Origin: Actinomycetes bacterium
GTDB taxonomy: Bacteria; Actinomycetota; Acidimicrobiia; Acidimicrobiales; Acidimicrobiaceae
NCBI GenBank assembly: GCA_021786375.1
Contig: JAJYNL010000077.1
Coordinates: 1 to 64,000 of the forward strand
Length of the DNA: 64,000 bases
Reading direction: 5' to 3'
In this document: piece after piece, positions 1 to 64,000 of the stretch
Layout of the letters: the number at the start of each line of letters is the position of its first letter
How positions within the stretch are numbered: position 1 is the first letter of the stretch
The notes under the pieces: model-generated
Told to the model about the DNA's origin: nothing
What the model saw: the letters and a program-made list of their open reading frames with translations, nothing else
Databases searched by the model: none
Program-made: the position numbers and the translations under genes

Positions 1-354
1 GCCGGGGGCATAGGAGAACATGGTGCCCAGAACGCCGAATCCCGCCTTCTCCAGCACCCGCAAGGAGGCGACGTTGTCGCTCGCGGCGCGAGCGCGAAGG
101 GGCCGAGCCGACAGATCCTCGAGAAGCAAGAACAGCGCCCGAGTTGCGATGCCTTCGCCCCAGCGTGGGCGGTCCACCCAGTAAGTCACCTCCGTTGCGC
201 CATCCCAGCGGTAGCATCCGATGGTCCCGACCAACTCGCCGTCGGAGATGATGGCCAGAAATGTGTTTTCAGGATTCGAAAGCACGCGCCGCATGTGGTT
301 GTCGAAGGCCTCTCGGTCGCTAGGATCGTCGGCGGTGAAGGCGGCCATGCGCAC
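1..354 (-). CDS. GNAT-family N-acetyltransferase, cut by window start
   Basis: The reverse strand reads as a GNAT acetyltransferase that transfers an acetyl group from acetyl-CoA to an unidentified amine. Visible family features are an early stretch with AAFTADDPSDREAF, a central beta strand with GELVGTIG, the acyl-CoA loop region RWGEGIATRAL, and the typical late ASDNVASLRVLEKAGF helix-strand. The C-terminal end lies beyond base 1. The start is uncertain: the only initiation codons are GTG at 354 and ATG at 348. Family members usually have a few more residues in front, and these can be read in frame back to the TGA that ends the PASTA gene. No ribosome binding site is seen, so the gene could be damaged at its 5' end. 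Confidence 0.8.
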   Translation of the reverse strand, partial: MRMAAFTADDPSDREAFDNHMRRVLSNPENTFLAIISDGELVGTIGCYRWDGATEVTYWVDRPRWGEGIATRALFLLLEDLSARPLRARAASDNVASLRVLEKAGFGVLGTMFSYAPG

Positions 355-393
355 CGAGTCGAGTGTCAGCGCAGGCGGTGCGGCGGACCCGCC

Positions 394-603
394 TCATCCG
401 CCTTCGGGCATGCTATCGAACCGCAGGCTTACCGTCACCACCGTCCTTATGGGAACGGTTGTCCCCGGAGATGGATCCTGCCCCGTCACCACTCCCTCGC
501 CCTCGGCCGCGTCAGGATCGGAAGTATGGCGCAGGCGCAGCCCCTCGCCGTAGCAGGCGTCCATTGCCTCGTGAAAGAGAAGACCCGCAAGGTCGGGAAC
601 CAC
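394..603 (-). CDS. small single PASTA-domain protein
   Basis: A 69-residue protein that is almost entirely one PASTA domain: it starts VVPDLAGLLFHEAMDACYGEG, has the GVVTGQDPSPGTTVP turn, and ends with strand TVVTVSLRF. PASTA domains occur outside the membrane in penicillin-binding proteins and Ser/Thr kinases, where they bind cell-wall fragments. Here there is no kinase, transglycosylase, signal peptide or membrane segment, so this is either a free domain or a leftover piece of a larger gene. The GTG start at 603 follows an in-frame TAG at 628-630 and has no clear ribosome binding site. The stop at 394-396 is directly in frame with the acetyltransferase downstream. Confidence 0.6.
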   Translation of the reverse strand: MVPDLAGLLFHEAMDACYGEGLRLRHTSDPDAAEGEGVVTGQDPSPGTTVPIRTVVTVSLRFDSMPEGG

Positions 604-627
604 AGCGGGCTTGTGCCACTTGCGCCG

Positions 628-696
628 CTACGGCGTCTCCCGCGCGAGGTCCTCGGCGACCTCCCGCGCAGAATCGATCTCAAACCACGCCACCAT
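628..696 (-). other. 22-codon open stretch in frame with the PASTA protein
   Basis: An ATG at 696 opens 22 codons (MVAWFEIDSAREVAEDLARE...) that end at TAG 628-630. The same frame then continues into the PASTA protein. The stretch looks protein-like, with a short amphipathic helix. It may be a separate small peptide, or the start of a longer PASTA protein that was broken by a nonsense mutation or sequencing error. Confidence 0.25.
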
Positions 697-774
697 GCAA
701 TCATCGCACCATCAGCCCTTTGCCGTGGCCGAAGATGCGATCGGCTTGACCCTCACCCCCGGATCTCCGACTGG

Positions 775-1839
775 CTACGTTACGGTTCCCGCAGCAGCGT
801 AGCGGCTATCCTTGCGCCCATCCCGGGCATCGACCCATGCAGCAAGACCAACCGCGGCGAGCAGCACCAGGTCGGCACCCCAGATGCTCGGCGTCATCCA
901 GCCGGCCACACTCGGCCCGACCGCGAATGTCCCTCGCGGGTAGAGCGGGCTGACACTCGCGGATACCCTGTATATTCCGGGCACGGGGGCACTGAAGCTG
1001 GCCACCGGGCGCGCGCCGCGCAAATCGCGGAGATAAGCCGGACCTCCGGCAAAGTTGCTGACGGCAAGGCTTGCGCCACCGTCCGAGACCACCTCGACGG
1101 CCAGCCCCTCCGGCGCGGCCGCCGCGCTCTTCTCGGCATAGACGAAATAGGTTCCCGGCGTGTTCACGTTGATTACGACCGTGCCCGGGAGGTTTGCGCG
1201 CACGAAGCCCGCGGTGCTCGCGGTGAGGGTCGACTGGGCGATAGCCAGCCACGCCAGCGAGGCAACCAGACCCGCCAGAGCCAGAGCAAGAGAGCGGCGA
1301 TGCCGCCAAGCCGGTCTTGGGCCCCTTGGCGTCGGTTCGGCGCGTCGGTTCCCTCCGGCCGACCGACTCGCCACAACGAAAGCCACGCCGGCGATAGCAG
1401 CGGCGACCACCAAGAGCGGCCAGGCAACCCAGTCCGGCGCCGACCGCACGAGTTCGTGAACCGCAGCATCCAAGACCAGAAAGCCCACGCCGAACAGCAC
1501 AACCGTGTTGAGCCCCGCGGCAAGCCGTCCACGGCGGGAGCCGAGCTGGATCGCGCGGGCGCTCAGCGACATCCCAATGGCGATCGGCACCAATAGCAGC
1601 GCGAAGGCGGGCAGATCCCGCCCCAAGGCGCCCCAGCCGTAGATTCGCTCGGGTTCGTTGTATAGGTCGCTGGTTTGCATGTAGAGCTGCCAGAAGACGA
1701 GCGCGGCTGCGGCGACCACAATGCCCAGCAGTACCACCATCGCGTGCCCTGCAAGCCGGTCGCCCGGCCCGACGACGTTCATACCATTTTCGGAGCCCGG
1801 TGCGCCGGATGAACTCTTGTGATGGAGACGCGAAACCAT
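775..1839 (-). CDS. unknown multi-pass membrane protein with a large outer domain
   Basis: 354 residues, not assigned to a family. Hydrophobic segments lie at about residues 33-53, 77-93, 109-127, 138-157, 183-201 and 320-335. Between the fifth and sixth is a region of about 115 residues rich in Gly, Val, Ser and Ala with alternating beta-strand character, probably a beta-sandwich outside the membrane. The start has a good ribosome binding site, GGGAGG five bases before the ATG. The gene lies downstream of the DUF4232 lipoprotein on the same strand with a gap of about 110 bases, so both may belong to one envelope-related transcript. The function is unknown. Confidence 0.75.
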   Translation of the reverse strand: MVSRLHHKSSSGAPGSENGMNVVGPGDRLAGHAMVVLLGIVVAAAALVFWQLYMQTSDLYNEPERIYGWGALGRDLPAFALLLVPIAIGMSLSARAIQLGSRRGRLAAGLNTVVLFGVGFLVLDAAVHELVRSAPDWVAWPLLVVAAAIAGVAFVVASRSAGGNRRAEPTPRGPRPAWRHRRSLALALAGLVASLAWLAIAQSTLTASTAGFVRANLPGTVVINVNTPGTYFVYAEKSAAAAPEGLAVEVVSDGGASLAVSNFAGGPAYLRDLRGARPVASFSAPVPGIYRVSASVSPLYPRGTFAVGPSVAGWMTPSIWGADLVLLAAVGLAAWVDARDGRKDSRYAAAGTVT

Positions 1840-1950
1840 GCCGGCCTCCCTTCAACCCTTTGACCAGATGATCACTCCGCGCCCGCCAATCCGGCAAGGG
1901 CACTAGGTCATAATCGAATTGGCGCCGGCCCGCCAGGGAGCCGCTGGCAC

Positions 1951-3087
1951 CTACTGCCCACCGCCATACGACTGATATGGCGTCACCCAGGTGACGCCGA
2001 TTCCCGCGCAGTCGGGCATGTTCGCCCCCATGCCGGCGAGAAAGGCGGGGATTTGCGATGTTGTCCGGGTCCCGGGCGCCGCGACAAGAAGGTATTCGAA
2101 GGTCGGGCACTCCCCCACCCCGCCAGGCGGGAGGTCACTACCCTCCACCTGCGCCTCCGCGACTCCACCGTTCGCCGGAAGCAGCACCGGGGAGGGAGCA
2201 CTTTGCGCCACCCCGATCGGGGGGTTGCTACTGTTCACCGCGACAACCCTGGTACCCGATGTTTGCTCGCCCACCACGCTCGGCCAACCCTCCAGGCTGC
2301 AAGGGAGATCGGAGACGTTCTTGAAGTCGAGGGTCGCGGAGACCTGCCCCGCCGCGGCGCCGCTGTGTGCGATGGATACCTGCAGATGCTGCCCCGTGCA
2401 GGCCGGCATCCCCGCTCCGGAAGGCACCGCCGTCGTGCTCGTCGCCGCCGTCAGACTGGAGGGGCCGGCATTGCCGATCACCGCTGTTACCGAAAATCCC
2501 GGACAGCCCGGCATCAGCTGGTTCAAACCCGGCAACATCGCAGGAACCTTGATTGCCGAGCCGGCTCCCGGCGGGGTCACCTGCAGATAGGTGAACGCCG
2601 GGTCGCATGGGGGACCGTAGTCCACACCGGTGGGAACGCTGAAGAGGGCATAGACGGGTTTGTTCGGGACCACAAGGGCGGCGGTTCCGGCCTTTTGTCC
2701 CGCCGGCCTTCCCAGAATCGACTCCACCTTTGCGGCCTTGATCGTAGCCCCGGTCTGGCCCACCACTCCGACGACCTTGGGCCAACCTGCAAGGTGGCAG
2801 TAGGAGGACGAGGTGTTGGTGAAGACCAGCTCCCCGGCCACCGTCCCGGCCGCTTGGCCCACCTGGGCAATGGAGACCGACAGCTGCGCAGTAGAACACG
2901 GCGGCGCGGCGGCGGGATTGGAAAAGAAGTCCGCCGTGTTCCCTTTGGCCGGTGTCGTGGCGGTGACCGCCGAACCGGCGGAGGCGGTGGCGGTGGAGCC
3001 AGCGCCACAGGCTGCCAGGACCAGCGAAAAGAGCAGCGAAACCGCAATGTTACGACTCGACCCCTTTGTACTCGTCGCGTATTGCAC
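1951..3087 (-). CDS. lipoprotein with two DUF4232 domains
   Basis: 378 residues beginning with a lipoprotein signal peptide: a hydrophobic stretch at about 14-25 and the lipobox LAAC with the acylated Cys at residue 27. A Ser/Thr/Ala-rich linker follows. Two tandem repeats come next, each starting with a Cys (about residues 64 and 229) and containing a strand pattern followed by an N-x-S/C-x-L-x-GWP motif (CHLAGWPKVVG and CSLEGWPSVVG). This is the DUF4232 signature, common in actinobacterial secreted and lipoproteins of unknown role. The start codon is GTG. The likely location is the outer face of the cytoplasmic membrane. Confidence 0.85.
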   Translation of the reverse strand: MQYATSTKGSSRNIAVSLLFSLVLAACGAGSTATASAGSAVTATTPAKGNTADFFSNPAAAPPCSTAQLSVSIAQVGQAAGTVAGELVFTNTSSSYCHLAGWPKVVGVVGQTGATIKAAKVESILGRPAGQKAGTAALVVPNKPVYALFSVPTGVDYGPPCDPAFTYLQVTPPGAGSAIKVPAMLPGLNQLMPGCPGFSVTAVIGNAGPSSLTAATSTTAVPSGAGMPACTGQHLQVSIAHSGAAAGQVSATLDFKNVSDLPCSLEGWPSVVGEQTSGTRVVAVNSSNPPIGVAQSAPSPVLLPANGGVAEAQVEGSDLPPGGVGECPTFEYLLVAAPGTRTTSQIPAFLAGMGANMPDCAGIGVTWVTPYQSYGGGQ

Positions 3088-3132
3088 GGCCCGATGCTAC
3101 CAAGAACCGTCCAGGTGCGCCCCGAAAAGCAC

Positions 3133-3167
3133 GACGCCACGCAGGCTTTGCAGGCCTGCGTGGCGTC
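3133..3167 (-). terminator. intrinsic terminator after pckG
   Basis: A perfect 14-base inverted repeat (3133-3146 and 3154-3167) with a 7-base loop lies 24 bases after the pckG stop. Read on the minus strand it is followed by GTGCTTTT, a short T run. This is a strong candidate for Rho-independent termination of pckG before the lipoprotein gene. Confidence 0.8.
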
Positions 3168-3191
3168 CCAAATCCCTTTTCAGGATGGGGC

Positions 3192-4988
3192 TTAGGCCTG
3201 CGCCCTCGCCCTCAGGGCGGAAAGCTCCTCCGCGAGCCGGGCGGGCAGCCGGTCTCCAAACTGAGCGTAATGGCTGGCAATCGCCTCCACCTCTGCCAAG
3301 AGATCAGCCGGATCAATGGCGAAGAGCGAGTCCGCGGTGGCTCCTGCGGCCAGAGCTACGCCGTCCAGGTCGAGCTCTCCAGCCTTGGGAACCAAGCCAA
3401 GCGGGGTCTCTTCGGCGTCGGCCCTGCCCTCGAGACGGTCGACGATCCAGGCCAGCACGCGCGAGTTCTCGCCGTAGCCGGGCCAGATGAACCTGTTGTT
3501 CTCGTCCTTGCGGAACCAGTTGACCAGGTATAGCCGTGGAAGCTTCAAGTCCTGGCGCTCAGCGAACTTGAGCCAGTGGTCGAAGTAATCGCCCATGTGG
3601 TAACCACAGAACGGAAGCATCGCGAAGGGATCGCGGCGCAGGTTGCCAACCGCACCCACTGCGGCTGCCGTGGTCTCCGAAGCCATGGTCGAGCCCAGGA
3701 AGACCCCGTGCTCCCAAGAGTAGGCCTCCGTGACCAATGGAGCCAGCGTGCGGCGCCTGCCACCGAAGAGCATGGCCGAGATCGGCACGCCGCGAGGGTC
3801 CTGCCATTCGGCGGCGATCTGGGGGCATTGGGCGGCGCTCACGGTGAAGCGGGCATTGGGGTGGGCGGCGGGCTTGCCGGAATCCGCATCGTAAGGCTTG
3901 CCGGTCCAGTCGGTGAGATTGTCCGGTCGCTCACCGTCCATCCCTTCCCACCAAACGTCGCCATCAGCGGTGAGGGCCGTGTTGGTGAAGATGGTGTTAG
4001 AAGTGAAGGTCTCCATCGCGCTGGGATTGGTGGAATAGCTGGTTCCGGGGGCAACACCGAAGAAGCCCGCCTCGGGGTTCAGGCCCCACAGACGGCCATC
4101 CTCACCCACTCGCAGCCAGCAGATATCGTCTCCGAGGGTCTCCACCTTCCATCCGGGAAGGGTCGGCACGAGCATTGCGAGGTTGGTTTTGCCGCAGGCC
4201 GAGGGGAAGGCGCCGGTCACGTAATGGACCTCGCCGCGCGGCGAGGTCAGCTTGAGCAGCAGCATGTGCTCAGCCAGCCAGCCCTCGTCCCGGGCCATCA
4301 CGGAGGCGATACGCAGTGCCAGGCACTTCTTGCCGAGCAGCGCGTTACCGCCATAACCGGAACCGAAAGACCAGATCTCACGGGTCTCGGGGAAATGGGA
4401 GATGAAGATGTTGTCCGGGTTGCACGGCCAAGCCACGTCCTCCTGACCCTCGGCCAGGGGGCTGCCGACCGAATGCAGCGAATGAACGAAGTCGCCGTCC
4501 TCGCCGAGCGCCTCGAGTACCGGCGCGCCCATGGTGGCCATGATCCTCATATTGCACACGACATAGGCGGAGTCGGTGATCTCAACGCCTACCAGGGAGA
4601 ACGGTGAACTCACCGGGCCCATCATGAAGGGAATGACGTACATGGTACGCCCCCGCATGCTGCCCCGATAGAGGTTGGTCATGGTCGACTTCATCTCGAC
4701 CGGGTCGCTCCAGTTGTTGGTGGGCCCGGCATCCTCCTCGCGTTCCGAACAGATGAAGGTACGGCCCTCGACACGGGCAACGTCCTTGGGGTCCGAGTGC
4801 GCCCAGTAGCTGTTAGGCCGCTTGGCGTCGGAGAGGCGCTTGAACGTGCCCTTCTCCACCAGCTGCTGCGCCAGCTGGTTGAACTCCTCTTCGGAGCCGT
4901 TGCAGAAGTAGACTTCCTCTGGCTCGCAAAGCGCGGTGATCTCGTCAACCCAGTCGAGCAGCTTCTTGTTCTTGGTCGGGAAAGTCAT
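3192..4988 (-). CDS. pckG: phosphoenolpyruvate carboxykinase (GTP)
   Basis: 598 residues, the usual length for GTP-dependent PEP carboxykinase. The enzyme interconverts oxaloacetate plus GTP with PEP plus GDP and CO2, the first committed step of gluconeogenesis or an anaplerotic step. Family features seen are the P-loop-like [11 protein letters not shown] at about residues 260-270 with the active-site Cys, the upstream [14 protein letters not shown] substrate loop, and the C-terminal [19 protein letters not shown] guanine-binding region. The ATG is preceded by GAGAGG eight bases upstream. It is monocistronic, diverges from thiL across an AT-rich 104-base gap, and ends at a clear terminator. 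Confidence 0.97.
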
Positions 4989-5092
4989 CGATAATCCTCT
5001 CGGGGGAAGGACGAGCCGAAGTTACGAATACGTGAACAATAATTTACGGTTGATTAATACTTAGCGCGTTCAAGTGGGAAACAAAAAACCCG
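4989..5092. promoter_or_regulatory. divergent promoter region of pckG and thiL
   Basis: This 104-base gap is clearly more AT-rich than its surroundings (for example CAATAATTTACGGTTGATTAATAC) and separates two divergently transcribed genes, so it must hold both promoters. I cannot fix the -35 and -10 elements with confidence. Confidence 0.5.
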
Positions 5093-6037
5093 ATGTCTGC
5101 TGATCAAGCTCGCAACCATGCCGGACACTCCGAATTCGAGGTGCTCGCACGCTTCTTCGAGCGCGCCGGCTCATCCGGACCGGGTGTTTTGGTCGGCCTT
5201 GGCGACGATGCCGCCGTGGTCAGCATCGGTGAACAGCGAGTGGCGCTATGTGCCGATGCCCTCGTCGACGGAGTCCACTTCGACCTCGCCTACTTCTCCG
5301 TGGCGGACCTTGCCGCCAAAGCGATCGCCGTCAATGCCTCCGATATCGCTGCCATGGGCGCGATTCCCAGGTACTATCTCTCCACCATCGCTTCCCGCGG
5401 CAACCTGGACGTGGAGGAGATCTTGGTGGTCATGGCCGAAGAGGCCCGCTCCCACGGGGCGCTTCTGGTCGGTGGGGACCTGGTAAGTTCAGGCGAGCTC
5501 AATGTTTCGGTTTCCGCGGTCGGCGTTTTTGAGGCCGGCTCGGCCGTCCTTCGCCGGTCCGGGGTACGTGCCGGAGATGCACTCCTGGTCACCGGCCCTC
5601 TTGGCGCTTCGGCCCGCGGCCTGCGTGGACTGCGCCAAGGGGACCAATCGCTGAGTGTCGCCGCCCGTGAGGCCCATCTACGGCCGCGCCCCCAGCTCAC
5701 AGCGGGCCAACTCGCCGCCAGACTTCAGGCGCACGCCGCGATCGATGTTTCCGACGGCTTGCTGGCGGACCTGGAGCACATGCTTGTCGCGAGCGGCGTC
5801 GGAGCAGAACTAGGGGAGATTCCGCGCTTCGAAGGTGCGACGCCGGAGGAGGCTCTCTACGGCGGCGAGGACTACCAGCTCATCATCGCCACCGACAAGC
5901 CGGCAGAGCTTGCCTCCGCCTTCCAGGGTGAGGGTCTTCCCCGGCCTTTCGTCATCGGCAGGGCCGTGCCGGCTCCCTCGGTCCGCCTACTGGAGGGACA
6001 CCCTTATCGACCCGGCGGCTACACGCATCGGCTCTAA
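5093..6037 (+). CDS. thiL: thiamine-monophosphate kinase
   Basis: 314 residues of the PurM/ThiL-like ATP-binding family. It phosphorylates thiamine monophosphate to thiamine diphosphate, the last step of the cofactor's synthesis. Diagnostic features are GLGDDAAV near residue 36, the DALVDGVHF stretch, KAIAVNASDIAAMGA, the central VTGPLG segment and the C-terminal DVSDGLLADL and ALYGGEDYQL motifs, all of which belong to ThiL. It stands alone, diverging from pckG and convergent with the dehydratase gene, with no other thiamine genes nearby. The start has only a weak ribosome binding site. Confidence 0.95.
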   Translation: MSADQARNHAGHSEFEVLARFFERAGSSGPGVLVGLGDDAAVVSIGEQRVALCADALVDGVHFDLAYFSVADLAAKAIAVNASDIAAMGAIPRYYLSTIASRGNLDVEEILVVMAEEARSHGALLVGGDLVSSGELNVSVSAVGVFEAGSAVLRRSGVRAGDALLVTGPLGASARGLRGLRQGDQSLSVAAREAHLRPRPQLTAGQLAARLQAHAAIDVSDGLLADLEHMLVASGVGAELGEIPRFEGATPEEALYGGEDYQLIIATDKPAELASAFQGEGLPRPFVIGRAVPAPSVRLLEGHPYRPGGYTHRL

Positions 6038-6049
6038 GACTTTGGCTGC

Positions 6050-6952
6050 TCAGCCGGCCAAGGTGGCCGACGCCGTCATGCAGAGGTCGCCCTGGCAAGT
6101 GATCTCGATGTCGACCACCGAATCACGCTGCTGCCTGGCATGTATCTCGGCCTCCTGGCCCTCGAAGATCGGTGACCGGGCACGGAACTCGAAGGCACTC
6201 ACCTTCTCCAGCCCAACCCCCAGCAATGACTCGAGCGCAGCCGAAGCGAGCAGCGGTCCATGGACCACCAGTCCCGGGTATCCCTCGAAGTGCTGGCAGT
6301 AGGAGCGGTCATAGTGGATCTTGTGCGGATTCCCGGTCAGGGCGGAGTAGGTGAAAAGCATTGGTGACAAAGCCCGCAACCTGCCGTCACGCGCGAAGCC
6401 ACCGGCATCTGTGGTTTCGCGCGCCTCGAAGGTGAGCGAGCCCGCCTCGCCGTCGAGGGCGGGCAGTTCGAAGGGACGATAGGTGGCGGGCGGCGGATCG
6501 AAGAAAACCAGTGACTGCTCCTCGACGCGCGCCAGCTCGCCGTGCTGGCTGATGCGATGCTCGAGGGTGACGAAGACAAGGTCGCCGGAGCGTCCCGACT
6601 TCTGCTCCACCTTGGTACAAATGGTGACCTTCTCCGCGGGCGAGCCGACTGCCAACGGAGCCAGGAGTTTCACGCCACCGCCCGCGTACATGCGGCGCCT
6701 CGCGGGAACCGGCGGAACCACGCTCGCCTCCCCGCGCCGAAGGTGGCCATCGGGGCCGAGTTCGCCCGGCTTGTAGGCGCGGTGAAAATAGACCCAATGC
6801 CAAACAGCAGGAAGATCCCCAAGCTCCTCGTCCGTCGCCTCACGGCCGAGAAGCGCCGCCAGCGCCATCGCACTCTCCGGCGCCATCGACTCGCTCGAGC
6901 GCTCCTCGCGCCCGATATATTCCGCATACCGCGCCCCTTGCGTACCAGTCAT
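6050..6952 (-). CDS. FAS1-like hotdog dehydratase / acyl-CoA hydratase
   Basis: 300 residues with two hotdog-fold halves. The N-terminal half (LPAVWHWVYFHRAY... RRMYAGG) matches the FAS1-like dehydratase domain. The C-terminal half has FTYSALTGNPHKIHYD near residue 205 and GLVVHGPLLA, the catalytic segment seen in mesaconyl-C4-CoA hydratase and fungal-type HTD2 proteins. It probably hydrates or dehydrates a CoA ester, but the substrate cannot be read from the sequence. The start has GGAGG six bases before the ATG. It is a single gene, convergent with thiL. Confidence 0.85.
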   Translation of the reverse strand: MTGTQGARYAEYIGREERSSESMAPESAMALAALLGREATDEELGDLPAVWHWVYFHRAYKPGELGPDGHLRRGEASVVPPVPARRRMYAGGGVKLLAPLAVGSPAEKVTICTKVEQKSGRSGDLVFVTLEHRISQHGELARVEEQSLVFFDPPPATYRPFELPALDGEAGSLTFEARETTDAGGFARDGRLRALSPMLFTYSALTGNPHKIHYDRSYCQHFEGYPGLVVHGPLLASAALESLLGVGLEKVSAFEFRARSPIFEGQEAEIHARQQRDSVVDIEITCQGDLCMTASATLAG

Positions 6953-7073
6953 TGCGAACCTCCATGAGCTGGTTAGATACTACGCCCGGCCGGGCGGCGG
7001 TGCCATGCCGTTCCATCCTCGGCGAACGCCTCTATGCTTGGTCCGTACCTTAGATAGACGGGGAATCACGCCA

Positions 7074-7325
7074 TTGATTAGCGCTTTCGTGCTCATCCAG
7101 ACCGAGGTGGGAAGCATCTCAGAGGTTGCGCAGAACCTGCGCGGCACCCCGGGGGTCGACTTCGCCGACGAGGTGACCGGTCCCTACGATATCGTCTGCC
7201 GGGTGCACGCTGACGACCTTATCTCCTTGGGCGACAGCGTCACGGCGGCAATTCAGCGCATCGAGGGCGTAACCCGCACGCTCACCTGCCCGGTTACCCG
7301 CAACATCTCGCTCGCCGACCTCTAG
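7074..7325 (+). CDS. stand-alone Lrp/AsnC ligand-binding (RAM) protein
   Basis: 83 residues from a TTG start at 7074, chosen because the RAM domain begins exactly there (ISAFVLIQTEVGSISEVA) and a purine-rich ACGGGGA lies about ten bases upstream. An ATG at 7005 is possible but would add 23 residues unlike the family. The protein is a single alpha-beta sandwich as found at the C-terminus of Lrp/AsnC regulators, with GPYDIVCRVHADD and the VTRTLTCPVT end. It has no DNA-binding helix-turn-helix. Such free RAM proteins bind amino acids or partner with Lrp proteins. Confidence 0.85.
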   Translation: MISAFVLIQTEVGSISEVAQNLRGTPGVDFADEVTGPYDIVCRVHADDLISLGDSVTAAIQRIEGVTRTLTCPVTRNISLADL

Positions 7326-7343
7326 TTGGGTTCACTCGGTGGA

Positions 7344-7713
7344 TTAGAGGCCGCGACGAAGGCGTTCACCCCCAAGGCCCGCGATGAACAGCCCTCCAAG
7401 GTTTTCGCGCCGATACAGGCTCCCCGCCATCTGATCCCGCCAGGCGCCAAGAAATCCTGAGCCCCCGACCGGAACGAAGCCGCAGAAGGGGTGGAAGGCG
7501 GCCGGCGACAGGCGCTCCGGGCCCACCAAATCGATACCCATGGCAACCCGGACATAGATTGCCGCTTGGGCGAAGAGGATCAACCACCGGAGCGGACGTG
7601 CGCATCCGGCAATGGCGAATCGCGGCCAACGACCGGATGCCGGCCACGCCGTAGGCCGTGATCACAAGCCACGCCCGGGCGGCGTGAAAGTCCGCCGGCG
7701 ACACATGGAGCAC
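7344..7713 (-). pseudogene. frameshifted small membrane protein downstream of the TraG-like gene
   Basis: Coding character switches frame here. From a GTG at 7713, with GAGAGG ten bases upstream, one frame reads LHVSPADFHAARAWLVITAYGVAG. After about base 7640 the coherent reading is in another frame (RPLRWLILFAQAAIYVRVAM, then GIDLVGPERLSPAAFHPFCG) and runs to TAA at 7344. Together they would give about 120 residues with two membrane segments. The frame change could be a real mutation or a sequencing or assembly error. An alternative is a shorter intact ORF from TTG at 7583. No family is recognised. Confidence 0.45.
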
Positions 7714-7729
7714 CCACCCGGCCAACCTC

Positions 7730-9010
7730 TCAGCCGCGCCCGATCCCTTGCCACCCGGTGCGGCCCAGTCCTGGTCCTGCCACTGCGATGCGCGCAAAGC
7801 CCTGGCGCGCATTGAACAATAGAGCCTCCCCGGGGCGCCCTCTCGCCAGCTCGCCCGGGGATAGCAGAGGCCGCAGCTGCCCCGATCTGGAGCGCGGAGC
7901 GGGACCGGCGAGCGAGCGGCGGGCCCCCACGCCGGGCAGCATAACCAGCCGCTCGCCGGAGAGCAATGAGAGCTCCGCCAGCGTACGCCGGTCCGCAATG
8001 CCCGGGAAAACCAGCGTGTTCTGGAACAGGGTCAGCATCCCGTCCGAAAGGCCCGGCCAGCGATGACGCGCCTGGCTGAGGTCCTGCAACACGCCGAGCA
8101 CCAGCACTCCCTGGGAGGCCCCCTCGGAGAGAATCCCGCCGAGATCGTGCAGGGGGGCGATATTGGCCATCTCGTCCAGCAAAAGCTTCACGGCAGGCAC
8201 CGGCCGCGCCGAGCCGCCTCCGGCAACGCGTACGTTCGCCTGGGAATAGGCCGCCTGCCTCACACCGGCGATCAGCCCGGCGACGACGGGCGACAGGAGG
8301 TCCTGGACTGTGGACGGGGCCACTACGTAGAGCGTGTCGGTGGAAGCCGCGAAGGCGGTGGCGTCGAAATTGGGGGAAGCGCTGTCGGCCAGCACCTCCG
8401 GCATGCGGTAGGCCGAAAGCAGCCCCGCCGCTGTCGAAAGCACACCGGAACGCTCCCTCTCGGACGACGCCACCACGGCCGAGAGCGCACTCGCGGCCTC
8501 CCTCTCCCCCTTTGCCGCCAGCATCGCCACGGCGGATTCGAGCTCCCGGCCCTCCACCATCTCCATCACTTCCGGCATTCCCAGACCTCCCAGACGGGCG
8601 GCCAGGAGGCAGGGTGCCAGCACCGCTTCCGCGCGTTCCTCCCAGAACGAGAGCGCGTGTCCGGCGTGGACAGTCGAGGATCGGACCATAGCTCTGGCCA
8701 GCAGCATGGCACCCTTGAAATCGACGGCCTCGCCCACCGGCGAGAAGCGCAGTTGCGTCGCCCAGCCGGGCACCGGTGTGCTGCCGGATGGGTCGAAGAC
8801 CCATACCCGGCCGTGACGGGAACGCTCCTTTGCCGTGCGAGCCATAATGTCGACCTTGGTACTGGTCACCACCGTCGCCTGCTCGGAGGCGAGCAGGTTG
8901 GGCACAACCAGCGCCGTGGTCTTGCCACAGCGCGGCGGACCCAGCACCAACAAGTGCGACTCGCCGTCCAGATGAACCGGGCCACCTCGGCCTCTGCCCA
9001 GGTAGAACAA
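7730..9010 (-). CDS. VirD4/TraG-like conjugative coupling ATPase, soluble form
   Basis: 426 residues of the TraG/VirD4/TraM-recognition group of DNA-pumping ATPases. Walker A is GPPRCGKT near residue 25. A degenerate Walker B region, VKLLLDEMANIAPL, lies near residue 270 and is followed by the GVLVLGVLQDLSQARHRW segment typical of the TraM-recognition domain. Normal coupling proteins have N-terminal membrane helices; this one begins right at the nucleotide-binding domain. The start is TTG with a very strong GGGGAGGAGGGG ribosome binding site. No relaxase, VirB4 or pilus genes are in the window. The operon partner just downstream is broken. Confidence 0.8.
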   Translation of the reverse strand: MFYLGRGRGGPVHLDGESHLLVLGPPRCGKTTALVVPNLLASEQATVVTSTKVDIMARTAKERSRHGRVWVFDPSGSTPVPGWATQLRFSPVGEAVDFKGAMLLARAMVRSSTVHAGHALSFWEERAEAVLAPCLLAARLGGLGMPEVMEMVEGRELESAVAMLAAKGEREAASALSAVVASSERERSGVLSTAAGLLSAYRMPEVLADSASPNFDATAFAASTDTLYVVAPSTVQDLLSPVVAGLIAGVRQAAYSQANVRVAGGGSARPVPAVKLLLDEMANIAPLHDLGGILSEGASQGVLVLGVLQDLSQARHRWPGLSDGMLTLFQNTLVFPGIADRRTLAELSLLSGERLVMLPGVGARRSLAGPAPRSRSGQLRPLLSPGELARGRPGEALLFNARQGFARIAVAGPGLGRTGWQGIGRG

Positions 9011-9089
9011 ATCCCCTCCTCCCCTTGCCTACGGGAGTCGGGCCGGCTGGAGCCGGCGATCAGGCGAGCGGCGAGCGGCGGCTAAAGCA

Positions 9090-10538
9090 TCATGCGAGCG
9101 AAGCGATGGCGGTCTCGTCCGGCTCGACCTGCTGTCGCTGGGCCTCTGCCGGCACGGTCCCGCGGGCCAGCAGCCAGTAGGTCACCCCCGACACGATCAG
9201 GCCGGCAAAGATGGAGAAGTCGGCGCCGTTGGTGGCGTTGGAGACCACGCTGACATAGTGGGGATAGGCGTCCAAGGTGAGCATCGCGGCCACCATGCCC
9301 AGGATCTGGGCGATCACGCCGGGCCAATGAATGCCGTTCTTCCGATAGTAGAGGGATCCTTTGGTCCGCTGGAGATCGATCGCGGAGTAGCGCTTGCCCC
9401 TGAGCAACCAGTCGACCAGATAGACCGCCGTCCAGGGCGCCACCCAGACGATGATGAAGAGAATGAACTCGCTGAGCAGGGTATTGAACGATGCGGAGAA
9501 TATCGCATAGGAAGTCAGGCCGGTAACGATCACCGTGTCAAGCACGACGGCCTGCCAGCGCGAAATCTTGAGGCCCAGCGCCTGCAGGGTCACCCCCGAT
9601 GAATACAGGTCGAGGCTGTTGATGGCGAAGAGCTGGACAATGGCAACGATCAGATAGGGCCAAATGAACCAGGGCGAAAAGTGGGTGGCGATTCCGGTGA
9701 TGGACCCCGAATCGGAGCCGACGAATGTGGCAACCGCGGCACCGAGGGTCATCAGCAGCACCGAGGGAATGAAGGTCCCCAGGAAGACCCAGCCCACCGT
9801 GGCCTTGCCCGAGGTATGGCGAGGCAGGTAGCGGGAATAGTCGTTGCCGTTCTCCGTCCATCCAAGGCCGGAGGCGGAGATGATGAAGGCCAGGCCCTCG
9901 AGCATGGTCTGCCAGTTCGCACCATGGTGCACCGAGTGGACGTTAACATGCCCAACCGCAAGGAAGGCGAAGATCACGAAGAGAATGATGAACGGGATCA
10001 CGAGCACCCGCATTGCCTTGAGTATCGCCGCGTGGCCGAGGAGGGGAAGCAGCAACTGGATCAGCGCCGCCAGCAGGATTAGGCCGACCTTCAAGCCGGT
10101 CGAGCTGTGCAAACCCACCTTGGAAGAAAGCGCGAGTCCGGCGATCACCACCAGTGCCAGGCCCTCGGTTTCGAAACCCACCTGTGTCAGCCAGTTGAAT
10201 ACCGCGATCAGTTTGGAACCGTGAGGGCCGAATGATGCCCGATTGATGGTGAAAGTGGTTGTTCCCGCCTCCGGACCCTGCAAGCTGGTGAGTCCGAGCA
10301 ACGCGTATGAGAGGTTGCCGACGATGATAATAAAGACCGCCTGGGCGAAGGACAATCCGAAAGTCATCAGGATCGCGCCGTAGACCAGGATCTCCACATT
10401 GAAGATGGCGCCGCCCCACATCCAGAAGAGGTTGACCGGCTTCGCCCAGCGCTCCCGGCTTGGCACGTAGTCGATTCCACGTCGCTCGATGCCGGAAGGC
10501 CCAGCCTCCGCAATCGGTATCTCGAACACTTCCTTCAC
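9090..10538 (-). CDS. NCS1-family permease (cytosine/purine/allantoin type)
   Basis: 482 residues with about twelve membrane segments. The N-terminus IERRGIDYVPSRERWAKPVNLFWMW and the following WGGAIFN segment, plus SFGPHGSK and GWTENGNDYSRYLPR, are typical of the NCS1 transporters that import cytosine, uracil, purines, allantoin or hydantoins with sodium or protons. The substrate cannot be decided. The start is GTG with GAGGGAG seven bases upstream. No nucleobase catabolic genes lie next to it, so its role is open. It diverges from the GGDEF gene across a long intergenic region. Confidence 0.9.
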   Translation of the reverse strand: MKEVFEIPIAEAGPSGIERRGIDYVPSRERWAKPVNLFWMWGGAIFNVEILVYGAILMTFGLSFAQAVFIIIVGNLSYALLGLTSLQGPEAGTTTFTINRASFGPHGSKLIAVFNWLTQVGFETEGLALVVIAGLALSSKVGLHSSTGLKVGLILLAALIQLLLPLLGHAAILKAMRVLVIPFIILFVIFAFLAVGHVNVHSVHHGANWQTMLEGLAFIISASGLGWTENGNDYSRYLPRHTSGKATVGWVFLGTFIPSVLLMTLGAAVATFVGSDSGSITGIATHFSPWFIWPYLIVAIVQLFAINSLDLYSSGVTLQALGLKISRWQAVVLDTVIVTGLTSYAIFSASFNTLLSEFILFIIVWVAPWTAVYLVDWLLRGKRYSAIDLQRTKGSLYYRKNGIHWPGVIAQILGMVAAMLTLDAYPHYVSVVSNATNGADFSIFAGLIVSGVTYWLLARGTVPAEAQRQQVEPDETAIASLA

Positions 10539-10927
10539 GGATTGGCTCCCTCTTCAGTCTCGGCGCGGTGCCTTGGGCCCCGCCCCAGCACAAGTCAAGA
10601 TATTAGATTCGCTACGCTGTCCCGACCTGCGCAAAAAAGCAGGAAACAAAGCTGTAACCGGCGCGGGCCACGAAGGCCGCCCACACAACGTTAGGAACTT
10701 AGGAGATCCAGTGTGCGGTCGGAGGCAGCCACAGCGGCAGTTCCGGCCGAGTGGCCCCGGTCGGGGTTAAGGATCGGAGTCCCACATGCCGATAACCAGT
10801 TGGGGCAGGTAACCGGTGGTACCTCGCGTATAAAAGCCCATGCCGACGGGCCACCTGAGCCAACTAAAAGATACGCGCAACATGACCAGGGTACCGCTAC
10901 GCCCACGCCCTCCGGGGGAGGCAGACC
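10539..10927. other. 389-base intergenic region between NCS1 permease and GGDEF gene
   Basis: No protein gene is supported here. The left part must hold the permease promoter on the minus strand. The right 230 bases form a GC-rich, strongly structured leader of the GGDEF gene (see the separate RNA entry). No known riboswitch consensus was recognised. Confidence 0.6.
10798..10865 (+). ncRNA. candidate structured leader RNA of the GGDEF gene
   Basis: The ends of this element pair: AGTTGG with CCAACT and CAGGT with ACCTG, separated by a 2x2 internal loop, giving an 11-bp closing stem (10798-10810 with 10853-10865). Inside is a second hairpin, GCCC (10836-10839) with GGGC (10848-10851), and a GGTGGTACC segment that can also fold. 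This suggests a three-way junction about 60 bases before the GTG start of a diguanylate cyclase. It does not match the c-di-GMP riboswitch consensus sequences I know. Confidence 0.4.
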
Positions 10928-11968
10928 GTGATTGACAACACAGCGGCCAAGCCCGGAAGTCGCTATCGCATGAGTCCGCCGGGGTCTTTGAACACGGCCG
11001 CTACCTCGCGTATCCGCGCACTCTTCTCCGATCCGAGCCCGGCAGCCATCACCCTCGAGGTAATCGCCGCTTGCGCCATTGCCTCGGTCTTGCCGCTCCG
11101 CCACTGGCCGAGGTCCGCGCTCATAACCCTTGTCACCGCCCTCGCCGTGGTCCTGGCCAACGCCTGCGTGCGAGTCGTGATCGGCAAGCGCCTGCCACGC
11201 TGGAGCGTGCAAGTGGACGTCACGCTTGGCAACCTCTTCGTCAGTGCCATAGCCGCGGCCGGGGCTAGTGCCCACGTAGACCTGGCCAACCTCTACCTCC
11301 TCCTCGAGGTCTTCGCCCTCCTATACCTGCCCTTGCGTTCGGCACTCTGCCACCTCGGTGCCGCCGGGATCGCCTACGCGATCGTCCTTTCGATCGGGCC
11401 TCCAACCGGCGAAGCGCCGATCATTTCCTGGCTTTCGGTTTTCGGTACAGCCATCGCCCTCGGTGCAGTCGTGATCGGCCTGGTGAGCGTCCTGCGCAAT
11501 GTCGCGCGAGAAGACCCCCTGACTGGACTTGCCAACCGTCGCATGTGGGACGAGCGCTTCGAAGAGGAGATGGAACGCTCGGCACGGAGTGGCGCTGCGC
11601 TGTCCATCATCATGGTCGATATTGACAGCTTCAAGGCGGTAAATGACGCCGGGGGCCACGAGGCGGGCGACCGCCTGCTCCAAGAGATCGCCCGGGCCTG
11701 GGAGGGGGTCGTACGTGACGGCGGGGATTTCCTCGCGCGTCTAGGCGGCGACGAGTTCGGACTTCTCGCATCGGGGTGCGACGAGATCGGTGCCCAGGCG
11801 CTCGCCGGGCGCCTCGCCCGCTCTCTGCCTCAGGGTACTTCGGCCTCAATTGGCGCCGCTACCTGGGACCGGAGCGAAAACGCCTCTGATCTTCTGCGCC
11901 GAGCAGACCGGGCCATGTACCGGAGTAAGCGAAACCACCGGCGCGGCACCGGCCCCAGCGCGGCGTGA
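10928..11968 (+). CDS. membrane-bound GGDEF diguanylate cyclase
   Basis: 346 residues. The N-terminal 190 residues contain about five or six hydrophobic helices (residues 40-190), probably a membrane sensor. The C-terminal half is a GGDEF domain: DPLTGLANRRMWDERF, then IIMVDIDSFKAVND with the metal Asp, then RLGGDEFGLL near residue 272. The intact GGDEF motif predicts synthesis of c-di-GMP from two GTP. The usual inhibitory RxxD site five residues before GGDEF is replaced by DGGD, so product inhibition may be absent. The start is GTG with GGGAGG seven bases upstream. The structured leader RNA in front may control expression. Confidence 0.92.
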   Translation: MIDNTAAKPGSRYRMSPPGSLNTAATSRIRALFSDPSPAAITLEVIAACAIASVLPLRHWPRSALITLVTALAVVLANACVRVVIGKRLPRWSVQVDVTLGNLFVSAIAAAGASAHVDLANLYLLLEVFALLYLPLRSALCHLGAAGIAYAIVLSIGPPTGEAPIISWLSVFGTAIALGAVVIGLVSVLRNVAREDPLTGLANRRMWDERFEEEMERSARSGAALSIIMVDIDSFKAVNDAGGHEAGDRLLQEIARAWEGVVRDGGDFLARLGGDEFGLLASGCDEIGAQALAGRLARSLPQGTSASIGAATWDRSENASDLLRRADRAMYRSKRNHRRGTGPSAA

Positions 11969-12279
11969 TCGGCCGGCTCACCTCTGCTTGCGGACCCAGG
12001 ATGCGTATACCTGTTTTTCGGTCTAAACGGAGCCGGGTTCGCCTGCTCCGGTTGTTGGTGCCGGAGCCGATCAGGGAGCCACGGTCATCCGGCAACAGAT
12101 GGGGGCCCACTGGGAGCGGGGCTCGTCGCCAAGCTGCACGATCCGCAACCCTCCATGCGGCCGCCAAAGGTTACGACCCTACGGACAGGAGGGGACCACC
12201 CCCGCAGAACAACAGGGGCGGTCCTCTACCTTCAAATCCGCTCGGCGGGCACTGAAGGCGGTCCCCAGGATGAAGTCGC
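11969..12279. other. 311-base convergent intergenic region
   Basis: This lies between the stops of two convergent genes. Apart from the hairpin listed separately and a widely spaced TGATCGGC...GCCGATCA repeat, I see no gene or RNA in it. Confidence 0.5.
12193..12224. terminator. hairpin between convergent genes
   Basis: GGACCACCCC (12193-12202) pairs with GGGGCGGTCC (12215-12224) with one A-C mismatch and a 12-base loop. It sits between the convergent GGDEF and CoA-transferase genes, where a bidirectional terminator is expected. There is no clear T run. Confidence 0.5.
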
Positions 12280-13425
12280 TCAGTCCAGCCCGATCATCTT
12301 CAGCACCGCACCGCGGTGTTCGTCCGGATACGGAGGGGCGCTGGGGGCGGTGGGGCGCCGGCCGTCGAAGAGCGGCCCCGGCGCCGGCTGGGCAACGCCG
12401 TCGAGCTCGATGAACGCCGAGCGCGCCAGGTTATGGGGATGGGACATGGCCTCCGCAGGGCTGTAGACGGCAAATGCGCAGGCATCAAGCCCATCAAACA
12501 ACTTCTCGAAGTGTGAGACCGGCGCCGCGGCGAAGATCGAAGCCAGGCGCTCACGCATCTCGGGCCAGGTGGAGCGTTCGTTTTGGTTGGAAAAGGCCCA
12601 CTCGCCCTCCACCTCGAGCCTGGCCACCATTGCCGCATAAAACTGCGGCTCGAGAGCCGCAACGGCGAAGTAGCCTCCGTCGGCGCAGCGATAGAGCGAG
12701 TAGAAGGGCGCTCCGCCGTCGAGCAGGTTGCTACCGCGCTCGTCCGTCCAGGAACCGGTGCTGCGCATCCCGAAAATCATCGAGGCCAGCGTTGCCGCCC
12801 CTTCCGACATGGCAGCGTCGATGACGCACCCACTACCGCCGGCGCGTACCGACACCAGCGCCGCCGAGATTGCAAAGGCCATGTACATCCCCCCTCCGCC
12901 GAAATCCCCCACCAGATTCAGTGGAATGATCGGCGGCCCGCCCGCCGGACCGATCATCGACAGAACCCCGGACAGGGAGATGTAGTTCAGGTCGTGCCCG
13001 GCACGGGGTGCCAGCGGCCCGGTCTGACCCCAGCCGGTCATGCGTGCATAGACCAGAGCGGGGTTGATACCATGGGCCTCCACCGGGCCTAGTCCGAGAC
13101 GCTCCATCACTCCGGGCCGGAAACCTTCGAGCAACACATCCGCTTTGGCGATCAGCGCCTCCACCACCCCGCGTGCGGAAGGATCCTTGAGATCGAGCGC
13201 GATGGAAAGCTTTGACCGGCCCATTACGTCACCGCGGTAGGCGCGGAGCACAGCCTCGGAAGGGGCTTCGCTCCAAGGACCCGGCCGGTCGACACGGATA
13301 ACCGTCGCGCCGAGATCGGCAAGAAGCATGCCACAGAATGGCCCGGGCCCGATTCCGGCAAACTCCACGACCGTGACTCCGGCCAGAGGCGCCGGTCCAC
13401 CTCCGTCGTCTTGCTTCGGCTGCAT
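12280..13425 (-). CDS. CaiB/BaiF-type CoA transferase (alpha-methylacyl-CoA racemase-like)
   Basis: 381 residues of the class III CoA-transferase family. Landmarks are LAGVTVVEFAGIGPGPFCGMLLADLGATVIRVD at the N-terminus, DLKDPSARGVVEALIAKADVLLEGFRPGVMERLGLG near residue 100, and the GHDLNYISLSG segment with the catalytic Asp region. The GPGPFCGM wording and the GHDLNY motif favour alpha-methylacyl-CoA racemase, which epimerises 2-methylacyl-CoA esters in branched fatty-acid or sterol side-chain breakdown, but transfer of CoA between acids is also possible. The start has AAGGAGGGG upstream of the ATG. It is a single gene. Confidence 0.9.
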   Translation of the reverse strand: MQPKQDDGGGPAPLAGVTVVEFAGIGPGPFCGMLLADLGATVIRVDRPGPWSEAPSEAVLRAYRGDVMGRSKLSIALDLKDPSARGVVEALIAKADVLLEGFRPGVMERLGLGPVEAHGINPALVYARMTGWGQTGPLAPRAGHDLNYISLSGVLSMIGPAGGPPIIPLNLVGDFGGGGMYMAFAISAALVSVRAGGSGCVIDAAMSEGAATLASMIFGMRSTGSWTDERGSNLLDGGAPFYSLYRCADGGYFAVAALEPQFYAAMVARLEVEGEWAFSNQNERSTWPEMRERLASIFAAAPVSHFEKLFDGLDACAFAVYSPAEAMSHPHNLARSAFIELDGVAQPAPGPLFDGRRPTAPSAPPYPDEHRGAVLKMIGLD

Positions 13426-13513
13426 GCCGCCCCTCCTTGTTCAAGTGACCAGCCTATGCTCAATGGGCGATCCGCTTAGCCGAGAGCGAGCGGCCGACGT
13501 GCGAGGAGAAGCC

Positions 13514-14320
13514 ATGACTTCCAACGAGGCCGAGTTGCATCAGCTGGAGGAGGCGTGGGCCGACGCCCTCGCTGATTGGGCGGTACCCGAGCGCTACCTG
13601 GCACAGGTTTCCACCAGCCCTTTCGAGCTCTCCCCGTCTTCCTTCCGGCCTGACACGGCCCGCCTGCGGACCCCAACCCTCAGTTGGCTCGCCGAGGAAC
13701 TCGCGCGCCTGCCCGAGGGAGAGCGCACTCTCTTGGACGTAGGGTCGGGAGCCGGTGGAACCTCCCTGATGCTCTGGCCCACCGCCGAACTCATCACCGC
13801 CGTCGACCAGAGCGAGCAGATGCTGGCGGCCGTGCGGGACAATGCGGCCGAACTGGGGATTCCACTCGCAGCGCTCAAGACGGTCAATTCGCGCTGGCCC
13901 TCGCCGGATCTCCAGAGCGCCTCGGTGGTCGTCTGCGCGAACGTCCTATACAACGTGCCCGCGCCCGTCGCCTTCCTCCGCGCACTGATCGACTCTGCCA
14001 GCCACGCAGTCGTGGTGGAGGTCACCGAGCGCCACCCCCACTTCGGAGTGAATCCGCTTTGGCTTCGCTTCCATGGATACCGTCGGCCCACCCAGCCCTC
14101 GGCGGAGGCGGTGGGGGCGATGCTGCGCCTTCTCGGGTACGAGCCTCAGGTTGCACGCTGGGAGCGGCGCGCGGCGGACCCCGACGACCCCGAAGAGGTG
14201 GGGCGCCTCGCACGCCGTGCCTGCATCCCCGAGGAGCGCTGGGAAGAAGTCGGCGCCTACCTGCGGGCCGAGCCGCTGCAGCCGACCGGCGTCATGGCGT
14301 TCCGGGTGCAGCTGTCCTAG
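13514..14320 (+). CDS. class I SAM-dependent methyltransferase
   Basis: 268 residues from the ATG at 13514, which has AGGAGAA five bases upstream. A longer reading from 13328 overlaps the neighbouring gene and is not needed. Motif I of the Rossmann methyltransferase fold is LLDVGSGAGGTSLML near residue 75, followed by ELITAVDQSEQML (motif II acidic residue) and VVVCANVLYNVP (motif IV). The C-terminal third (RFHGYRRPTQPSAEAV and WERRAADPDDPEEVGRLARRACIP) is family-specific and I do not recognise the substrate. It is monocistronic and divergent from the CoA-transferase gene. Confidence 0.9.
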   Translation: MTSNEAELHQLEEAWADALADWAVPERYLAQVSTSPFELSPSSFRPDTARLRTPTLSWLAEELARLPEGERTLLDVGSGAGGTSLMLWPTAELITAVDQSEQMLAAVRDNAAELGIPLAALKTVNSRWPSPDLQSASVVVCANVLYNVPAPVAFLRALIDSASHAVVVEVTERHPHFGVNPLWLRFHGYRRPTQPSAEAVGAMLRLLGYEPQVARWERRAADPDDPEEVGRLARRACIPEERWEEVGAYLRAEPLQPTGVMAFRVQLS

Positions 14321-14330
14321 GCGTCCCGGC

Positions 14331-14975
14331 TCAAAGGCGCCGTAGAAGCTCCGCCTTGGCCACCTCGAACTCCTCCTTGGAGAGTAGGCCACGCTTGTAA
14401 AGGTCGCCGAGCGCGGCAATCTTGTCGAGCGGGCTTTCCGGAGCACTCCCCCTCGCCGCCGCGAAGGGCTTTGTGGATTGCCTACCGCGATCGTGCCTCG
14501 CCTCGATCGCGGAGTTGAGCGCAGCGGTGATCTCGGCGGGATCCGAAATTGCCGGAATCACTAGATCGGGATCCTCACCCGAGGAGGAGATCCTTAGGCT
14601 TCCCATTCCGAGTAAGCGCTCGACCAGGCTGGCCTGCACACCGATCTCGGCGATGCGGTCGAGCGGTATCTCGCGCCGGCTGGTACTGATCACGCCGGAG
14701 AGGTAGACCACTCGTGTGGAGGTGACCACCACCTCCAGGGAACGGTAGCGCAGATATTTGGCCACGTAATAAAGAGCGCAGGCGATGAGGGCAACCAATC
14801 CGGCGATCTTGATCATGATGGGCAACCAGGTATAGGCAAAGACTGCCGCTATGTCGGCCGCGGCGACCAGGACCATCAGCGCGATAGGCCGCATCAGCAC
14901 CACGAAATGCTGCCGGGCGCGCGCCACGACCTCTTCGTCCTCACCGACGGAATAGCGCCTCAGCTTCCCCAGCAT
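14331..14975 (-). CDS. PH-domain (bPH2) membrane protein with SHOCT tail
   Basis: 214 residues. Two adjacent membrane helices at about residues 28-48 and 52-72 are followed by a bacterial PH domain (RSLEVVVTSTRVVYLSGVISTSRREIPLDRIAEIGVQ), as in YdbT/YdbS-like proteins. A linker leads to a SHOCT motif at the extreme C-terminus (LDKIAALGDLYKRGLLSKEEF). SHOCT is a short helical hairpin often found at the ends of membrane and stress-related proteins. The specific function is unknown. It is a single gene, convergent with the methyltransferase. Confidence 0.85.
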   Translation of the reverse strand: MLGKLRRYSVGEDEEVVARARQHFVVLMRPIALMVLVAAADIAAVFAYTWLPIMIKIAGLVALIACALYYVAKYLRYRSLEVVVTSTRVVYLSGVISTSRREIPLDRIAEIGVQASLVERLLGMGSLRISSSGEDPDLVIPAISDPAEITAALNSAIEARHDRGRQSTKPFAAARGSAPESPLDKIAALGDLYKRGLLSKEEFEVAKAELLRRL

Positions 14976-15105
14976 GCCCCCAAAGCTTAGCCAGCCGCCC
15001 CTGCGGGCCGAGGGCTGCCGGGTGGCCTAGCCCGGCCAGCCGGAACTAAGATGCTTAGGCCGCAGGAGCCGACGCTCCCCTCTCGCACAAGGAGAACTTC
15101 GCGAC

Positions 15106-16218
15106 ATGGCAAGAGTTGCCGTTCTGATCGGTGGCGTCTCCCCAGAGCATGACATCAGCATCTTGACGGGCCTACAGGCCCAGCGTGGCCTGGCTGGGGC
15201 GGGGCACGAGGTCATGACCATCTTCTGGTCCAAGGGCAATGAGTTCCATCTGGTGCCCAACGGGCTCGAGGCCAGCCAATTCGTGAAAGGCGTACCGGTG
15301 GGATCGGAGCGCCTGGTTCTCTCTCTCAGCGAGGACCCCGGTTTCTACGTCCCCGCCAAGCGCCTCTCCAAGCCCCGCAAGCTCGCCATCGACGCGGTAC
15401 TGAACGCCCTGCACGGCGGCCCCGGCGAGGACGGCTCGATCCAGTCGCTCTTCGATTTGGCCGGCATCCGGTATACCGGGCCGAACGCACTCGGAGCAGC
15501 GCTGGGAATGGACAAGCTCGCGTTCGCGGGTGTCTGCAAGCTAGCCGGCCTCCCTGCGCTGCCGCGGATACTGCTCCACTCCGACCTGGCCGACCCCGGC
15601 TTTCCGGGCCCTTACATCGTCAAGCCGCGCTACGGGGGCTCATCCATCGGCATAGACGTAGTCGAGGACCTTGCCACCGCCCTGTCGCGCCTCAAGGCCA
15701 ACGTGCATCACCGCGCCGGAGCGGTGCTCGAGCCCTATCGCCCCGACCTTGTCGACCTGCAGATCGCGGTTCGCACCTGGCCCAGGCCGGAGTTGTCGGT
15801 GGTCGAGCGCCCGTTGCGCAAGGGGGAGGGCGCCGAGATCTTGAGCTACACGGACAAGTACGTGGCAGGAGGAGGCATGGCTGAAGCGCCGCGGGAAGCC
15901 CCTGCCAATATTCCTCCCGCACTCGCAGACCGGATTCGTCAGGCCGCCATGGCTCTGGTGGAGCTGGTGCCCCTGCGGGGCGTCTGCAGGATCGACTTCC
16001 TCTCCGACACGGCCGAAGAGCTCTACGTGAACGAGGTCAACACCATACCCGGCAGCCTCTCCAAGTACCTTTTCATAGACCCGCCCGTCGAATTCGGAAA
16101 GCTGCTCAGCGACATGGTGGACGAGGCCATGAGCACCACGACGTTCTCCACAACCACCCAGGGAGCCGATGGGACCGTCCTGGCCTCCGCCGCATCGATC
16201 GCAGCGAAGCTGGGCTGA
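15106..16218 (+). CDS. D-alanine--D-alanine ligase-like ATP-grasp enzyme
   Basis: 370 residues. The Ddl family pattern is clear: GGVSPEHDISILTG at the N-terminus, NALHGGPGEDGSIQ near residue 105, ATP-grasp KPRYGGSSIGID near residue 172, and C-terminal GVCRIDF and VNEVNTIPGSL with the metal ligands. It should join two D-alanines, or D-Ala and a related substrate, using ATP for peptidoglycan. A C-terminal tail of about 40 residues rich in Thr and Ala is extra. The gene stands alone, away from any dcw cluster, so it might also be a second, specialised ligase. The start has AAGGAGA ten bases upstream. Confidence 0.88.
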   Translation: MARVAVLIGGVSPEHDISILTGLQAQRGLAGAGHEVMTIFWSKGNEFHLVPNGLEASQFVKGVPVGSERLVLSLSEDPGFYVPAKRLSKPRKLAIDAVLNALHGGPGEDGSIQSLFDLAGIRYTGPNALGAALGMDKLAFAGVCKLAGLPALPRILLHSDLADPGFPGPYIVKPRYGGSSIGIDVVEDLATALSRLKANVHHRAGAVLEPYRPDLVDLQIAVRTWPRPELSVVERPLRKGEGAEILSYTDKYVAGGGMAEAPREAPANIPPALADRIRQAAMALVELVPLRGVCRIDFLSDTAEELYVNEVNTIPGSLSKYLFIDPPVEFGKLLSDMVDEAMSTTTFSTTTQGADGTVLASAASIAAKLG

Positions 16219-16233
16219 GGACCGCCTCGGCGA

Positions 16234-16959
16234 CTAAAAGCCCACCGGGACCCATGGCAGCGGGGAGGCGCAGGCGCAAGCCACCTCGATCTCCGATCGC
16301 ATGCTTCCGGCCGACGGGTGCAGCATCCCCGGTGTCCAGTCGGGGCTGGAAGAGAGAACCACCCTGCCTTGCGCGTTAATCAGGGCGAGCGGGCGCGCCA
16401 TCTTGCACATCCTTGGCAGCACCCGCTCCTCCAAGCCGGAGACAACCAGGTCGGACCCGGCCACGGCAACGATGCTCCCGTCCAAGGTCACCGGCAGCGA
16501 CAGTGTCACCGCGTATTCGTTGGTGCACTCGTAGTCGACGTAGGGTCCGGTTACGTGCCTTACTCCGGAGTTGACCGGGATTCGATACCACTCGGCACTG
16601 AGGTAGTCGTAGTGATCGGGGACCTCAGGATCAAGGTTCACCCGCAGGGCCTCAGGAGCGGACGAGGCGCGCCACCACCACCATTCGATCCAGCGAGGAG
16701 CGTCCGCCAGCACCCCTGGTACGAAGATGACCCCCGCGCCTTTCACCAGGGCTCCGTGCTGCTGTAGCAGGCCGGTGATACCTGGTCGGAGTGCCGTAAG
16801 ATCCTCGCGCACCGCCGCGCCCCGTGCGCTCACGGCGGCTCCCGCCAGCAAGGAGCCGAGCTCCTCGCCGAGGTCGCCTATCGCGACGAAGACCAACTCG
16901 ACTTCCTCGGCCACCTCTCCCAGTAGATCCTCGTACAGCTCTGGAAGCAGAATCACCAT
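16234..16959 (-). CDS. soluble Cache/PDC sensor-domain protein
   Basis: 241 residues with the hallmarks of a Cache (PDC) ligand-binding domain: HYDYLSAEWYRIPVNSG near residue 140, GPYVDYECTNEYAVTLSLPV, and DGSIVAVAGSDLVV, the usual second half of the domain. There is no signal peptide and no membrane helix, which is unusual because Cache domains are normally outside the membrane in receptors. Its ATG overlaps the stop of the upstream FadR-type regulator by one base (TGATG), so they are translated together. I infer a cytosolic ligand sensor that works with that regulator. The start has GAGGGGG just upstream. Confidence 0.75.
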   Translation of the reverse strand: MVILLPELYEDLLGEVAEEVELVFVAIGDLGEELGSLLAGAAVSARGAAVREDLTALRPGITGLLQQHGALVKGAGVIFVPGVLADAPRWIEWWWWRASSAPEALRVNLDPEVPDHYDYLSAEWYRIPVNSGVRHVTGPYVDYECTNEYAVTLSLPVTLDGSIVAVAGSDLVVSGLEERVLPRMCKMARPLALINAQGRVVLSSSPDWTPGMLHPSAGSMRSEIEVACACASPLPWVPVGF

Positions 16960-17750
16960 CAGCCCCCTCGACCCGGGGCAGGAAGGAGGCGGTACAGCTG
17001 CAGGCGCAGCTCGGCCAAGCGGCGAGTATCGAATTCGACGCCCCGCTCGGCCAGCTCAGCGGCGACGGCGGGATTCCTGGTGATGATCGCCTCGAGCATT
17101 CCGGCGCGAATACTCCAGGCGTGCTGCTGGGCTCCTTCGTTGAGGTCGAGCCAGAGGAGATCGCCGATCTCGGCACGCAGCCTCAGCTCCTCCACTGCAA
17201 GCCGCGGCGATTGCGCGGCCGCAGCCACCGCCAGGCTGAATTCGGCGTCGGCGCGGCGCAGTTCGCTGACGCTGACCGCCTGACGAAAGCGCTCGAGACG
17301 CTGGGACAGTCCCTCCAACTCGCCCTCCACGGCCCGATTGGCGGCCAGCTTGGCGGCCATACCGGCCACCGCACTTCGATGGTCTCCCAGGTCGCGCAAG
17401 GCTTCGACGGAGAATTCCTTGAGGCGCGCGTAGAGGCCCGCCACCTGATCGCGCGGCGCGGTGACGAAGTTCCCTCCCCTTCGCCCGCGTCGTGTTTCGA
17501 TCATCCCCCGCTCGCGTAACAACGCAAGCGCCTCGCGCAGGGTCACGGTCGCGACGCCCATCTGCTCCGCGAGAGTCACCTCGGTCGGTAACCGCTCCCC
17601 GTCGAGCAGGAGTCCAAGGCGGATCGCCTCGCTGAGGCGTCGCACGGCCATCTCCACCCGTCCGGCCGAGTCGTCGTCCGGCGAAAAGATGACCCTTGCC
17701 GCGGCAGTAGTCAGGCCTAGGCTGCTGGGAGGTCTCCTTGTCGTGGCCAA
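16959..17750 (-). CDS. FadR-subfamily GntR transcriptional regulator
   Basis: 263 residues. The N-terminal winged helix is typical of GntR (ERLPTEVTLAEQMGVATVTLREALALLRERGMIETRRGRRGG, residues about 53-95). It is followed by an all-helical FCD ligand domain with the expected acidic and His positions in the DLGDHRSAVAGMAAKLAA and ADAEFSLAVAAAAQSPRL segments. The TTG start has AGGAG six bases before it. It diverges from the APC permease gene and overlaps the Cache-protein gene, so it probably represses the permease and its own operon until the substrate binds. Confidence 0.9.
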   Translation of the reverse strand: MATTRRPPSSLGLTTAAARVIFSPDDDSAGRVEMAVRRLSEAIRLGLLLDGERLPTEVTLAEQMGVATVTLREALALLRERGMIETRRGRRGGNFVTAPRDQVAGLYARLKEFSVEALRDLGDHRSAVAGMAAKLAANRAVEGELEGLSQRLERFRQAVSVSELRRADAEFSLAVAAAAQSPRLAVEELRLRAEIGDLLWLDLNEGAQQHAWSIRAGMLEAIITRNPAVAAELAERGVEFDTRRLAELRLQLYRLLPAPGRGG

Positions 17751-17833
17751 CCTGGACTCCTCGATCCTTTTTCGCTACACCGACATTGGCCCTCGTAGCG
17801 GCCCCATCGAAAATAGCAGCCCGAAACTCAATA

Positions 17834-17861
17834 TTGTGACTGAGGGCACGAAACCTATGAA
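17834..17861 (+). promoter_or_regulatory. possible promoter of the APC permease
   Basis: TTGTGA (17834-17839) and TATGAA (17856-17861) are separated by 16 bases, in an AT-richer part of the divergent region 55 bases before the permease start. This is a sequence match only. Confidence 0.3.
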
Positions 17862-17916
17862 TTCCGATGTTATATTTCCCTCCAGACTCTTGTCACAACA
17901 CGACCCTGGAGGGACA

Positions 17917-19518
17917 ATGGCCGATAATGGCAATGGAGTTCCTGCCGTCTTCCATGACGAAGACAAAAGGCTGGAAAGTCTGGGGTATAAACCCCAGCTC
18001 AACCGAGTACTTGGCTTCTTCGCAAACTTCGCAGTCGCCTTCACCTACCTGTCGCCAATGGTCGGCATCTACTCGCTCTTCGTCCTGGGAGTCGGCACCG
18101 GAGGTCCCGCCTATGTGTGGCTGACATGGCTTCCCGTCGCCGGCATGCTATTGGTGGCGCTGATCTTCGGAGAGCTGGCCAGCCACTATCCGGTCGCCGG
18201 CGCTCTTTATCAGTACTCGAAATTCTCGGTAGGTCCCGCCTATGGCTGGTTCGTCGGCTGGTTCTACGGTATCGCGCTCCTGGTTACCGTCGCCGCGGTT
18301 GACACCGGGATCGTGGGGTATGTGACCGCACTGCTGCAGAACTTGTTCGGCTGGAAGCTAAATCCCTCCGGCCACCTGGTGATCCTCGTGGTCACACTGG
18401 TTCTTCTCGGCATCCAGACCATTCTCAACATCACCGGAGCAAGGGTGATGGGCAATGTCGCGAAGTTCGGCGTTTGGGTGGAGCTGGTGGGCACCGTGGG
18501 TGTCGCCATCATTCTCGCCATCAACGGCTTCCACCACGGCTTCAGCTTCCTCTTCACCACCCAGGGCGTCGAGCACGTCAAGACCAACCCGTTGGGCCTC
18601 AACTTCAACGGCCACTGGCTGACCGGAGCGGCTCTTATCGCGGTGCTCGCACCTGTCTATATCTTCTACGGCTTCGAATCCGCCGGCGATATCTCCGAAG
18701 AGACCAAGGACGCCGGGCGCCAGGTACCCCGCGCCATGCGACATGCCCTGCTCTGGGGAGGGGTCGCCTCCTTCGTCCTAACCATGGCCCTTTTGCTGGC
18801 CATGCCAGTCCACAACCCGATCGGAGCCACGGTCAGCGGCGGTGGCGTGCCCTTTATCCTGGGCCAGCTGCCTTCCGGGTTGCAGGACCTGCTTCTGCTC
18901 TTGATCATCTTCGCCTTCTTCTCTTGCGGGACATCGGTGCAAGGCGCCGGAGCGCGGCTCGCCTTCTCCTACGCCCGCGATGGCGCCGTTCCCGGCGCAG
19001 GCTGGATCTCCAAAGTGAGCGCGCGCCACAAGGCGCCGGTGAACGCCCTGCTCGCCGGTACCGCGGTGACGATCATCTTCATCCTCTTCGAGTTCATCCA
19101 GCCGACGCACAACATCCACCTCGGATTTATCACCTACCCGGCCAACACCAACGTCCTGGTTTCGCTGATCTCCTTCGGTGTGAGCGGAATCTATCTCTCC
19201 TTCCTGATGACGGTCATCGCGGCCGCCATTGCCAGGGCGCGAGGTTGGATCCCCGAAGGGCGCTTCCGCCTTGGCAAGTGGGCATGGGTGGTGAATATCG
19301 TCGCGATTCTCTATCTCGGCCTCATGTTCATCAATGTGGTGCTCCCCACCGGCCTGACCAGCCCTCGCGGCTACTTCAACCTGGACTGGATTACTCTCCT
19401 GGTGATTGCGGTCATCTTCTTGGTTGGTGCCCTCTACTTCTTCAGCACCCGTCCCGATCGCGGCGTGGCACGCCACCTGCACGACACCCTTGAGCCGACG
19501 GGCGCCGAGCTCGAGTAA
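17917..19518 (+). CDS. APC-superfamily amino acid/amine permease
   Basis: 533 residues from the ATG at 17917, which has GGAGGG just upstream (CTGGAGGGACA). The open frame extends further upstream but that part lies inside the divergent regulator gene. There are about twelve membrane helices. N-terminal features are KPQLNRVLGFFANFAVAFTYLSPMVGIYSLF and GELASHYPVAGALYQYS, the helix-1 and helix-3 regions of amino acid/choline/GABA-type permeases. YGFESAGDISEET is the helix-6 loop. The substrate is probably an amino acid or amine. Control by the divergent FadR regulator is likely, and transcription ends at a strong hairpin. Confidence 0.92.
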   Translation: MADNGNGVPAVFHDEDKRLESLGYKPQLNRVLGFFANFAVAFTYLSPMVGIYSLFVLGVGTGGPAYVWLTWLPVAGMLLVALIFGELASHYPVAGALYQYSKFSVGPAYGWFVGWFYGIALLVTVAAVDTGIVGYVTALLQNLFGWKLNPSGHLVILVVTLVLLGIQTILNITGARVMGNVAKFGVWVELVGTVGVAIILAINGFHHGFSFLFTTQGVEHVKTNPLGLNFNGHWLTGAALIAVLAPVYIFYGFESAGDISEETKDAGRQVPRAMRHALLWGGVASFVLTMALLLAMPVHNPIGATVSGGGVPFILGQLPSGLQDLLLLLIIFAFFSCGTSVQGAGARLAFSYARDGAVPGAGWISKVSARHKAPVNALLAGTAVTIIFILFEFIQPTHNIHLGFITYPANTNVLVSLISFGVSGIYLSFLMTVIAAAIARARGWIPEGRFRLGKWAWVVNIVAILYLGLMFINVVLPTGLTSPRGYFNLDWITLLVIAVIFLVGALYFFSTRPDRGVARHLHDTLEPTGAELE

Positions 19519-19834
19519 CACCCGACGCCACCATTCGGAAAGAGGGCGGTCGGCCGCACCCTCGCCCTCTTTCCATTTTCCGGCAAGGGAACTGGGGTGC
19601 CGAGGCGCCGCAAGGGATCGGTCCCCGCCTTATCGAGTGAGTGAACGATGTCCCCGTTGGGCTTGGTGCGGGTTGTGCCAACCCGGGCAGGGCCCCGGGC
19701 ACCCGGCTAGTCTCGGCCTTGGCGGTCATGGTGTTCGGTCTTCGAGGTTCTAGGTTTGTTTCTCATACCCGAAATATCATGACGCTCGCCTACACGGCGG
19801 AAGATTCGGCGCAAAAAGGGCTATGTAATTCCGG
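19519..19834. other. 316-base intergenic region after the APC permease
   Basis: It begins with the terminator listed separately. The rest has several GC-rich short palindromes around 19650-19715 and a slightly AT-richer end in front of the small membrane protein. No gene or known RNA is seen. Confidence 0.5.
19537..19580 (+). terminator. intrinsic terminator of the APC permease
   Basis: A perfect 12-base stem, GGAAAGAGGGCG (19537-19548) with CGCCCTCTTTCC (19563-19574), has a 14-base loop and is followed by ATTTTCC. It starts 19 bases after the permease stop. Confidence 0.85.
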
Positions 19835-20107
19835 ATGATTCGCGACAGGCCCCGCATGGGCAAGCTTTGGTTCGGAGCGCTGCTGGTGTTGGTGGGCTTC
19901 GCAGCACATTACCTCTACGGTCCACGAGCGTCGCAGTGCACGTCGACCATTGGCCAACTCGGCCAGTCTCTGTCCGGCGGGTACCAGCAGAGCTGCTCCA
20001 GTGCCCGGCTGATTGACCTGGCTTCGTTTGCGGTAATGATCTTGGGCGGCCTCTTCGTTTTGATCGGGGTGATCTCGGCGGTCACCTGGAGTTCGCGGGC
20101 CAAATAG
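19835..20107 (+). CDS. small two-helix membrane protein of unknown function
   Basis: 90 residues. One membrane helix lies at about residues 11-28 (LWFGALLVLVGFAAHYLYG) and another at about 63-83 (LASFAVMILGGLFVLIGVIS). The loop between them has two Cys residues (CTSTIG and QSCSSAR) that could form a disulfide outside the cell. The start is unsure: ATG at 19835 or ATG at 19856, neither with a good ribosome binding site. A hairpin follows directly after the stop, which supports a real gene. No family was recognised. Confidence 0.6.
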   Translation: MIRDRPRMGKLWFGALLVLVGFAAHYLYGPRASQCTSTIGQLGQSLSGGYQQSCSSARLIDLASFAVMILGGLFVLIGVISAVTWSSRAK

Positions 20108-20111
20108 GGCA

Positions 20112-20131
20112 CCTCGGCAATAACACCGAGG
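20112..20131 (+). terminator. hairpin after the small membrane protein
   Basis: CCTCGG (20112-20117) pairs with CCGAGG (20126-20131) with an 8-base AT-rich loop, five bases after the stop codon. It is short and lacks a T run, so it is only a possible terminator. Confidence 0.45.
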
Positions 20132-20696
20132 CGCGCTGCTCGGCCGACCCGGTCAGAATCCAGCCAGGTCCGGACTCGAGCACCACTGACGTCCTCTCCC
20201 ACCTGAAGGTGGGGGAGGACGTCAATTGCCCCCAGGGATGGCGCGGGTTCGACATCGACCTTCGTGGCCGGCCGCTAGGAGTGCCCGGGTTTCACCACCG
20301 CACACTCAACCGCTTCCACTTTCGCAGCCCACACTCATATCAGCGCTTTGGAAACGGGAAGGTGCCCACGAGAGAGTTCCCGCTTCACCAGGCGCGAGAG
20401 CTCCCGCTGTGGCGTGCACGGGCGGTCGTCGGCAAATGTGCCTGTCCACCCTGGCATGACGGAGTGCCAAGCGTCACATTGTTCTCGTGGAGACCTTCGC
20501 CGGCCGATAGTGGCAGGCCCTCCCAAGGAAGCGACGGGGACTCCGGAAAATGGGCGGCCGCCACAAAACGATCCCTTCGGATTAGGTCATGGCCGCGGGT
20601 TTCCGCGTCTCGGCGATCACCCGACCCACCCCGGGTCCTTGCTCGGCATCGGGATGCTTCAGGGCGGAATGACGTGGCGCTATTGGGCCCGGGGTA
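20132..20696. other. gene-poor region, possible mobile-element remnant
   Basis: About 565 bases without a convincing gene. A 63-codon reading on the minus strand (20335-20526) has no recognised motif. The region carries a near-perfect 38-base palindrome at its left end and irregular GC composition. This is what a decayed insertion sequence might look like, but no transposase motif survives. Confidence 0.4.
20187..20224 (-). repeat. 38-base palindrome resembling an IS200/IS605 right end
   Basis: Two 18-base arms (20187-20204 and 20207-20224) are complementary except for one T-G wobble, leaving a two-base centre; with the usual four-base loop the stem is still 17 bp. Read on the minus strand it is TGACGTCCTCCCCCACCT, loop, then GGTGGGAGAGGACGTCA. 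A CCCCCACC...GGTGGG hairpin ending in GGA(C/T)GTCA is the form I recall for right ends of IS200/IS605 elements, whose transcripts act as the guide RNA of TnpB. There is no T run, so a plain terminator is less likely. Confidence 0.4.
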
Positions 20697-22268
20697 TCAG
20701 GCAAAATGGTCGGGTAGGTCGTTCTCGTAGAGAACCGCGTCCCCCGCCGCCAGGTTGTCGCGCACCCAGGCGACCGCCTGGTCCCTGGTGCGAAACTCGA
20801 GCAGGGTCATATTACGCCCCATTCCCTCTTTCGCTCCCGCCAGCAGTGCGCGGCGATTGGTCAGGCCGACCACGCACAGATGCGTCGCCTTGCCTGCTAT
20901 GGCAACCCCGAGGGCCCGATTCTCGTCGTACTGCTGTGAGCCCAGCTCCACCATTCCCGGAGTCACGACCACGCGTTTCCCACCCGGCTTGGAATGCGCC
21001 TCGAGCTGGGAAAGGGCGAGTCTGGCGCCGGAAGGATTCGAGTTGTAGGTGTCGTCGATGACGGTCACGCCGGCGTCGGTGGTGACAATGTTGAGGCGGC
21101 TGGAGGCGGGCTTCAGGCCAGAGAGTGCCTTTCCAATGGCTTCCTCCGAAACCCCGAGCTCGAGCGCGATGGCCACGGCGACAGCCAGGTTGGTGCGCGC
21201 CACGGGAGTCGTCAATGAGCCGATACGGTGCTGCTCGTGGTAGACCACGGCCTTTCCGGCATCATCGGGAAGGACGCTGACCTCGCGGGCCAGGTCCGTA
21301 CCCGAGACCCGGACAACATGCCTGCCCTCACGCTCGAGTTCCCCGGCCAGCCCGGCCAATCGCGGGTCGTCGACATTCAGCACGATCGTCTTGGCTTGCG
21401 TGGTGATCTCCCGCTTGGCCTCGAGGATCGCCTCCTCGGAGCCGAAGCGCTCGAGATGGACCGGGCCGATGGCGGTGATCGCGACTATGACAGGCTTGAC
21501 CCACTCGACCAGCGATGCAATTTCGCCCTTTTGGTAGGTGCCCATTTCCGCAACAAAGACCTGGGTTCCTGGAAGGAGGTTCTCGTTAACCGCCCGGGCC
21601 AGGCCGGCTCGATTGTTGAAGCTGGCAGGCGAGGCGAGAACGGTCAGGGACTGCGAGGCAAGCTGAGCGACGTAGTTCTTGGTGGAAGTCTTCCCGAAGG
21701 AGCCGGTGATGCCCACACAGACCGGGTTGATCTGCTCGAGCTTGGCGGTGGCGCTGCGGACGAAACGGTCGAGAGAGCGGCGTTCGAACGGGCGAGTGAA
21801 GTAGCAGGCCAGGTCCATGATGCCAGGGGCAAAGATCACAAAAACGGTGGCAAGCCCCGCCGCCAGCCCAAGTAAGACCGAAATCGTGGCGAGCACGGCG
21901 GTGATTACCAGGGTGGTTCCATAGAGAACCTTGGCGCGACGGGTCCAGGCCAGCTTCGAGCTTCTCCCCTTGTAGCCGAGACCTACCGGTGTTGCGAGCG
22001 CGCAAACCGCACCGATGGCAAGGGCGGGAATGGCAATAGCCGGCGAGTGCGGCCGGGAGATCGCCGCGACGAAGGCAAAGGCCATCACGATGACAATGCT
22101 GGTGTTGGCGGTCGACTCACGTGAGAAATACCAGCGGGAGGCAAAACGAACGACATAGCCCGGCACATAATGCTCACGCTGGGCAACGCGGAGCCACTTG
22201 ATCGACGCCACGGCAACCACCGCGAGGCCGATCAGTGCGTAGAGGATCGAGACGGTCAGGTTGGTCAA
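20697..22268 (-). CDS. membrane-anchored MurF-like Mur ligase
   Basis: 523 residues. The first 165 residues contain four to six hydrophobic helices (about 5-23, 58-75, 78-100, 115-145). After them comes a Mur ligase: GITGSFGKTSTKNYVAQLA near residue 190 (ATP P-loop), VAEMGTYQKGEIASLVEWVKP, GPVHLERFGSEEAI with the substrate-binding His, and IDDTYNSNPSGARLALSQL, the MurF signature. MurF adds D-Ala-D-Ala to UDP-MurNAc-tripeptide. The membrane part is not in canonical MurF and suggests action on a lipid-linked or polymeric substrate. The start is TTG. It is five bases downstream of the hydrolase gene, so they share an operon. Confidence 0.88.
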   Translation of the reverse strand: MTNLTVSILYALIGLAVVAVASIKWLRVAQREHYVPGYVVRFASRWYFSRESTANTSIVIVMAFAFVAAISRPHSPAIAIPALAIGAVCALATPVGLGYKGRSSKLAWTRRAKVLYGTTLVITAVLATISVLLGLAAGLATVFVIFAPGIMDLACYFTRPFERRSLDRFVRSATAKLEQINPVCVGITGSFGKTSTKNYVAQLASQSLTVLASPASFNNRAGLARAVNENLLPGTQVFVAEMGTYQKGEIASLVEWVKPVIVAITAIGPVHLERFGSEEAILEAKREITTQAKTIVLNVDDPRLAGLAGELEREGRHVVRVSGTDLAREVSVLPDDAGKAVVYHEQHRIGSLTTPVARTNLAVAVAIALELGVSEEAIGKALSGLKPASSRLNIVTTDAGVTVIDDTYNSNPSGARLALSQLEAHSKPGGKRVVVTPGMVELGSQQYDENRALGVAIAGKATHLCVVGLTNRRALLAGAKEGMGRNMTLLEFRTRDQAVAWVRDNLAAGDAVLYENDLPDHFA

Positions 22269-22273
22269 ACTCT

Positions 22274-23068
22274 TCAGCCCTTCTCTTCTCGGTCGGCGGC
22301 ATCAATCCGTCTCACGGCCTCTTCCACGGCCGCGGCGAGGCCGGCCGGCATGGCAATGGGACCGAAGTGATCGCGCCCCTCCAGTACGGTCAAAGTCGAG
22401 TTCTTGACCATCGAGGCTGCGCGTTGCGCCTGCTCGACGGGAGCGGCGCTGTCCGCGGAGCCCCATACCAGCTGCAAAGGGATGCTAATGGCGTTGAGCT
22501 GGGCCGTGTAGTCCTCGTTCACAACCTTGACGAAGATGTCGCGCATGACGCCACTCGCGCGCCGGTAATCCTCCGAGCCGTAGCGGCGCCTGAACACTTC
22601 CATCCTGGCCTCCCCGAGCAGTCCACGCCGGGAAGCCCAGCGGGCCATTCGGTAGGCGATGGGCGGCTTTGCTCCGCTCCGACGCCGGAAGAGAGGAACA
22701 CCGGTGACCACCACTGCAGCCGCGGGGGAAGGAGACATGGCCGCGATCTGGAGAGCGACCCGGCCGCCGAAACTGTGCCCGACCACGACGACTGCGTCGG
22801 CGTCGGATTGTCGTCCCGAAGTCTCGGCGATGACGCGGCATACCGCCGCCGCGTAGTCGGCCGAGTCCCAGGGAGAATCCGGCGGCGGAGATGCCCCGAA
22901 TCCGGGCAGATCCAACCTCAGTGTAGGCAGCCCCTTCTCTTCCAGCAGGGCGGCCAGCGGAGCCAGGTCGCTCGAATCACGGGCCCACCCGTGCAGCAGA
23001 ACGCAAAGCGGGCCGGTTCCGGCCCGGAAGTGGCCGAACACCCTGCCTTCGTCGAACGATTTCAGCAC
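22274..23068 (-). CDS. alpha/beta hydrolase
   Basis: 264 residues. The fold is shown by the oxyanion segment LLHGWARDSSDLAPLA near residue 30, the nucleophile elbow VVGHSFGGRVAL near residue 95 (catalytic Ser), an acidic residue in LQLVWGSADSAAPVEQA and the final EGRDHFG with the catalytic His. The reaction cannot be inferred: esterases, haloperoxidases and C-C hydrolases share these motifs. It is the first gene of an operon with the membrane-anchored MurF-like ligase, which hints at a cell-envelope role. The start is GTG with a weak ribosome binding site. Confidence 0.88.
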   Translation of the reverse strand: MLKSFDEGRVFGHFRAGTGPLCVLLHGWARDSSDLAPLAALLEEKGLPTLRLDLPGFGASPPPDSPWDSADYAAAVCRVIAETSGRQSDADAVVVVGHSFGGRVALQIAAMSPSPAAAVVVTGVPLFRRRSGAKPPIAYRMARWASRRGLLGEARMEVFRRRYGSEDYRRASGVMRDIFVKVVNEDYTAQLNAISIPLQLVWGSADSAAPVEQAQRAASMVKNSTLTVLEGRDHFGPIAMPAGLAAAVEEAVRRIDAADREEKG

Positions 23069-23180
23069 GGCCTGGTGCCACCCGGAGCCGAACTGCGCAG
23101 GGCGAATACGGTTGCTTCGAAGGGGAAACCTCTATGGACGCCAGGGGTCTGCATGGATTCAAAGATTGGAGCCGGTGCCC

Positions 23181-23369
23181 TCAAGGGGCATCGGGATCGT
23201 ACTCCTCGTCGTCCTCGAAATCATCATACTCATCCGTGTAGAACTCGCCCTCGGCCAGGAGTTCTTCTTCCTCCGTGGCGGCCATGCACCAGTCGGCATG
23301 CCCACGCACCGAATCTCCGCCGCACTCTACGCAACGCACAACCGGCTTGACAAAGGCACGCTTTGCCAT
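23181..23369 (-). CDS. small acidic protein with a CxxC...C motif
   Basis: 62 residues from the ATG at 23369, chosen for its GAGGA ribosome binding site; a TTG at 23414 would add 15 residues. The N-terminus is basic (MAKRAFVKPVVR). It is followed by CVECGG and a further Cys (HADWCMAA), a likely metal-binding knuckle. The last third is very acidic and rich in Tyr (EFYTDEYDDFEDDEEYD). The composition is unlike neighbouring genes and suggests a small nucleic-acid- or protein-binding factor. No named family was recognised. Confidence 0.6.
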   Translation of the reverse strand: MAKRAFVKPVVRCVECGGDSVRGHADWCMAATEEEELLAEGEFYTDEYDDFEDDEEYDPDAP

Positions 23370-23597
23370 GCGGGCTTCCTCGTAGCGCCTGTGACGTCCC
23401 TTTTTCACCAGCAACTCCCAAAAACATCAAGAGCGAGGGCGCCACCGTGCCCCTCCCGTACCCGGGGGAGCCGAATTCCGCACCGCCGCGCCGAACCGCG
23501 ACGGGGAGCTAATCGCGCTCCGCTAGCAAACATACAGCCTAATGGCCCTGAACTGCCCCAGCTTGCACAACCTGCCCCGCCGGGTACTTTGTAGAAC

Positions 23598-23822
23598 ATG
23601 GCTGACGAGTTCGATCCTCAGGCGATGATCAAGAGATTCCAGGAGCGTGCCAAGGCGGTGAAGTCCAGGGGCCTTCCACCGGTGGAAGGCGCAGAGCGGA
23701 TGCGCTTCATAGAACAGGCCAAGCTCGATTTCATGGACTACGCCATCATCGGCGATGCCCAGGCGTCCCTGGAGGATGGGATTCTGGTTCTGCGGGTGGA
23801 TCTGCGCGCCGATAACGACTGA
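23598..23822 (+). CDS. small conserved-looking hypothetical protein
   Basis: 74 residues: an amphipathic helix (DPQAMIKRFQERAKAVKSR), a short linker, a second helix (AERMRFIEQAKLDFMDYAIIGDA) and a final beta strand with ILVLRVDLR. Codon use is like that of neighbouring genes and it is tightly packed (eight bases before the convergent rnd stop), which supports a real gene. The form is like small actinobacterial proteins of unknown function. No catalytic motif, signal or membrane segment is present. Confidence 0.65.
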   Translation: MADEFDPQAMIKRFQERAKAVKSRGLPPVEGAERMRFIEQAKLDFMDYAIIGDAQASLEDGILVLRVDLRADND

Positions 23823-23829
23823 GCCCGTC

Positions 23830-25005
23830 CTAATCGACCTTGGCGCCCGTGTTCTCCACCATCGCCACCTCTCCGGCCCCGGTGAGGTACAGCGCCACCT
23901 CTCCCGCGATGATCCGCTCCAGGTAGCCTCCAACCGCCTCCTTGCGCCATCCGCGCGAAAGACGTGAGTTCCCGGTCCCAGCCAGCACCTCGTTCAGATC
24001 CGAGCGAGTGCCGAGCAGGTTCGGATCGATGTGCATGGCCTTGGCCCGCGAGGCGAGCCATGCGGAGAGCAGCGCCGCCGAGCCAGGGGGAATGTCCGCA
24101 GCCTCGACGGGCGGCATCTCCTCCTCGATCGGTATCCCGGAGGTGAGCGCCTTCTCGATCACCTCCACGATCTGCCTGTCAGCGCCGTTGCCCAGGTTAC
24201 GTAGATCGACACCGCGAATCGTGCGCAGCTGGGCGACCCTTCTCGGCGCGGCCTGCGCCACCGTGGCAACCGCCAGGTCGGCCAGCACGTAGCGCACCGG
24301 AATGTCGAGTTCCATCGCCCGCTGCTCACGCCAAGAAGCCAGCGCCATGGCCAAGTGCCTGGACCGGCCCTTCAGCGCCCGGACCTCGCGAATCCGCATC
24401 CAGGCGCGCGTGGGGTCCGACGACGAGCGGAACGCCTGAGCGACGAAGTCGGAAAGCTCCTCGGCCAGCCAGTCGACCCGGTTCAGCTCCCGCAGCTGGC
24501 TCATGAGGATGTCGCGCAGCTCCACCAGGTAGAGCACATCCTGCGCGGCGTAGTCAAGCTGCTTGCGCTCCAGCGGCCGGGCCATCCAGTCGCTAAGCCG
24601 GTCGCTCTTGTCCAGGCGCACTCCCAGGAAGGTCTCCAGCAATAGCGCAAGCGAAGGGGTGGAATAGCCGAGGAAGCCCGCGGCAATCTGGGTGTCGTGA
24701 ATCCGGGAAGGAGCCGTACCGACCTTGCGGCGCAGTATCTCGATGTCCTGTGTCGCCGCATGGAGCACGACTTCCGGTCCATCGGTGAAGACCTCGGTGA
24801 GCGGGGCGAGATCGACCCGCAAGGGATCGATAATGAAGACCTCTTCGCCCGCCGCTATCTGGACAAGCGCCAGCTTCGCGAAGTAGGACTTTTCGCGGTG
24901 GAACTCGGTGTCTATTGCTATCACTTCGGCCCGGGCCAGCTGAGACGCCACCTCTTCGAGCGCCCGTCCATGCTCAACGTAGTGATACTCGCCCAGACCA
25001 ATCAC
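23830..25005 (-). CDS. rnd: ribonuclease D
   Basis: 391 residues. The N-terminal DEDD exonuclease domain has IAIDTEFHREKSYFAKLALVQIA near residue 30 (first DxE), a helix with LHAATQDIEIL (middle D) and LDYAAQDVLYLVELRD (final YxxxD). It is followed by HRDC helices at about 200-285 (REVRALKGRSRHLAMALASWRE). This layout is that of RNase D, which trims 3' ends of tRNA precursors and other structured RNAs. The start is GTG at 25005. It is a single gene, convergent with the small protein at 23598. Confidence 0.93.
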   Translation of the reverse strand: MIGLGEYHYVEHGRALEEVASQLARAEVIAIDTEFHREKSYFAKLALVQIAAGEEVFIIDPLRVDLAPLTEVFTDGPEVVLHAATQDIEILRRKVGTAPSRIHDTQIAAGFLGYSTPSLALLLETFLGVRLDKSDRLSDWMARPLERKQLDYAAQDVLYLVELRDILMSQLRELNRVDWLAEELSDFVAQAFRSSSDPTRAWMRIREVRALKGRSRHLAMALASWREQRAMELDIPVRYVLADLAVATVAQAAPRRVAQLRTIRGVDLRNLGNGADRQIVEVIEKALTSGIPIEEEMPPVEAADIPPGSAALLSAWLASRAKAMHIDPNLLGTRSDLNEVLAGTGNSRLSRGWRKEAVGGYLERIIAGEVALYLTGAGEVAMVENTGAKVD

Positions 25006-25058
25006 CTCACAGGCTCTAGCAGCATTATAGGCGCGCCTGCCACTTGGCTGGGAATCGC

Positions 25059-25571
25059 CTATCCACCGTAGTTCAGCCGGGTATCCCCCATCCCCAGCGC
25101 CCGCTCCCCCTCGCGCATCATGGCAACGTCGGTTACCTCACCCACGAACAGCACGTGGCTGCCGAGCGGAACCCGCTCCCGGACAACTGCCTCTATCAGA
25201 GCCAAAGCCTCCAGCGGGTAGGGATCTCCCATCTCGCTCAAGCCGAAGCTGACCCCTTCGATACGCAGCTCAGCACCTTCGGCCTCCGTCTTGAGGGCGC
25301 GCTTGGCGAACTTGCGCACCAAGGGCCGGCTCTCCAGCGCCAAAACCGAAACCAGGAAGTGGCCGGAGAGCTCCAAATTTACGGCGGTTAGCGAGTCCAC
25401 CTCCACCCCCGCCGCCACCAGCTTTGGCTCCGTCGCCACCTGGGTAAACCAGCTAGTGCTCATGACATGTGGCCCGGCTTCTCCCGTGGTGCCCATCAGA
25501 AACAGACCCGTGGGCACGGACCACAGCACTCGGCGGCGCAGCCGATCGTAGGCCTCGGGATCATCGGCCAT
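25059..25571 (-). CDS. flavin reductase-like FMN-binding protein
   Basis: 170 residues from the ATG at 25571, chosen because the domain begins there and upstream extensions run into the divergent HIT gene. The sequence follows the flavin reductase/FMN-binding split-barrel family: RRRVLWSVPTGLFLMGT, then VMSTSWFTQVATEPKLVAAGVEVDS, and GHFLVSVLAL, with the C-terminal GSHVLFVGEVTDV. Such proteins supply reduced flavin to a partner oxygenase or act on small substrates. No partner is adjacent. It is divergent from the HIT gene with a gap of about 157 bases. Confidence 0.85.
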   Translation of the reverse strand: MADDPEAYDRLRRRVLWSVPTGLFLMGTTGEAGPHVMSTSWFTQVATEPKLVAAGVEVDSLTAVNLELSGHFLVSVLALESRPLVRKFAKRALKTEAEGAELRIEGVSFGLSEMGDPYPLEALALIEAVVRERVPLGSHVLFVGEVTDVAMMREGERALGMGDTRLNYGG

Positions 25572-25728
25572 CCGAGCTGGAACCTTGCCAAACCTGAAAT
25601 CGCCGCCGCCTTCCACCGTCCCTCCGATTCCTGCGGGACCCTGCCCCGGTGCCGCCCGGCCAATCCTATCGGCCGCCATCGGCGAACCGCGGTTGGAGGC
25701 ACCACCGGCGAGCCGATAGGATCGCTCC

Positions 25729-26145
25729 GTGGCCTGCATCTTTTGTGAGATCGTAACCGGCTTGGCCCGGGCCGAGGTGATCCACCGGGACGATACCCGC
25801 ATGGTCATCCTGGATCACGCGCCACTGTTCCCCGGCCACTGCCTGGTCTTGCCGGTCGGGCATTACAACGAGCTGGCAGACTGCCCACCGCACCTGCTCG
25901 GATCACTAAGCGAACTCGGCCAGGAGGTCGCCCTTGCCCAACGCCGGGCCCTGGGTTGCGACGGGAACTTCGTCGCGACCAACGCCGTCATCTCCCAGAG
26001 CGTGCCGCACCTGCACATCCACGTCGTCCCGCGCAGGCGCAAAGACGGGCTTCACGGCTTCTTCTGGCCCCGCACCCGCTATAGCTCTACCCAGGAGGCG
26101 GCGTCCGTGGCCGCCACCCTGCGCGAGGCACTGGCCGGCGCCTGA
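25729..26145 (+). CDS. HIT-family protein (histidine triad hydrolase)
   Basis: 138 residues. CIFCEIV at the N-terminus is the usual zinc-binding start of the family. The diagnostic triad SVPHLHIHVVPRR near residue 95 contains the catalytic middle His, and NAVISQSVPHLH carries the supporting Asn and Gln. HIT enzymes hydrolyse nucleotide phosphoramidates or dinucleotide polyphosphates. The substrate here is unknown. The start is GTG (MACIFCE). It ends one base before the convergent tyrS stop. Confidence 0.92.
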   Translation: MACIFCEIVTGLARAEVIHRDDTRMVILDHAPLFPGHCLVLPVGHYNELADCPPHLLGSLSELGQEVALAQRRALGCDGNFVATNAVISQSVPHLHIHVVPRRRKDGLHGFFWPRTRYSSTQEAASVAATLREALAGA

Positions 26146-27441
26146 TCAGGCCTGCTCCACCACCACCGCGACGTACTCCTTCTTGCCACGCCGCAGCATG
26201 ATCCTGCTCCCGGGAAGGACGTCGGCGGTGGTGACCCGCTGCTCGGCATCCAAGACGCGATGGTTGTTGAGATAGACGCCGCCCTGTTCGATCAGCTTGC
26301 GGGACTGGGAGCGGGACTGGGCAAGACCCGACTCGGCCAGCAATTCCACGAGCTCGACTCCTTGTCCGAGGGCCGCGGCTCCCACGTGATGCGTGGGCGC
26401 TCCCGCCAGCGCCATCGCCAGCGCGCGCTCGTCCATGGAGAACACATCGGTGGAAAAGAGCGCCTCGGAGGCCTGCCGGGCAAGGGCAAGGCCCTCCTCG
26501 CCGTGAATCGTGCGCGTGACCTCCTCGGCCAATGCCCGCTGGGCCCGGCGCTCCTCGGGACGGTCCCTGGTGGAGTTGTCGAGCTCCTCGATCCTCTCGG
26601 GCGGCAGGAAGGTGAAGAACCTGAGATACCGGCCGACCGCGGCGTCTTCGGAACGCAGGAAGAACTGGTAGAACTCGTATTGCGAGGTCCGCTCCGCGTC
26701 GAGGTAGACGGCACCCTTCTCACTCTTTCCGAACTTGGTCCCGTCCGACTTGAGCAACAGCGGTGAGGTGAGCCCGAAGACGGACGCCCCTCTGGCCTTG
26801 CGCACCAGCTCGATCCCGGTGGTGATGTTGCCCCACTGGTCCGAGGCGCCCATCTGCAGGTTGCAGCCGAAGGCGTCGTAGAGGTGCAGGAAGTCCGCCG
26901 CCTGAAGCAACATATAGCTGAACTCGGTGAAGGAGATCCCGGTCTCGCGCTCGGTGAGCCGGGCCTGCACGGAGTCCTTGTGCATCATCTGATTCACGGT
27001 GATGTGCTTACCCACCTCGCGCAGGAACCCGAGCAGGCTCTCCTTGCCCAGCCAGTCGAAGTTGTTAACCAGCGTCGCCATGGCCGAGCCGGGGGCGAAA
27101 TCCAGGACCTGGGTCAACTGGACCGAGACCTTCTCGATGTTGTGTGCGATCACGTCGAGGTCCAGCAGGTTGCGCTCCTCGGACTTTCCCGAGGGATCAC
27201 CTATCATGCCCGTCGCCCCTCCCGCCAGCACGATGGGCCGGTTTCCGCCCAGCTGGAGCCGGCGAAGATTGAAGAGTTGGATCAGGTTGCCCACGTGCAG
27301 CGAATCGGAGCTCGGATCGAAGCCGATATAGGCCGTCGCCTCGCCGGCATCAAGCATGGCCGCAAGGCGCTCGTCACTCGCCTGATAGACAAGTCCGCGC
27401 CAGTTCAGATCCTCGAAGACGGAAGGCTTGGCGTTGCTCAT
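26146..27441 (-). CDS. tyrS: tyrosyl-tRNA synthetase
   Basis: 431 residues, normal for bacterial TyrRS. It charges tRNA-Tyr with tyrosine using ATP. Class I signatures are visible: AYIGFDPSSDSLHVGNLIQL near residue 40 (HIGH variant), QMGASDQWGNITTG, and KFGKSEKGAVYLD near residue 235 (KMSKS variant). The C-terminal S4-like RNA-binding domain is present (QSRSQSRKLIEQGGVYLNNHRV). The 68-base gap upstream is too short for a T-box leader. Confidence 0.97.
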   Translation of the reverse strand: MSNAKPSVFEDLNWRGLVYQASDERLAAMLDAGEATAYIGFDPSSDSLHVGNLIQLFNLRRLQLGGNRPIVLAGGATGMIGDPSGKSEERNLLDLDVIAHNIEKVSVQLTQVLDFAPGSAMATLVNNFDWLGKESLLGFLREVGKHITVNQMMHKDSVQARLTERETGISFTEFSYMLLQAADFLHLYDAFGCNLQMGASDQWGNITTGIELVRKARGASVFGLTSPLLLKSDGTKFGKSEKGAVYLDAERTSQYEFYQFFLRSEDAAVGRYLRFFTFLPPERIEELDNSTRDRPEERRAQRALAEEVTRTIHGEEGLALARQASEALFSTDVFSMDERALAMALAGAPTHHVGAAALGQGVELVELLAESGLAQSRSQSRKLIEQGGVYLNNHRVLDAEQRVTTADVLPGSRIMLRRGKKEYVAVVVEQA

Positions 27442-27509
27442 GCAAAAGACACTAAATGCCCGCCGCGCCCGCTGGACTTGCGTTTTCCTTCCAGAGGACG
27501 GCCGGCTGG

Positions 27510-29291
27510 CTAGGGCAGCCGGGCCGTCACCTCGCGCATGGCCTGTGCGAGCCGGCGCCCGAGGTTTTCGTGCGCCTCGACGTTGGCATCACGCTCGCTG
27601 TGCACCACGAGGATGGCCTTGGGGCCCCCAACGCGCAGGTCGGCTATGGCCGCGGAGACTTCGGCCGCCCGGGTGGCGATTGAGGCCCGCATTCCATACG
27701 CTGCAGCCAGGCGGACCAGGTCCAGGCCGTGCGGAGTGCCAAAAAGCGCCTCGAAAGTCTGCGGTGCGGTCAGGCGCCTCTGCGGCAAGAGCGAAAAGAT
27801 CCCGCCACCCCCGTTGTCCACCGCCACGACAAGCATCCTCTCCGGCAGCTTGGCCAACTCCTTCAGGAAGGTCGCATCGTAGACGAAGGCCAGATCCCCT
27901 ATAACGAGTACCGACACCCCCTCCGGACGAGCCTCCGCGTGGATAAGCGCCGCTCCCGCGAACGAGGCAATCGTCCCGTCGATCCCGTTCGCTCCCCGGT
28001 TCTCCAGCACGCGGGGGTAGTCTTCCGAGGTGCCCGCGTAGAACTCGAGGTCACGCATGGGCATGGAGGCCGCTGAGAAGAGTAGGTCGGCGTCGCCCAG
28101 CGCGTCAACCAGCCTCCTGGACACCTCGATCTCGACCCCGAGCTCGCCATCGGACTCCATCGCGGCGATCGTCGCGTCGCAGGCGGCATCGAGGGCAAGG
28201 AATGCCTCGACGTAAACCCGCTCCACGGACACCTCGGTCTCCAGCTCAAGCTCGGTCAGCGCGGCCACCAGTCGCTCGGGTGGTCCAAGCAGGAAGCCGC
28301 GGGCCAGACCCTCCGGGTCGTTCCCTCCGTCCCCTCCGCGCCAAATGGTGCTGCCGCCGCCCGGAGCCGCCAGCCGGCCAAGCAGCTCCGACAGGGCGCG
28401 AGATGCTTGCGGCCTGCCTAGATAGAGCACCAGCTCCGGAGCGAGGTGCTCTTCAACTTCGGGAAGGCGGGCTATCGCATCCTGATGTGTGACGGCCAGG
28501 CGGGAACGCCTGACCAGTCCCGATCGAGGATCCACCAGCGTTGGCCAGCCAAGTAGCTCCGACAGGGCAAAGACGGCCTCGTCGCGCTCGACCTCCCCCA
28601 CTATCAACAGGCCCCTGTGCACTTCCAGAAGCGCGCGCGCCATCCGTTTGGCGGCGCGGGGATCACCCAGATCGACCGCTTCATACCAGGGTGCGCCTTG
28701 AGCGCGTCCGGGAAGGGGATCGGGAAGCACGGAGCCGCTGCGCATCAGCGGCTCGCGGAAGGAGACGTTCAGCTGGACCGGGCCCCGCTTGCCCCCCAAG
28801 CCCGCTGCGGTTAGCGCCGCGTGGGAGGTCACTGCGCGGAGGCGCTTCCACGCTCCGATGGCGCCGGCGTCGATCAATCTGCGCAGGAGCAGGTGGCCGC
28901 TGTAGAGAATGCTCTGGTCGATGGTTTGCGCGGAGCCGCTATCGTACAGCTCAAGGGGCCTGTCGGCGCTCAGCACGATCAAGGGGACCTGGGAGAAGAA
29001 CGCCTCGGTCACCGCCGGCGTCAGCTCGGTGGCAGCCGTTCCCGAGGTGACCAGGATCGCCACAGGCCGCCCGGACGCCTTGGCGGCTCCCAGGGCGAAA
29101 AATCCCGCCGAGCGTTCATCAAGGATCACCCGGGTCTCGATGCCCGGATGGGAGGCGAGAGCCAGCGCCAAGGGGGTCGAGCGCGAGCCGGGTGAAATCG
29201 TCGCCACCCTGACCCCGGACCGATGCAGCTCGTCCACGATTGTCGCCGCCACGACCTGATTGCCGAGCGGCTCGTCAAACTCGAACTGCAT
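27510..29291 (-). CDS. menD: MenD, SEPHCHC synthase
   Basis: 593 residues from the ATG at 29291, which has GAGG eight bases upstream; further in-frame ATGs up to 29372 would add an unusual leader. This thiamine-diphosphate enzyme adds decarboxylated 2-oxoglutarate to isochorismate in menaquinone synthesis. Landmarks are VRVATISPGSRSTPLALAL near residue 25, the DERSAGFFALGAAKASGRPVAILVTSGTA glutamate region, LSADRPLEL, the ThDP-binding segment GANGIDGTIASFAGAAL, and VAVDNGGGGIFSLLPQ near residue 500. It starts the menaquinone cluster and diverges from menH. Confidence 0.96.
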   Translation of the reverse strand: MQFEFDEPLGNQVVAATIVDELHRSGVRVATISPGSRSTPLALALASHPGIETRVILDERSAGFFALGAAKASGRPVAILVTSGTAATELTPAVTEAFFSQVPLIVLSADRPLELYDSGSAQTIDQSILYSGHLLLRRLIDAGAIGAWKRLRAVTSHAALTAAGLGGKRGPVQLNVSFREPLMRSGSVLPDPLPGRAQGAPWYEAVDLGDPRAAKRMARALLEVHRGLLIVGEVERDEAVFALSELLGWPTLVDPRSGLVRRSRLAVTHQDAIARLPEVEEHLAPELVLYLGRPQASRALSELLGRLAAPGGGSTIWRGGDGGNDPEGLARGFLLGPPERLVAALTELELETEVSVERVYVEAFLALDAACDATIAAMESDGELGVEIEVSRRLVDALGDADLLFSAASMPMRDLEFYAGTSEDYPRVLENRGANGIDGTIASFAGAALIHAEARPEGVSVLVIGDLAFVYDATFLKELAKLPERMLVVAVDNGGGGIFSLLPQRRLTAPQTFEALFGTPHGLDLVRLAAAYGMRASIATRAAEVSAAIADLRVGGPKAILVVHSERDANVEAHENLGRRLAQAMREVTARLP

Positions 29292-29329
29292 GCCCCATCC
29301 TCGTTTCAGCACGGCTAGCGTCATTGGCC

Positions 29330-30154
29330 GTGGCTCCAAGCACGCCGCCAGCCCCATTGGCGACAAAGACAATCTATCCAGCCGGCCCGGCCCAAGAGAG
29401 ATCCGTCCGGCGCACGCCCGTTGCCCTCGTGCACGGCTTCACGCAGAACCAAGGGGTGCTCGAGCCCTTCGGGCGCCTCCTTGCCGAGCTGGCCGGGCGG
29501 CCGGTGGTGCTGGTGGACCTTCCGGGCCATGGTGGTTCATCAGGAATCGTGCTCGATCTCCCCGGATGCGCCGACCTGCTCTCCCGGACGCTTGCGGGTT
29601 CCGCACTCGTCGGCTACTCCCTTGGTGGGCGCATCACTCTAACGCTGGCACAAAGGCACCCAAATGCAATGGCCGCCCTAGCCGTTATCGGCGCCAATCC
29701 CGGCCTTGGCGATCCGGTGGATCGCGCGGAGCGTCTGGACGCAGATCGGCGCCTGGCCGGGCGCCTGGCCGCCGTCGAGGGGTCCGAACAGCTTCGCTCG
29801 TTCCTGGTCTCGTGGCTGGGGAATCCAATTTTCGGAGGAATTCCCCCCGAGGTGGCCGGGGTCGAGGCGCGTCTTGTGAACCGGCCCGGCCCCATGGCCG
29901 AGATGTTGATGGCCACCTCGCTCGGCGGTCAGGACGACCTATGGGACGCCGCCGCGGAGATACGTGTACCGGCTCTCTACCTGTACGGCGAGCGCGACGA
30001 GAAGTTCTCCTCACTGGCGAAGAGGTACTGCGCGGGCTCCAACGGCCGGGTCAGTTGCGCGGCCGTGCCCGGGGCGGCTCATTATGCGATCGGCGAGGCC
30101 CCCTATGCCACAGCCAGGCTGCTCGCCGCCTTCCTGGACCAGGCCGGCATCTAG
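29330..30154 (+). CDS. menH: MenH-like alpha/beta hydrolase (SHCHC synthase)
   Basis: About 274 residues. ALVHGFTQNQGVLEPFGRLLAELAG, the nucleophile elbow ALVGYSLGGRITL and the final GAAHYAIGEAP form the alpha/beta hydrolase catalytic set; the HGFTQ start is typical of MenH, which eliminates pyruvate from the MenD product. Position between menD and menA-menB-menE supports this strongly. The start is uncertain: GTG at 29330 is chosen because it lies outside menD, but no good ribosome binding site is seen. The reading frame is open back to 29240, inside menD. The stop overlaps the menA stop by four bases. Confidence 0.85.
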   Translation: MAPSTPPAPLATKTIYPAGPAQERSVRRTPVALVHGFTQNQGVLEPFGRLLAELAGRPVVLVDLPGHGGSSGIVLDLPGCADLLSRTLAGSALVGYSLGGRITLTLAQRHPNAMAALAVIGANPGLGDPVDRAERLDADRRLAGRLAAVEGSEQLRSFLVSWLGNPIFGGIPPEVAGVEARLVNRPGPMAEMLMATSLGGQDDLWDAAAEIRVPALYLYGERDEKFSSLAKRYCAGSNGRVSCAAVPGAAHYAIGEAPYATARLLAAFLDQAGI

Positions 30155-31014
30155 AGCAAAACGCCCAGCGACAGCAGGACGCCGAAGGCGATCTGCAACG
30201 CACCGGTCATCGCCAGCGCACGTATTAGCTCCGGTCCCGTCGCACCGGCCATCACCACCCTCGTCGGCCGCAGTGCAAGCGGCGCCGCCAGGACCCCCAG
30301 CCAGGCAAACGGGCGATAGGCGCTCAGTGCCACCGCCAGGAGCAGCGAAAGCACGATCACTCCGACGTAGAAGTAACGGGTCCCCCGGTCCCCCAGCCGC
30401 ACCGCGAGGGTCATCTTGCCGCTTGCGGCGTCAGTCGGGATGTCGCGCAGGTTGTTGATGACCAGGAGTGCCACCGCCAGCAGGCCCACCGGTACCGACA
30501 GGAGGAGCGAATAGCCGACACCGCCGGTCTGGACGTAGTAAGTACCCACCACCGCGACCAAGCCGAAGAAGACGAAGACGAAGACCTCCCCCAGGCCCAT
30601 ATAGCCGTAAGGACGCTTGCCACCGGTGTAGAACCACCCCGCCAGGAGGGCCAGCGCTCCAACCAGTATCAGGATCCAACTGGTCATGACCGCCAGAGCC
30701 AGGCCGGCAATCCCGGCGATGCCGAAACAGGCGAGCGCGGCGTACAACACCACTTTGGGCGCTGCCGCGCCACTGGCCACCAGGCGCATCGGGCCGACGC
30801 GCTTGTCGTCGGTGCCGCGCTTTCCGTCTGAGTAGTCGTTGGCGTAGTTGGTCGCCACTTGGATGGCGAGGGAGACCACCAGTGCCAGGACGGCGCGGTC
30901 CCAAATGAAATGGCCATCCGCGGTTGCGGCGGCTGTCGCCACCACCACAGGCACCAGCGCGGCGGGCAGGGTTCGAGGCCTTGCGCCTTGCACCCACTGG
31001 CCGATGGTGGCCAT
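30151..31014 (-). CDS. menA: MenA, 1,4-dihydroxy-2-naphthoate polyprenyltransferase
   Basis: 287 residues from the ATG at 31014, which has GGAGG six bases upstream. UbiA-superfamily membrane prenyltransferase with eight or nine helices. The first Asp-rich motif is NYANDYSDGKRGTDD near residue 60 and the second is NNLRDIPTDAASGKMTLAVRLGD near residue 185; both bind Mg-diphosphate. N-terminal GARPRTLPAALVPV is typical of MenA. It attaches the polyprenyl chain to the naphthoate ring in the membrane. It lies 37 bases after menB on the same strand, so they are an operon. Confidence 0.95.
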   Translation of the reverse strand: MATIGQWVQGARPRTLPAALVPVVVATAAATADGHFIWDRAVLALVVSLAIQVATNYANDYSDGKRGTDDKRVGPMRLVASGAAAPKVVLYAALACFGIAGIAGLALAVMTSWILILVGALALLAGWFYTGGKRPYGYMGLGEVFVFVFFGLVAVVGTYYVQTGGVGYSLLLSVPVGLLAVALLVINNLRDIPTDAASGKMTLAVRLGDRGTRYFYVGVIVLSLLLAVALSAYRPFAWLGVLAAPLALRPTRVVMAGATGPELIRALAMTGALQIAFGVLLSLGVLL

Positions 31015-31051
31015 CAGGACCTCCAACCTGGAGCCGGGAGATGAGCCTGCC

Positions 31052-31888
31052 TCACGGCCTGCGCGGGAACTTCGAGAAGTCCGGCTTGCGCTTGGCCTTG
31101 TAGGAATCCCGCCCCTCCTGGGCCTCCTCCGTCATGTAGAACAGCATCGTCGCATCCCCGGCCAGCTGCTGGATCCCCGCCAAGCCGTCGTCGGCGGCGT
31201 TGAAGGACGCCTTCAGCATCCGAAGGGCGATCGGCGACAGTTGAAGCATCTCGCGGCACCAGGTGACCGTGGTGGCCTCGAGCTCGTCAAGGGGTACGAC
31301 TTCGTTGACCAGGCCCCACCGAAGCGCCGTTTCGGCGTCGTACTGGCGGCAGAGGAACCAGATCTCCTTGGCACGCTTCAACCCGATGGTACGCGCGAGG
31401 AGCGAGGCACCGTAGCCGCCGTCGAAGCTGCCTACTCGCGGCCCGGTCTGTCCGAAGCGCGCGTTATCGGCGGCAATGGTCAGATCGCACACCAGGTGAA
31501 GAACGTGCCCGCCCCCGATGGCATAGCCGGCCACCATCGCCACCACCGGTTTGGGAAGCCGGCGTATCTGCACTTGGAGGTCGAGCACGTTGAGACGGCC
31601 GATGCCGGCCTTGGCAACCGCATCGTTGCCGATGTAACCGTCGTTGCCGCGGATCCGCTGGTCCCCGCCGGAGCAGAAGGCCATCTCGCCTTGGCCGGTG
31701 AGAATTATCGCTCCCACCGATGGATCGCTGCGAGCCGCCTCGAAGGCGTCGGAAAGCTCGAAAAGCGTCTGGGGGCGGAAGGCGTTGCGCACCTCGGGAC
31801 GATTGATGGTTATCTTGGCGATTCCATCCATCAGCTCGTACTTGATGTCGCCGTACTCGCGCGCCGGAACCCAGTTGAATTCAGTCAC
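31052..31888 (-). CDS. menB: MenB, 1,4-dihydroxy-2-naphthoyl-CoA synthase
   Basis: 278 residues from the GTG at 31888. Crotonase-fold enzyme that closes the second ring of menaquinone from o-succinylbenzoyl-CoA. Family features are [27 protein letters not shown], the oxyanion segment [17 protein letters not shown] near residue 80, [33 protein letters not shown] (catalytic Asp and Tyr-bearing region) and the C-terminal AFNA(A)[18 protein letters not shown] helix. These are specific to MenB rather than a fatty-acid hydratase. It precedes menA in an operon. Confidence 0.96.
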
Positions 31889-32015
31889 CTGCACACCTCG
31901 CAATCGCCGGATACCGATCAAAGGTTACCTGGACCCCGCATCAAGTGGTCACTGGCGGATCCCACTGGGGCGCGATACCGGCCAAGCCACGGCGGCCGTT
32001 AGCTTCTAATCCGGG

Positions 32016-33140
32016 ATGCCAAGACTGATAGCAATAATCGCCCCGCAGACCCAGGAGCTGGTGGCCCGCATCCGCAGGGCCTGGGATCGAGGAGAGGCCG
32101 TCAGCGTGCTCGACCCGGGGCTGCCCAAGGCGTATCTCTCCACCTTGGTGGAGGCGCTCGACCCCGACCTGGTCGAGGAGAGCGCGGGCGGTACCCCAAG
32201 GGTCCGGCACCACCCCATCCCCGACGGCGCAGCGCTGGTGATAACCACCAGCGGCACCTCGGGGCCGCCTAAGGCGGTCGTGCACACCCATGACGCGATG
32301 CGGGCCTCGGCCCTTGCCACCGGGATACGGCTCGGTGTGGTCAAGGGCGAGGGGCAGTGGCTGTGCACCTTGCCGCTCACCCACATCGGAGGGTTCTCCT
32401 CCATTACCAAAGCCATGCACCAGGGCCTGGAGTTGAAGGTCTTCGAGCGCTTCGAGCCTGACGCTCTGGAGCGCGCCGCCCGGCGACAACCCAGCTATAT
32501 CCCGGTGGTGCGCGCGCATCTGGCGCGCATGGACACCTCGCTGTTTACGAAGCTCGTGCTCGGTGCAGGTGTCCCCCCCGCGGAGATGCCACCCAACGCA
32601 CACGTCACCTACGGACTGACCGAAACAGGGTCAGGCCTGGTCTACGACGGCGTGCCGCTTCAGGGTGCCGAGGTGGCGATCGCGCCCGACGGGGAGGTAT
32701 TGCTGCGCGGGCCAATGCTCGCCCCTTGCTATCGGGACGGCAGGCCGCTGCTCGGCCCGGATGGCTGGTTCCACACCGACGACGCGGGCGCCTTCGAAGG
32801 TGGCCGCCTTGCGGTCTTCGGCCGCCGCGGCGACGTCATCAACTCGGGCGGCGAGAGAATCCTGCCCCAGCAGGTGGAGGCGATAATCGAGCGGCTTCCC
32901 GGCGTAGCGGAGGTAGCCGTGGTCGGAGTTGATGACGAGGGTCTGGGCCAGGCCGCCTGGGCGGTCGTGGTTCCCGAGGCAGGAGGAGATCCTCCCACTC
33001 TGGAGCAGGTCAAAGAGGCGGTACGCGGGGTGCTTCCCCACTACTGCGCGCCTCGGGTGTTGAAGCTCGTGCCCCGCCTTCCCAAGACGCCTCTGGGCAA
33101 GGTGCAGAAGCACCTGCTGCGCGAGGAGCTTTCCCGCTAG
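32016..33140 (+). CDS. menE: MenE, o-succinylbenzoate--CoA ligase
   Basis: 374 residues, shorter than most acyl-CoA synthetases but normal for actinobacterial MenE. ANL-family motifs: VITTSGTSGPPKAVVHTH near residue 78, a YGLTETGSG segment near residue 200, HTDDAG and FGRRGDVINSGGERILPQQVE near residue 270, and the catalytic Lys in KTPLGKVQKH near the end. It activates o-succinylbenzoate to its CoA ester for MenB. Position beside menB supports the call. It overlaps the SDR gene stop by four bases. Its start has no clear ribosome binding site. Confidence 0.92.
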   Translation: MPRLIAIIAPQTQELVARIRRAWDRGEAVSVLDPGLPKAYLSTLVEALDPDLVEESAGGTPRVRHHPIPDGAALVITTSGTSGPPKAVVHTHDAMRASALATGIRLGVVKGEGQWLCTLPLTHIGGFSSITKAMHQGLELKVFERFEPDALERAARRQPSYIPVVRAHLARMDTSLFTKLVLGAGVPPAEMPPNAHVTYGLTETGSGLVYDGVPLQGAEVAIAPDGEVLLRGPMLAPCYRDGRPLLGPDGWFHTDDAGAFEGGRLAVFGRRGDVINSGGERILPQQVEAIIERLPGVAEVAVVGVDDEGLGQAAWAVVVPEAGGDPPTLEQVKEAVRGVLPHYCAPRVLKLVPRLPKTPLGKVQKHLLREELSR

Positions 33141-33904
33141 CGGATAGTGGCCACCATGGCGCCCCCGTCGACCACCAGCACCTCGCCCGTGATCCACCCG
33201 GCCAGGTCGCTGGCGAGAAACAGAGCGGCGCCCGCGATATCGGAGGGCTCCCCTATGCGGCCCAGCGGCAACCGTCCGCTGACCCTCTCCTCGTGATCCT
33301 CCCATAGCGCCCGGGCAAAGAAGGTGCGGACCAGGCCGGGCGCAATCGCATTCACCCTCACCTGGGGTCCCAACTCGTTGGCCAGCTGCCGCGTCAGATG
33401 TATTACGCCGGCCTTGGAGACGTTGTAGTAGCCGATTCCCGGCTCGATGCTCATGCCACCTATGGAGGCGATGTTGATGATGCTGCCGCGCTGGCCTCCC
33501 TGGAAGCCGAGGCGCACCGCCGCCTGGCTCCATAGCAGAACCGCTCGCAAGTTAACCTCGGTGATCTTGTCGGCCCTGGAGACGTCCAGGCCCATCAGCG
33601 GGCCGAAATAGGGGTTGGTGGCGGCGTTGTTGACCAGGACGTCGAGCCCACCCATCCGCGACACGGTCTCGCCGAGGACCCGCTCCGGCTCCTCCACTCC
33701 TCCGGCGTTCGAGGCGATCACCTCAACGGCGTCGTTGCCGGTCGAGGCGCGTATGTCGGCCGCCGCCTCCTCGAGCGCCTCGATCTTCCTCGAGGTAAGC
33801 ACGACCTTGGCTCCGGACGCGGCGAAGGCCTGGCCTATCGCCTTGCCTATCCCGCGCGATCCGCCCGTCACCAGTACCGTCTTGTCGTCAAAGCGCATCT
33901 CCAT
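33137..33904 (-). CDS. short-chain dehydrogenase/reductase
   Basis: 255 residues, classical [15 protein letters not shown] is the NAD(P)-binding loop near residue 14, NNAATNP follows, then the catalytic set with INIASIGG (Ser) and YYNVSKAG (Tyr-x3-Lys), and the family end [13 protein letters not shown]. The Ser-Arg loop suggests NADPH. The wording resembles 3-oxoacyl-ACP reductase or glucose dehydrogenase-like enzymes, but the substrate is open. It is convergent with menE and is not known to be part of menaquinone synthesis. Confidence 0.9.
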
Positions 33905-34062
33905 TCCACAAAATTAGGCCAAAAGCCCGCCTGAATGCCGGAATAACATCGATTGACTACGCCAACTATGGCCTCACACCGGCCGGGGTTAGATTGGACT
34001 TTGCTGTTATAACGCAAAGCCGAACCGTGCCGGACCGCCCGGCACCTGCCAGGAGAGCAAGC

Positions 34063-36057
34063 TTGGGAGCCAACCGCCTTAGCAATTCGACCAGCGCCTA
34101 CCTGCGCCAGCACGCCGACAACCCCGTCGACTGGTGGCCGTGGTGCGAGGGGGCCTTCGAGGAGTCACGGCGCCGGGACGTGCCCGTGCTCCTCTCCATC
34201 GGATACTCCGCCTGCCATTGGTGCCACGTGATGGCGCACGAGTCGTTCGAGGACCCTGAGATCGCCGCCATCATGAACCAGTCATACGTCGCCATCAAGG
34301 TCGACCGGGAGGAGCACCCGGACGTAGATGCCGTCTATATGGAGGCGGTGCAGGCCATGGCGGGGCGGGGCGGATGGCCCCTCACGCTCTTCCTCACGCC
34401 CGACGGCCTTCCCTTCTACGGGGGAACCTACTTCCCTCCTCATGAGGGAGCCGGTGTGCCAAGCTTCCGGCGCCTTCTTACGGAGGTCTCCCGCGTCTTC
34501 GCGGAATCCCGCGACCAGGTCGAGGAGCAGGGCATCAGCCTGCAGAAGGCAATCGCCGCGCGCACCTCGATCCCGGCTTCCCCAAATGAGACTCCTCCCG
34601 CCCCCCAGGAGTCGGCAACCGCACTGGCCGAGGCTATCCTGGCGGCGCACGACCCGGAGTGGGGCGGAACGGGCCGGGCCCCGAAGTTCCTCCAGCCCCA
34701 CCTGTGGATGACAGCTCTTGACCTGTGCCTGCTAGGCGCCGACCCCCGCCTGGAGCAAGCCCTCACCGCCACGCTCGATGCAGCCGCGGCCGGCGGCATC
34801 TACGACCACCTCGCGGGCGGGTTTGCGCGCTACTCCACCGACGCCTTCTGGATGGTGCCACACTTCGAGAAGATGCTCTACGACCAGGCGCTCAATGCAC
34901 GCCTATACCTGAGGGCTCACGTTGTCACAGGCAATCACGACTACCGCCAGGTTGCCGTGGAGACGATCGACTTCACTCTTGCGAATCTGCGCGAGCCGGG
35001 CGGTCTTTTCGCAGCCAGCCTCGACGCGGACTCCGAAGGCGAGGAGGGCAGCTATTACGTCTTTCGACGCGAGGAGATCGAGGAAGTGCTCGGTACGGAC
35101 GCGGAGGAGTTCATCGCCCACTACGGGGTGACCAAGGCGGGGAACTTCGAGGGGCGCAATATCCTCCACCGGACCCGGCGAGGTGAGATGGCCCGGAGCG
35201 AGTCCCTGGAGCGCTCGCGTCGCGAACTTCTGACCTACCGCGAACGCCGCATGGCGCCCGGGCTGGATGACAAAGCCGTGGTCGAGTGGAATGCCATGTT
35301 CGTGGCCACCCTGGCCGAGGCAGGCTTCCGGCTGGAGAGGCAGGACTACCTGGAGCTTGCCGTTTCAAGCTTCGATCTTTTGCTGGCACGGGCCGCATTC
35401 GCCTCGACGCCCAAGCGCCTGGCGGCGGAGCAGTCGCCACCGGCGGTGCTCGCCGACCACGCCCAGATGGTCGCCGCGGCCATCGCCCTCGCGCAGTTCA
35501 GCGGTGAACCACGTTTCCTGGAGAAGGCAATCGAGCTCTGGGATCAGCTGGTGGAAAGCTTTGATCGCGCGGGCGGGGCCTTCGTAACCACCGCAAGGAA
35601 GTCGCCGGGCCTTATCGCCAAGGTCCCCGACATCTTCGATACCGCGTATCCTTCCGCCAACTCCGCTCTGGCGCGCGCGGCTTTTGACCTCTCAGTCCTA
35701 ACCGGCGACACGCGCTATTTCGAGACGGTGGAGGAATTCCTGATCGGCTTGGGCAACAACCTTCCCGCTCACGCCATAGCCTTTCCCAGCCTGGCCGGGT
35801 TGATCGCAGTCGCGGGTGTAGGCAGCGCCGAACTCGTCATCCCGGGACACAGCCACGAGCTGCTCGAAGTGGCGCGGCGTGCGTACCTGCCCAACCTGTA
35901 CCTGCTCTACGGGGAACCCTCTGCCGGCCCGCTCTTCGAGGGGCGCCGGCCGGGCAACGCCTACCTGTGCCGTGATTACGCCTGCCTCGCCCCGGCTTCC
36001 TCGGCAGCGGAGCTTTCCGCGCAGATCGAGCGAGTCGCGGCCGAGATGCGCGGTTAG
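34063..36057 (+). CDS. DUF255 thioredoxin-domain protein (YyaL/SPATA20-like)
   Basis: 664 residues from a TTG at 34063, chosen because AGGAG lies seven bases upstream and the family begins with [21 protein letters not shown]; an upstream ATG at 33994 adds an atypical leader. The N-terminal thioredoxin-like domain contains [10 protein letters not shown] near residue 48, the expected CxxC, followed by [14 protein letters not shown] and [12 protein letters not shown]. The rest is an (alpha/alpha)6 barrel of the glycosidase/epimerase type ([27 protein letters not shown]). The family is widespread and its biochemical role is not settled. Confidence 0.93.
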
Positions 36058-36062
36058 GTTGA

Positions 36063-36761
36063 ATGCGGAATGCGAGCACACTGCCAAAGGCGCGCGGCGG
36101 CGCTGAGATGAGAAGACGGGATCGGGAGGATCGGCCCCTGGCGGTGCCGTTTGTGGTGCTCGGACACCTGGGCAGCGAGCTTTTTGCCATGAACCTTGGC
36201 ACGACCAGGGTAAACCGTATCGAAGGTGCCGACCTGGCAACGGCTTCCCGGGCACGCGCCTTCGAGGCGATGCTCCTCGGGGGGCTGGACCGACACCACC
36301 TAATGGACCAGGGGCGTCCCGAGCTCATCTACGGAACCGTATTCGAGCCTTCGGGGCAGGCGCCATCCAAGCGCCAGCTTCGCACCATGCTGGAGGACAA
36401 CTGCGTCCCTGACGGCATGTATGTCCTCGGCTCTCCGGGACCCTCGGTTGCCTACGCCAGCCTGGACGGCAACCGCTCCTCCACTGCCCTGGTACGGCTG
36501 CATAAGCGCTTTGCCATTGAAAGAAGCGCTCGCTCGGGCAAGCTTTCCGCGCTCTTCCCCAAGGACGGGGCGGTCCTCTCCTACCCTCTCCTCGACCAGC
36601 GGGCGGTGGCGACATTCCCTCGCGAGCTCGAGCGCAGCGACTCGCTACGCGAACTCTCCGCCTTCCTTGGCTTTCGTCCTGGATACCTGCTGATCGCCCT
36701 TGCTAAAGTTCATGGTGGCTACTGCAAGAAGGTCGTCGTTAGCATCCTCCCCGAGCTCTGA
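36063..36761 (+). CDS. hypothetical protein downstream of the DUF255 gene
   Basis: Up to 232 residues; a start at ATG 36108 (MRRRDREDRPLAVPF) is as likely as ATG 36063, since neither has a good ribosome binding site. It has no signal peptide or membrane helix. Visible parts are an alpha/beta start (LAVPFVVLGHLGSELFAMNLG), a Gly/Pro-rich middle (YVLGSPGPSVAYASLDG) and a C-terminal FLGFRPGYLLIALAKVHGGYCKK. It begins five bases after the DUF255 stop, so it is co-transcribed. I do not recognise a family. Confidence 0.65.
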   Translation: MRNASTLPKARGGAEMRRRDREDRPLAVPFVVLGHLGSELFAMNLGTTRVNRIEGADLATASRARAFEAMLLGGLDRHHLMDQGRPELIYGTVFEPSGQAPSKRQLRTMLEDNCVPDGMYVLGSPGPSVAYASLDGNRSSTALVRLHKRFAIERSARSGKLSALFPKDGAVLSYPLLDQRAVATFPRELERSDSLRELSAFLGFRPGYLLIALAKVHGGYCKKVVVSILPEL

Positions 36762-36811
36762 GACCCAACGACGGCCGGTGGCGGCCGCGGAGTTTCCCAA
36801 GGAGCGTACCA

Positions 36812-37393
36812 ATGCCGAAGAACACTTATCACCCCGCATTCCTCGACGCCATGGCCGAGCTGGACTCGCTGGAGCCTGACATCCGAGCCCAGATCGAAGA
36901 GGTTGCAGCCAAGACCGGCTTCATCCCAAACGTCTTTCTGAAACTCGCGCTGCGGCCGGCTGAGTTCAGGGCGTTTTTCGCCTACTACGACGCTCTCATG
37001 GTCAAGGAGTCGGGCCTCACCAAAGCCGAGCGGGAAATGATCGTCGTGGTCACCTCGGCCGCCAACAACTGCCTCTACTGCGTGGTGGCACACGGGGCGA
37101 TTTTGCGGATCTACTCCAAGAACCCCCGCCTCTCGGACCAGGTCGCGACCAACTACCTCATGGCGGAACTCTCGCCCCGTCAGAGGGCGATCTGCGACTT
37201 CGCCCTCAAGGTGTCGGCACGGGCTCATTCCCTCAGTGACGACGACTACGCGGCGCTGCACGAGGTGGGCTTGTCCGACGACGACATCTGGGACGTCGGC
37301 GCGATCACCGCCTTCTTCGGACTCTCCAACCGGATGGCGGGGTTGACCGGAATGACCCCGAATCCAGAGTTCTACTCCATGGCGCGAGGCTGA
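36812..37393 (+). CDS. AhpD-like / carboxymuconolactone decarboxylase-family protein
   Basis: 193 residues. The core is KAEREMIVVVTSAANNCLYCVVAHGAILR near residue 70, giving the CxxC plus His (C-L-Y-C-x3-H) redox site of peroxidase-related AhpD-like proteins. The flanking regions (AAKTGFIPNVFLKLALRPAEFRAFFAYYDALM and FFGLSNRMAGLTGMTPNPEFYSMARG) match the peroxidase-related subgroup rather than a true decarboxylase. It likely reduces peroxides with a dithiol partner. The start has AAGGAG six bases upstream. Confidence 0.9.
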   Translation: MPKNTYHPAFLDAMAELDSLEPDIRAQIEEVAAKTGFIPNVFLKLALRPAEFRAFFAYYDALMVKESGLTKAEREMIVVVTSAANNCLYCVVAHGAILRIYSKNPRLSDQVATNYLMAELSPRQRAICDFALKVSARAHSLSDDDYAALHEVGLSDDDIWDVGAITAFFGLSNRMAGLTGMTPNPEFYSMARG

Positions 37394-37586
37394 ACGAAAA
37401 TCACAATCCGCCCCTCCTGCACCGCTTTTGCGAGGCTATGAACGTTACGATACAGTTGCGAGTTTGGATGCATCATGAATCCCAAACGGATTCCTTCATG
37501 TACTCCAGAGCGCGGGCTACGGGCCCTGCTCTTAGCGCCGGGCATGGTGCCGTGGCGGGACTGCAACTGTGGGCGGAGGCTAGGGG

Positions 37587-38306
37587 ATGGAAACAGGCAG
37601 TGGCACTGGGCCGGTTGCCGACGGTGGCGCCGCGAGGGGCTCCCGCGCGCCACGACTGAGAGGGAGGCGTCGAAGTGCGCCGGCGGCATCCGAGCGGGCA
37701 TACGACGTCACCAAACACCGCATTTTACGCGGCTCCTATGAGGGGGGTTCGCTGATCTCCGAAGGGGAGATCGCCGATTCCCTGCACATATCACGCACGC
37801 CGGTACGCGAGGCCTTCCTCCGGCTTCAGTCGGAAGGATTGCTCAAGCTTTACCCCAAGAAGGGCGCCATGGTGGTGCCGGTCTCAAACCACGAGATCGA
37901 GATGGTGTTCGAGACCCGCCTGGTGCTCGAGCGCTTCGCCATCGAGAAGGCAATGCGCAACGGTCAGGGGCCCCGCGTCGCCGACCAGATCGACTCAATC
38001 ATCGCCAAGCAGCACGGTGCTGTTGAGGCGGGCAAGACCGCCGCCTTTGCCGACCTGGACCGAGAGATCCACCACCAAATCATGGCCGCCGCCGGGAACG
38101 AGATCCTCGCCGAGCTCTACGACTCGCTGCGCGACCGCCAGATCCGCATGGGCAAGCTCGCCCTCTACCTGAGCCCTGCCCGAGCCGAGCACATCATGGC
38201 CGAGCACCAGGAGCTCGCCCAGCTTTTCCGGGAGGAGAGCCTGGAGAAGCTGCTCACGAAGATGGCCGAGCACATCCAGGGTACGAGGGACGCGCTCGTC
38301 TCCTGA
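37587..38306 (+). CDS. GntR/FCD-family transcriptional regulator
   Basis: 239 residues from the ATG at 37587, with GGAGG seven bases upstream. The first 35 residues are a disordered Gly/Ser/Ala/Arg tail. The winged helix follows (ILRGSYEGGSLISEGEIADSLHISRTPVREAFLRLQSEGLL, about residues 48-85), and then an FCD helical domain with ETRLVLERFAIEKA and a metal-site-like ADLDREIHHQIMAAAGN. It stands next to but convergent with the molybdate operon. Its target is unknown. Confidence 0.9.
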   Translation: METGSGTGPVADGGAARGSRAPRLRGRRRSAPAASERAYDVTKHRILRGSYEGGSLISEGEIADSLHISRTPVREAFLRLQSEGLLKLYPKKGAMVVPVSNHEIEMVFETRLVLERFAIEKAMRNGQGPRVADQIDSIIAKQHGAVEAGKTAAFADLDREIHHQIMAAAGNEILAELYDSLRDRQIRMGKLALYLSPARAEHIMAEHQELAQLFREESLEKLLTKMAEHIQGTRDALVS

Positions 38307-38315
38307 ACCCGCGGC

Positions 38316-40142
38316 TCAAAAGAGATAGAAGCGCTCCGCCAGCGTGCTCAAGGCCACGCTCGTCCCCACTGCCAGCTCACCGCCGGCTACGCCCCGGAGC
38401 CTGGCCACTATCTCCGTGCCGGCAAGTTCGAGCCTTGCCTCGGTCTGCCATGGCATCCTGCGCGCCTCAACCACCCTGGCATTCCCGATGGACCGACGTC
38501 CCGGCGCCGGTTCGGACGGTCCGGGAGGCGCCAGGGCCAGGTCTGCCGAGAAAAAGCATGCCGTCCTTCCCCTGAGCTCCGGCTCGACATCAGGGTGCTC
38601 CGGGAGCATTACGACGTTGTCGGCCCCGATGATTCGGGCCACCTCCACCGAGCCGGGCCTCCCCAGGACATCGCCGGCCCTCCCCTCCTGCAGAACACGC
38701 CCACCGTGCATCACCACCAGACGGTCGGCCAGGTAGGCGGCTTCCAGCACGTCGTGAGTCACCACGAACAGATAGTCCACTGCGCTCTTCACATGGCTGT
38801 CTATGAAGCGCAGATGCTCCAGGCGCATCTGCGCGTCCAGTGCGGAAAGGGGCTCGTCCAATACGACCAGGCTGGAGTTGGCCGCCATCGCCCGCGCGAG
38901 CGCAGCGCGCTGGTATTGCCCACCCGAAAGCGACCCTGGCATCCTCTTGGCAAACTCCTCCAGGCGCATCTGGTCGAGACGCTGCTCGGGCAGGCGGCCC
39001 CGAGTGCCGTATATGGAGGCCAGGCGCATGTTTTGCGCCAGCGTCAGGTGAGGGAAGAGCCCGAAGCGCTGAGGAACATACCCGATCGCCTCGGAGCGCA
39101 TGGATCCCACCTCCCCGTCCACGCTGACCTCCAGGCCGGGGGCTACACTGCCGCACAGCGCGTTCAGCGTTAGTGTCTTTCCCGATCCCGACGGGCCAAG
39201 CAGGACCGTACAACCCCTCGGTGCCGTGAACTCGGCCCGAAGTGAAAACTCCCCGACCATCCCTTCAACGCGAATCCTCGATCCCTCGGTGCGCGCTTCC
39301 AGGATGGCGGTGGGGGGCCGGTTTCGAGCCGGCCGCTCCAACAACGAGAGCAGCCTGGAGGAGGGCCATGACAGCCTCGAGATGGCCAGAGCCACCAGCC
39401 CGGAGAGAGCGAGCGTCGCCAGCACCGGTGCGGCGGTCGCTCCGAGCCCGGAGCCCTCGAATACGACGTAGGTGTAGACGGGGAGAGAGAACGGGCTGTA
39501 GGCCACCAATAGGACGGCGCCGAACTCACCGAAGGCGCGGAGATAGCCGAGGATGATCGAGGAGCGGATCGAGCTCCAGGCCAGGGGAATGGAAATCTGC
39601 ATCATCTCGGCCACCGGCCCCATACCCAGGCTTCTGGCAACGATGCCGGCCCGTGGGTCAAGACCCCCGAAGGCACCGCGAGATCCTTCCACCACGTAGG
39701 GGAGCGAGGCGAACGACTGGGCGAGGACGATGGCGGCCAGGGTGTTCACCAGCCGGCCCCCTAAGGCCCTCCCTATGGGGGACTCCGGACCGAATGCGAC
39801 CAGGAGCATAACGCCCGCCACCATGGGTGGCACCCCTAGCGGCAGGCGCAGCAACATGGCCAGAAGATGCGCCCTCCGGGTGGTATGCCTATGCAGCCAG
39901 TATCCGGTCGGTACGCCAACCAGCACGACCAGAACGATGGAGATCAATGACGCCGCCACCGAGTTGAACATCGCCTGCCAGAGGTCGGCGGTGGTCGGCG
40001 GTCCGACCCTATGTCCCCCGAAGTAGATGAGCAGTGCGGCAAGGGGCAGCACCAGGAAGGCGCTGCCGACGCCGACCACACTCATCACCAGAGCCGAGGT
40101 CTGAGATCGGCCGGCCACTCCCCGGGCAGGGCGCCTCAACAC
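38316..40142 (-). CDS. fused permease-ATPase of a molybdate/tungstate ABC transporter
   Basis: About 608 residues from the GTG at 40142, which has AAGGAG nine bases upstream; a GTG at 40160 is the alternative. Residues 1-270 are an ABC permease with six helices and the EAA-type loop (SLGMGPVAEMMQISIPLAWSSI, GYLRAFGEFGAVLL). Residues 295-520 are the ATPase: Walker A GPSGSGKT near 317, LSGGQ near 405, LVVLDEP with DEPLSALDA near 425, and the H-loop VVTHDV. A TOBE-like tail closes the protein. ModB and ModC are normally separate, so this is a fusion. It is the last gene of the operon. Confidence 0.93.
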   Translation of the reverse strand: MLRRPARGVAGRSQTSALVMSVVGVGSAFLVLPLAALLIYFGGHRVGPPTTADLWQAMFNSVAASLISIVLVVLVGVPTGYWLHRHTTRRAHLLAMLLRLPLGVPPMVAGVMLLVAFGPESPIGRALGGRLVNTLAAIVLAQSFASLPYVVEGSRGAFGGLDPRAGIVARSLGMGPVAEMMQISIPLAWSSIRSSIILGYLRAFGEFGAVLLVAYSPFSLPVYTYVVFEGSGLGATAAPVLATLALSGLVALAISRLSWPSSRLLSLLERPARNRPPTAILEARTEGSRIRVEGMVGEFSLRAEFTAPRGCTVLLGPSGSGKTLTLNALCGSVAPGLEVSVDGEVGSMRSEAIGYVPQRFGLFPHLTLAQNMRLASIYGTRGRLPEQRLDQMRLEEFAKRMPGSLSGGQYQRAALARAMAANSSLVVLDEPLSALDAQMRLEHLRFIDSHVKSAVDYLFVVTHDVLEAAYLADRLVVMHGGRVLQEGRAGDVLGRPGSVEVARIIGADNVVMLPEHPDVEPELRGRTACFFSADLALAPPGPSEPAPGRRSIGNARVVEARRMPWQTEARLELAGTEIVARLRGVAGGELAVGTSVALSTLAERFYLF

Positions 40143-40200
40143 TCCCGTGGCTCCTTCCACACCGTCCCAGGCCGAGGCCCTCCCATCGGCTCTGCAACTT

Positions 40201-41100
40201 TCAGAGCTTGACTCCCTTGGGAACCGCAGCCGAATCGCCGATCACCTTGGGGGCCTCCGGCAGAATTCCTCCCGCCCTGAGAAGGTTCTGGCCCGCTGGC
40301 GAGTACAGGTAGTTCACGAAGGCGGCCGCCTGGGCGGGGTCGGGAGCCTTGGCAAGGATGGTGACGGTGAAGGAGGCTCCGAGCGGATAACCGGTGGAAA
40401 TGGTGGGTATACCGGCTTGCTTGGCTTCATTGGAATAGAAGAAGCCGGCGTCCAACTGACCGGTCTCCAGCCGCGCCACCAGGCTCTCCTCCGGAAACAC
40501 CTGTGTGGGGTTCTCGGTCGGGCCAAGCACAGCGCCGGGAAGCGAGGGATCGTTGGTGGAGGCGGCCACCTCGGCAAGGAGCTTTTCCACCAGAACACCC
40601 TTGGGATCGAGCGCCGGGTCGGTCCGGCCCAGCTTGAAGCCCGGTTCTTGCATCACCTTGTACCAGGGCTGAGACCGTAGCGCTTGTGCGAAATGGGAGG
40701 AGGGGTTGTATCCGATCACCAGCGGCGCGCTGCCCAGGTCCGCGTACCAGCTTTCCCAGGCACCGTTCGCCGCACCCATCAGGCCGGCATTGGCCGAAGG
40801 CGCGGCGGAGATGAAGAGGTCGAAGGCGCTGGTGCCGCTCTTGATCTGGTTGACGAGCCCGGTCGAACCACCGGGAAGGCCGTCCAGGGTGATCCCGTCA
40901 GCGGCTTTGAAGGCCGGGGCGATCTTGTTGACCATAAGGCCCACCAGCGAGCCCGCGTAGGCGACCTTCACGGAGCCGCCAAGCCGGGTTGCCCCGGCGG
41001 ATCCAGATTGGCTAGGAGCTGCCGGGGTTGCTCCACACGCCGCCCCGAGCAGGCCCAGAAGGGCGAGGGCGCCGGGAGCTAGGCGTCTTTGCAGGCTCAA
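40201..41100 (-). CDS. molybdate/tungstate-binding lipoprotein (ModA/WtpA-like)
   Basis: 299 residues. An N-terminal lipoprotein signal ends in LLGAACG with the Cys near residue 22. The mature protein follows the periplasmic type II binding fold: VKVAYAGSLVGLMVNKIAPAFKAADG, GGSTGLVNQI, DLFISAAPSAN, LVIGYNPSSHFA and GRTDPALDPKG. The last motifs are typical of the WtpA/ModA oxyanion-binding group, and the GRTDP wording favours WtpA-like tungstate/molybdate binding. The TTG start has AAGGAGG six bases upstream. It lies between the regulator and the fused transporter, all on the minus strand. Confidence 0.92.
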   Translation of the reverse strand: MSLQRRLAPGALALLGLLGAACGATPAAPSQSGSAGATRLGGSVKVAYAGSLVGLMVNKIAPAFKAADGITLDGLPGGSTGLVNQIKSGTSAFDLFISAAPSANAGLMGAANGAWESWYADLGSAPLVIGYNPSSHFAQALRSQPWYKVMQEPGFKLGRTDPALDPKGVLVEKLLAEVAASTNDPSLPGAVLGPTENPTQVFPEESLVARLETGQLDAGFFYSNEAKQAGIPTISTGYPLGASFTVTILAKAPDPAQAAAFVNYLYSPAGQNLLRAGGILPEAPKVIGDSAAVPKGVKL

Positions 41101-41139
41101 ATCAACCCTCCTTGTGCAAGAGATGGCGAGGTGGCACCT

Positions 41140-42138
41140 TCAGGCAGCACCCAGGTAGTTGGGCATAACGCCCAGCAGGCGGCGCACGCGCCGCGACTGG
41201 ATCTCGTCCAAGGCGTCAGCGACACGGGCGTCGGACTCGGAGGTATGGGTGTAGGCGAGCCAGGAGCGCTGCACGGCAACCGGCGTACAGTCCAGCCCCA
41301 GCGCTGAAGCGGTTCCTCTCATCGTCAAAGTGGCGTCGAAGTCGCCGAAGCGCACCGCTGACGCGGCCTCCAGGTGGGAGCCGAACCCACCTGGTCCAAC
41401 CTGCACGCCATGGCCGGCGGCCCAATCGTCGCTCACGCGCCGAACCCCCGATCCCTCCACCCGAGCGGCAAAGCGCACCGAGGGTGCGAACAGATCGCCC
41501 ACGGCCCGTACACTGGCGGGATTGCCCGGCTTGGTGGCGATGCACAGCTCCCACGCGGCAAGAGGCACCGGGTCCGGCCAACCGCTCGGCAAATCCGGGA
41601 TGTCGCCCTCGGGTAGGTGCACCAGGGCCAGATGGGTGCGCTCCCCGGCAAGGTTGTCGAGCGAGGCGCGGTTGGGCATCGACCACCAATAGAAGCCACG
41701 GCCAAGCCTGCTTCCAAGGTAGGAGGCAAGAAACCCCAAGATTGGATCGCACCCGTCGACCAGAATCGCGGGGTCGCCGATCCGCTTGACCGAGCCGCGC
41801 GGCCCCACCGCGGCATTGGGAGCAAGCCAGGAGCCGCCGAGGTAACCGTTGGGCAGCTCACGCAGGACCAGATGGTTGCCCACCTCTCCGTAGACTCCCA
41901 AGGCGGACTCGGCCGGCGCACTTGGGCCGGCCATGACACCGAAGAGCTCCTCCACGCCTGCGCCCAGCTCGGCCGCAATCCGGATGGCCAGGCCAACGCG
42001 CGGTTGCTCCTTCCCGCGCTCGATTGCCGAGAGGGCGGGACGGGAGATACCCAGGCGTTGACAAAGCTCCTCCTGGCTGAACCCCAGCCTCCTGCGCTGT
42101 TCCGCGATGCTCAACCTTGACCCCCGATCGATGAACAC
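41140..42138 (-). CDS. XRE-type regulator with a C-terminal periplasmic-binding-protein-like domain
   Basis: 332 residues. The N-terminal XRE helix-turn-helix is at about residues 10-65 (IAEQRRRLGFSQEELCQRLGISRPALSAIERGKEQP). The remainder is a PBP-like domain of the type found in molybdate-responsive regulators (VDGCDPILGFLASYLG, RFAARVEGSGVRRVSDDW, VGPGGFGSHLEAASAVRFGDFDATLT). This architecture is known for regulators of molybdenum transport and binds molybdate or tungstate as effector. It is first in the operon with the binding lipoprotein and fused transporter. The GTG start sits inside an inverted repeat that may be its own operator. Confidence 0.9.
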   Translation of the reverse strand: MFIDRGSRLSIAEQRRRLGFSQEELCQRLGISRPALSAIERGKEQPRVGLAIRIAAELGAGVEELFGVMAGPSAPAESALGVYGEVGNHLVLRELPNGYLGGSWLAPNAAVGPRGSVKRIGDPAILVDGCDPILGFLASYLGSRLGRGFYWWSMPNRASLDNLAGERTHLALVHLPEGDIPDLPSGWPDPVPLAAWELCIATKPGNPASVRAVGDLFAPSVRFAARVEGSGVRRVSDDWAAGHGVQVGPGGFGSHLEAASAVRFGDFDATLTMRGTASALGLDCTPVAVQRSWLAYTHTSESDARVADALDEIQSRRVRRLLGVMPNYLGAA

Positions 42139-42168
42139 TATAGGCTACATTTCCATCTCCACATAGTG
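42136..42168. promoter_or_regulatory. inverted repeat at the molybdate regulator start
   Basis: CACTAT (42136-42141) and ATAGTG (42163-42168) form an inverted repeat spaced by 21 bases, and the left half includes the GTG start codon of the XRE-PBP regulator. The region is AT-richer than its surroundings. It is a candidate autoregulatory operator; only the symmetry is seen. Confidence 0.4.
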
Positions 42169-42324
42169 AATTCATTACGGAACATTGGTCCGGAATGCCC
42201 CGCCGGCGAGAGCCGACCTTGTCTTGGGCGCTAGCATCGGTCGAGTCAGGAGCCCGGGACGAAAACGCGCGTCCGCCAGTTGCCATTCAGCACCGGTCAG
42301 GCCAGAGGAAAGGAATCCACGGTT

Positions 42325-43836
42325 ATGCGGCGCTGGTTGCAGGGGCTGGGACTTTTAGCCTCGTTTGCCCAGTTCCTGGCCATGCTCGTCTATTCCGTCA
42401 ACCGCTTCCACCACTACGACCTCGGAATCGACTTCGGCATCATCAATCAGGCGACAAAACTCATCGCTTCCGGCCACGCCAACCCGTACAACACGCTTTA
42501 CGCGCACTCCTACATGCGCGACGAGTTCAACCTCCTGGCATGGCCCTTAGCCCTGGTGCGGCTCGTATTTTCGTCGGCCCTCTCGCTCCTGGTGGTCCAG
42601 GCATTGGCAATCGCCACAGCCTCGTTCCTGGTGATAAATTTCGCTATCACCGAGACCGAACGCAAGATGCAAGGAGCCGCCCCCCGTCTGTTAATTGTGG
42701 GTTCGGTGATGCTCCTGGTCATGGCGAACCCTTTGGCGTGGGAGGCCGACTCATTCGACTTCCATATGCAGCCCATTGCCACCGTCGGACTCATTCTCGG
42801 GCTGGTCGGTTTTTGGGAACGGCGCAAGCTGCTTCCATGGGTTGGCCTTGCCATCGCGCTCCTCAGTGGATCGGAGTCCGCCCTGCTCGTGATCGGCCTT
42901 GGTCTGGGCATGCTGGCCATGAAATCGATGCGCAGAGCCGGAGCAGGCGTGACACTCCTGGGCGCGGCCTGGCTGGCTCTGATTATGGCGCTCGGTGCGC
43001 ACCTGTCGACTCCCCTGGGACCGTCGTACGGCTATCTCGCCCACTCCGCCAATCCCTCGTTTTTCGCGATCCTGGCGGGCATCATCACCCACCCGGCAAC
43101 ACCGTTGAAGACCCTGGCGAGCCGTGCCGGCGACGTCGCCACGATCGTCGCCAGCTCAGGGATCATCGGCCTGTTGTTCCCGCCTGCCCTGGGCGCCTTC
43201 GTTGTGGCCGTCGCCGCCAACGGCCTGCAGCTCACCACCTCGTTCATCACGCTTCAAGCCGGGTTTCAGAACTACCCGGAGTCAATGCTCATGGTGGCAG
43301 CCTTTCCGATCGTGGCGGCATGGATCGCCAGGGCCGCGCGCAGCCGAAATCCACGGCTGTCCGTGGCGGCTGCTCCGGCACTCGCCGTGATGTCCCTCGC
43401 CATCGGTGTCGCCGGCCTCGCCTACGATGTACGCATCCCCGCCACCTGGCTCATAATCCCACCCGGTGCAGCGGCGGTACTGAGCCGCGTCTCTCCTCCG
43501 CCGTCGACGGAAGTCGTAGCCACCGCGACGGTCATCGGCCGCTTTGCAGGCAGGGATAACGTGTTCCCCTGGATATATCGAGCTGAGAATATCCCGGTCT
43601 GCTCCGCCAACATGGAGATCATCCTGGCCGCCAAGTACGGCATAACCTTGCTTCCCCGCGGCACCATCGCGCCGTATGCCGCGCGAATTGCGCGACTCCC
43701 CCAAGCCCACCTGGTCACGCGAGGCGCCAACATCTACGTGTACCGATTGACCGGCTTGAAGCCAGGCGAGTTACTACAAGAACCCGCAGGCAGGCTGGTC
43801 GACCACGGCTTACCGGTAGGCCAGTGCCAACCTTGA
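42325..43836 (+). CDS. DUF2079 multi-pass membrane protein
   Basis: 503 residues from the ATG at 42325 (AGGAAAGG about ten bases upstream); an ATG at 42280 is possible. About ten to twelve membrane helices. The N-terminal VYSVNRFHHYDLGIDFGIINQATKLIASG and the ANPLAWEADSFDFHMQPIATV segment are characteristic of DUF2079, a membrane family distantly like GT-C glycosyltransferases. The C-terminal soluble part (AGRDNVFPWIYRAENIPVCSANMEIILAAKYG) fits a small lumenal domain. A role in envelope glycan transfer is inferred from the fold only. Confidence 0.88.
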   Translation: MRRWLQGLGLLASFAQFLAMLVYSVNRFHHYDLGIDFGIINQATKLIASGHANPYNTLYAHSYMRDEFNLLAWPLALVRLVFSSALSLLVVQALAIATASFLVINFAITETERKMQGAAPRLLIVGSVMLLVMANPLAWEADSFDFHMQPIATVGLILGLVGFWERRKLLPWVGLAIALLSGSESALLVIGLGLGMLAMKSMRRAGAGVTLLGAAWLALIMALGAHLSTPLGPSYGYLAHSANPSFFAILAGIITHPATPLKTLASRAGDVATIVASSGIIGLLFPPALGAFVVAVAANGLQLTTSFITLQAGFQNYPESMLMVAAFPIVAAWIARAARSRNPRLSVAAAPALAVMSLAIGVAGLAYDVRIPATWLIIPPGAAAVLSRVSPPPSTEVVATATVIGRFAGRDNVFPWIYRAENIPVCSANMEIILAAKYGITLLPRGTIAPYAARIARLPQAHLVTRGANIYVYRLTGLKPGELLQEPAGRLVDHGLPVGQCQP

Positions 43837-43870
43837 ATACAGGCAAGCGACGCTGAGACCGCCAGAAAGA

Positions 43871-44548
43871 TCAGTCGTCGAAGCCGGAGTACTTGGCCAG
43901 CTCCTCGGCCATGATCCAGCCCAGGGCAATCAGGGAGTCACGGCGCTCTGCATCCAGCCCGACGAAGAAATCACCGAAGCCCGCGAACTGCGCCGTCGGC
44001 GCGGGGGGAACATAAGCGGTGTAGCCGATGGTTTCGCCGGTCCCGGTAAGAACAAATGACCTGTCGTCAATGCGGTGCTCACCGCCAAAGCGCCGGGCCA
44101 GGCGGCGCGCCCAGGCGCGCTCCTCCCCACTCGGCTTGTGGCCGGGCTGGGGCACTATGTCCACCAGACCCTCGAAGATCTCGAAGCCGCCCCGATCGGT
44201 CAGTCTGGTGCCAACCAGGACGTCCTCGTCGGGGAAAGCCAGTAGTGCCTTGCGGAACTGGCCCTCGCGGATTGCCAGCATCGTCTCGCGGGAGTTGGGC
44301 CCCGATTCGGCAAGCATGATCCCCACCACGATGGCGGGCGTGCCGCCGATGCGCTCAAGCGTGTAGAAGGCGTAGCCTGTCAACTTGTCGTCCTTGCGGA
44401 CGTCGGTGACCAGCACCCACTCTTCGCGCGCCTTGGAAAGGCACCCGATATCAAAGCTCGAGCCGGCCGCCTCCGAAAGGTCAGCCATAACTGATAATTC
44501 GGAGTCGGAGAGCACAGCGCAGTCGCGGGTATTGATCTCGATGGACAT
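43871..44548 (-). CDS. hypothetical protein, GNAT-like character
   Basis: 225 residues, no signal peptide or membrane helix. The arrangement LTGYAFYTLERIGGTPAIVVGIMLA, then REGQFRKALLAFPDEDVLVGTRLTDRGGFEIF, then an Arg-rich helix (RAWARRLARRFG), resembles an acetyltransferase-like fold, but no CoA-binding loop is clear, so I leave it unnamed. The sequence is long, uses codons like its neighbours, and has an acidic N-terminus. It lies downstream of dnaE on the same strand with a 167-base structured gap. Confidence 0.65.
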   Translation of the reverse strand: MSIEINTRDCAVLSDSELSVMADLSEAAGSSFDIGCLSKAREEWVLVTDVRKDDKLTGYAFYTLERIGGTPAIVVGIMLAESGPNSRETMLAIREGQFRKALLAFPDEDVLVGTRLTDRGGFEIFEGLVDIVPQPGHKPSGEERAWARRLARRFGGEHRIDDRSFVLTGTGETIGYTAYVPPAPTAQFAGFGDFFVGLDAERRDSLIALGWIMAEELAKYSGFDD

Positions 44549-44715
44549 AAGGCAGCTAGCTCCTCAGCGGGTCCCGGATTCTCGATTTCGCAACTTCCAG
44601 CCTAGCCGACCGGCCCACTTGCGTGGGCCGACGGAGCGCCCTTCGGGTCGCCCCCAACTGCTCCCGCCACGAGCAATCCCAGCTCAGCGGGGTAGTGGGT
44701 TTGTGAATTTACGAA
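44549..44715 (-). other. structured gap between dnaE and the unknown gene
   Basis: This 167-base stretch has strong hairpins: CGGCCCAC (44611-44618) with GTGGGCCG (44623-44630) and the four-base loop TTGC (GCAA on the minus strand, a GNRA-type loop), and beside it a smaller hairpin near 44636-44651. It probably ends dnaE transcription or forms a leader for the next gene. No known RNA family was recognised. Confidence 0.4.
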
Positions 44716-47700
44716 TTAAAGAACCAGAGACTCGGGTCGCAGGAACTCCCTCAATTCGCCAATCAGAGAACCGGAATCCACCGCCACTTTCAACTCGGCC
44801 GAAAGATCGAATGCGTTCTCCCCGACACGCAACAGAACCCCGGTGCGACCAGGGTGGTTGACGAGAACCGAACGTATCCGCGACAGAAGGGCCCAGGTTG
44901 CCTGGCCAGGATCGAGACGGATCTCAAGCGCCTCTTCAGCTGCGGCGGCCTCCACCTCCTCAATGGACATCGCGACGAACGTACGCTCGTCCTCGCGTTG
45001 ATTGATGCGCCCTTTTACCAGCACGATCTTGTCGTCCGCCAGCATCGCTCCGTATTCGGCCATCGTCTTGGGGAAGACGAAAACGTCGATGGAGCCCGAG
45101 AGATCCTCCAGCACGAAGCTGGCCATGAGCTCTCCCCTCTTGGTGTAGCGGCGCGAGAGCGCCGTCACCACGCCACCGAGAACCATCACCTCCGATGACG
45201 AACCCCCCGGCTCGCCCAGGTCGCCAAGCTTGGAATCCACCCGGCGGGAGAGCGCCCGAACATAAGCGGCAACCGGGTGGTCCGATACGTAGAGGCCGAG
45301 CATCTCCTTCTCGAAGGAAAGAAGCGCTGCGCGATCATCGGGCAAAGCCGGCACCACCACCTCGAAGCCAAGACCGCCGGCGTCCTCCTCCGCCCCGGAG
45401 TCGAAAAGCCCCATGATGCCGTCCTTGTCCTCCTTGCGCTTGCGCATCACCCGCTCCAGCGTCGAGTCGAGGCTTTCAAGGAGGCCCGTGCGAGTGTGGC
45501 CAAAGGAGTCCAACGCCCCCGCGCGGATGAGGGAGTCCATCACTCTCCGGTTGAGGACGGATACGTCCGAGCGGGCAAGGAAGTCCGCGAAATCCCGATA
45601 CGGGCCATTGGCCTCGCGCTCTGCGATGATCAGCCCCACCACGCCCTCACCGACGTTGCGAACCCCGGACAGCCCGAAGCGGATGGCCGATCCCCCCTCC
45701 GAAATGATGGGGAAGAAATCGGCCCTCGATTCATTGACGTCGGGCACGAGGATGTCGATGTCGTGCTCCTTGGCGTCGCCAAGGTAGAGGCCCGTCTTGT
45801 CCTTGTCGTCCTTCACCGAGGTGAGCAGAGCCGCCAGGTAGTGCGCCGGGAAGTTGGCCTTCAAGTAGGCGGTCTGGAAGGCGACCAGGCCGTACCCGTA
45901 GGAGTGCGACTTGTTGAATGCGTAGTCGGCGAATGGCTCGATGATGTCAAAAAGCGCCGTACCGATCTGCTCGCCGTAGCCCTCTTCGATACAACCGGCG
46001 ACGAACTTCTCGCGCTCAACCTTGATCAGCTCGCGGATCTTCTTGCCGCACGCCTTGCGCAGGTTGTCCGCCTCGGCCAGGGAATAGCCCGCGAATTTCT
46101 GCGCGACCCTCATCACCGACTCCTGATAGATCATCAGCCCGTAGGTGTCGGAGAGGATTTCACGCAGGTCGTCGTGGATGTAGGCGATCGGCTTGCGCCC
46201 ATTCTTGCGCTCCGCGTAATCGTTGTGCATGTTCGCGGCCATGGGTCCGGGGCGATACAGCGCCACCAGGGCCGCCACGTCCTCGAAGCCGGTCGGCGCG
46301 AGCGACTTCATCAGCGCCCGCATCGGCTTGCCTTCAAGCTGGAAGACCCCGATGGAATCCGCCTCCCGCAGCATCGCCAAGGTCTTTTCGTCCGCCAGGT
46401 CGACGTTGTCGATGTCGGGGCGGACCCCGGTGGTCTCCTGAATCAGGTCCAGCGCCCTCTCGATGACGCTCAGGGTTCTAAGACCCAGGAAGTCCATCTT
46501 GAGCAGACCGAGCTCCTCGACCCCGTGCATCTCGTACTGGGTGACGATCGGCGCTGACTCGACCGAGGCACCCGCGTCGGGCTTTCGCTGAATCGGCAGG
46601 TACTCGGTGAGGGGCTCATGGGTAATCACCACCGCGGCGGCGTGGATTCCGTCCTGGCGACGGAGGTTCTCAAGTCCCAGGGCCACCTCGACCACCGCCT
46701 TGGCTTCAGGGTCCGCAGAGACCATTTCGCGCAGCTCGGTGGCGACCTTGTATCCGTCCTCGTAACCCGGGATCAGCTCGAAGCAGGCGTGCAGCGGGGT
46801 GTCGCGCCCCATCACCAAGGGTGGCATGGCCTTGGCGATCCGGTCGCCGAGCGCGTAGGGAAGTCCGAGCACCCGGGAGGCGTCGCGCACGGCGGCACGG
46901 GCCTTGATGGTGGAGAAGGTGATGATCTGGGCCACATGGTCGTAGCCGTAGCGTTCGGCCGCATAGCGGATCATGTCGCCGCGGTAACGCTCGTCGAAGT
47001 CCATGTCGATGTCGGGCATCTGCTTGCGCCCGGGGTTGAGGAAGCGCTCGAAGAGAAGGTCGTAGCGGATCGGATCCAGGTCCACGATGTTGAGGCAGTA
47101 GGCCACGCAGCAGCCGGCCGCGGAACCGCGGCCCGGACCCACTCTGATCCCCTTCTCCTTGGCGAAGCGGATCAGATCCCAGACCACGAGGAAATAGGCG
47201 CTGAAGCCCATGTCGGCAATGACCGACAGCTCGTAGTCGAGACGTTCCACAACCTCCGTGGGAAGCTCCTCGCCGTAGCGGCGCCTGGCCCCCTCATAGG
47301 CAAGGTGGCGTAGGTAGGCCGCGGAGGAATCCTCGTAGGCGCCAAGGCTGAAGCGCTCGGGAACCGGGAACTCGGGGAGCTTGGGCTTGCCGAACTCGAT
47401 TTCAACCTTGCAGCGCTCTCCAATGGCCAGTGAATTGTCACACGCTTCGGGCACCTCGGAGAACAGAGCGCGCATCTCCGCGGCGCTCTTGATGTAGTGC
47501 TCCTCGCCCTCGAAGCGGAAGCGCTTCTCGTCACTCATGGTTGCACCGGTCTGCACGCAGAGCAGAGCGTCGTGGGCCTTGTGGTCCTCCCTGTGGGTGT
47601 AGTGCGCGTCGTTGGTGGCAAGCAGAGGGAGCGAGAGGTCCCGGGCTAGCTCGACCAGAAGGGGGTTGGTCTTCTTCTGTAGGGCCAGCCCGTGGTCCTG

Positions 47701-48267
47701 CAGCTCGACGAAGAGGTTGTCGGGGCCGAAGATGTCCTTCAGCCGCGCGGCGTGTTCCCATGCTCCCTTCTTGTCGTCTCGGATCAAGGACTGGAGCACC
47801 AGGCCCCCCAGGCAGCCCGTGGTGGCGATGATCCCCTCGTGGTGTTCCTCCAGGAGCTCGTAATCCAGGCGCGGCTTGTAGTAATACCCCTCGAGGTAGG
47901 CCAGCGAGGCCAGCTTGATCATGTTCTTGTAGCCGGTGTTGTTCTCCGCCAGCAGGATGATGTGGTAGTAAAGCTTCTCGGCTCCGCCTTCGCCATCCAT
48001 CGAGTCGTCCACCCGCCCGCGCCGGGCTGGGCGTTCAAAGCGGCTCCCACCGGCCATGTAGGCCTCGATTCCGATGATCGGATTGACGCCCCGCCTGTTG
48101 GCCTCCTTGTAAAAGTCGAGCACCCCGTACATGTTCCCATGGTCGGTGATGGCCATGGCGGGCTGGCCGTCCTTGACCGCCTTGTCCAGCGCATCCCCGA
48201 TTCTCGCGGCTCCGTCAAGCATCGAGTACTCGGTGTGATTATGCAGGTGGACAAAGGAATTCAACAC
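44716..48267 (-). CDS. dnaE: DNA polymerase III alpha subunit
   Basis: 1183 residues, the usual length of DnaE, the replicative polymerase. The N-terminal PHP domain starts FVHLHNHTEYSMLDGAARIG. The polymerase core has GPGRGSAAGCCVAYCLNI near residue 395 and PDIDMDFDERYRGDMIRY near residue 425 with the catalytic aspartates; another marker is NKSHSYGYGLVAFQTAYLKANFPAHYLAALLTS near residue 800. The C-terminal OB fold (VLGGVVTALSRRYTKRGELMASFVLEDLSGSIDVFVFPK) and tail are intact. No intein is visible. The start is GTG at 48267 or the adjacent TTG. Confidence 0.98.
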   Translation of the reverse strand: MLNSFVHLHNHTEYSMLDGAARIGDALDKAVKDGQPAMAITDHGNMYGVLDFYKEANRRGVNPIIGIEAYMAGGSRFERPARRGRVDDSMDGEGGAEKLYYHIILLAENNTGYKNMIKLASLAYLEGYYYKPRLDYELLEEHHEGIIATTGCLGGLVLQSLIRDDKKGAWEHAARLKDIFGPDNLFVELQDHGLALQKKTNPLLVELARDLSLPLLATNDAHYTHREDHKAHDALLCVQTGATMSDEKRFRFEGEEHYIKSAAEMRALFSEVPEACDNSLAIGERCKVEIEFGKPKLPEFPVPERFSLGAYEDSSAAYLRHLAYEGARRRYGEELPTEVVERLDYELSVIADMGFSAYFLVVWDLIRFAKEKGIRVGPGRGSAAGCCVAYCLNIVDLDPIRYDLLFERFLNPGRKQMPDIDMDFDERYRGDMIRYAAERYGYDHVAQIITFSTIKARAAVRDASRVLGLPYALGDRIAKAMPPLVMGRDTPLHACFELIPGYEDGYKVATELREMVSADPEAKAVVEVALGLENLRRQDGIHAAAVVITHEPLTEYLPIQRKPDAGASVESAPIVTQYEMHGVEELGLLKMDFLGLRTLSVIERALDLIQETTGVRPDIDNVDLADEKTLAMLREADSIGVFQLEGKPMRALMKSLAPTGFEDVAALVALYRPGPMAANMHNDYAERKNGRKPIAYIHDDLREILSDTYGLMIYQESVMRVAQKFAGYSLAEADNLRKACGKKIRELIKVEREKFVAGCIEEGYGEQIGTALFDIIEPFADYAFNKSHSYGYGLVAFQTAYLKANFPAHYLAALLTSVKDDKDKTGLYLGDAKEHDIDILVPDVNESRADFFPIISEGGSAIRFGLSGVRNVGEGVVGLIIAEREANGPYRDFADFLARSDVSVLNRRVMDSLIRAGALDSFGHTRTGLLESLDSTLERVMRKRKEDKDGIMGLFDSGAEEDAGGLGFEVVVPALPDDRAALLSFEKEMLGLYVSDHPVAAYVRALSRRVDSKLGDLGEPGGSSSEVMVLGGVVTALSRRYTKRGELMASFVLEDLSGSIDVFVFPKTMAEYGAMLADDKIVLVKGRINQREDERTFVAMSIEEVEAAAAEEALEIRLDPGQATWALLSRIRSVLVNHPGRTGVLLRVGENAFDLSAELKVAVDSGSLIGELREFLRPESLVL

Positions 48268-48429
48268 ACGCTCCCCTGGGGATCCGGCAACCGCTTCAAC
48301 CTTATCCCCCGCACCCGGCGCCGGACTCCGGGTAGGGCCGGACTACTCATTTTCGGGCCGCCCTGACCCGTCCCACTGCCCGCTGGTAGCTTTGGGCCTG
48401 GGTCCGGAAGGCCCATCAGGAGGGCAGGA

Positions 48430-49941
48430 ATGCTTACAGTCGAGATGATCGAAGCCGGTGCCCGTCACTTCGGCCCGCGGATCGCCGTGTCCGCCCCCGA
48501 CGGTCGCATGTCCTACGCGGAGGTCGATGAGCTCTCCAGCCGCGTTGCGAATGCCATGGCGGGGGTTGGCTTCGAGGAGCTCGAGCGAGTCGGCATCCTG
48601 TTCGGCAACCACCTGCACACCGTGGCGCTCGACTTCGCCGCGGTAAAGGCGCGGCTCACCCGGGTCCCGCTGAATGCACGCCTTGCCGCCGCCGAGCACA
48701 TCTCCATGGTGGCCGGCGCCGGCGTGAGGCGGGTTGTCTTTCAACCCGAGCTGACCGAACGCGCTCTCGAGCTGGAGGCGGCGCTCGACGGCCTCGAGCT
48801 CTACTCGCTGGGCCCCAACCCGGCTGGAAAGCCGGACCTTCTCCAACTCGCCGGCCACGCCAGCGCCGATCGCCCACGACTCCCATACGCGGCTTCCGAC
48901 CCCATCCTCGCCCTCTACACCTCCGGTACGACCGGCACCCTGAAGGCCGCGCTACACACTCAGGCGAGCTACGCGGGAGTGGTCGCCAACATCATGGCCA
49001 ACCTCGTCTTCCCTGCGCGAGGGGACGTCATGGTGCACGCCGCACCGCTCATCCACGCCTCGGGCACCTTCGTGCTCCCGTTCTGGCTTCGTGGCGGCCG
49101 GGCGCACGTGCTGCCCGGCTTCGACTCCGGCGCCTACCTGCATGCGTGCGAATCCGAGGGGGTGACGCACGCCTCGCTGGTGCCAACCATGCTGCAGATG
49201 CTCATGACCAACACCCAGGTCGACAGAGACCGACTGGCGCTCAAGTCGATCATCTACGGCGCCTCGCCTATGCCGGCTGCGACCATCGGCGAGGCCCTGG
49301 CCGCTTTTGGCCCGATCTTCACGCAGTATTACGGCCAGACCGAGGCTCCGCTGGCCATCTCCGTGCTTGCCCCCGAGGACCACCTGGGCGATGCCGAGCT
49401 GCTCCGCTCCGCCGGCGTCCCTTCCATCGACGCCCGGGTCCGGGTGCTTGGCAACAATGGGGCGGAGCTTGCCGCAGGCGAGACCGGAGAAATAACCGTG
49501 GAGTCCCCCTTCGTCATGGCCGGCTATCTCGACGCTCCCGAGCTCAACTCTCAAACCTTCATCTCCCCTGGCAGGGTTCGCACCCGCGACCTCGGGTACT
49601 TCGACGATCGGGGTTATCTCCATCTCGTGGACCGCTCCTCGGACATGATCGTCAGCGGCGGCTACAACGTCTACCCCCGCGAAGTGGAGGACGTGCTGCT
49701 CTCGCACCCTGCCGTTGCTGAATGCGGGGTGGTTGGCAGGCCCGACCCCACCTGGGTCGAGGCGGTTGTCGCCTTCGTGACGCTTCGTCCCGGCAAGCAG
49801 GCGACAGAGGAGGAGCTTCGCGACTTCGCGCGCAGAAACCTGGCGGGGTATAAGGTGCCCAAGGAGATCCGCTTCTCCGGGCCATTGCCCAAATCCGCAG
49901 TGGGCAAGGTACTGCGCCGCGCCTTGCGGGACGAGATCTAG
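48430..49941 (+). CDS. ANL-family acyl-CoA ligase
   Basis: 503 residues. AMP-binding enzyme that makes an acyl-CoA from a carboxylic acid, ATP and CoA. Motifs are ILALYTSGTTGTLKAALHTQ near residue 155, YYGQTEAPLAI near residue 295, the hinge RDLGYFDDRGYLHLVDRSSDMIVSGGYNVYPREVE near residue 380, and the catalytic Lys in PKSAVGKVLRRAL near the C-terminus. The acid substrate is unknown. AGGAGG lies just before the ATG. It is followed after nine bases by an enoyl-CoA hydratase gene, so they probably act in one acid-degradation pathway. Confidence 0.93.
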   Translation: MLTVEMIEAGARHFGPRIAVSAPDGRMSYAEVDELSSRVANAMAGVGFEELERVGILFGNHLHTVALDFAAVKARLTRVPLNARLAAAEHISMVAGAGVRRVVFQPELTERALELEAALDGLELYSLGPNPAGKPDLLQLAGHASADRPRLPYAASDPILALYTSGTTGTLKAALHTQASYAGVVANIMANLVFPARGDVMVHAAPLIHASGTFVLPFWLRGGRAHVLPGFDSGAYLHACESEGVTHASLVPTMLQMLMTNTQVDRDRLALKSIIYGASPMPAATIGEALAAFGPIFTQYYGQTEAPLAISVLAPEDHLGDAELLRSAGVPSIDARVRVLGNNGAELAAGETGEITVESPFVMAGYLDAPELNSQTFISPGRVRTRDLGYFDDRGYLHLVDRSSDMIVSGGYNVYPREVEDVLLSHPAVAECGVVGRPDPTWVEAVVAFVTLRPGKQATEEELRDFARRNLAGYKVPKEIRFSGPLPKSAVGKVLRRALRDEI

Positions 49942-49950
49942 GAGGCGGCA

Positions 49951-50715
49951 TTGTCCCTTGTCGAAACAACGCAGGACGGCGAGGTGACCCTGATCGCTAT
50001 CAATCGCCCGGAGGTCAGGAACGCGGTCGACCGGGCCTGCTCCGAAGAGCTGGCCCACGCATTCAGGGAGTTCGAAGCAAATCCGTCGGCCAAGGTGGCC
50101 GTCCTCAGCGGCAATGGAGGCACCTTCTGCGCCGGAGCCGACCTGGCCGCGCTCGCTCGGGGCGAGGGCAACCGCTTCGAACGCCACGGGGACGGGCCGA
50201 TGGGTCCCACGCGGATGGCTCTTGCCAAGCCGGTCATCGCAGCCGTCGAAGGACACGCGGTGGCCGGTGGCCTGGAGCTGGCACTCTGGTGCGATCTGCG
50301 TGTCGTCGCGGAAGGCGCCGTCCTGGGGGTCTTCTGCCGGCGCTTCGGAGTGCCCCTCGTCGACGGCGGCACGATCAGGCTGCCCCGCATCGTCGGCCTG
50401 GGACGCGCGCTGGATCTCATCCTCACCGGAAGGCCGGTGGAGGCGGCCGAGGCGCTGGCAATAGGCCTGGCCAACCGGGTGACGCCCAAGGGGGAGGCGC
50501 TTGCCACCGCCAAGAAGCTGGCTCATCAGATCGCCTCCTTTCCAGAGGTCTGTATGCTCCAGGACCGCGCCTCCACCTACGAGGGGCTACAGATGGGACT
50601 GGAGGAGGCGTTGCGCAACGAGTACCAGCACGGCACCATCTCGGTCAGGGATGTCATGTCCGATATGGCTCAGCGCTTCGTGGAGGGCAAGGGGCGCCAC
50701 GGCTCCTTCGGCTGA
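49951..50715 (+). CDS. enoyl-CoA hydratase/isomerase (crotonase family)
   Basis: 254 residues from a TTG at 49951, with AGGAGG six bases upstream. Crotonase fold: [23 protein letters not shown] near residue 10, GTFCAGADLAALARGEG near residue 60 (first oxyanion loop), AVEGHAVAGGLELALWCDLRVVAEGAVLGVFCRRFGVPLVDGGTIRLPRIVG near residue 100-145. The second segment lacks the usual catalytic Glu-Glu pair positions of typical hydratases (VFCRR and PLVDGG), so isomerase activity is possible. It is the second gene after the acyl-CoA ligase and 105 bases before the NDMA-dependent dehydrogenase. Confidence 0.92.
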   Translation: MSLVETTQDGEVTLIAINRPEVRNAVDRACSEELAHAFREFEANPSAKVAVLSGNGGTFCAGADLAALARGEGNRFERHGDGPMGPTRMALAKPVIAAVEGHAVAGGLELALWCDLRVVAEGAVLGVFCRRFGVPLVDGGTIRLPRIVGLGRALDLILTGRPVEAAEALAIGLANRVTPKGEALATAKKLAHQIASFPEVCMLQDRASTYEGLQMGLEEALRNEYQHGTISVRDVMSDMAQRFVEGKGRHGSFG

Positions 50716-50820
50716 GTCACGGCCGGTTTGCCCGCACCCCCGGCGACGGAAGGCCTATTATTCGGTGCTAAGAGGCCGGGAAGAGGCCTCGCGTGGTCTT
50801 GCGCATGAGGAGGGCTCGTC

Positions 50821-51930
50821 ATGAAGACACAGGCAGCGGTGTTATGGGAGGTTGGCAAGGAGTGGAGCGTTGAGGAGGTCGAGCTGGCCGACCCTCTCCC
50901 CGGAGAGGTGCGCGTAAAGCTCGCCTCCTCCGGCCTATGCCACTCCGACGAGCACCTGCTTACCGGAGACCTCCCCGCCGCGCTACCCATGGTGGGGGGG
51001 CACGAGGGAGCCGGAATCGTCGAAGCAGTGGGGGCCGGAGTCACCTCGCTGGCCGAGGGTGACCATGTGGTCTTGAGCTTCATCCCCTCCTGCGGGCGCT
51101 GCGCTGCCTGCTCCACCGGCCATCAGAACCTCTGCGAGCTGGGCTCCTTTCTCCTCGCCGGAACCGAGATCGCCGGGGGCCAGCGCATCAATGCCCGTGG
51201 CCACGGGGTCGGGACCATGTGTTGCCTGGGCACCTTTTCACCGTACGTCGTGGCGCACGAGAACTCGGCGATAAAAATCCGTGACGACGTACCTCTCGAC
51301 AAGGCCTCCCTGGTCGGCTGCGGAGTAACCACGGGGTACGGCTCGGCCGTCTATGCCGCCGGAGTCCGCGCCGGGCACACCGCAGTAGTCGTCGGCTGCG
51401 GAGGTATCGGCATCAATGCCATCCAGGGAGCCAGGATCGCCGGCGCCCAGTACATCGTGGCCGTCGACCCGATTGCCTTCAAGCGAGAGAGCGCCATGCT
51501 CTACGGAGCCACCCATACCATGCCAAGCCTGGACGAGGCCCACGGCCTCGTCCAGGACCTCACCTGGGGGCGCATGGCGAATTCCGCGATCATCACCACC
51601 GGTGTTGCGGATGGGCAGATGATGGCCCAGGTCATGGCGGTCCTAGGCAAGAACGGGACAGCGGTTGTCACTTCGCTGGGCCGCTTCGATCGGATGGACG
51701 TCAACCTGAGCCTGCTGGATCTGACCCTTTATGAAAAGTCGGTGCGTGGCGCCCTCTTCGGCTCGGCCAATCCGCGCTTCGACATCCCCCGCATCCTCGA
51801 CCTCTACATGGACGGGATCCTCAAGCTGGACGAGCTGGTCACCAGGACCTATCCGCTCTCCCAGGTGAACGAAGGATACCAGGACATGCGCGATGGCAGG
51901 AACCTGCGCGGCATGATCGTCTTTGATTGA
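50821..51930 (+). CDS. NDMA-dependent (mycofactocin-linked) alcohol dehydrogenase
   Basis: 369 residues, medium-chain zinc dehydrogenase. Catalytic zinc ligands are in SGLCHSDEH near residue 39 and GGHEGAG near residue 60. The structural zinc loop is CGRCAACSTGHQNLC near residues 91-105, and the cofactor site is GCGGIGINAIQGARIAGA near 192. The wording (TEIAGGQRINARGHGVGTMCCLGTFSPYVVAHENSAIKI) matches the NDMA-dependent Rxyl_3153-type group. In this family NAD stays bound and is reoxidised by mycofactocin or an artificial nitrosoamine. GAGGAGGG lies just before the ATG. It overlaps the frame of the mycofactocin glycosyltransferase. Confidence 0.95.
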   Translation: MKTQAAVLWEVGKEWSVEEVELADPLPGEVRVKLASSGLCHSDEHLLTGDLPAALPMVGGHEGAGIVEAVGAGVTSLAEGDHVVLSFIPSCGRCAACSTGHQNLCELGSFLLAGTEIAGGQRINARGHGVGTMCCLGTFSPYVVAHENSAIKIRDDVPLDKASLVGCGVTTGYGSAVYAAGVRAGHTAVVVGCGGIGINAIQGARIAGAQYIVAVDPIAFKRESAMLYGATHTMPSLDEAHGLVQDLTWGRMANSAIITTGVADGQMMAQVMAVLGKNGTAVVTSLGRFDRMDVNLSLLDLTLYEKSVRGALFGSANPRFDIPRILDLYMDGILKLDELVTRTYPLSQVNEGYQDMRDGRNLRGMIVFD

Positions 51931-51949
51931 GGAGCTGACCGGCGATCTG

Positions 51950-53422
51950 ATGGCCGAGCTAACCGGGGCGCGCCTCATCGGCTGCACTCTGGTGAGCGAC
52001 AGCGGATCGACGCTGATGCTGCTCCGCCCCGGCGGTGTGGAGCTCTGCAGCAGCCTGGTCGAGGGTGCCCCGGGGCCGTTCACCGGGGCCGAGTTCAGGC
52101 TCGTGGCGAGGCTCGCTCGCAGGGGCCTCGTGCGGCTGGCCGCACCTCCCGGCCGGCCCACGCCTGCAGTAAGCGCGGTGGTGCCAGCGCTTGACAGTGC
52201 GGGCGTGAGCGAGTGCCTGGCCAGCCTGGCCAGGATACCCGAAGTAACCGAAGTGGTCCTGGTCAGCGACGGCAGTCCGCAGGCGGACCAGCTGGCCTGC
52301 CTGGCCGCCACTCACGGGGCGCGCTTCGTCGCTCTGCAAGCGAACCACGGTCCGGCCGCAGCCCGCAACGCCGGAGCCAGCCTGGCCGGAGGGGAGATCC
52401 TGCTCTTCCTGGACAGCGATGCGGCGGCGCTGCCCGGACTCTCGCAGCTGCTCCGCCTCTTCGCCTCGCCAAAGCTCTCGCTGGCGGCGCCCCGGATCCG
52501 CTCGCAAGGGCGTGAAGCCGGGCGCCCTCTTGCTGCAGCCCTGGCGGGATACGAGGCTCTCCACTCCCCGCTTGACATGGGCCCTTTGCCCGGCGAGGCC
52601 GGTATCTCCCCGCGCTATCTCCCCGCAGCCTGCCTCGCGGTCAGGGCGGCGGACTTCCACGACCTAGGCGGCTTCGACGAGCATCTCCGCTACGGCGAGG
52701 ATGTCGACCTGCTCTGGCGGCTACGCAAGAGGGGCGGTATCGCCTACTACTCGGGCAGCGACGGCGCAACGCACCTGGCACGAAGCACGCTGGGGGCATT
52801 CCTTCGCCAGCGCTTCTCCTACGGCACCTCCGCTGCAGCGTTGGTGGAGCGGCATCCGGGAATGCTCAAGCACCTCTTGCTCGACGAGGTAACAGCAGCA
52901 CTCGCAGCCTTCCCCTTGGCGGGCGCCTCGCTCCGCCTGGCCACCTTGGCTGATGCGCGCCGGCGCCTGCGCACTTCTGCCGGGCGGGCCGGTGTCGACA
53001 TCCAAGACCTGACTGTTCCATCCCGAGAGGTGGTTGCGGCACTGGCCGCGGAGGTTTCCATGCTGGTACGAGCGCTCGGCATGCCCGCACTCGCCCTTAC
53101 GGGATTTTCAGCGCGGCTGAGGAGTAGGCTCGCCACCTTGCTGGGGCTGCTGGCCGTGACCCGCGCTCTGCAGGCGGCCCAAGCAGGCGCCGCGCTGCCG
53201 CGAACCCTGGCAACCGGGGTCATCTCGGTGCTGGACGACCTCGCCTACTCCGCCGGACTGGCCCGCGGCTGCGCGGCAAAGCTGTCGCTGGCACCCTACG
53301 TACCCGAGCTGCGCACCGGGCCGCTGCTCTCCCGCCTGGCGCAGTTGGCTAGTAGGTCGACCGCTCGGAAAGGATCCGCCGAGGGTTCTCCACCGTCATC
53401 TGGTCGATCTGGGCCTCGGTGA
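51950..53422 (+). CDS. mftF: mycofactocin glycosyltransferase MftF
   Basis: About 490 residues from the ATG at 51950; a TTG at 51923, overlapping the dehydrogenase by eight bases, is possible. A short PqqD-like N-terminus (STLMLLRPGGVELCSSL) is followed by a family 2 glycosyltransferase: VSAVVPALDSAGVSECLASL, VVLVSDGSPQADQL, AAARNAGASLAGGEILLFLDSDAAA (metal-binding DSD) and GGFDEHLRYGEDVDLLWRL (catalytic base). A C-terminal helical region is present. This is the layout of MftF, which adds glucose units to premycofactocin. Its 3' end overlaps the convergent hydrolase gene by 74 bases. Confidence 0.9.
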   Translation: MAELTGARLIGCTLVSDSGSTLMLLRPGGVELCSSLVEGAPGPFTGAEFRLVARLARRGLVRLAAPPGRPTPAVSAVVPALDSAGVSECLASLARIPEVTEVVLVSDGSPQADQLACLAATHGARFVALQANHGPAAARNAGASLAGGEILLFLDSDAAALPGLSQLLRLFASPKLSLAAPRIRSQGREAGRPLAAALAGYEALHSPLDMGPLPGEAGISPRYLPAACLAVRAADFHDLGGFDEHLRYGEDVDLLWRLRKRGGIAYYSGSDGATHLARSTLGAFLRQRFSYGTSAAALVERHPGMLKHLLLDEVTAALAAFPLAGASLRLATLADARRRLRTSAGRAGVDIQDLTVPSREVVAALAAEVSMLVRALGMPALALTGFSARLRSRLATLLGLLAVTRALQAAQAGAALPRTLATGVISVLDDLAYSAGLARGCAAKLSLAPYVPELRTGPLLSRLAQLASRSTARKGSAEGSPPSSGRSGPR

Positions 53423-54326
53423 CGCCTCGCTCGCGCAGCGCGGGAATGACATCGCGCACCACGTGCATGTAGTGCCAGTTCGGTGTAGCGACCGCCAGCG
53501 CAGCGTCGTCGAACCAGTCGTTGTGGCAGGCGGCGTCCTGGCTGAGGACCATCTTGCCCGCGTAGCCGAGACGGCACATCTCGGCCACCGTTGCCACGCG
53601 CTGCTCGAAAGGCAGCAGGAGGTCGATGCCAAAACGATCCATGCCCAGATACGACCCGGCGTCAGCGAGTTCCCGCAGGTACCCGATGTCGGTGGTGTCG
53701 CCGCTGTGCCCGATTACCACCCTGGAAAGGTCGACGCCCTCCTCGCGGAAGACCCGCTGCTGCTCCAATCCGTTGCGCCCGGGAGCAAAACTGTGAGTCG
53801 TGATCGGAACTCCAGTGCGTCGATGGGCTTGCGCTACCGCGCGCAGGACGCGCTCGACGTCCGGGGTCACCCCCTGGTGCTCGGTGGCGCACTTGAGCAT
53901 GCCGGCCTTCACCCCGGTTCCGGCGATACCGTTCTCGATGTCACCCACGAACATCTCCACCAGCGGCTCCTCGCCACCCAGCAGAGTTCCGGGTCCGCGA
54001 TACAAGAAGTAGTAAGGAAGCTCGTTGTATGTGTAGAGGCCGGTGGCCACGACAATGTTCAGATCGACGCGCTCCGCCACACGCTGGATCCGGTGAATGT
54101 CCCGGCCCAGCCCTACGACGGTCAGGTCGACAAAGGTCCGGACTCCGGCGGCCGCCAGCTCGTTCAGACGTGCCACGGCTTGGTCGACCCTGGCCCCCTC
54201 CTCCCCGAAACCGGTTCGGTAGTTTTCTTCTATCTCCGGTGAGAGGACGAAGATATGTTCGTGCATCAAGGTGAAGCCCAACTGATCGGCATCAACCGGA
54301 CCCTTGACCGTCTCGACCTGGACCAT
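53349..54326 (-). CDS. phosphotriesterase-family metal-dependent hydrolase
   Basis: 325 residues, amidohydrolase TIM barrel. The first metal ligands are His22 and His24 in LMHEHIF. The bridging, normally carboxylated Lys is in VKAGMLKCATEHQG near residue 144. Further ligands are THSFAPG (about 178), VVIGHSGDT (about 206) and LSQDAA (about 265, the catalytic Asp). This family includes lactonases, phosphotriesterases and diverse esterases; PTE-like members are often lactonases. It lies on the minus strand between the two mycofactocin blocks and overlaps mftF. AAGGGGA lies before the ATG. Confidence 0.9.
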   Translation of the reverse strand: MVQVETVKGPVDADQLGFTLMHEHIFVLSPEIEENYRTGFGEEGARVDQAVARLNELAAAGVRTFVDLTVVGLGRDIHRIQRVAERVDLNIVVATGLYTYNELPYYFLYRGPGTLLGGEEPLVEMFVGDIENGIAGTGVKAGMLKCATEHQGVTPDVERVLRAVAQAHRRTGVPITTHSFAPGRNGLEQQRVFREEGVDLSRVVIGHSGDTTDIGYLRELADAGSYLGMDRFGIDLLLPFEQRVATVAEMCRLGYAGKMVLSQDAACHNDWFDDAALAVATPNWHYMHVVRDVIPALRERGVTEAQIDQMTVENPRRILSERSTY

Positions 54327-54379
54327 GATTCCCCTTTCCCGGCCGGTCGGCCAGCCGCCAGCCTAAGCCTGGTTACCGG

Positions 54380-55903
54380 CTAGAAGACCACCTGCTCCCA
54401 CTGCGCCTCGGCCCGCAGCCGGGGCTTTAGGACCTTGCCGCCCGCGTTGCGCGGCAGGCCCTCCTGACGAACCCAGACGTACTGTGGCACCTTGTAGTCC
54501 GCCAGCTTGGTGCGGGCAAAGGAAACCATCTCCGCGACGTCGAAACTGACTCCCGGAACCGGGACCACTACTGCGCCGACCTTCTCCCCCATCATCTCGT
54601 CCGGAACTCCGATCACCGCAACCTCGAGCACTCCCGGGTATGCCGCGAGCACGTTCTCCACCTCCACGGAGTAGACGTTCTCCCCTCCCCGGTTGATCAT
54701 GTCCTTCTTGCGATCGACAATGATCACCAAGCCGTCCACGATACGGGCCATGTCCCCAGTGTGCAGCCAGCCGTCGACGAAGGTGTCCCTCGTCGCCTCA
54801 GGCATGTTCCAGTAACCCATGGCCACATTCGGGCCACGGATCAGCAGCTCGCCCGCACCGGTATGCGGGTCCGGCTCGAAGAGGTCCACCTCGGTCACCG
54901 GCACCGGGAATCCCACCGAGTCCGCGTGGTCGCCCGCGTATTCGTGCGGCAGGAACGTCGCGATCGAGGCGGTCTCGGTTAGGCCAAAGCCGTTCCCCAC
55001 CCGGGCGCTGGGGAAGGCGGCCATCAGCTTGTGCACCAAGTCCGGAGGCATAGGCGCCCCGCCGTACAGAACGTATTTGACCCCGGACGTGTCCAGGGCG
55101 GCGAACTCGGGCTGGACCAGCACATACCAGTAAAGTGCGGGCACCGAGACGACCGTGTCGATCTGGTTCTCCGCCACCGCCGCAATGAGCGCCTTGATGT
55201 CCGGGCCGGGCAGGATGACCAGCTTGCCTCCGTAGCGAAGCGTCGGGACCATTTGAGCTATCGCCGCGGTCACGTGAAAGAGGGGAACCGTCACCAGGCT
55301 CACTGAGGGCCCGCGCTCCAACGGAACCACCCTGAAGACGCTTTCCATGTTGGAAAGGAAGTTCTCATGCGAGAGCATCGCACCCTTGGGGAAGCCGGTG
55401 GTGCCACTGGTGTAGAAAATGGCGGCCAGGGTCCCCCTGCCCGCACCCTGGCGGCGCAGAGGCTCGCCCGAGGGCATCGCCAACCCCGGTCTGAACACGT
55501 ATTTTGCGCCGGAGTCCTCCAGCACGTAGGCCGCCTCGCTCTCGGTGAAACGCGTGTTGATGGGGACGACCGCGGCACCGGCAAAGATTATGCCGAAAAA
55601 GGCGACCACAAAATCGTTCCCGTTGGGGAGCATCAGCCCCACCCGGTCACCTGGCTCCACCCCCGACGCGGCCAGACCTCCGGCCACGCGCTCCACCGCT
55701 TCAAGGAGCCCGGCGTAGGTGAGCTCTCCTCCGCCGATCTCCTGCAAAGCAACCAATTCGGCATGGGACTCCGCGGCCTTTACCACCAGATCCACCAGTG
55801 AGTCCGGCAAATCCTGATAGTGCAGCACGCCCAGTTCGTCTCGATAAATGCCGGACTCGTCGAACACTGGCTCATCGGAATGGATGCCCGCTCGCTCGAT
55901 CAC
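54380..55903 (-). CDS. ANL-family acyl-CoA ligase
   Basis: 507 residues from the GTG at 55903, chosen because AGGAGG lies seven bases upstream; the frame is open to 55999 but the extra 32 residues are basic and unlike the family. Motifs are IFYTSGTTGFPKGAMLSHENF near residue 185, NGFGLTETASIATFL near residue 320, GWLHTGDMARIVDGLVIIVDRKKDMINRGGENVYSVEVE near residue 400, and the catalytic Lys in PRNAGGKVLKPRLR. It probably activates a medium- or long-chain or aromatic acid. A TetR-type palindrome lies 57 bases upstream, which suggests repression by a TetR regulator not in the window. Confidence 0.92.
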   Translation of the reverse strand: MIERAGIHSDEPVFDESGIYRDELGVLHYQDLPDSLVDLVVKAAESHAELVALQEIGGGELTYAGLLEAVERVAGGLAASGVEPGDRVGLMLPNGNDFVVAFFGIIFAGAAVVPINTRFTESEAAYVLEDSGAKYVFRPGLAMPSGEPLRRQGAGRGTLAAIFYTSGTTGFPKGAMLSHENFLSNMESVFRVVPLERGPSVSLVTVPLFHVTAAIAQMVPTLRYGGKLVILPGPDIKALIAAVAENQIDTVVSVPALYWYVLVQPEFAALDTSGVKYVLYGGAPMPPDLVHKLMAAFPSARVGNGFGLTETASIATFLPHEYAGDHADSVGFPVPVTEVDLFEPDPHTGAGELLIRGPNVAMGYWNMPEATRDTFVDGWLHTGDMARIVDGLVIIVDRKKDMINRGGENVYSVEVENVLAAYPGVLEVAVIGVPDEMMGEKVGAVVVPVPGVSFDVAEMVSFARTKLADYKVPQYVWVRQEGLPRNAGGKVLKPRLRAEAQWEQVVF

Positions 55904-56195
55904 GGCTGCCCTCCTAGCACGGCGGCCGCGCCTGAGCGGGCCGGTGTTACAAATGACGTTACCGATCGGTAGCTTATCGCCGGCCCTCCGGGTGGTCAAG
56001 GTGGCCGGAAATGGCCTTTACGCCCCCGGAAGGAGCGTCACGAGGGCGGGTGACCGCGGATTCTTTGTGGTCCAGCACTAAGAATCATGGCATCTTCTCG
56101 TTATTATGAAGTGCGTGCATCGCCGGGGCGAACCCGGCCAGTAGGCCGCCGGAAGGTGGCGGGGCATGGACATCTAGAACGACGGGCGCAGGGGT
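55904..56195. other. 292-base divergent intergenic region
   Basis: This separates the acyl-CoA ligase and the PucR gene, so both promoters must lie here. A perfect palindrome is present (separate entry). An AT-richer stretch at about 56085-56120 (GAATCATGGCATCTTCTCGT) is the likeliest location of the PucR promoter. No gene is seen. Confidence 0.5.
55960..55971. promoter_or_regulatory. TACCGATCGGTA, TetR-type operator palindrome
   Basis: A perfect 12-base palindrome in the leader of the acyl-CoA ligase. ACCGATCGGT-type cores are common operators of TetR regulators of fatty-acid and sterol catabolism. Only the symmetry is directly visible; the cognate regulator is not in the window. Confidence 0.5.
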
Positions 56196-57851
56196 ATGGC
56201 CGATAACAGGGCTGGGATAGGGACGAGGCTCACCTTGAAGGAGGTCCTGGCCCAGCCCTCACTTGGACTTCGCCTGGTCACCTCGGACCAAAGTGCTTTA
56301 GCCACCTCGGTGACAGGTGCGCACTCGTTCGAGATCTCCCGCCCCACCAGGTGGTTCTCCGCCCACTGGATCGCCCTTACCACCGGATTGCGCCTCAAGG
56401 GCCGCCCGGCCGAGCAGCGAGAGTTGGTGAAGGAGTTGCACAGCGCCGGAATCGCGGCGCTGGGGTTCGCGCTGGACGTCAATTTCCGTGCGGTCCCGCC
56501 AGGACTGCTCGAGGCAGCCGAGGAGTTGGGGCTCCCGGTCTTCACGGTCCCTTTCGCCACCGGCTTCGCCGAGATAATCGCCTTCGTTAACCAGGCGCTT
56601 CTCTCTCCCAACGTGAACGCCCTGCGCCGTTTTGTCTCCGCACAGGATTACCTGCTCGACTCGCTGCTCAGCCCGGACCCCGTGACCGCCATGATCGAGC
56701 GCCTGGCTCCGCTGGTGCCGGCGGCGGTTGCCCTCATCGAAGGCGGCTCCGGTGAGGTGGTTGCCGCGAGCGACAACATGGACGCCGGCCTGCTGGCGGA
56801 GGTTCGTGAGTTCATCGAGTATCAGAGCCCCTCGTCGGCAAACATGCAAGGCCGGGGGGCGCGCCGCCCAGCCGAGCAGGCCGATCCCTCCCTGCCCGGA
56901 CTTACCCAGCTGATTGAGTTCGAGGCCGGGCAGGGGCCCGGGCTGGCGCTGGCAGTGCTGCCGCCAAGCCGCCCTTCGATGTGGCTTGCCCTGGTCGGCA
57001 CCACCGACTCCGGCGAATCCGACTTCCAGCTGGCGCTTCCTCTGGTCCGCTCCGCCGGTCACATGCTCGCCATCGCACTCGAGACGCGAAGCGACCGGCT
57101 TGCCGAGAGGCGCGCACAGGAACGGGCGCTTGTAGCCGAGGTGTGCGGCCTGCGCGCCGCCAGGACACCGGCGGGAAGGCCGGCCAAGCCTCAGCTGGAA
57201 CGGCTCTTCTCTCTGGGGATCGACTTCTCGTCCCCCGCCTGGGTGGTGTGTGGCTCGCCGATGGCATCGGCCGCGGAGGCGGAGCGGGATTTCTCCGCCC
57301 TGCTCGAGACGATCGAGGAACACCCCCCAGTCATCTGGGACATGACCGGGGAAGTAATGGTGGCCATCGTCCAGACCGGCACCGAGACGATGCCGGATCA
57401 GCTCAGGCAACTGACCGGGAATCTCTTCCGCCTGGGTGTCTCCTCACCATGCCTGGGTGCGGCCGCCCTTCCGGCCGCCTATCGGGAGGCTCGTGCCTCC
57501 CTGGGCGAGCTGCTCACCACCCCGCATGGGGACCAACCCTCGGACGTGCTGCTCTTCGAGGATGCCTCCATGACAACCTGGCTGATGGCCCAGGTGGACT
57601 TGCGCAAGCTGGCCGAGAAGCAGGAGCGCCGGCGCGCCAATCTAACCGTAGAGCGCCACGCCATCACCACGCTGCGCGCCTACCTCGAGTGCAACCTGGA
57701 CATCAACCTTGCCGCCGCCAAGCTGGGCATACACCCGAACTCGATGCGCTACCGCCTGCATAAGGTGCGAGAGAGCCATGGGGTGCGGCTGGAGGACTTT
57801 GCGGAGCTGGTGGACCTATACCTGGCGCTCAAGATTCTGCCTCGATCCTGA
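56196..57851 (+). CDS. PucR-family transcriptional activator
   Basis: 551 residues. The N-terminal PucR domain is at about 12-125 (TLKEVLAQPSLGLRLVTSDQSALATSVTGAHSFEIS and ALGFALDVNFRAVPPGLLEAAEELGLPVFTVPF). A GAF-like middle region follows, and the C-terminal PucR-type helix-turn-helix is at about 490-545 (TLRAYLECNLDINLAAAKLGIHPNSMRYRLHKV). Members control purine, amine, GABA and acid catabolism. It lies directly upstream of and in the same direction as the aminotransferase and MDR reductase, so those are the likely targets. Confidence 0.93.
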   Translation: MADNRAGIGTRLTLKEVLAQPSLGLRLVTSDQSALATSVTGAHSFEISRPTRWFSAHWIALTTGLRLKGRPAEQRELVKELHSAGIAALGFALDVNFRAVPPGLLEAAEELGLPVFTVPFATGFAEIIAFVNQALLSPNVNALRRFVSAQDYLLDSLLSPDPVTAMIERLAPLVPAAVALIEGGSGEVVAASDNMDAGLLAEVREFIEYQSPSSANMQGRGARRPAEQADPSLPGLTQLIEFEAGQGPGLALAVLPPSRPSMWLALVGTTDSGESDFQLALPLVRSAGHMLAIALETRSDRLAERRAQERALVAEVCGLRAARTPAGRPAKPQLERLFSLGIDFSSPAWVVCGSPMASAAEAERDFSALLETIEEHPPVIWDMTGEVMVAIVQTGTETMPDQLRQLTGNLFRLGVSSPCLGAAALPAAYREARASLGELLTTPHGDQPSDVLLFEDASMTTWLMAQVDLRKLAEKQERRRANLTVERHAITTLRAYLECNLDINLAAAKLGIHPNSMRYRLHKVRESHGVRLEDFAELVDLYLALKILPRS

Positions 57852-57950
57852 GCTGCTTTCCCAGGCGGGGGGCACTGTCAGGCGCCCTCGCCGCTCAGTT
57901 CCCTACGGTGCTATCTTGGTCACAAACCCGCAGCAGAACTGAGAGGTAAA

Positions 57951-59210
57951 GTGACCGAGACATCCTTCTGGCACCCCTTCGCCAACATGGCGGAAGTCAC
58001 CCGTAGCCGGCTCACCATCGCCGAAGCCAATGGCAACTACGTATACGACGACGCTGGCCGTCAGTACCTCGACGCCACCGCCTCGCTCTGGTACGCCAAC
58101 GTGGGGCACGGGCGCAAGGAGATAGCCGAGGCGATCAACGCCCAGCTCTCCAAAGTCGCGGCCTATTCCACCTTCGCCGACATCACCAACGAGCCGGCGG
58201 AGCTGCTCGCCGCCAAGGTCGCATCCGTTAGCCCAATGCCCGGCTCAAAGGTCTTCTTCGTCTCCGGAGGCGGGGACGCGATCGACACAGCCGCCAAGCT
58301 GGCGCGCCGCTACTTCCATGAGACCGGCCACCCCGAGCGCCAGATACTCGTCTCTCGCGGTGACAGCTATCACGGGACCCACGGCTTCGGCACCTCCCTG
58401 GCTGGAATGCCCGCCAACCGCGCAGGATATGGCGACCTGATCAACTCGGTCGCCCAGATCGATCGCGACGATCCCGAGGATCTGGCCGCGCTGGCCGAAA
58501 ATATCGGCGCCGAGCACATCGCCGCCGTCTTCGTCGAGCCGGTCATCGGCGCCGGTGGCGTCCATCTTCCCAAGCCCGGCTACATAGAGAGGCTGCGCGA
58601 GATCTGCACCAGCATCGGCGCGCTTCTGGTCATCGACTCGGTAATCTGCGGCTTCGGGAGACTGGGCGAGTGGTTCGGCCCCGAGCGCTTTGGCGTGATC
58701 CCCGACATGATCACCTTCGCCAAGGGAATAACCAGCGGATATGTTCCTCTGGGCGGGGTGGTTGTCTCGGCCGGCGTCTCGGCACCCTTCTTCGAAGGCA
58801 AGGGCGCGGCCTTCCGGCACGGGCCCACCTACGCGGGTCATCCGCTCGCGTGCGCAGCCGGCCTGGCCAACCTGGAGATCATGGAGCGGGAGAACCTTAT
58901 CCCACGTGGCCGGACCCTGGAGGGGAGCCTGGCGGAAGCCCTCAACAGCACCCTGGACTCCCCGCTCATTAGCGAGGTGCGTGCAGGAATGGGTCTGCTC
59001 GGTGCAATCGAGGTCGAGGCGAATGTGCTAAAGGAACGCCCCGCGACGCTGGGCAAACTCCAAATGGCCATGCGCGAGCGGGGAGTGCTGGTACGCACGC
59101 TTATGACCTCCATCGCGGTGTCACCCCCCCTGACCATCACCGAAGCGGAGATCGAACGCATCGGCGCCGCCTTCGCAGACTCGCTCAAGCAGGTGGCCGC
59201 CGAGTCCTGA
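57951..59210 (+). CDS. class III aminotransferase
   Basis: 419 residues, fold-type I PLP enzyme. The start is GTG with GAGAGG four bases upstream. Markers are WHPFANMAEVTRSRLTIAEANGNYVYDDAGRQYLDATASLW, GGGDAIDTAAKLAR, the SYHGTHGFGTSL segment, DSVICGFGRLGEWFG with the PLP Asp, and TFAKGITSGYVPLG near residue 257 with the PLP Lys. Related enzymes are beta-alanine, omega-amino-acid and putrescine/diamine aminotransferases. A diamine, amino alcohol or omega-amino acid as substrate is a reasonable guess given the PucR regulator upstream. Confidence 0.92.
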   Translation: MTETSFWHPFANMAEVTRSRLTIAEANGNYVYDDAGRQYLDATASLWYANVGHGRKEIAEAINAQLSKVAAYSTFADITNEPAELLAAKVASVSPMPGSKVFFVSGGGDAIDTAAKLARRYFHETGHPERQILVSRGDSYHGTHGFGTSLAGMPANRAGYGDLINSVAQIDRDDPEDLAALAENIGAEHIAAVFVEPVIGAGGVHLPKPGYIERLREICTSIGALLVIDSVICGFGRLGEWFGPERFGVIPDMITFAKGITSGYVPLGGVVVSAGVSAPFFEGKGAAFRHGPTYAGHPLACAAGLANLEIMERENLIPRGRTLEGSLAEALNSTLDSPLISEVRAGMGLLGAIEVEANVLKERPATLGKLQMAMRERGVLVRTLMTSIAVSPPLTITEAEIERIGAAFADSLKQVAAES

Positions 59211-59258
59211 AGCCTCGGCGCCGGCCCCGTGCCGGTGAAGATCGTGAAAGGAGCATCC

Positions 59259-60227
59259 GTGCAGGCGATTCTCGTCTCCCGTTTCGGTGGCCCCGAACAG
59301 CTCGAGCCCAGCCGGCTTCCCGACCCGGAGCCATCCGCCGGCCAGGTGCGCATCCGCAACATACGCGCCTCGGTGAACTTCGCAGATGTGAAGGCCGTTT
59401 CCGGCAATTATCCGGTTCCCGGGATGCCGTTTGTGCCGGGCCTCGACACTTACGGCGTGGTCGACGCGATCGGAGAGAACGTCGACCATTCCTGGCTCGG
59501 ACGGCACGTAGTGGCCTTTGTGGACGATGGAGGCTATGCCGAGTACTCCCTGGCCAGGAAGGGCCTCTTCTTCGAGGTCCCGCCGGGGATCGATCCGGAC
59601 CAGGCAGGTGCGGCCCCGCTCTTGCTCGGGACCTGCTACGGCCTGATGACCAGGGCTTCCAAAGTCCGGCAAGGGGACCGTGTCCTGGTGCACTCCGCCG
59701 CCGGCGGTATCGGCACCACAGCGTTGCAGATGGCGGCGGCGCTGGGAGCCTCCACTGTGGTCGGCGTCGTGTCCAGCCAGGAAAAAGCCGGCTTGGTGGA
59801 GGAATTGGGAGCGAGGCCGGTGGTGGCTCGGGAGTCCGGATTCGCACAAGCAGCCAGACGGGCGGCGGGGGGTGACTTCCAGGTCATCTTGAACGCCGCT
59901 GCGGGCGACACCGTTGCCGAGGACATGGAGGTGCTCGAGTCGTTCGGGACGCTGGTCGTCTTCGGGATGGCCGCCGGGAAGCCCGGAGTTGTCCAAACCG
60001 ACCAGCTGCACTCCCCCAACCGCACCGTCTCAGGCTTCTCCTTCGGGACGGTGCGCAGGTCACGTCCGGACGAAGTCGCCTCACTGATGGAGCCCTCCCT
60101 GGCCATGCTCCACGACGGGCGCATCCGTATGGTGATCGATTCGGTGCTGCCGCTGGCCGAAGCGGGCCAGGCGCACCACCGCCTTGCATCGCGCCAGTCA
60201 AAGGGCAAGATCCTCCTGACTCCTTGA
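59259..60227 (+). CDS. MDR-family quinone-reductase-like oxidoreductase
   Basis: 322 residues from the GTG at 59259, which has AAAGGAG six bases upstream. It lacks both zinc sites of alcohol dehydrogenases. Family landmarks are ASVNFADVKAVSGNYPVP near residue 40, GLDTYGVVDAIGENV, GGYAEYSLARKGLFFEVPPGIDP, and the NADPH site VHSAAGGIGTTALQMAAALGA near residue 145. This is the quinone oxidoreductase (QOR/zeta-crystallin) type. It follows the aminotransferase after 48 bases and precedes mftA by 48 bases, so it may be co-transcribed with them. Confidence 0.9.
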   Translation: MQAILVSRFGGPEQLEPSRLPDPEPSAGQVRIRNIRASVNFADVKAVSGNYPVPGMPFVPGLDTYGVVDAIGENVDHSWLGRHVVAFVDDGGYAEYSLARKGLFFEVPPGIDPDQAGAAPLLLGTCYGLMTRASKVRQGDRVLVHSAAGGIGTTALQMAAALGASTVVGVVSSQEKAGLVEELGARPVVARESGFAQAARRAAGGDFQVILNAAAGDTVAEDMEVLESFGTLVVFGMAAGKPGVVQTDQLHSPNRTVSGFSFGTVRRSRPDEVASLMEPSLAMLHDGRIRMVIDSVLPLAEAGQAHHRLASRQSKGKILLTP

Positions 60228-60242
60228 GCCGGCCAGGACCCG

Positions 60243-60269
60243 TTGGGCACCTGCCCTTGTGGATATGAT
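60243..60269 (+). promoter_or_regulatory. candidate promoter of mftA, leaderless arrangement
   Basis: TTGGGC (60243-60248) and TATGAT (60264-60269) are 15 bases apart, and TATGAT ends six bases before the mftA ATG. Transcription would then begin at or near the start codon, which fits the missing ribosome binding site. Leaderless mRNAs are common in Actinomycetota. Confidence 0.45.
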
Positions 60270-60275
60270 TGAGCC

Positions 60276-60395
60276 ATGACAAAAGAGGCGGCGATGCAGG
60301 TGGGCGAAGACGCGGCGGCGGAGGATATGGAGTTCGTCGAGGAGGATCTCGTCATCGAGGAGGTCTCGATCGACGGAATGTGCGGCGTCTACTAG
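60276..60395 (+). CDS. mftA: mycofactocin precursor peptide MftA
   Basis: 39 residues. The leader is very acidic (EDAAAEDMEFVEEDLVIEEV) and the C-terminus is SIDGMCGVY. The invariant IDGMCGVY ending, with the final Val-Tyr pair, is the mycofactocin core: MftC decarboxylates the Tyr and crosslinks it to the Val, and the rest is removed. The gene is followed immediately by mftB and mftC, as in other mycofactocin loci. It has no Shine-Dalgarno sequence but a -10-like element sits right upstream. It was not in the supplied gene calls because of its size. Confidence 0.95.
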   Translation: MTKEAAMQVGEDAAAEDMEFVEEDLVIEEVSIDGMCGVY

Positions 60396-60682
60396 ACGGC
60401 CCGGCCTTGCGTCGCGAGCGGCTGCTTCTCAACCCGCGTATTTCCCTCAGGGAGGAGTCCTTCGGGGCCCTCTGCTACAATTTCTCGACGCGTGAACTCT
60501 TCCTGGTCAAGTCACGGCTGGTCCTGAAGCTGGCCGAACTCGCCAGGTGCGGTGTCGACCGATCGGTGGCTGAGGCCACCCTTGGTGCTTCCCCCGAGGG
60601 CTTCGACCGGCTGGTCGAAGCGCTGCTGGCAAGGAAGGTCCTGCTGCTTGAAGAGGCGCCCGGAGGCCACCGCGATGAATGA
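60380..60682 (+). CDS. mftB: mycofactocin RiPP-recognition chaperone MftB
   Basis: About 100 residues from a GTG at 60380 that overlaps the mftA end by 16 bases in another frame; a TTG at 60404 is an alternative. The sequence NPRISLREESFGALCYNFSTRELFLVKSRLVLKLAELARCG is the PqqD-like winged-helix recognition domain of MftB. It binds the MftA leader and presents the core to MftC. The C-terminal helix (GFDRLVEALLARKVLLLEEA) is typical. It overlaps mftC by eight bases. Confidence 0.92.
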   Translation: MRRLLDGPALRRERLLLNPRISLREESFGALCYNFSTRELFLVKSRLVLKLAELARCGVDRSVAEATLGASPEGFDRLVEALLARKVLLLEEAPGGHRDE

Positions 60683-61754
60683 CTCCCTTGCCGCCGCCCT
60701 GCGCGCCGGACTGACGGCACCAATCTGTCTGACCTGGGAGCTCACCTACGGCTGCAATCTGTCCTGCCGCCACTGCCTCTCGGACTCCGGGTCCAGGGCG
60801 CCCGGGGAGCTAAACACCAACGAAGCGCTCGAGCTCATCGACACCTTTGCCGAAATGGGTATCTTCTACGTAAACATCGGCGGTGGCGAGCCGATGATGC
60901 GCAGGGACTTCTTCTCTCTGCTCGAGCACGCCGTATCACGCCGGGTCGGGGTCAAGTTCTCCACCAACGGCACCTTCCTGGACGCCACTGCTGCGCGGCG
61001 CCTGGCCGGAATGGACTACGTGGACGTCCAGGTGTCGATCGACGGTCCAGACCGGGCCACCAGCGATGCCCTGCGGGGCCGGGGGTCGTTCGCAAAGGCG
61101 GTGGCGGCACTGGAGAATCTGGCCACGGCCGGCTTCGCCGATCCCAAGATCTCGGTCGTGGCCACCCGCCACAACGTCTCCCGCCTTGACGAGCTCGAAG
61201 AGATGGCCCGCGGTTTCGGGGCCAGCCTGCGCGTGACCAGGCTCCGCCCCTCGGGCCGCGGCGCGCAAAGCTATGCCAACCTGCGACCGACCCCCGAGGA
61301 CAACCGGCACCTCTTCCGCTGGCTCTCCGAGCGTCCCCACGTCCTGACCGGCGACTCCTTCTTCCACCTCTCGCCGCTGGGTGATCCGCTGCCCGGCTTG
61401 AACATGTGCGGCGCCGGGAGGGTGGTGTGCCTGGTCGACCCGGTTGGCGACGTCTACGCATGCCCCTTTACCATCCACCCGGACTTCAAGGCCGGGAATA
61501 TCCGCGAAACGGGCCTTGCGGAGATTTGGCGCAGCTCGGGCCTTTTCACCAGCTTGCGGTCCGAGCCCGGCCCCACCGGCTGCTCGAGCTGCTCCGCTTA
61601 TGCCTCCTGCCAGGGGGGCTGCATGGCGGCCAAGTTCCACACCGGATCCGGGCCGGCCGACCCTGACCCGGAATGCGTGATGGGCCGGGCCGGTGCTACG
61701 GCGTCCACGGTGGTATCGATTCGTCCTCGGCGCGCAGCCGCGGCGACGCGTTAG
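60675..61754 (+). CDS. mftC: mycofactocin radical SAM maturase MftC
   Basis: 359 residues. The radical SAM cluster motif is Cys27-x3-Cys31-x2-Cys34 (GCNLSCRHCLSDSG), preceded by LTWELTY. GGEPMMRRDF near residue 75 and VSIDGPDRATSD near residue 115 follow the family. A SPASM domain with several more Cys residues occupies about 245-350 (MCGAGRVVCLVDPVGDVYACPF, CSSCSAYASCQGGC), holding two extra Fe-S clusters. MftC converts MftA to the decarboxylated, crosslinked intermediate. It starts inside mftB. Confidence 0.97.
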   Translation: MNDSLAAALRAGLTAPICLTWELTYGCNLSCRHCLSDSGSRAPGELNTNEALELIDTFAEMGIFYVNIGGGEPMMRRDFFSLLEHAVSRRVGVKFSTNGTFLDATAARRLAGMDYVDVQVSIDGPDRATSDALRGRGSFAKAVAALENLATAGFADPKISVVATRHNVSRLDELEEMARGFGASLRVTRLRPSGRGAQSYANLRPTPEDNRHLFRWLSERPHVLTGDSFFHLSPLGDPLPGLNMCGAGRVVCLVDPVGDVYACPFTIHPDFKAGNIRETGLAEIWRSSGLFTSLRSEPGPTGCSSCSAYASCQGGCMAAKFHTGSGPADPDPECVMGRAGATASTVVSIRPRRAAAATR

Positions 61755-61762
61755 GCACGGAC

Positions 61763-63757
61763 TTGCCCGTCGGGTCCGCCGCAAGGCTCTTTGCCGCTGA
61801 TCTGCAACTCGCAGGCCGGGTACTGAAGAGCCGTGCCTACTTCGGCCCCCACCCGACCAACTTGAACCGGCGTGAGGAGTTCCGTCCCGCTTACGGTGAA
61901 TACCTTGCGGCGCGGGCGGCGGGTGGTGCCGCACTGGTGGTGACGGAGGTGGCTTCGGTGAGCAGGGAGGACTGGCCGTATGAGTACGCGCCGCTCCTGC
62001 CCGCGGCCGCTTCCTCTCTCGCGGCCACCGCCTCGGCGGTGAGGGGCGAGGGCTCGCTGCTGGTGGCGGGGATAGGCCACGCCGGCGGCCAGGGCTCCTC
62101 CGCCCACTCCCAGCAGGTGCTCTGGGCCCCCTCCCCCTTTGCGGAGACCACCACCAACGAGCTCTCCGCCGAGCTGGAGGAGGAAGCCATCGAGGCGATC
62201 ATCGCCGACTTCGCCACCGCCGCGGCATCGGCCGTCGCGGCCGGCTGCGACGGAGTCGAGTTGAACGCCGGCCAATTCTCCCTAATACGCCAGTTCCTCT
62301 CGCCATTGACCAACCAGCGGGGCGATCGCTGGGGTGAGGATCGTGCCCTGTTTGCCTCCGCCGTACTGGAGGCGGTCCGGCGCAGCGTTGCGGGCGGGGT
62401 GGTCGGCATGAGACTGTGCATCGACGAACTCGCCCCCTGGGCCGGCATCCTCCCACCCAGGGCGGCAGAGATCTTCGCCGACCTGGCGGACCGGGTGGAC
62501 TACCTGGTCCTCGAGCGCGGATCGATCTACACCCACCACGCCACCTGCCCCGACTTCCACGCAGGCACCGCCTTCCTGGACGAGGCACTGGCAGAGTTCA
62601 AGGCCACTTGCCCCTTGGCGACTCCGCTCGCCCTGGTGGACGGACGCGTGACGGTGCGTGAAGCAGAGGAGATGCTCGCCACAGGAGAGGTCCAGCTCGC
62701 CGAACTCACCCGCGCACTGATCGCCGATCCCGAGGCTTTGGCCAGGCTGGCCGCCGGCGGGAGCGAGAGGCCGTGCGTCGCCTGCAACCAGGGGTGCCAG
62801 GTGCGGGATCCGCGCAACCCCGTGGTCACCTGCGCCTTCAACCCCGATGCCGGGCACGAGGCCGAGGCCAAGATGCGTGACGGGGTGGCAAGGGGTCGGG
62901 CTCGAGACAGCAGGCCGGCAGAGCTCCTGGTTGCCGGTGGCGGCTTGGCCGGCATGGAGGCCGCCCTGCACGCGACCCGCCTGGGCATAAGAGTCCGCCT
63001 TTACGAGGCTTCGGGGCAAGCGGGCGGGGAGCTGGCCCTACTCGCCGGGCACGGCCCCAATCCTCGGCTGGCGCGGCTGCTCGAGTACTATCTGTCGGCC
63101 CTTGCCACGGCAAAGGTGGAGGTGAGGCTTTCACACCCGCTGACCTCCTCAGACCTCCTCGCGGCAGCCGAGGCCGGGAACCCGGTGGTGGTCGCGACCG
63201 GCGGCCTCTACCTGCCTCGTCCCTCGAACCTGGCGCGCCTGACCGAGAACGCCCCGGTGGGCTCCCCCCGGGTGGTGGGGGCGGCACAGGCCCTGCGCGA
63301 GCCGCCGCAAACCGGATGCAAGGTGGTTCTCTTCGACCCGACCGGCGGCCCGTGGGCCATGAATACGGTGGATGCCCTACTTACTGCGGGAGTTTCGCTG
63401 GCCCTGGTGACCCCCGACCGCCTCCCCGGCTCTCAACTTGCCCTCACCGGAGACCTGGTGCCTGCCGCGCAGCGCCTTGCCCGGGCCGGTGTTCCGTGCT
63501 TCACCGACACCACCGTGGCCGGGCTCACCTCCGGCGGAGTGTCGATCGAGGAGCGCTTCGGTCCCGGACGCCGGACGCTGGAGGCGGAGGTGGTCGTCGA
63601 CTGCTCCCCGGCGGTAGCAGCAGGTGGCTGGCCGGAGCACAGGCTGATACGTCCGGCCGGGGACGCGCTCGCTCCGAGGGGATGGCAGGCCGCCGTGCTG
63701 GATGCGCGGCGAGCGGTGGCCACCTTGACCGCGGAGGTCGCCGATGGCGGCCTTTAA
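61763..63757 (+). CDS. mycofactocin-system FadH/OYE-family oxidoreductase, first copy
   Basis: About 664 residues; the TTG at 61763, just after the mftC stop, is the best start but has no clear ribosome binding site. An upstream frame to 61673 overlaps mftC. The N-terminal flavin TIM barrel (TNLNRREEFRPAYGEYLAARAAGGAALVVTEVASVS) and an Fe-S motif, CVACNQGCQ...VVTC, near residue 337 are of the 2,4-dienoyl-CoA reductase type. The C-terminal FAD/NAD domain starts AELLVAGGGLAGMEAALHATRLG. This paired group is a known mycofactocin companion of unproven role. It overlaps the next gene by 14 bases. Confidence 0.92.
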   Translation: MPVGSAARLFAADLQLAGRVLKSRAYFGPHPTNLNRREEFRPAYGEYLAARAAGGAALVVTEVASVSREDWPYEYAPLLPAAASSLAATASAVRGEGSLLVAGIGHAGGQGSSAHSQQVLWAPSPFAETTTNELSAELEEEAIEAIIADFATAAASAVAAGCDGVELNAGQFSLIRQFLSPLTNQRGDRWGEDRALFASAVLEAVRRSVAGGVVGMRLCIDELAPWAGILPPRAAEIFADLADRVDYLVLERGSIYTHHATCPDFHAGTAFLDEALAEFKATCPLATPLALVDGRVTVREAEEMLATGEVQLAELTRALIADPEALARLAAGGSERPCVACNQGCQVRDPRNPVVTCAFNPDAGHEAEAKMRDGVARGRARDSRPAELLVAGGGLAGMEAALHATRLGIRVRLYEASGQAGGELALLAGHGPNPRLARLLEYYLSALATAKVEVRLSHPLTSSDLLAAAEAGNPVVVATGGLYLPRPSNLARLTENAPVGSPRVVGAAQALREPPQTGCKVVLFDPTGGPWAMNTVDALLTAGVSLALVTPDRLPGSQLALTGDLVPAAQRLARAGVPCFTDTTVAGLTSGGVSIEERFGPGRRTLEAEVVVDCSPAVAAGGWPEHRLIRPAGDALAPRGWQAAVLDARRAVATLTAEVADGGL

Positions 63758-64000
63758 GCGCCTCTTCTCCCCCATCGAAATCGGCCGAATGCACCTGGAG
63801 AACCGGATCGTCTTTTCCGCGCACCTGACCAACTTCGCGGTCGACGGGCTGCCCACCACGGCGCACGCCGCCTACTACGAGGCACGCGCCAGGGGCGGGG
63901 CGGGTCTAATCATCACCGAGGAGCACTCGGTCCACCCCAGTGACTGGCCGTACGAGAAGATGATCCACGGCTTCCGCCCCGAGGTGCTGGTGGGATACCG
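63744..64000 (+). CDS. mycofactocin-system FadH/OYE-family oxidoreductase, second copy, cut by window end
   Basis: The first 85 codons of a second copy: FKRLFSPIEIGRMHLENRIVFSAHLTNFAVDG, YYEARARGGAGLIITEEHSVHPSDWPYEKMI. This is the start of an Old Yellow Enzyme flavin barrel. The sequence resembles the N-terminal region of the preceding gene (both end this part DWPYE...), so the two likely arose by duplication. The rest lies beyond base 64000. The start is the ATG at 63744, overlapping the previous gene by 14 bases. Confidence 0.9.
   Translation, partial: MAAFKRLFSPIEIGRMHLENRIVFSAHLTNFAVDGLPTTAHAAYYEARARGGAGLIITEEHSVHPSDWPYEKMIHGFRPEVLVGY

Follow-up and report, generated by a model that had tools for sequence, protein, structure and literature searches.

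What does a Cache domain, a module treated as a sensor of the outside, do when it is made as a separate protein from a gene lying directly behind that of a FadR-type regulator? The question is raised by one locus within the window (the whole stretch of DNA that was analysed, 64,000 nucleotides). FadR-type regulators form a very large class in which the sensing of effectors is assigned to the FCD domain. For this locus an original prediction, made from the DNA letters, proposed a two-protein cytosolic sensor controlling a divergent permease. Its coordinates and reading frames for the Cache, regulator and permease genes were correct; the span given, 16234-17916, ends short of the permease and includes a palindrome at 17852-17871.

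Genes and signals of the locus

The features are the following.

16234-16959, minus strand: open reading frame (ORF) of the Cache protein, 241 amino acids, ATG start (PF22673; AlphaFold2 model, folding like the Cache domains of amine receptors)
16834-16941, minus strand: codons for residues 7-42 of the Cache protein, which form its N-terminal helix (DSSP on the model)
16957-16961, minus strand: TGATG junction, in which the stop of the regulator and the start of the Cache gene have one base in common (read in the sequence)
16959-17750, minus strand: GntR/FCD regulator of the FadR subfamily, 263 amino acids, TTG start (PF00392, PF07729)
17852-17871, no strand: operator-like palindrome AACCTATG-AATT-CCGATGTT (matrix trained without the window's genus)
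17867-17896, minus strand: promoter-like site GTGACA-18-TAACAT for the regulator-Cache operon (consensus scan)
17917-19518, plus strand: APC-family permease, 533 amino acids, the presumed target gene (AA_permease_2)

The Cache ORF belongs to the Cache superfamily by its match to MCP-like_PDC_1 (PF22673; 34.6 bits, cut-off 27), and it matches dCache_1 weakly (17.7 bits, cut-off 45). A match to the cobalt transporter CbiM in NCBIfam, 13 bits against a cut-off of 193, was discarded as noise. The regulator carries both domains of the FadR subfamily, GntR (PF00392, 45.8 bits, cut-off 27) and FCD (PF07729, 37.6 bits, cut-off 24.3). The permease ORF scores 144 bits with AA_permease_2, and 215 bits, under the cut-off of 740, with the family named 'permease, urea carboxylase system'. 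Elsewhere in the window, 10928-11968 and 12280-13425 presumably encode, judged by eye, a GGDEF protein and a CoA-transferase-family protein.

On the minus strand the junction of the two genes reads CGAGGGGGCTGATGGTG, base 16959 being common to the stop codon TGA and the start codon ATG, as had been predicted. Directly upstream of TGATG lies GAGGGG, which may serve as a Shine-Dalgarno sequence, and the TTG start of the regulator is preceded by GAGGAG at 7 bases. The translational coupling proposed from this overlap finds its one-base junction in the window, but not as a constant of the family: among 95 loci the gap between regulator and Cache genes varies from -53 to +68, falling between -30 and +40 in 78 of them, and the genes overlap in 20.

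Co-conservation of the Cache and regulator genes

The original prediction had been made to depend on co-conservation in relatives, and the pair is indeed co-conserved in both directions. Matches to the Cache gene occur in 6 of 60 genomes of relatives, and each copy that is not cut by a contig end adjoins a regulator gene. From the 406 relatives that a pattern scan turned up in a collection of named genomes, the top 80 were taken forward as loci. In 77 of these 80 actinobacterial loci (best 80 of 406) the Cache gene is immediately preceded by a GntR gene on the same strand; the regulator of one of them, L097, is cut by the contig end. The three loci without an intact GntR gene are L066, which has a GntR fragment only, and L094 and L101, in which none was found. 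These last two, from Streptomyces (about 5480-5950), still have YdcS and an intact Cache gene, but regulator, PotA and palindrome are all missing, as after one deletion.

A sample of the whole phylum, 396 genomes, contains at least 10 genomes with a match, two of the matches being chemoreceptors. The other eight genomes hold at least 10 full-length Cache-only genes, 10 of 10 with a GntR regulator. These member counts are lower bounds, the best six or seven candidates per genome having been scored. Since Cache-only genes are found in 8 of the 396 genomes and all ten come with a regulator, the Cache family is patchy (at least 8 of 396 genomes) and the pair nearly obligate.

The reverse search, with a regulator profile at 1e-30 against the same 396 genomes, gave at least 52 matches. 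Eleven of them reach 202 bits or more, and ten of these have a Cache gene beside them. Among the 41 matches below 202 bits, 21 were fetched and none adjoins a Cache gene. Linked regulators went into the making of the profile, so the order of the scores is not independent evidence; the sharp split and the tree are. When 28 linked regulators were placed in a tree with 21 unlinked ones, a single branch, supported at 97/97, separated the two sets; shuffled labels require a mean of 16 changes. The distance matrices of the Cache proteins and regulators from 26 loci are correlated at 0.908 (0 of 2000 permutations), a value that shared ancestry alone could yield. Four relatives of the Cache gene are found in plasmid records, all preceded by a regulator gene (three annotated, the one in the Nonomuraea record found by phmmer). 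A scan of viral contigs gave no phage relatives of the Cache gene, and none of the scanned ORFs is a natural fusion of Cache and regulator at an E value of 1e-6 for both profiles.

The eleventh high-scoring regulator, from genome G423 (L154), lies at about 6363-7043 and has an internal stop; a Cache remnant of 59 residues is found at 7320-7496, while Pot operon and palindrome are still in place, so that regulator and Cache appear to have decayed jointly. The genome of the window itself has a second, diverged regulator-Cache pair (L015, contig C72, 5905-7444; gap of 37 bases), which adjoins CCG/4Fe-4S and FAD-oxidase-type genes. About 1.4 kb past this pair, a short ORF at 8874-9407 (= L036) contains decayed regulator and Cache pieces in one frame, with weaker scores, and is a degraded third copy. 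On plasmid pGKT2 of Gordonia sp. KTR9, which we take to be an RDX-degradation plasmid, the pair (L014, 5135-6576) stands beside cytochrome P450 genes and lacks the AACATATG palindrome upstream.

A palindrome upstream of the pair

A 20-bp palindrome, AACATATG-N4-CATATGTT, is present in the upstream regions of 86 of 93 loci, the window's genus having been left out. A matrix trained without the window site was run over the 64-kb window and scores 22.4 bits at 17852-17871, the next non-overlapping place reaching -2.2. The derived pattern, written after the window site was known, has this site as its sole perfect match in the 2.83-Mb genome. In 76 of the 80 linked loci (best 80 of 406) there is a site above 15 bits, always at a distance of 42-234 bases upstream of the regulator's conserved part. 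The four without it are L066, L094, L101 and L097, cut by the contig end, so that every locus with a complete GntR gene carries the site, and it is absent from all 21 loci of Cache-less, unlinked regulators. The palindrome is also found with targets other than the Pot genes, namely the APC permease of the window, L020 and L021 (L021 with a GlcF-like gene) and the glutamine-synthetase-like gene of L149.

A scan for promoter consensus sequences gave 2 sites, against 0.2 in shuffled sequences. One is the putative promoter of the regulator operon, whose second hexamer overlaps the palindrome.

Upstream of the regulator in six of the more distant linked loci (L013, L014, L015, L019, L148 and L152) no strong site was found. 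Beside the second pair of the window's genus there are palindrome-like stretches, AAACTATAG...TAAAGGTT, at L015:8732 and L019:3478 (13.0 and 15.4 bits), possibly a variant of the operator. Between palindrome and regulator, 20 of 77 regions (for example in Actinomadura) have an inverted repeat AGTGA-N10-TCACT, perhaps a second site.

Canonical FadR operators (GT-N3-AC and variants) were tried as the control site and rejected, there being no enrichment in 77 intergenic regions (76 loci and the window); the FadR consensus T.GT...AC.A occurs in none of the 77. GT-N3-AC is the usual operator of the subfamily, with NanR and BioR among the exceptions named in the accessible text of PMC4494728. Since the palindrome is not such a box, footprinting by comparison of the loci is the one line of evidence by which it may be assigned to the linked FadR-type regulator.

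Genes adjoining the pair

An ABC transporter is encoded divergently from the pair at most of the 80 loci (best 80 of 406), with YdcS in 78, PotA in 76, a PotB-like gene in 74 and a PotC-like gene in 73. These names come from NCBIfam and mostly fall under the curated cut-offs: PotA (TIGR01187) lies above its cut-off of 355.6 in L098 (366.2) and below it in L012 (350.3), while YdcS reaches 377 of 725, PotB 128 of 348 and PotC 167 of 326. The Pot/YdcS operon also adjoins distant copies of the pair, in genomes G397, G324 and G270. An APC permease is the neighbour in the window's genus and in G017. A Paenarthrobacter plasmid has an aminobutyraldehyde dehydrogenase gene there (626.6 bits, cut-off 615), and the neighbours in G282 are an enzyme resembling glutamine synthetase III and gamma-glutamylputrescine synthetase, and a PuuC-like dehydrogenase, both below cut-offs. 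GlcD/GlcF-like oxidoreductase genes adjoin the pair in G017, G023 and Georgenia. In the G282 locus (L149, 9075-10543) the palindrome stands directly before the glutamine-synthetase-III/gamma-glutamylputrescine-synthetase-like gene, which takes the place of a transporter gene.

The theme common to these genes is that amines, or nitrogen compounds related to them, are taken up and oxidized; the GlcD/GlcF-like genes fit it less well. The regulator probably controls the uptake of polyamine-like nutrients in soil actinobacteria. Control of the divergent permease, as first proposed, gains indirect support from the gene neighbours in relatives, and the permease is best called a putative target.

Fold and pocket of the Cache protein

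The premise that Cache domains are usually extracellular agrees with the figure in the available part of PMC4822843, where they are described as mainly extracellular, 78% of them confidently so, with two small intracellular families. The protein encoded here was predicted to have no membrane part, and this agrees with the hydropathy of the window protein and of 95 family members. Within the first 45 residues of the window protein the Kyte-Doolittle mean over 19 residues peaks at 1.34, a value of hydropathy only, and in the family the hydropathy of this region exceeds 1.6 in 1 of 95 members. The AlphaFold2 model, a confident one (pLDDT 90.7, pTM 0.88), shows one Cache module, with residues 7-42 forming a free helix at the N-terminus; the counterpart of this helix in membrane receptors extends the first transmembrane helix, according to the same portion of PMC4822843.

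The model, N-terminal helix included, has the Cache fold, with matches up to Z 20.3. At the top stand TlpQ (Z 20.3), McpX (20.2), PctD (19.7) and MkcA (19.5), followed by McpU with putrescine (19.2), CqsR with ethanolamine (18.7) and PacA (18.7). The amino-acid receptors PctC (16.6), PctB (15.5) and PctA (15.3-15.9) come about 3-4 Z below the amine receptors. Among relatives of solved structure, sequence profiles give the opposite order: PctA 47.9 bits, PctC 44.2, TlpQ 36.4 and PctD 33.7.

Pocket residues were mapped by profile alignment with known receptors, and residue statistics were taken over 98 Cache and 95 GntR sequences, 18 of 116 loci having been dropped (second fetches or near-copies of one gene, truncated copies, two chemoreceptors and a remnant). 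W124, Y140, D142, T152 and D170 are invariant in all 98 Cache sequences, and position 125 is aromatic in all 98; D170 and W124 correspond to ligand-contacting residues of PctA and PctD. In the window protein Y117, W124, Y125, Y140 and D170 align with residues of the dCache_1AA motif. Missing from it is the Arg of that motif, R126 of PctA, which in the accessible text of PMC10104139 holds the carboxylate of the ligand: the window has Ala at this position, and the family has Arg in 3 of 98 sequences and Trp in 82. From the dCache_1AM motif, W124, position 125 and D170 supply the aromatic pair and the Asp at the end of the motif (F188, Y189 and D235 of PctD). M215 and S217 of PctD were mapped by hand, to position 150 (Ser in 59 of 98, Val in 26) and to T152 (98 of 98); by this mapping the family does not conserve the hydrophobic residue that the published amine motif has at M215. 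The dCache_1AM motif further comprises W155 and, in an insert over the pocket, the pair R103-D133; W93 and W94, each present in 97 of 98, are candidates for W155 on spacing alone.

Taken at face value, the pocket would suit an amine without an alpha-carboxylate. Of the ligands originally suggested, amines or amino acids, the folds, the missing Arg and the gene neighbours point indirectly to the amine type, while by profile PctA and PctC are the best matches.

Proposed sensing by the regulator or its partner

We consider it reasonably probable that the two proteins form a cytosolic sensor in which an amine or polyamine is bound by the Cache protein, which in turn modulates a FadR-type repressor. 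The repressor, bound to the palindrome at 17852-17871, would control its own operon and the divergent permease, and the Cache protein would be translated from the regulator's transcript by translational coupling. Remaining in the cytosol, it would hold an amine-type ligand (a polyamine, a GABA-like or a related compound) in the pocket that receptors expose outside, and would dock on the FadR dimer, the ligand altering the grip of the dimer on the operator, whatever the sign of the response. Uptake would in this way be matched to the internal level of the substrate. We put at about even the chances of a wider version of this scheme, a split sensor in which a Cache domain, elsewhere an outward-facing receptor module, has come to lie in the cytosol as a stand-alone protein for amines or polyamines and docks on one dedicated clade of FadR-type repressors, and in which pair and operator have been reattached to varied genes of uptake and degradation within the Actinomycetota.

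This part of the original prediction draws support from the co-conservation and from the operator-like palindrome. The docking itself was modelled as a read-through fusion (496 residues; pLDDT 90.1, linker about 68, given without an inter-domain error map), whose pTM of 0.65 gives no confident contact and counts neither way. There is also the FCD domain to consider. Its metal positions read D-S-R-G in the window regulator, not D-H-H-H, and among the linked regulators they read DHHH in 51 of 95 and YHHC in 18 of 95. The available text of PMC7674646 states that the metal-binding Asp and His residues are not required in the subfamily and are absent in E. coli FadR. Decay of the FCD site had been a candidate for the general reason why a Cache partner exists, and was rejected because DHHH is kept in those 51; the idea applies just to the window and to some of the distant members. 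In the window the degenerate DSRG site, as far as residues can tell, favours the Cache protein as the sensor. In the 51 of 95 the FCD domain could still sense, because its metal site is intact, and there both domains may do so.

It is worth asking whether the FCD domain is the sole sensor, the Cache protein having another role in the pathway, such as to bind or buffer amine that has entered the cytosol, or to act on the transporter. We hold this unlikely. The intact DHHH sites and the lack of confident docking in the fusion model would suit it, as would the place of the Cache gene downstream of the regulator, a position also open to a pathway gene. Yet the Cache gene keeps the regulator as its partner while the target varies (Pot/YdcS, APC, GlcD/GlcF-like or glutamine-synthetase-like genes), the window regulator has DSRG in place of the metal site, and in the known settings covered by the accessible part of PMC4822843 the Cache domain is a signalling module.

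More improbable still, in our estimate, is a Cache protein serving as a ligand-independent accessory subunit of the repressor, for its stability or oligomeric state. Gene order, close spacing and the joint decay in G423 suit any obligate partner, but a pure scaffold need not keep five pocket residues in 98 of 98 sequences, two of them (D170 and W124) matching residues that contact the ligand in PctA and PctD.

Little credit is due to a conserved cluster with no functional link, in which the palindrome would belong to another regulator, for example a global nitrogen regulator. The palindrome is unlike the FadR-subfamily consensus, as that is given in the portion of PMC4494728 available, and this much speaks for it. 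Nevertheless, the linkage persists across the Actinomycetota with differing targets, and the palindrome follows the pair rather than the target (the window APC permease, L149, L021) and is absent where the regulator is absent (L066, L094, L101); the matrix correlation of 0.908 (0 of 2000 permutations) is in the same direction, with the reservation that shared descent alone may give it. Export of the Cache protein by a route invisible to hydropathy, so that it senses outside, deserves hardly any credence: most Cache domains are extracellular, 78% confidently by the available text of PMC4822843, but a hydrophobic stretch in the first 45 residues occurs in 1 of 95 family members, the Cache start overlaps the regulator stop, and the protein presumed to be its partner binds DNA in the cytosol.

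Comparison with known systems

A cytosolic Cache protein that senses for a FadR-type regulator would mean that a regulator can leave sensing to a second protein. It would also supply a guess at an amine ligand for a whole clade of unassigned FadR-type regulators, and could explain how polyamine-type uptake is controlled in Streptomyces, Actinomadura and their relatives; all parts of the system are small and soluble. The original prediction knew of no described system of this type, and in the open-access literature (subscription papers being mostly outside this coverage) we found neither a description of a Cache-FadR pair nor an assay of any orthologue. On this coverage the arrangement appears undescribed; it is a form of GntR/FadR regulation in which the likely sensor is a separate Cache protein.

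The E. coli systems YdcSTUV and PotABCD are the best-scoring families for the divergent operon of the relatives (YdcS 377 bits, PotA 350-366), but most of these scores are below cut-offs, which makes the substrate assignment tentative, and the window has an APC permease instead. PlmA-PipX-PII of cyanobacteria, which we take not to be a coupled gene pair, involves another GntR subfamily and a partner whose fold is unrelated to Cache. It is alike in that a GntR-family regulator is contacted by a separate signalling protein (accessible text of PMC5083789), as the Cache protein would contact the regulator here.

One-component regulators of the FadR subfamily, such as DgoR, PdhR and LldR, likewise combine GntR and FCD domains and have divergent transporter genes. 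They sense through their own FCD domain, whereas here there is a separate Cache protein, no GT-N3-AC operator and, in the window, a degenerate metal site. Known intracellular Cache families also lie inside the cell, but as parts of larger proteins (presumably CdaR and YkuI among them) that are not known to have a separate GntR partner. The dCache_1AA receptors PctA and PctC are the best profile matches (PctA 47.9 bits) and their motif residues align, but they have the carboxylate Arg, where the window has Ala and the family Arg in 3 of 98. The dCache_1AM amine receptors (TlpQ, McpX, PctD, McpU and PacA) are alike in the fold of the whole protein (Z 18.7-20.3) and have the aromatic pair and the Asp at the end of the motif in common with it; theirs are extracytoplasmic modules of membrane receptors, whereas the module encoded here is a free cytosolic protein of 241 amino acids in which, on hand mapping, the M215-type position is not kept.

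Follow-up and report, generated by a model that had tools for sequence, protein, structure and literature searches.

How does a mycofactocin cluster reach its redox-active product when the genome that carries it has no MftD? Accounts of the mycofactocin pathway give it as mftABCDEF, and in most described clusters it is the FMN enzyme MftD that oxidatively deaminates AHDP, yielding the redox-active pre-mycofactocin. Deletion of mftD in M. smegmatis causes AHDP to build up and abolishes the mature cofactor (PMC7491314), and for this reason a genome that has the other pathway genes and no MftD should need another enzyme in its place. The MftD family (TIGR03966) was described by Haft in 2011 as not universal in mycofactocin genomes and as having a role that is hard to infer (PMC3023750). 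The cluster analyzed here is an MftD-less variant of the mycofactocin type, and its interest lies in being a member of that type, with an OYE/ETF module that would stand in for MftD.

The window, that is the whole stretch of 64,000 nucleotides that was analyzed, comprises positions 1-64000 of a contig of 97,761 bases from a 2.83 Mb, 95%-complete genome; genes past position 64000 are given in contig numbering, which continues that of the window. The closest relatives of the host MftC are found in actinomycete MAGs (97, 82, 82 and 80% identity), followed by Acidithrix ferrooxidans (65%). The locus itself holds an ordinary mycofactocin core, and the mftA-mftB-mftC assignment made for 60276-61754 in an earlier note stands, as the universal markers MftA, MftB and MftC all score above their curated cut-offs. 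The mftA gene (60276..60395, + strand) has 39 codons and a C-terminus of IDGMCGVY with Val-Tyr as the core, and its product indeed belongs to the MftA family (TIGR03969, 48.8 bits; cut-off 25). On the same strand lie mftB, which encodes the RiPP recognition chaperone from a GTG start (60380..60682; TIGR03967, 46 bits; cut-off 33), and mftC, which encodes the radical SAM/SPASM maturase (60675..61754; TIGR03962, 517 bits; cut-off 265).

The two FadH/OYE companions reported after mftC are also confirmed. OYE1 (about 61763..63757, + strand), a FadH/OYE-type FMN and 4Fe-4S flavoenzyme, has mycofact_OYE_1 (TIGR03996) as its best family with 527 bits, below the cut-off of 628, and OYE2 (63744..65735, + strand, in the window to 64000), likewise a FadH/OYE-type flavoenzyme, matches mycofact_OYE_2 (TIGR03997) with 829 bits (cut-off 793). 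Only the first 85 codons of OYE2 are inside the window. The earlier description of these enzymes as poorly explained companions is correct as to companionship, but the key point is that they are present where MftD is missing. The five genes had been described as nearly all overlapping: the overlaps of 16 bases (mftA/mftB), 8 bases (mftB/mftC) and 14 bases (OYE1/OYE2) hold, but there is none between mftC and OYE1, the homology of OYE1 starting past the mftC stop.

Past the window the order of genes is OYE2, etfA, fixC-like, fixX-like, etfB, mftE and SDR. The etfA product (65732-66775) finds its best match in mft_etfA at 145 bits, below the cut-off of 240, with an ETF_alpha Pfam domain of 85 bits; the fixC-like gene (about 66756-68081) encodes an FAD protein that contains the quinone-binding domain of ETF-QO (PF21162), the fixX-like gene (about 68090-68440) a 4Fe-4S protein, and etfB (about 68468-69238) a protein that matches the general ETF family only (Pfam ETF, 43.9 bits). 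These are followed by mftE (69235-69945; TIGR03964, 207 bits; cut-off 172) and a mycofactocin-type SDR (69923-70714; 226 bits against a cut-off of 265). Upstream of the core, the + strand encodes a nicotinoprotein linked to mycofactocin, the NDMA-dependent alcohol dehydrogenase (50821..51930; TIGR03989, 544 bits; cut-off 440), and a divergent mftF-like glycosyltransferase (51923..53422) for which TIGR03965 is the best family at 232 bits, below the cut-off of 280. Compared with the canonical mftABCDEF(G) clusters of M. tuberculosis and M. smegmatis, the host shares the CGVY-ending MftA, MftB, MftC, MftE, a putative MftF-like protein, the NDMA-dependent alcohol dehydrogenase and the SDR, but it is without MftD and MftG and has OYE1-OYE2-etfA-fixC-fixX-etfB between mftC and mftE. 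The four component types of the FixABCX or ETF plus ETF-quinone oxidoreductase systems are all represented, although in this genome they are part of a cofactor operon.

The genome, 95% complete, lacks MftD: the protein that comes closest has 233 bits for a cut-off of 471 and fits L-lactate dehydrogenase better (295 bits). The earlier note had supposed that mftD and mftE lie elsewhere in a lineage with a different gene order, and had suggested that both be sought by extending the contig. This held for mftE, which is found further along the contig; mftD is missing genome-wide, and mere displacement is ruled out, as no match above the cut-off exists anywhere in the genome. The joint loss of mftD and mftE, named in that note as grounds for rejecting its reading, was found only by half, since mftE is present. 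MftG, the GMC oxidoreductase of TIGR03970, has no match at E 1e-40 in the genome. The LldD-like protein encoded on contig C75 was considered as a general substitute for MftD and rejected, as its homologues also occur in MftD-containing genomes and are missing from many that carry OYE2; one of the latter, G027, has no match at all to an LldD-like MftD homologue.

We surveyed 50 genomes that carry relatives of the host MftC. MftD was present in 20 (19 above the cut-off and one, at 470 bits, truncated at a contig end) and OYE2 in 26, in one of them fragmentary; four had neither and none had both. Because this set was picked by relatedness and is biased accordingly, we also drew 396 Actinomycetota genomes evenly, each at least 90% complete. 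All 73 that carry mftC fall into one of two classes, 57 with MftD and no OYE2 and 16 with OYE2 and no MftD, leaving none with both or neither (Fisher p about 2e-16, a value that ignores relatedness). One of the 16 OYE2 genomes of the even sample (G427) is probably the same as one in the first set (G032). Among 400 Chloroflexota genomes, 19 carried mftC, with MftD in 4, OYE2 in 14 (one a fragment), neither in 1 and both in none. The scores leave a clear gap: true MftD proteins score 570-731 bits against 335 or less for the others, apart from the 470-bit contig-end piece, and full-length OYE2 proteins in complete genomes, including those of the 16 OYE2 genomes in the even sample, score 764 bits or more against 607 or less for other OYE paralogues, which reach at most 562 bits in MftD-containing genomes. 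Five surveyed genomes had neither protein, which counts against replacement of MftD by OYE2. In two of them (G002 and G006) the module is truncated by the contig end or deleted; the other three (G008, G019 and G666) have no such explanation. These counts show that MftD and OYE2 are mutually exclusive in distribution. The MftD-less mycofactocin type is widespread, and its exclusion of MftD in every mycofactocin lineage tested suggests that the OYE module does the job of MftD by another route.

The two types are interspersed in a tree of 98 MftC proteins, where they swap at least 12 times; as the tree was built quickly and has regions of weak support, this number is approximate. Branches with strong support by themselves require seven changes in the MftD label. 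When seven independent supported pairs were drawn in 200 random pairings, OYE2 changed in the direction opposite to MftD in a mean of 6.8 and in the same direction in none (median p 0.016). Even close relatives can be unlike, as is the case for G296, which has OYE2, and G387 and G148, which have MftD. The MftA C-terminus is CGVY in both types, wherever MftA was found. We then compared 72 loci that contain MftD (34) or OYE2 (38): etfA, fixC and fixX were nearby in none of the 34 MftD loci and in 27 of the 38 OYE2 loci, and 8 of the remaining 11 OYE2 loci stop at a contig or locus edge. The mycofactocin-named OYE/ETF module takes the place of MftD in its distribution and also, for most loci, in the position it occupies. 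In G137, G227 and G415 OYE2 stands alone at a distant site with no ETF genes adjacent. This makes OYE2 the constant element and counts against the reading proposed below. OYE1 is dispensable, a single OYE being present in the loci of one actinomycete family (f48) and of haloarchaea.

The 4Fe-4S cysteines of OYE2 are retained in 31-32 of 32 sequences, and the active-site His that aligns with His179 of histamine dehydrogenase (HDH) in all 32; at this position FadH has Glu and most OYE1 proteins, that of the host included, have Gln. Conserved ELQCSH and DE motifs mark the OYE2 active site. Among PDB entries OYE2 finds its best single sequence match in E. coli FadH (237 bits), and the OYE2 model (pLDDT 78, pTM 0.66) superimposes with a TM score of 0.78 on histamine and trimethylamine dehydrogenases and 0.72 on FadH; for the OYE1 model the closest structure is the histamine dehydrogenase 3k30. 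The first Gly of the FadH NADPH motif is replaced by Asp in all OYE2 and OYE1 proteins compared; OYE2 has neither the NADPH motif nor the Glu of the E. coli 2,4-dienoyl-CoA reductase, and a role as an NADPH-linked FadH is disfavored. OYE2 has the architecture of the histamine and trimethylamine dehydrogenases. With these enzymes and with Pno it shares the fold over its full length, the 4Fe-4S motif, the active-site His and the lack of a GxGxxG in the second Rossmann domain. It differs from them in its identity of about 26% over the fold and in lacking the cysteine for covalent FMN, as the residue that carries 6-S-cysteinyl FMN in histamine dehydrogenase is Leu in OYE2.

Trimethylamine dehydrogenase passes its electrons to ETF. 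Pno of Agrobacterium S33, a relative of HDH and TMADH that releases methylamine, is encoded in a cluster with etfAB and an ETF-quinone oxidoreductase (PMC5500553), and the OYE2 loci resemble it in having ETF genes nearby. In the mechanism that we propose, MftA, MftB, MftC and MftE would make and release the cyclized Val-Tyr core, AHDP, as usual, and OYE2 would replace MftD by oxidatively deaminating AHDP to the keto-amide pre-mycofactocin. The amine would be oxidized at the FMN of OYE2, as in trimethylamine or histamine dehydrogenase, and the electrons would leave singly through its 4Fe-4S cluster to the dedicated EtfA/EtfB and from there pass through the FixC/FixX-like proteins to quinone. 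OYE1 is a divergent partner copy, having lost the active-site His and being absent from some clusters. We consider it probable that OYE2 oxidizes AHDP in this MftD-less cluster and that the electrons run via EtfAB and FixCX to quinone, with substrate, reaction and electron direction deduced from the comparisons above. We hold at slightly lower confidence, though still on the favorable side, the broader proposal of a second, non-homologous route to pre-mycofactocin. In it MftD would give way to OYE2 with a dedicated ETF and ETF-quinone oxidoreductase, so that the last oxidation of the cofactor is coupled to the quinone pool; its users would be part of the Actinomycetota, a large share of the Chloroflexota, some Pseudomonadota and, probably, haloarchaea. 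That OYE2 lacks the FMN-linking cysteine and that the related OYE/FadH enzymes are reductases count against amine oxidation by OYE2.

Another possibility is that the OYE/ETF/FixCX module re-oxidizes mycofactocinol to the quinone pool and an unrelated enzyme oxidizes AHDP. Re-oxidation of mycofactocinol is the task of MftG, which about a quarter of producers lack (some 25% of mftC genomes), with its replacement left open in the literature (PMC11778925). ETF with a FixC that has the PF21162 domain would lead naturally to the respiratory chain, and MftG is missing both here and from 49 of the 50 genomes of the first set. However, with true MftG in only 1 of those 50 it is missing from nearly all MftD-containing genomes too, and as these never have the module, its presence tracks MftD and not MftG, which disfavors it as an MftG replacement. 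A separate AHDP oxidase would in addition have to come and go exactly as OYE2 does, and the LldD-like homologues of MftD are missing from many OYE2-carrying genomes such as G027. We therefore regard this arrangement as unlikely. A little less likely still is that both tasks, oxidation of AHDP and later re-oxidation of mycofactocinol, fall to OYE2 with its electron-transfer partners; this would suit a locus in which MftD and MftG are both missing and which offers one respiratory outlet, and a dedicated ETF/FixCX does seem heavy for a low-flux biosynthetic step, but the sequence gives nothing that tells a second activity from the simpler reading.

It is also conceivable, though improbable, that the mature cofactor of OYE2-carrying organisms is not the product of MftD but another compound, for instance one that is reduced, desaturated or amine-retaining. 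Relatives in the OYE/FadH family usually act on C=C bonds and the active site of OYE2 is distinctive, yet the core peptide, MftC, MftE, a putative MftF-type glycosyltransferase and the nicotinoprotein partners are all kept, and repeated switching of type within one family argues that the product is interchangeable. The exclusion could finally be fortuitous, a product of lineage or of the thresholds of the models, with OYE genes only loosely associated, since raw counts are inflated by shared ancestry and many of the genomes are MAGs; the bimodal scores, the 12 switches in the tree and the recurrence of the pattern in both Actinomycetota and Chloroflexota make this very improbable.

If OYE2 with its electron-transfer partners does make pre-mycofactocin, organisms without MftD would still be producers and the maturation of mycofactocin would be connected to the quinone pool. 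The NCBIfam names mycofact_OYE_1, mycofact_OYE_2, mft_etfA and mft_etfB (TIGR03996, TIGR03997, NF038209 and TIGR04503) already tie these families to mycofactocin, and all four, for which we found no function in print, would gain a testable role; of the host proteins OYE2 is above its cut-off in these families, OYE1 and EtfA are below, and EtfB matches general ETF only. In the open-access literature we found no paper that joins mycofactocin with electron transfer flavoprotein or FixABCX, and none that gives the OYE/ETF families a step or notes the exclusion of MftD, although priority is unproven.

Haloarchaea, which are aerobes, appear to have the same type. Since the lineages with OYE2 include such aerobes, independence from O2 is unsupported as a simple reason for the swap. 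On plasmids of Haloterrigena turkmenica and Halolamina, mftA, mftB2 and mftC are found along with genes for a glycosyltransferase and for a protein of the creatininase family, which is annotated as mftE in Haloterrigena; no mftD is annotated on the two plasmids. Both have an operon of OYE, ETF-alpha, FAD oxidoreductase, 4Fe-4S protein and ETF-beta, with divergent OYE2 copies that at 614-625 bits are near the range of the paralogues, a divergence that counts against the proposed reading. The Thermomicrobium roseum and Tsukamurella plasmid loci present the converse, with mftD present and the OYE/ETF module absent.

Family f48 clusters (loci L088, L089 and L090 of genomes G225, G358 and G374) represent a divergent mycofactocin type, in which MftC is distant (325-340 bits), MftA ends in VDGICGVY and a single OYE2 lies immediately 3' of mftC; OYE1 is not present in any of these clusters. 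In genomes G137 (L072/L073), G227 (L074/L075) and G415 (L083/L084), mftC is still adjoined by OYE1, and OYE2 sits by itself at a separate site with no adjoining ETF genes. The solitary OYE2 of G137 is adjoined by an ATP-grasp/PurK-like gene.

In genome G006, the interval between mftC and mftE (L014:1503-3501) holds only remnants of the OYE1-OYE2-etfA-fixC-fixX-etfB module, namely an OYE1-like start, a FixC-like piece and a shortened EtfB, and neither MftD nor OYE2 was found in this genome. At this locus, either the pathway is in decay or the assembly is chimeric.

An additional FadH/OYE paralogue in genome G000 (contig C39, 80334-82280) scores 574 bits to mycofact_OYE_2. Comparable paralogues, at 490-607 bits, are present in MftD+ genomes as well and therefore do not track MftD.

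Upstream of mftA in the window, a PucR-type, PmfR-like regulator (56196-57851, 78 bits) is followed by genes for a class III aminotransferase and for a quinone-reductase-like protein. As the gap between the latter gene and mftA is only 48 bases (60228-60275), mftA may lack its own promoter. This upstream group may include a regulator of the mycofactocin genes or genes co-transcribed with them. At the operon's other end, the terminal SDR is adjoined downstream by a queuosine-salvage family protein (PF10343; contig 70718-71761, L006:10718-11761).
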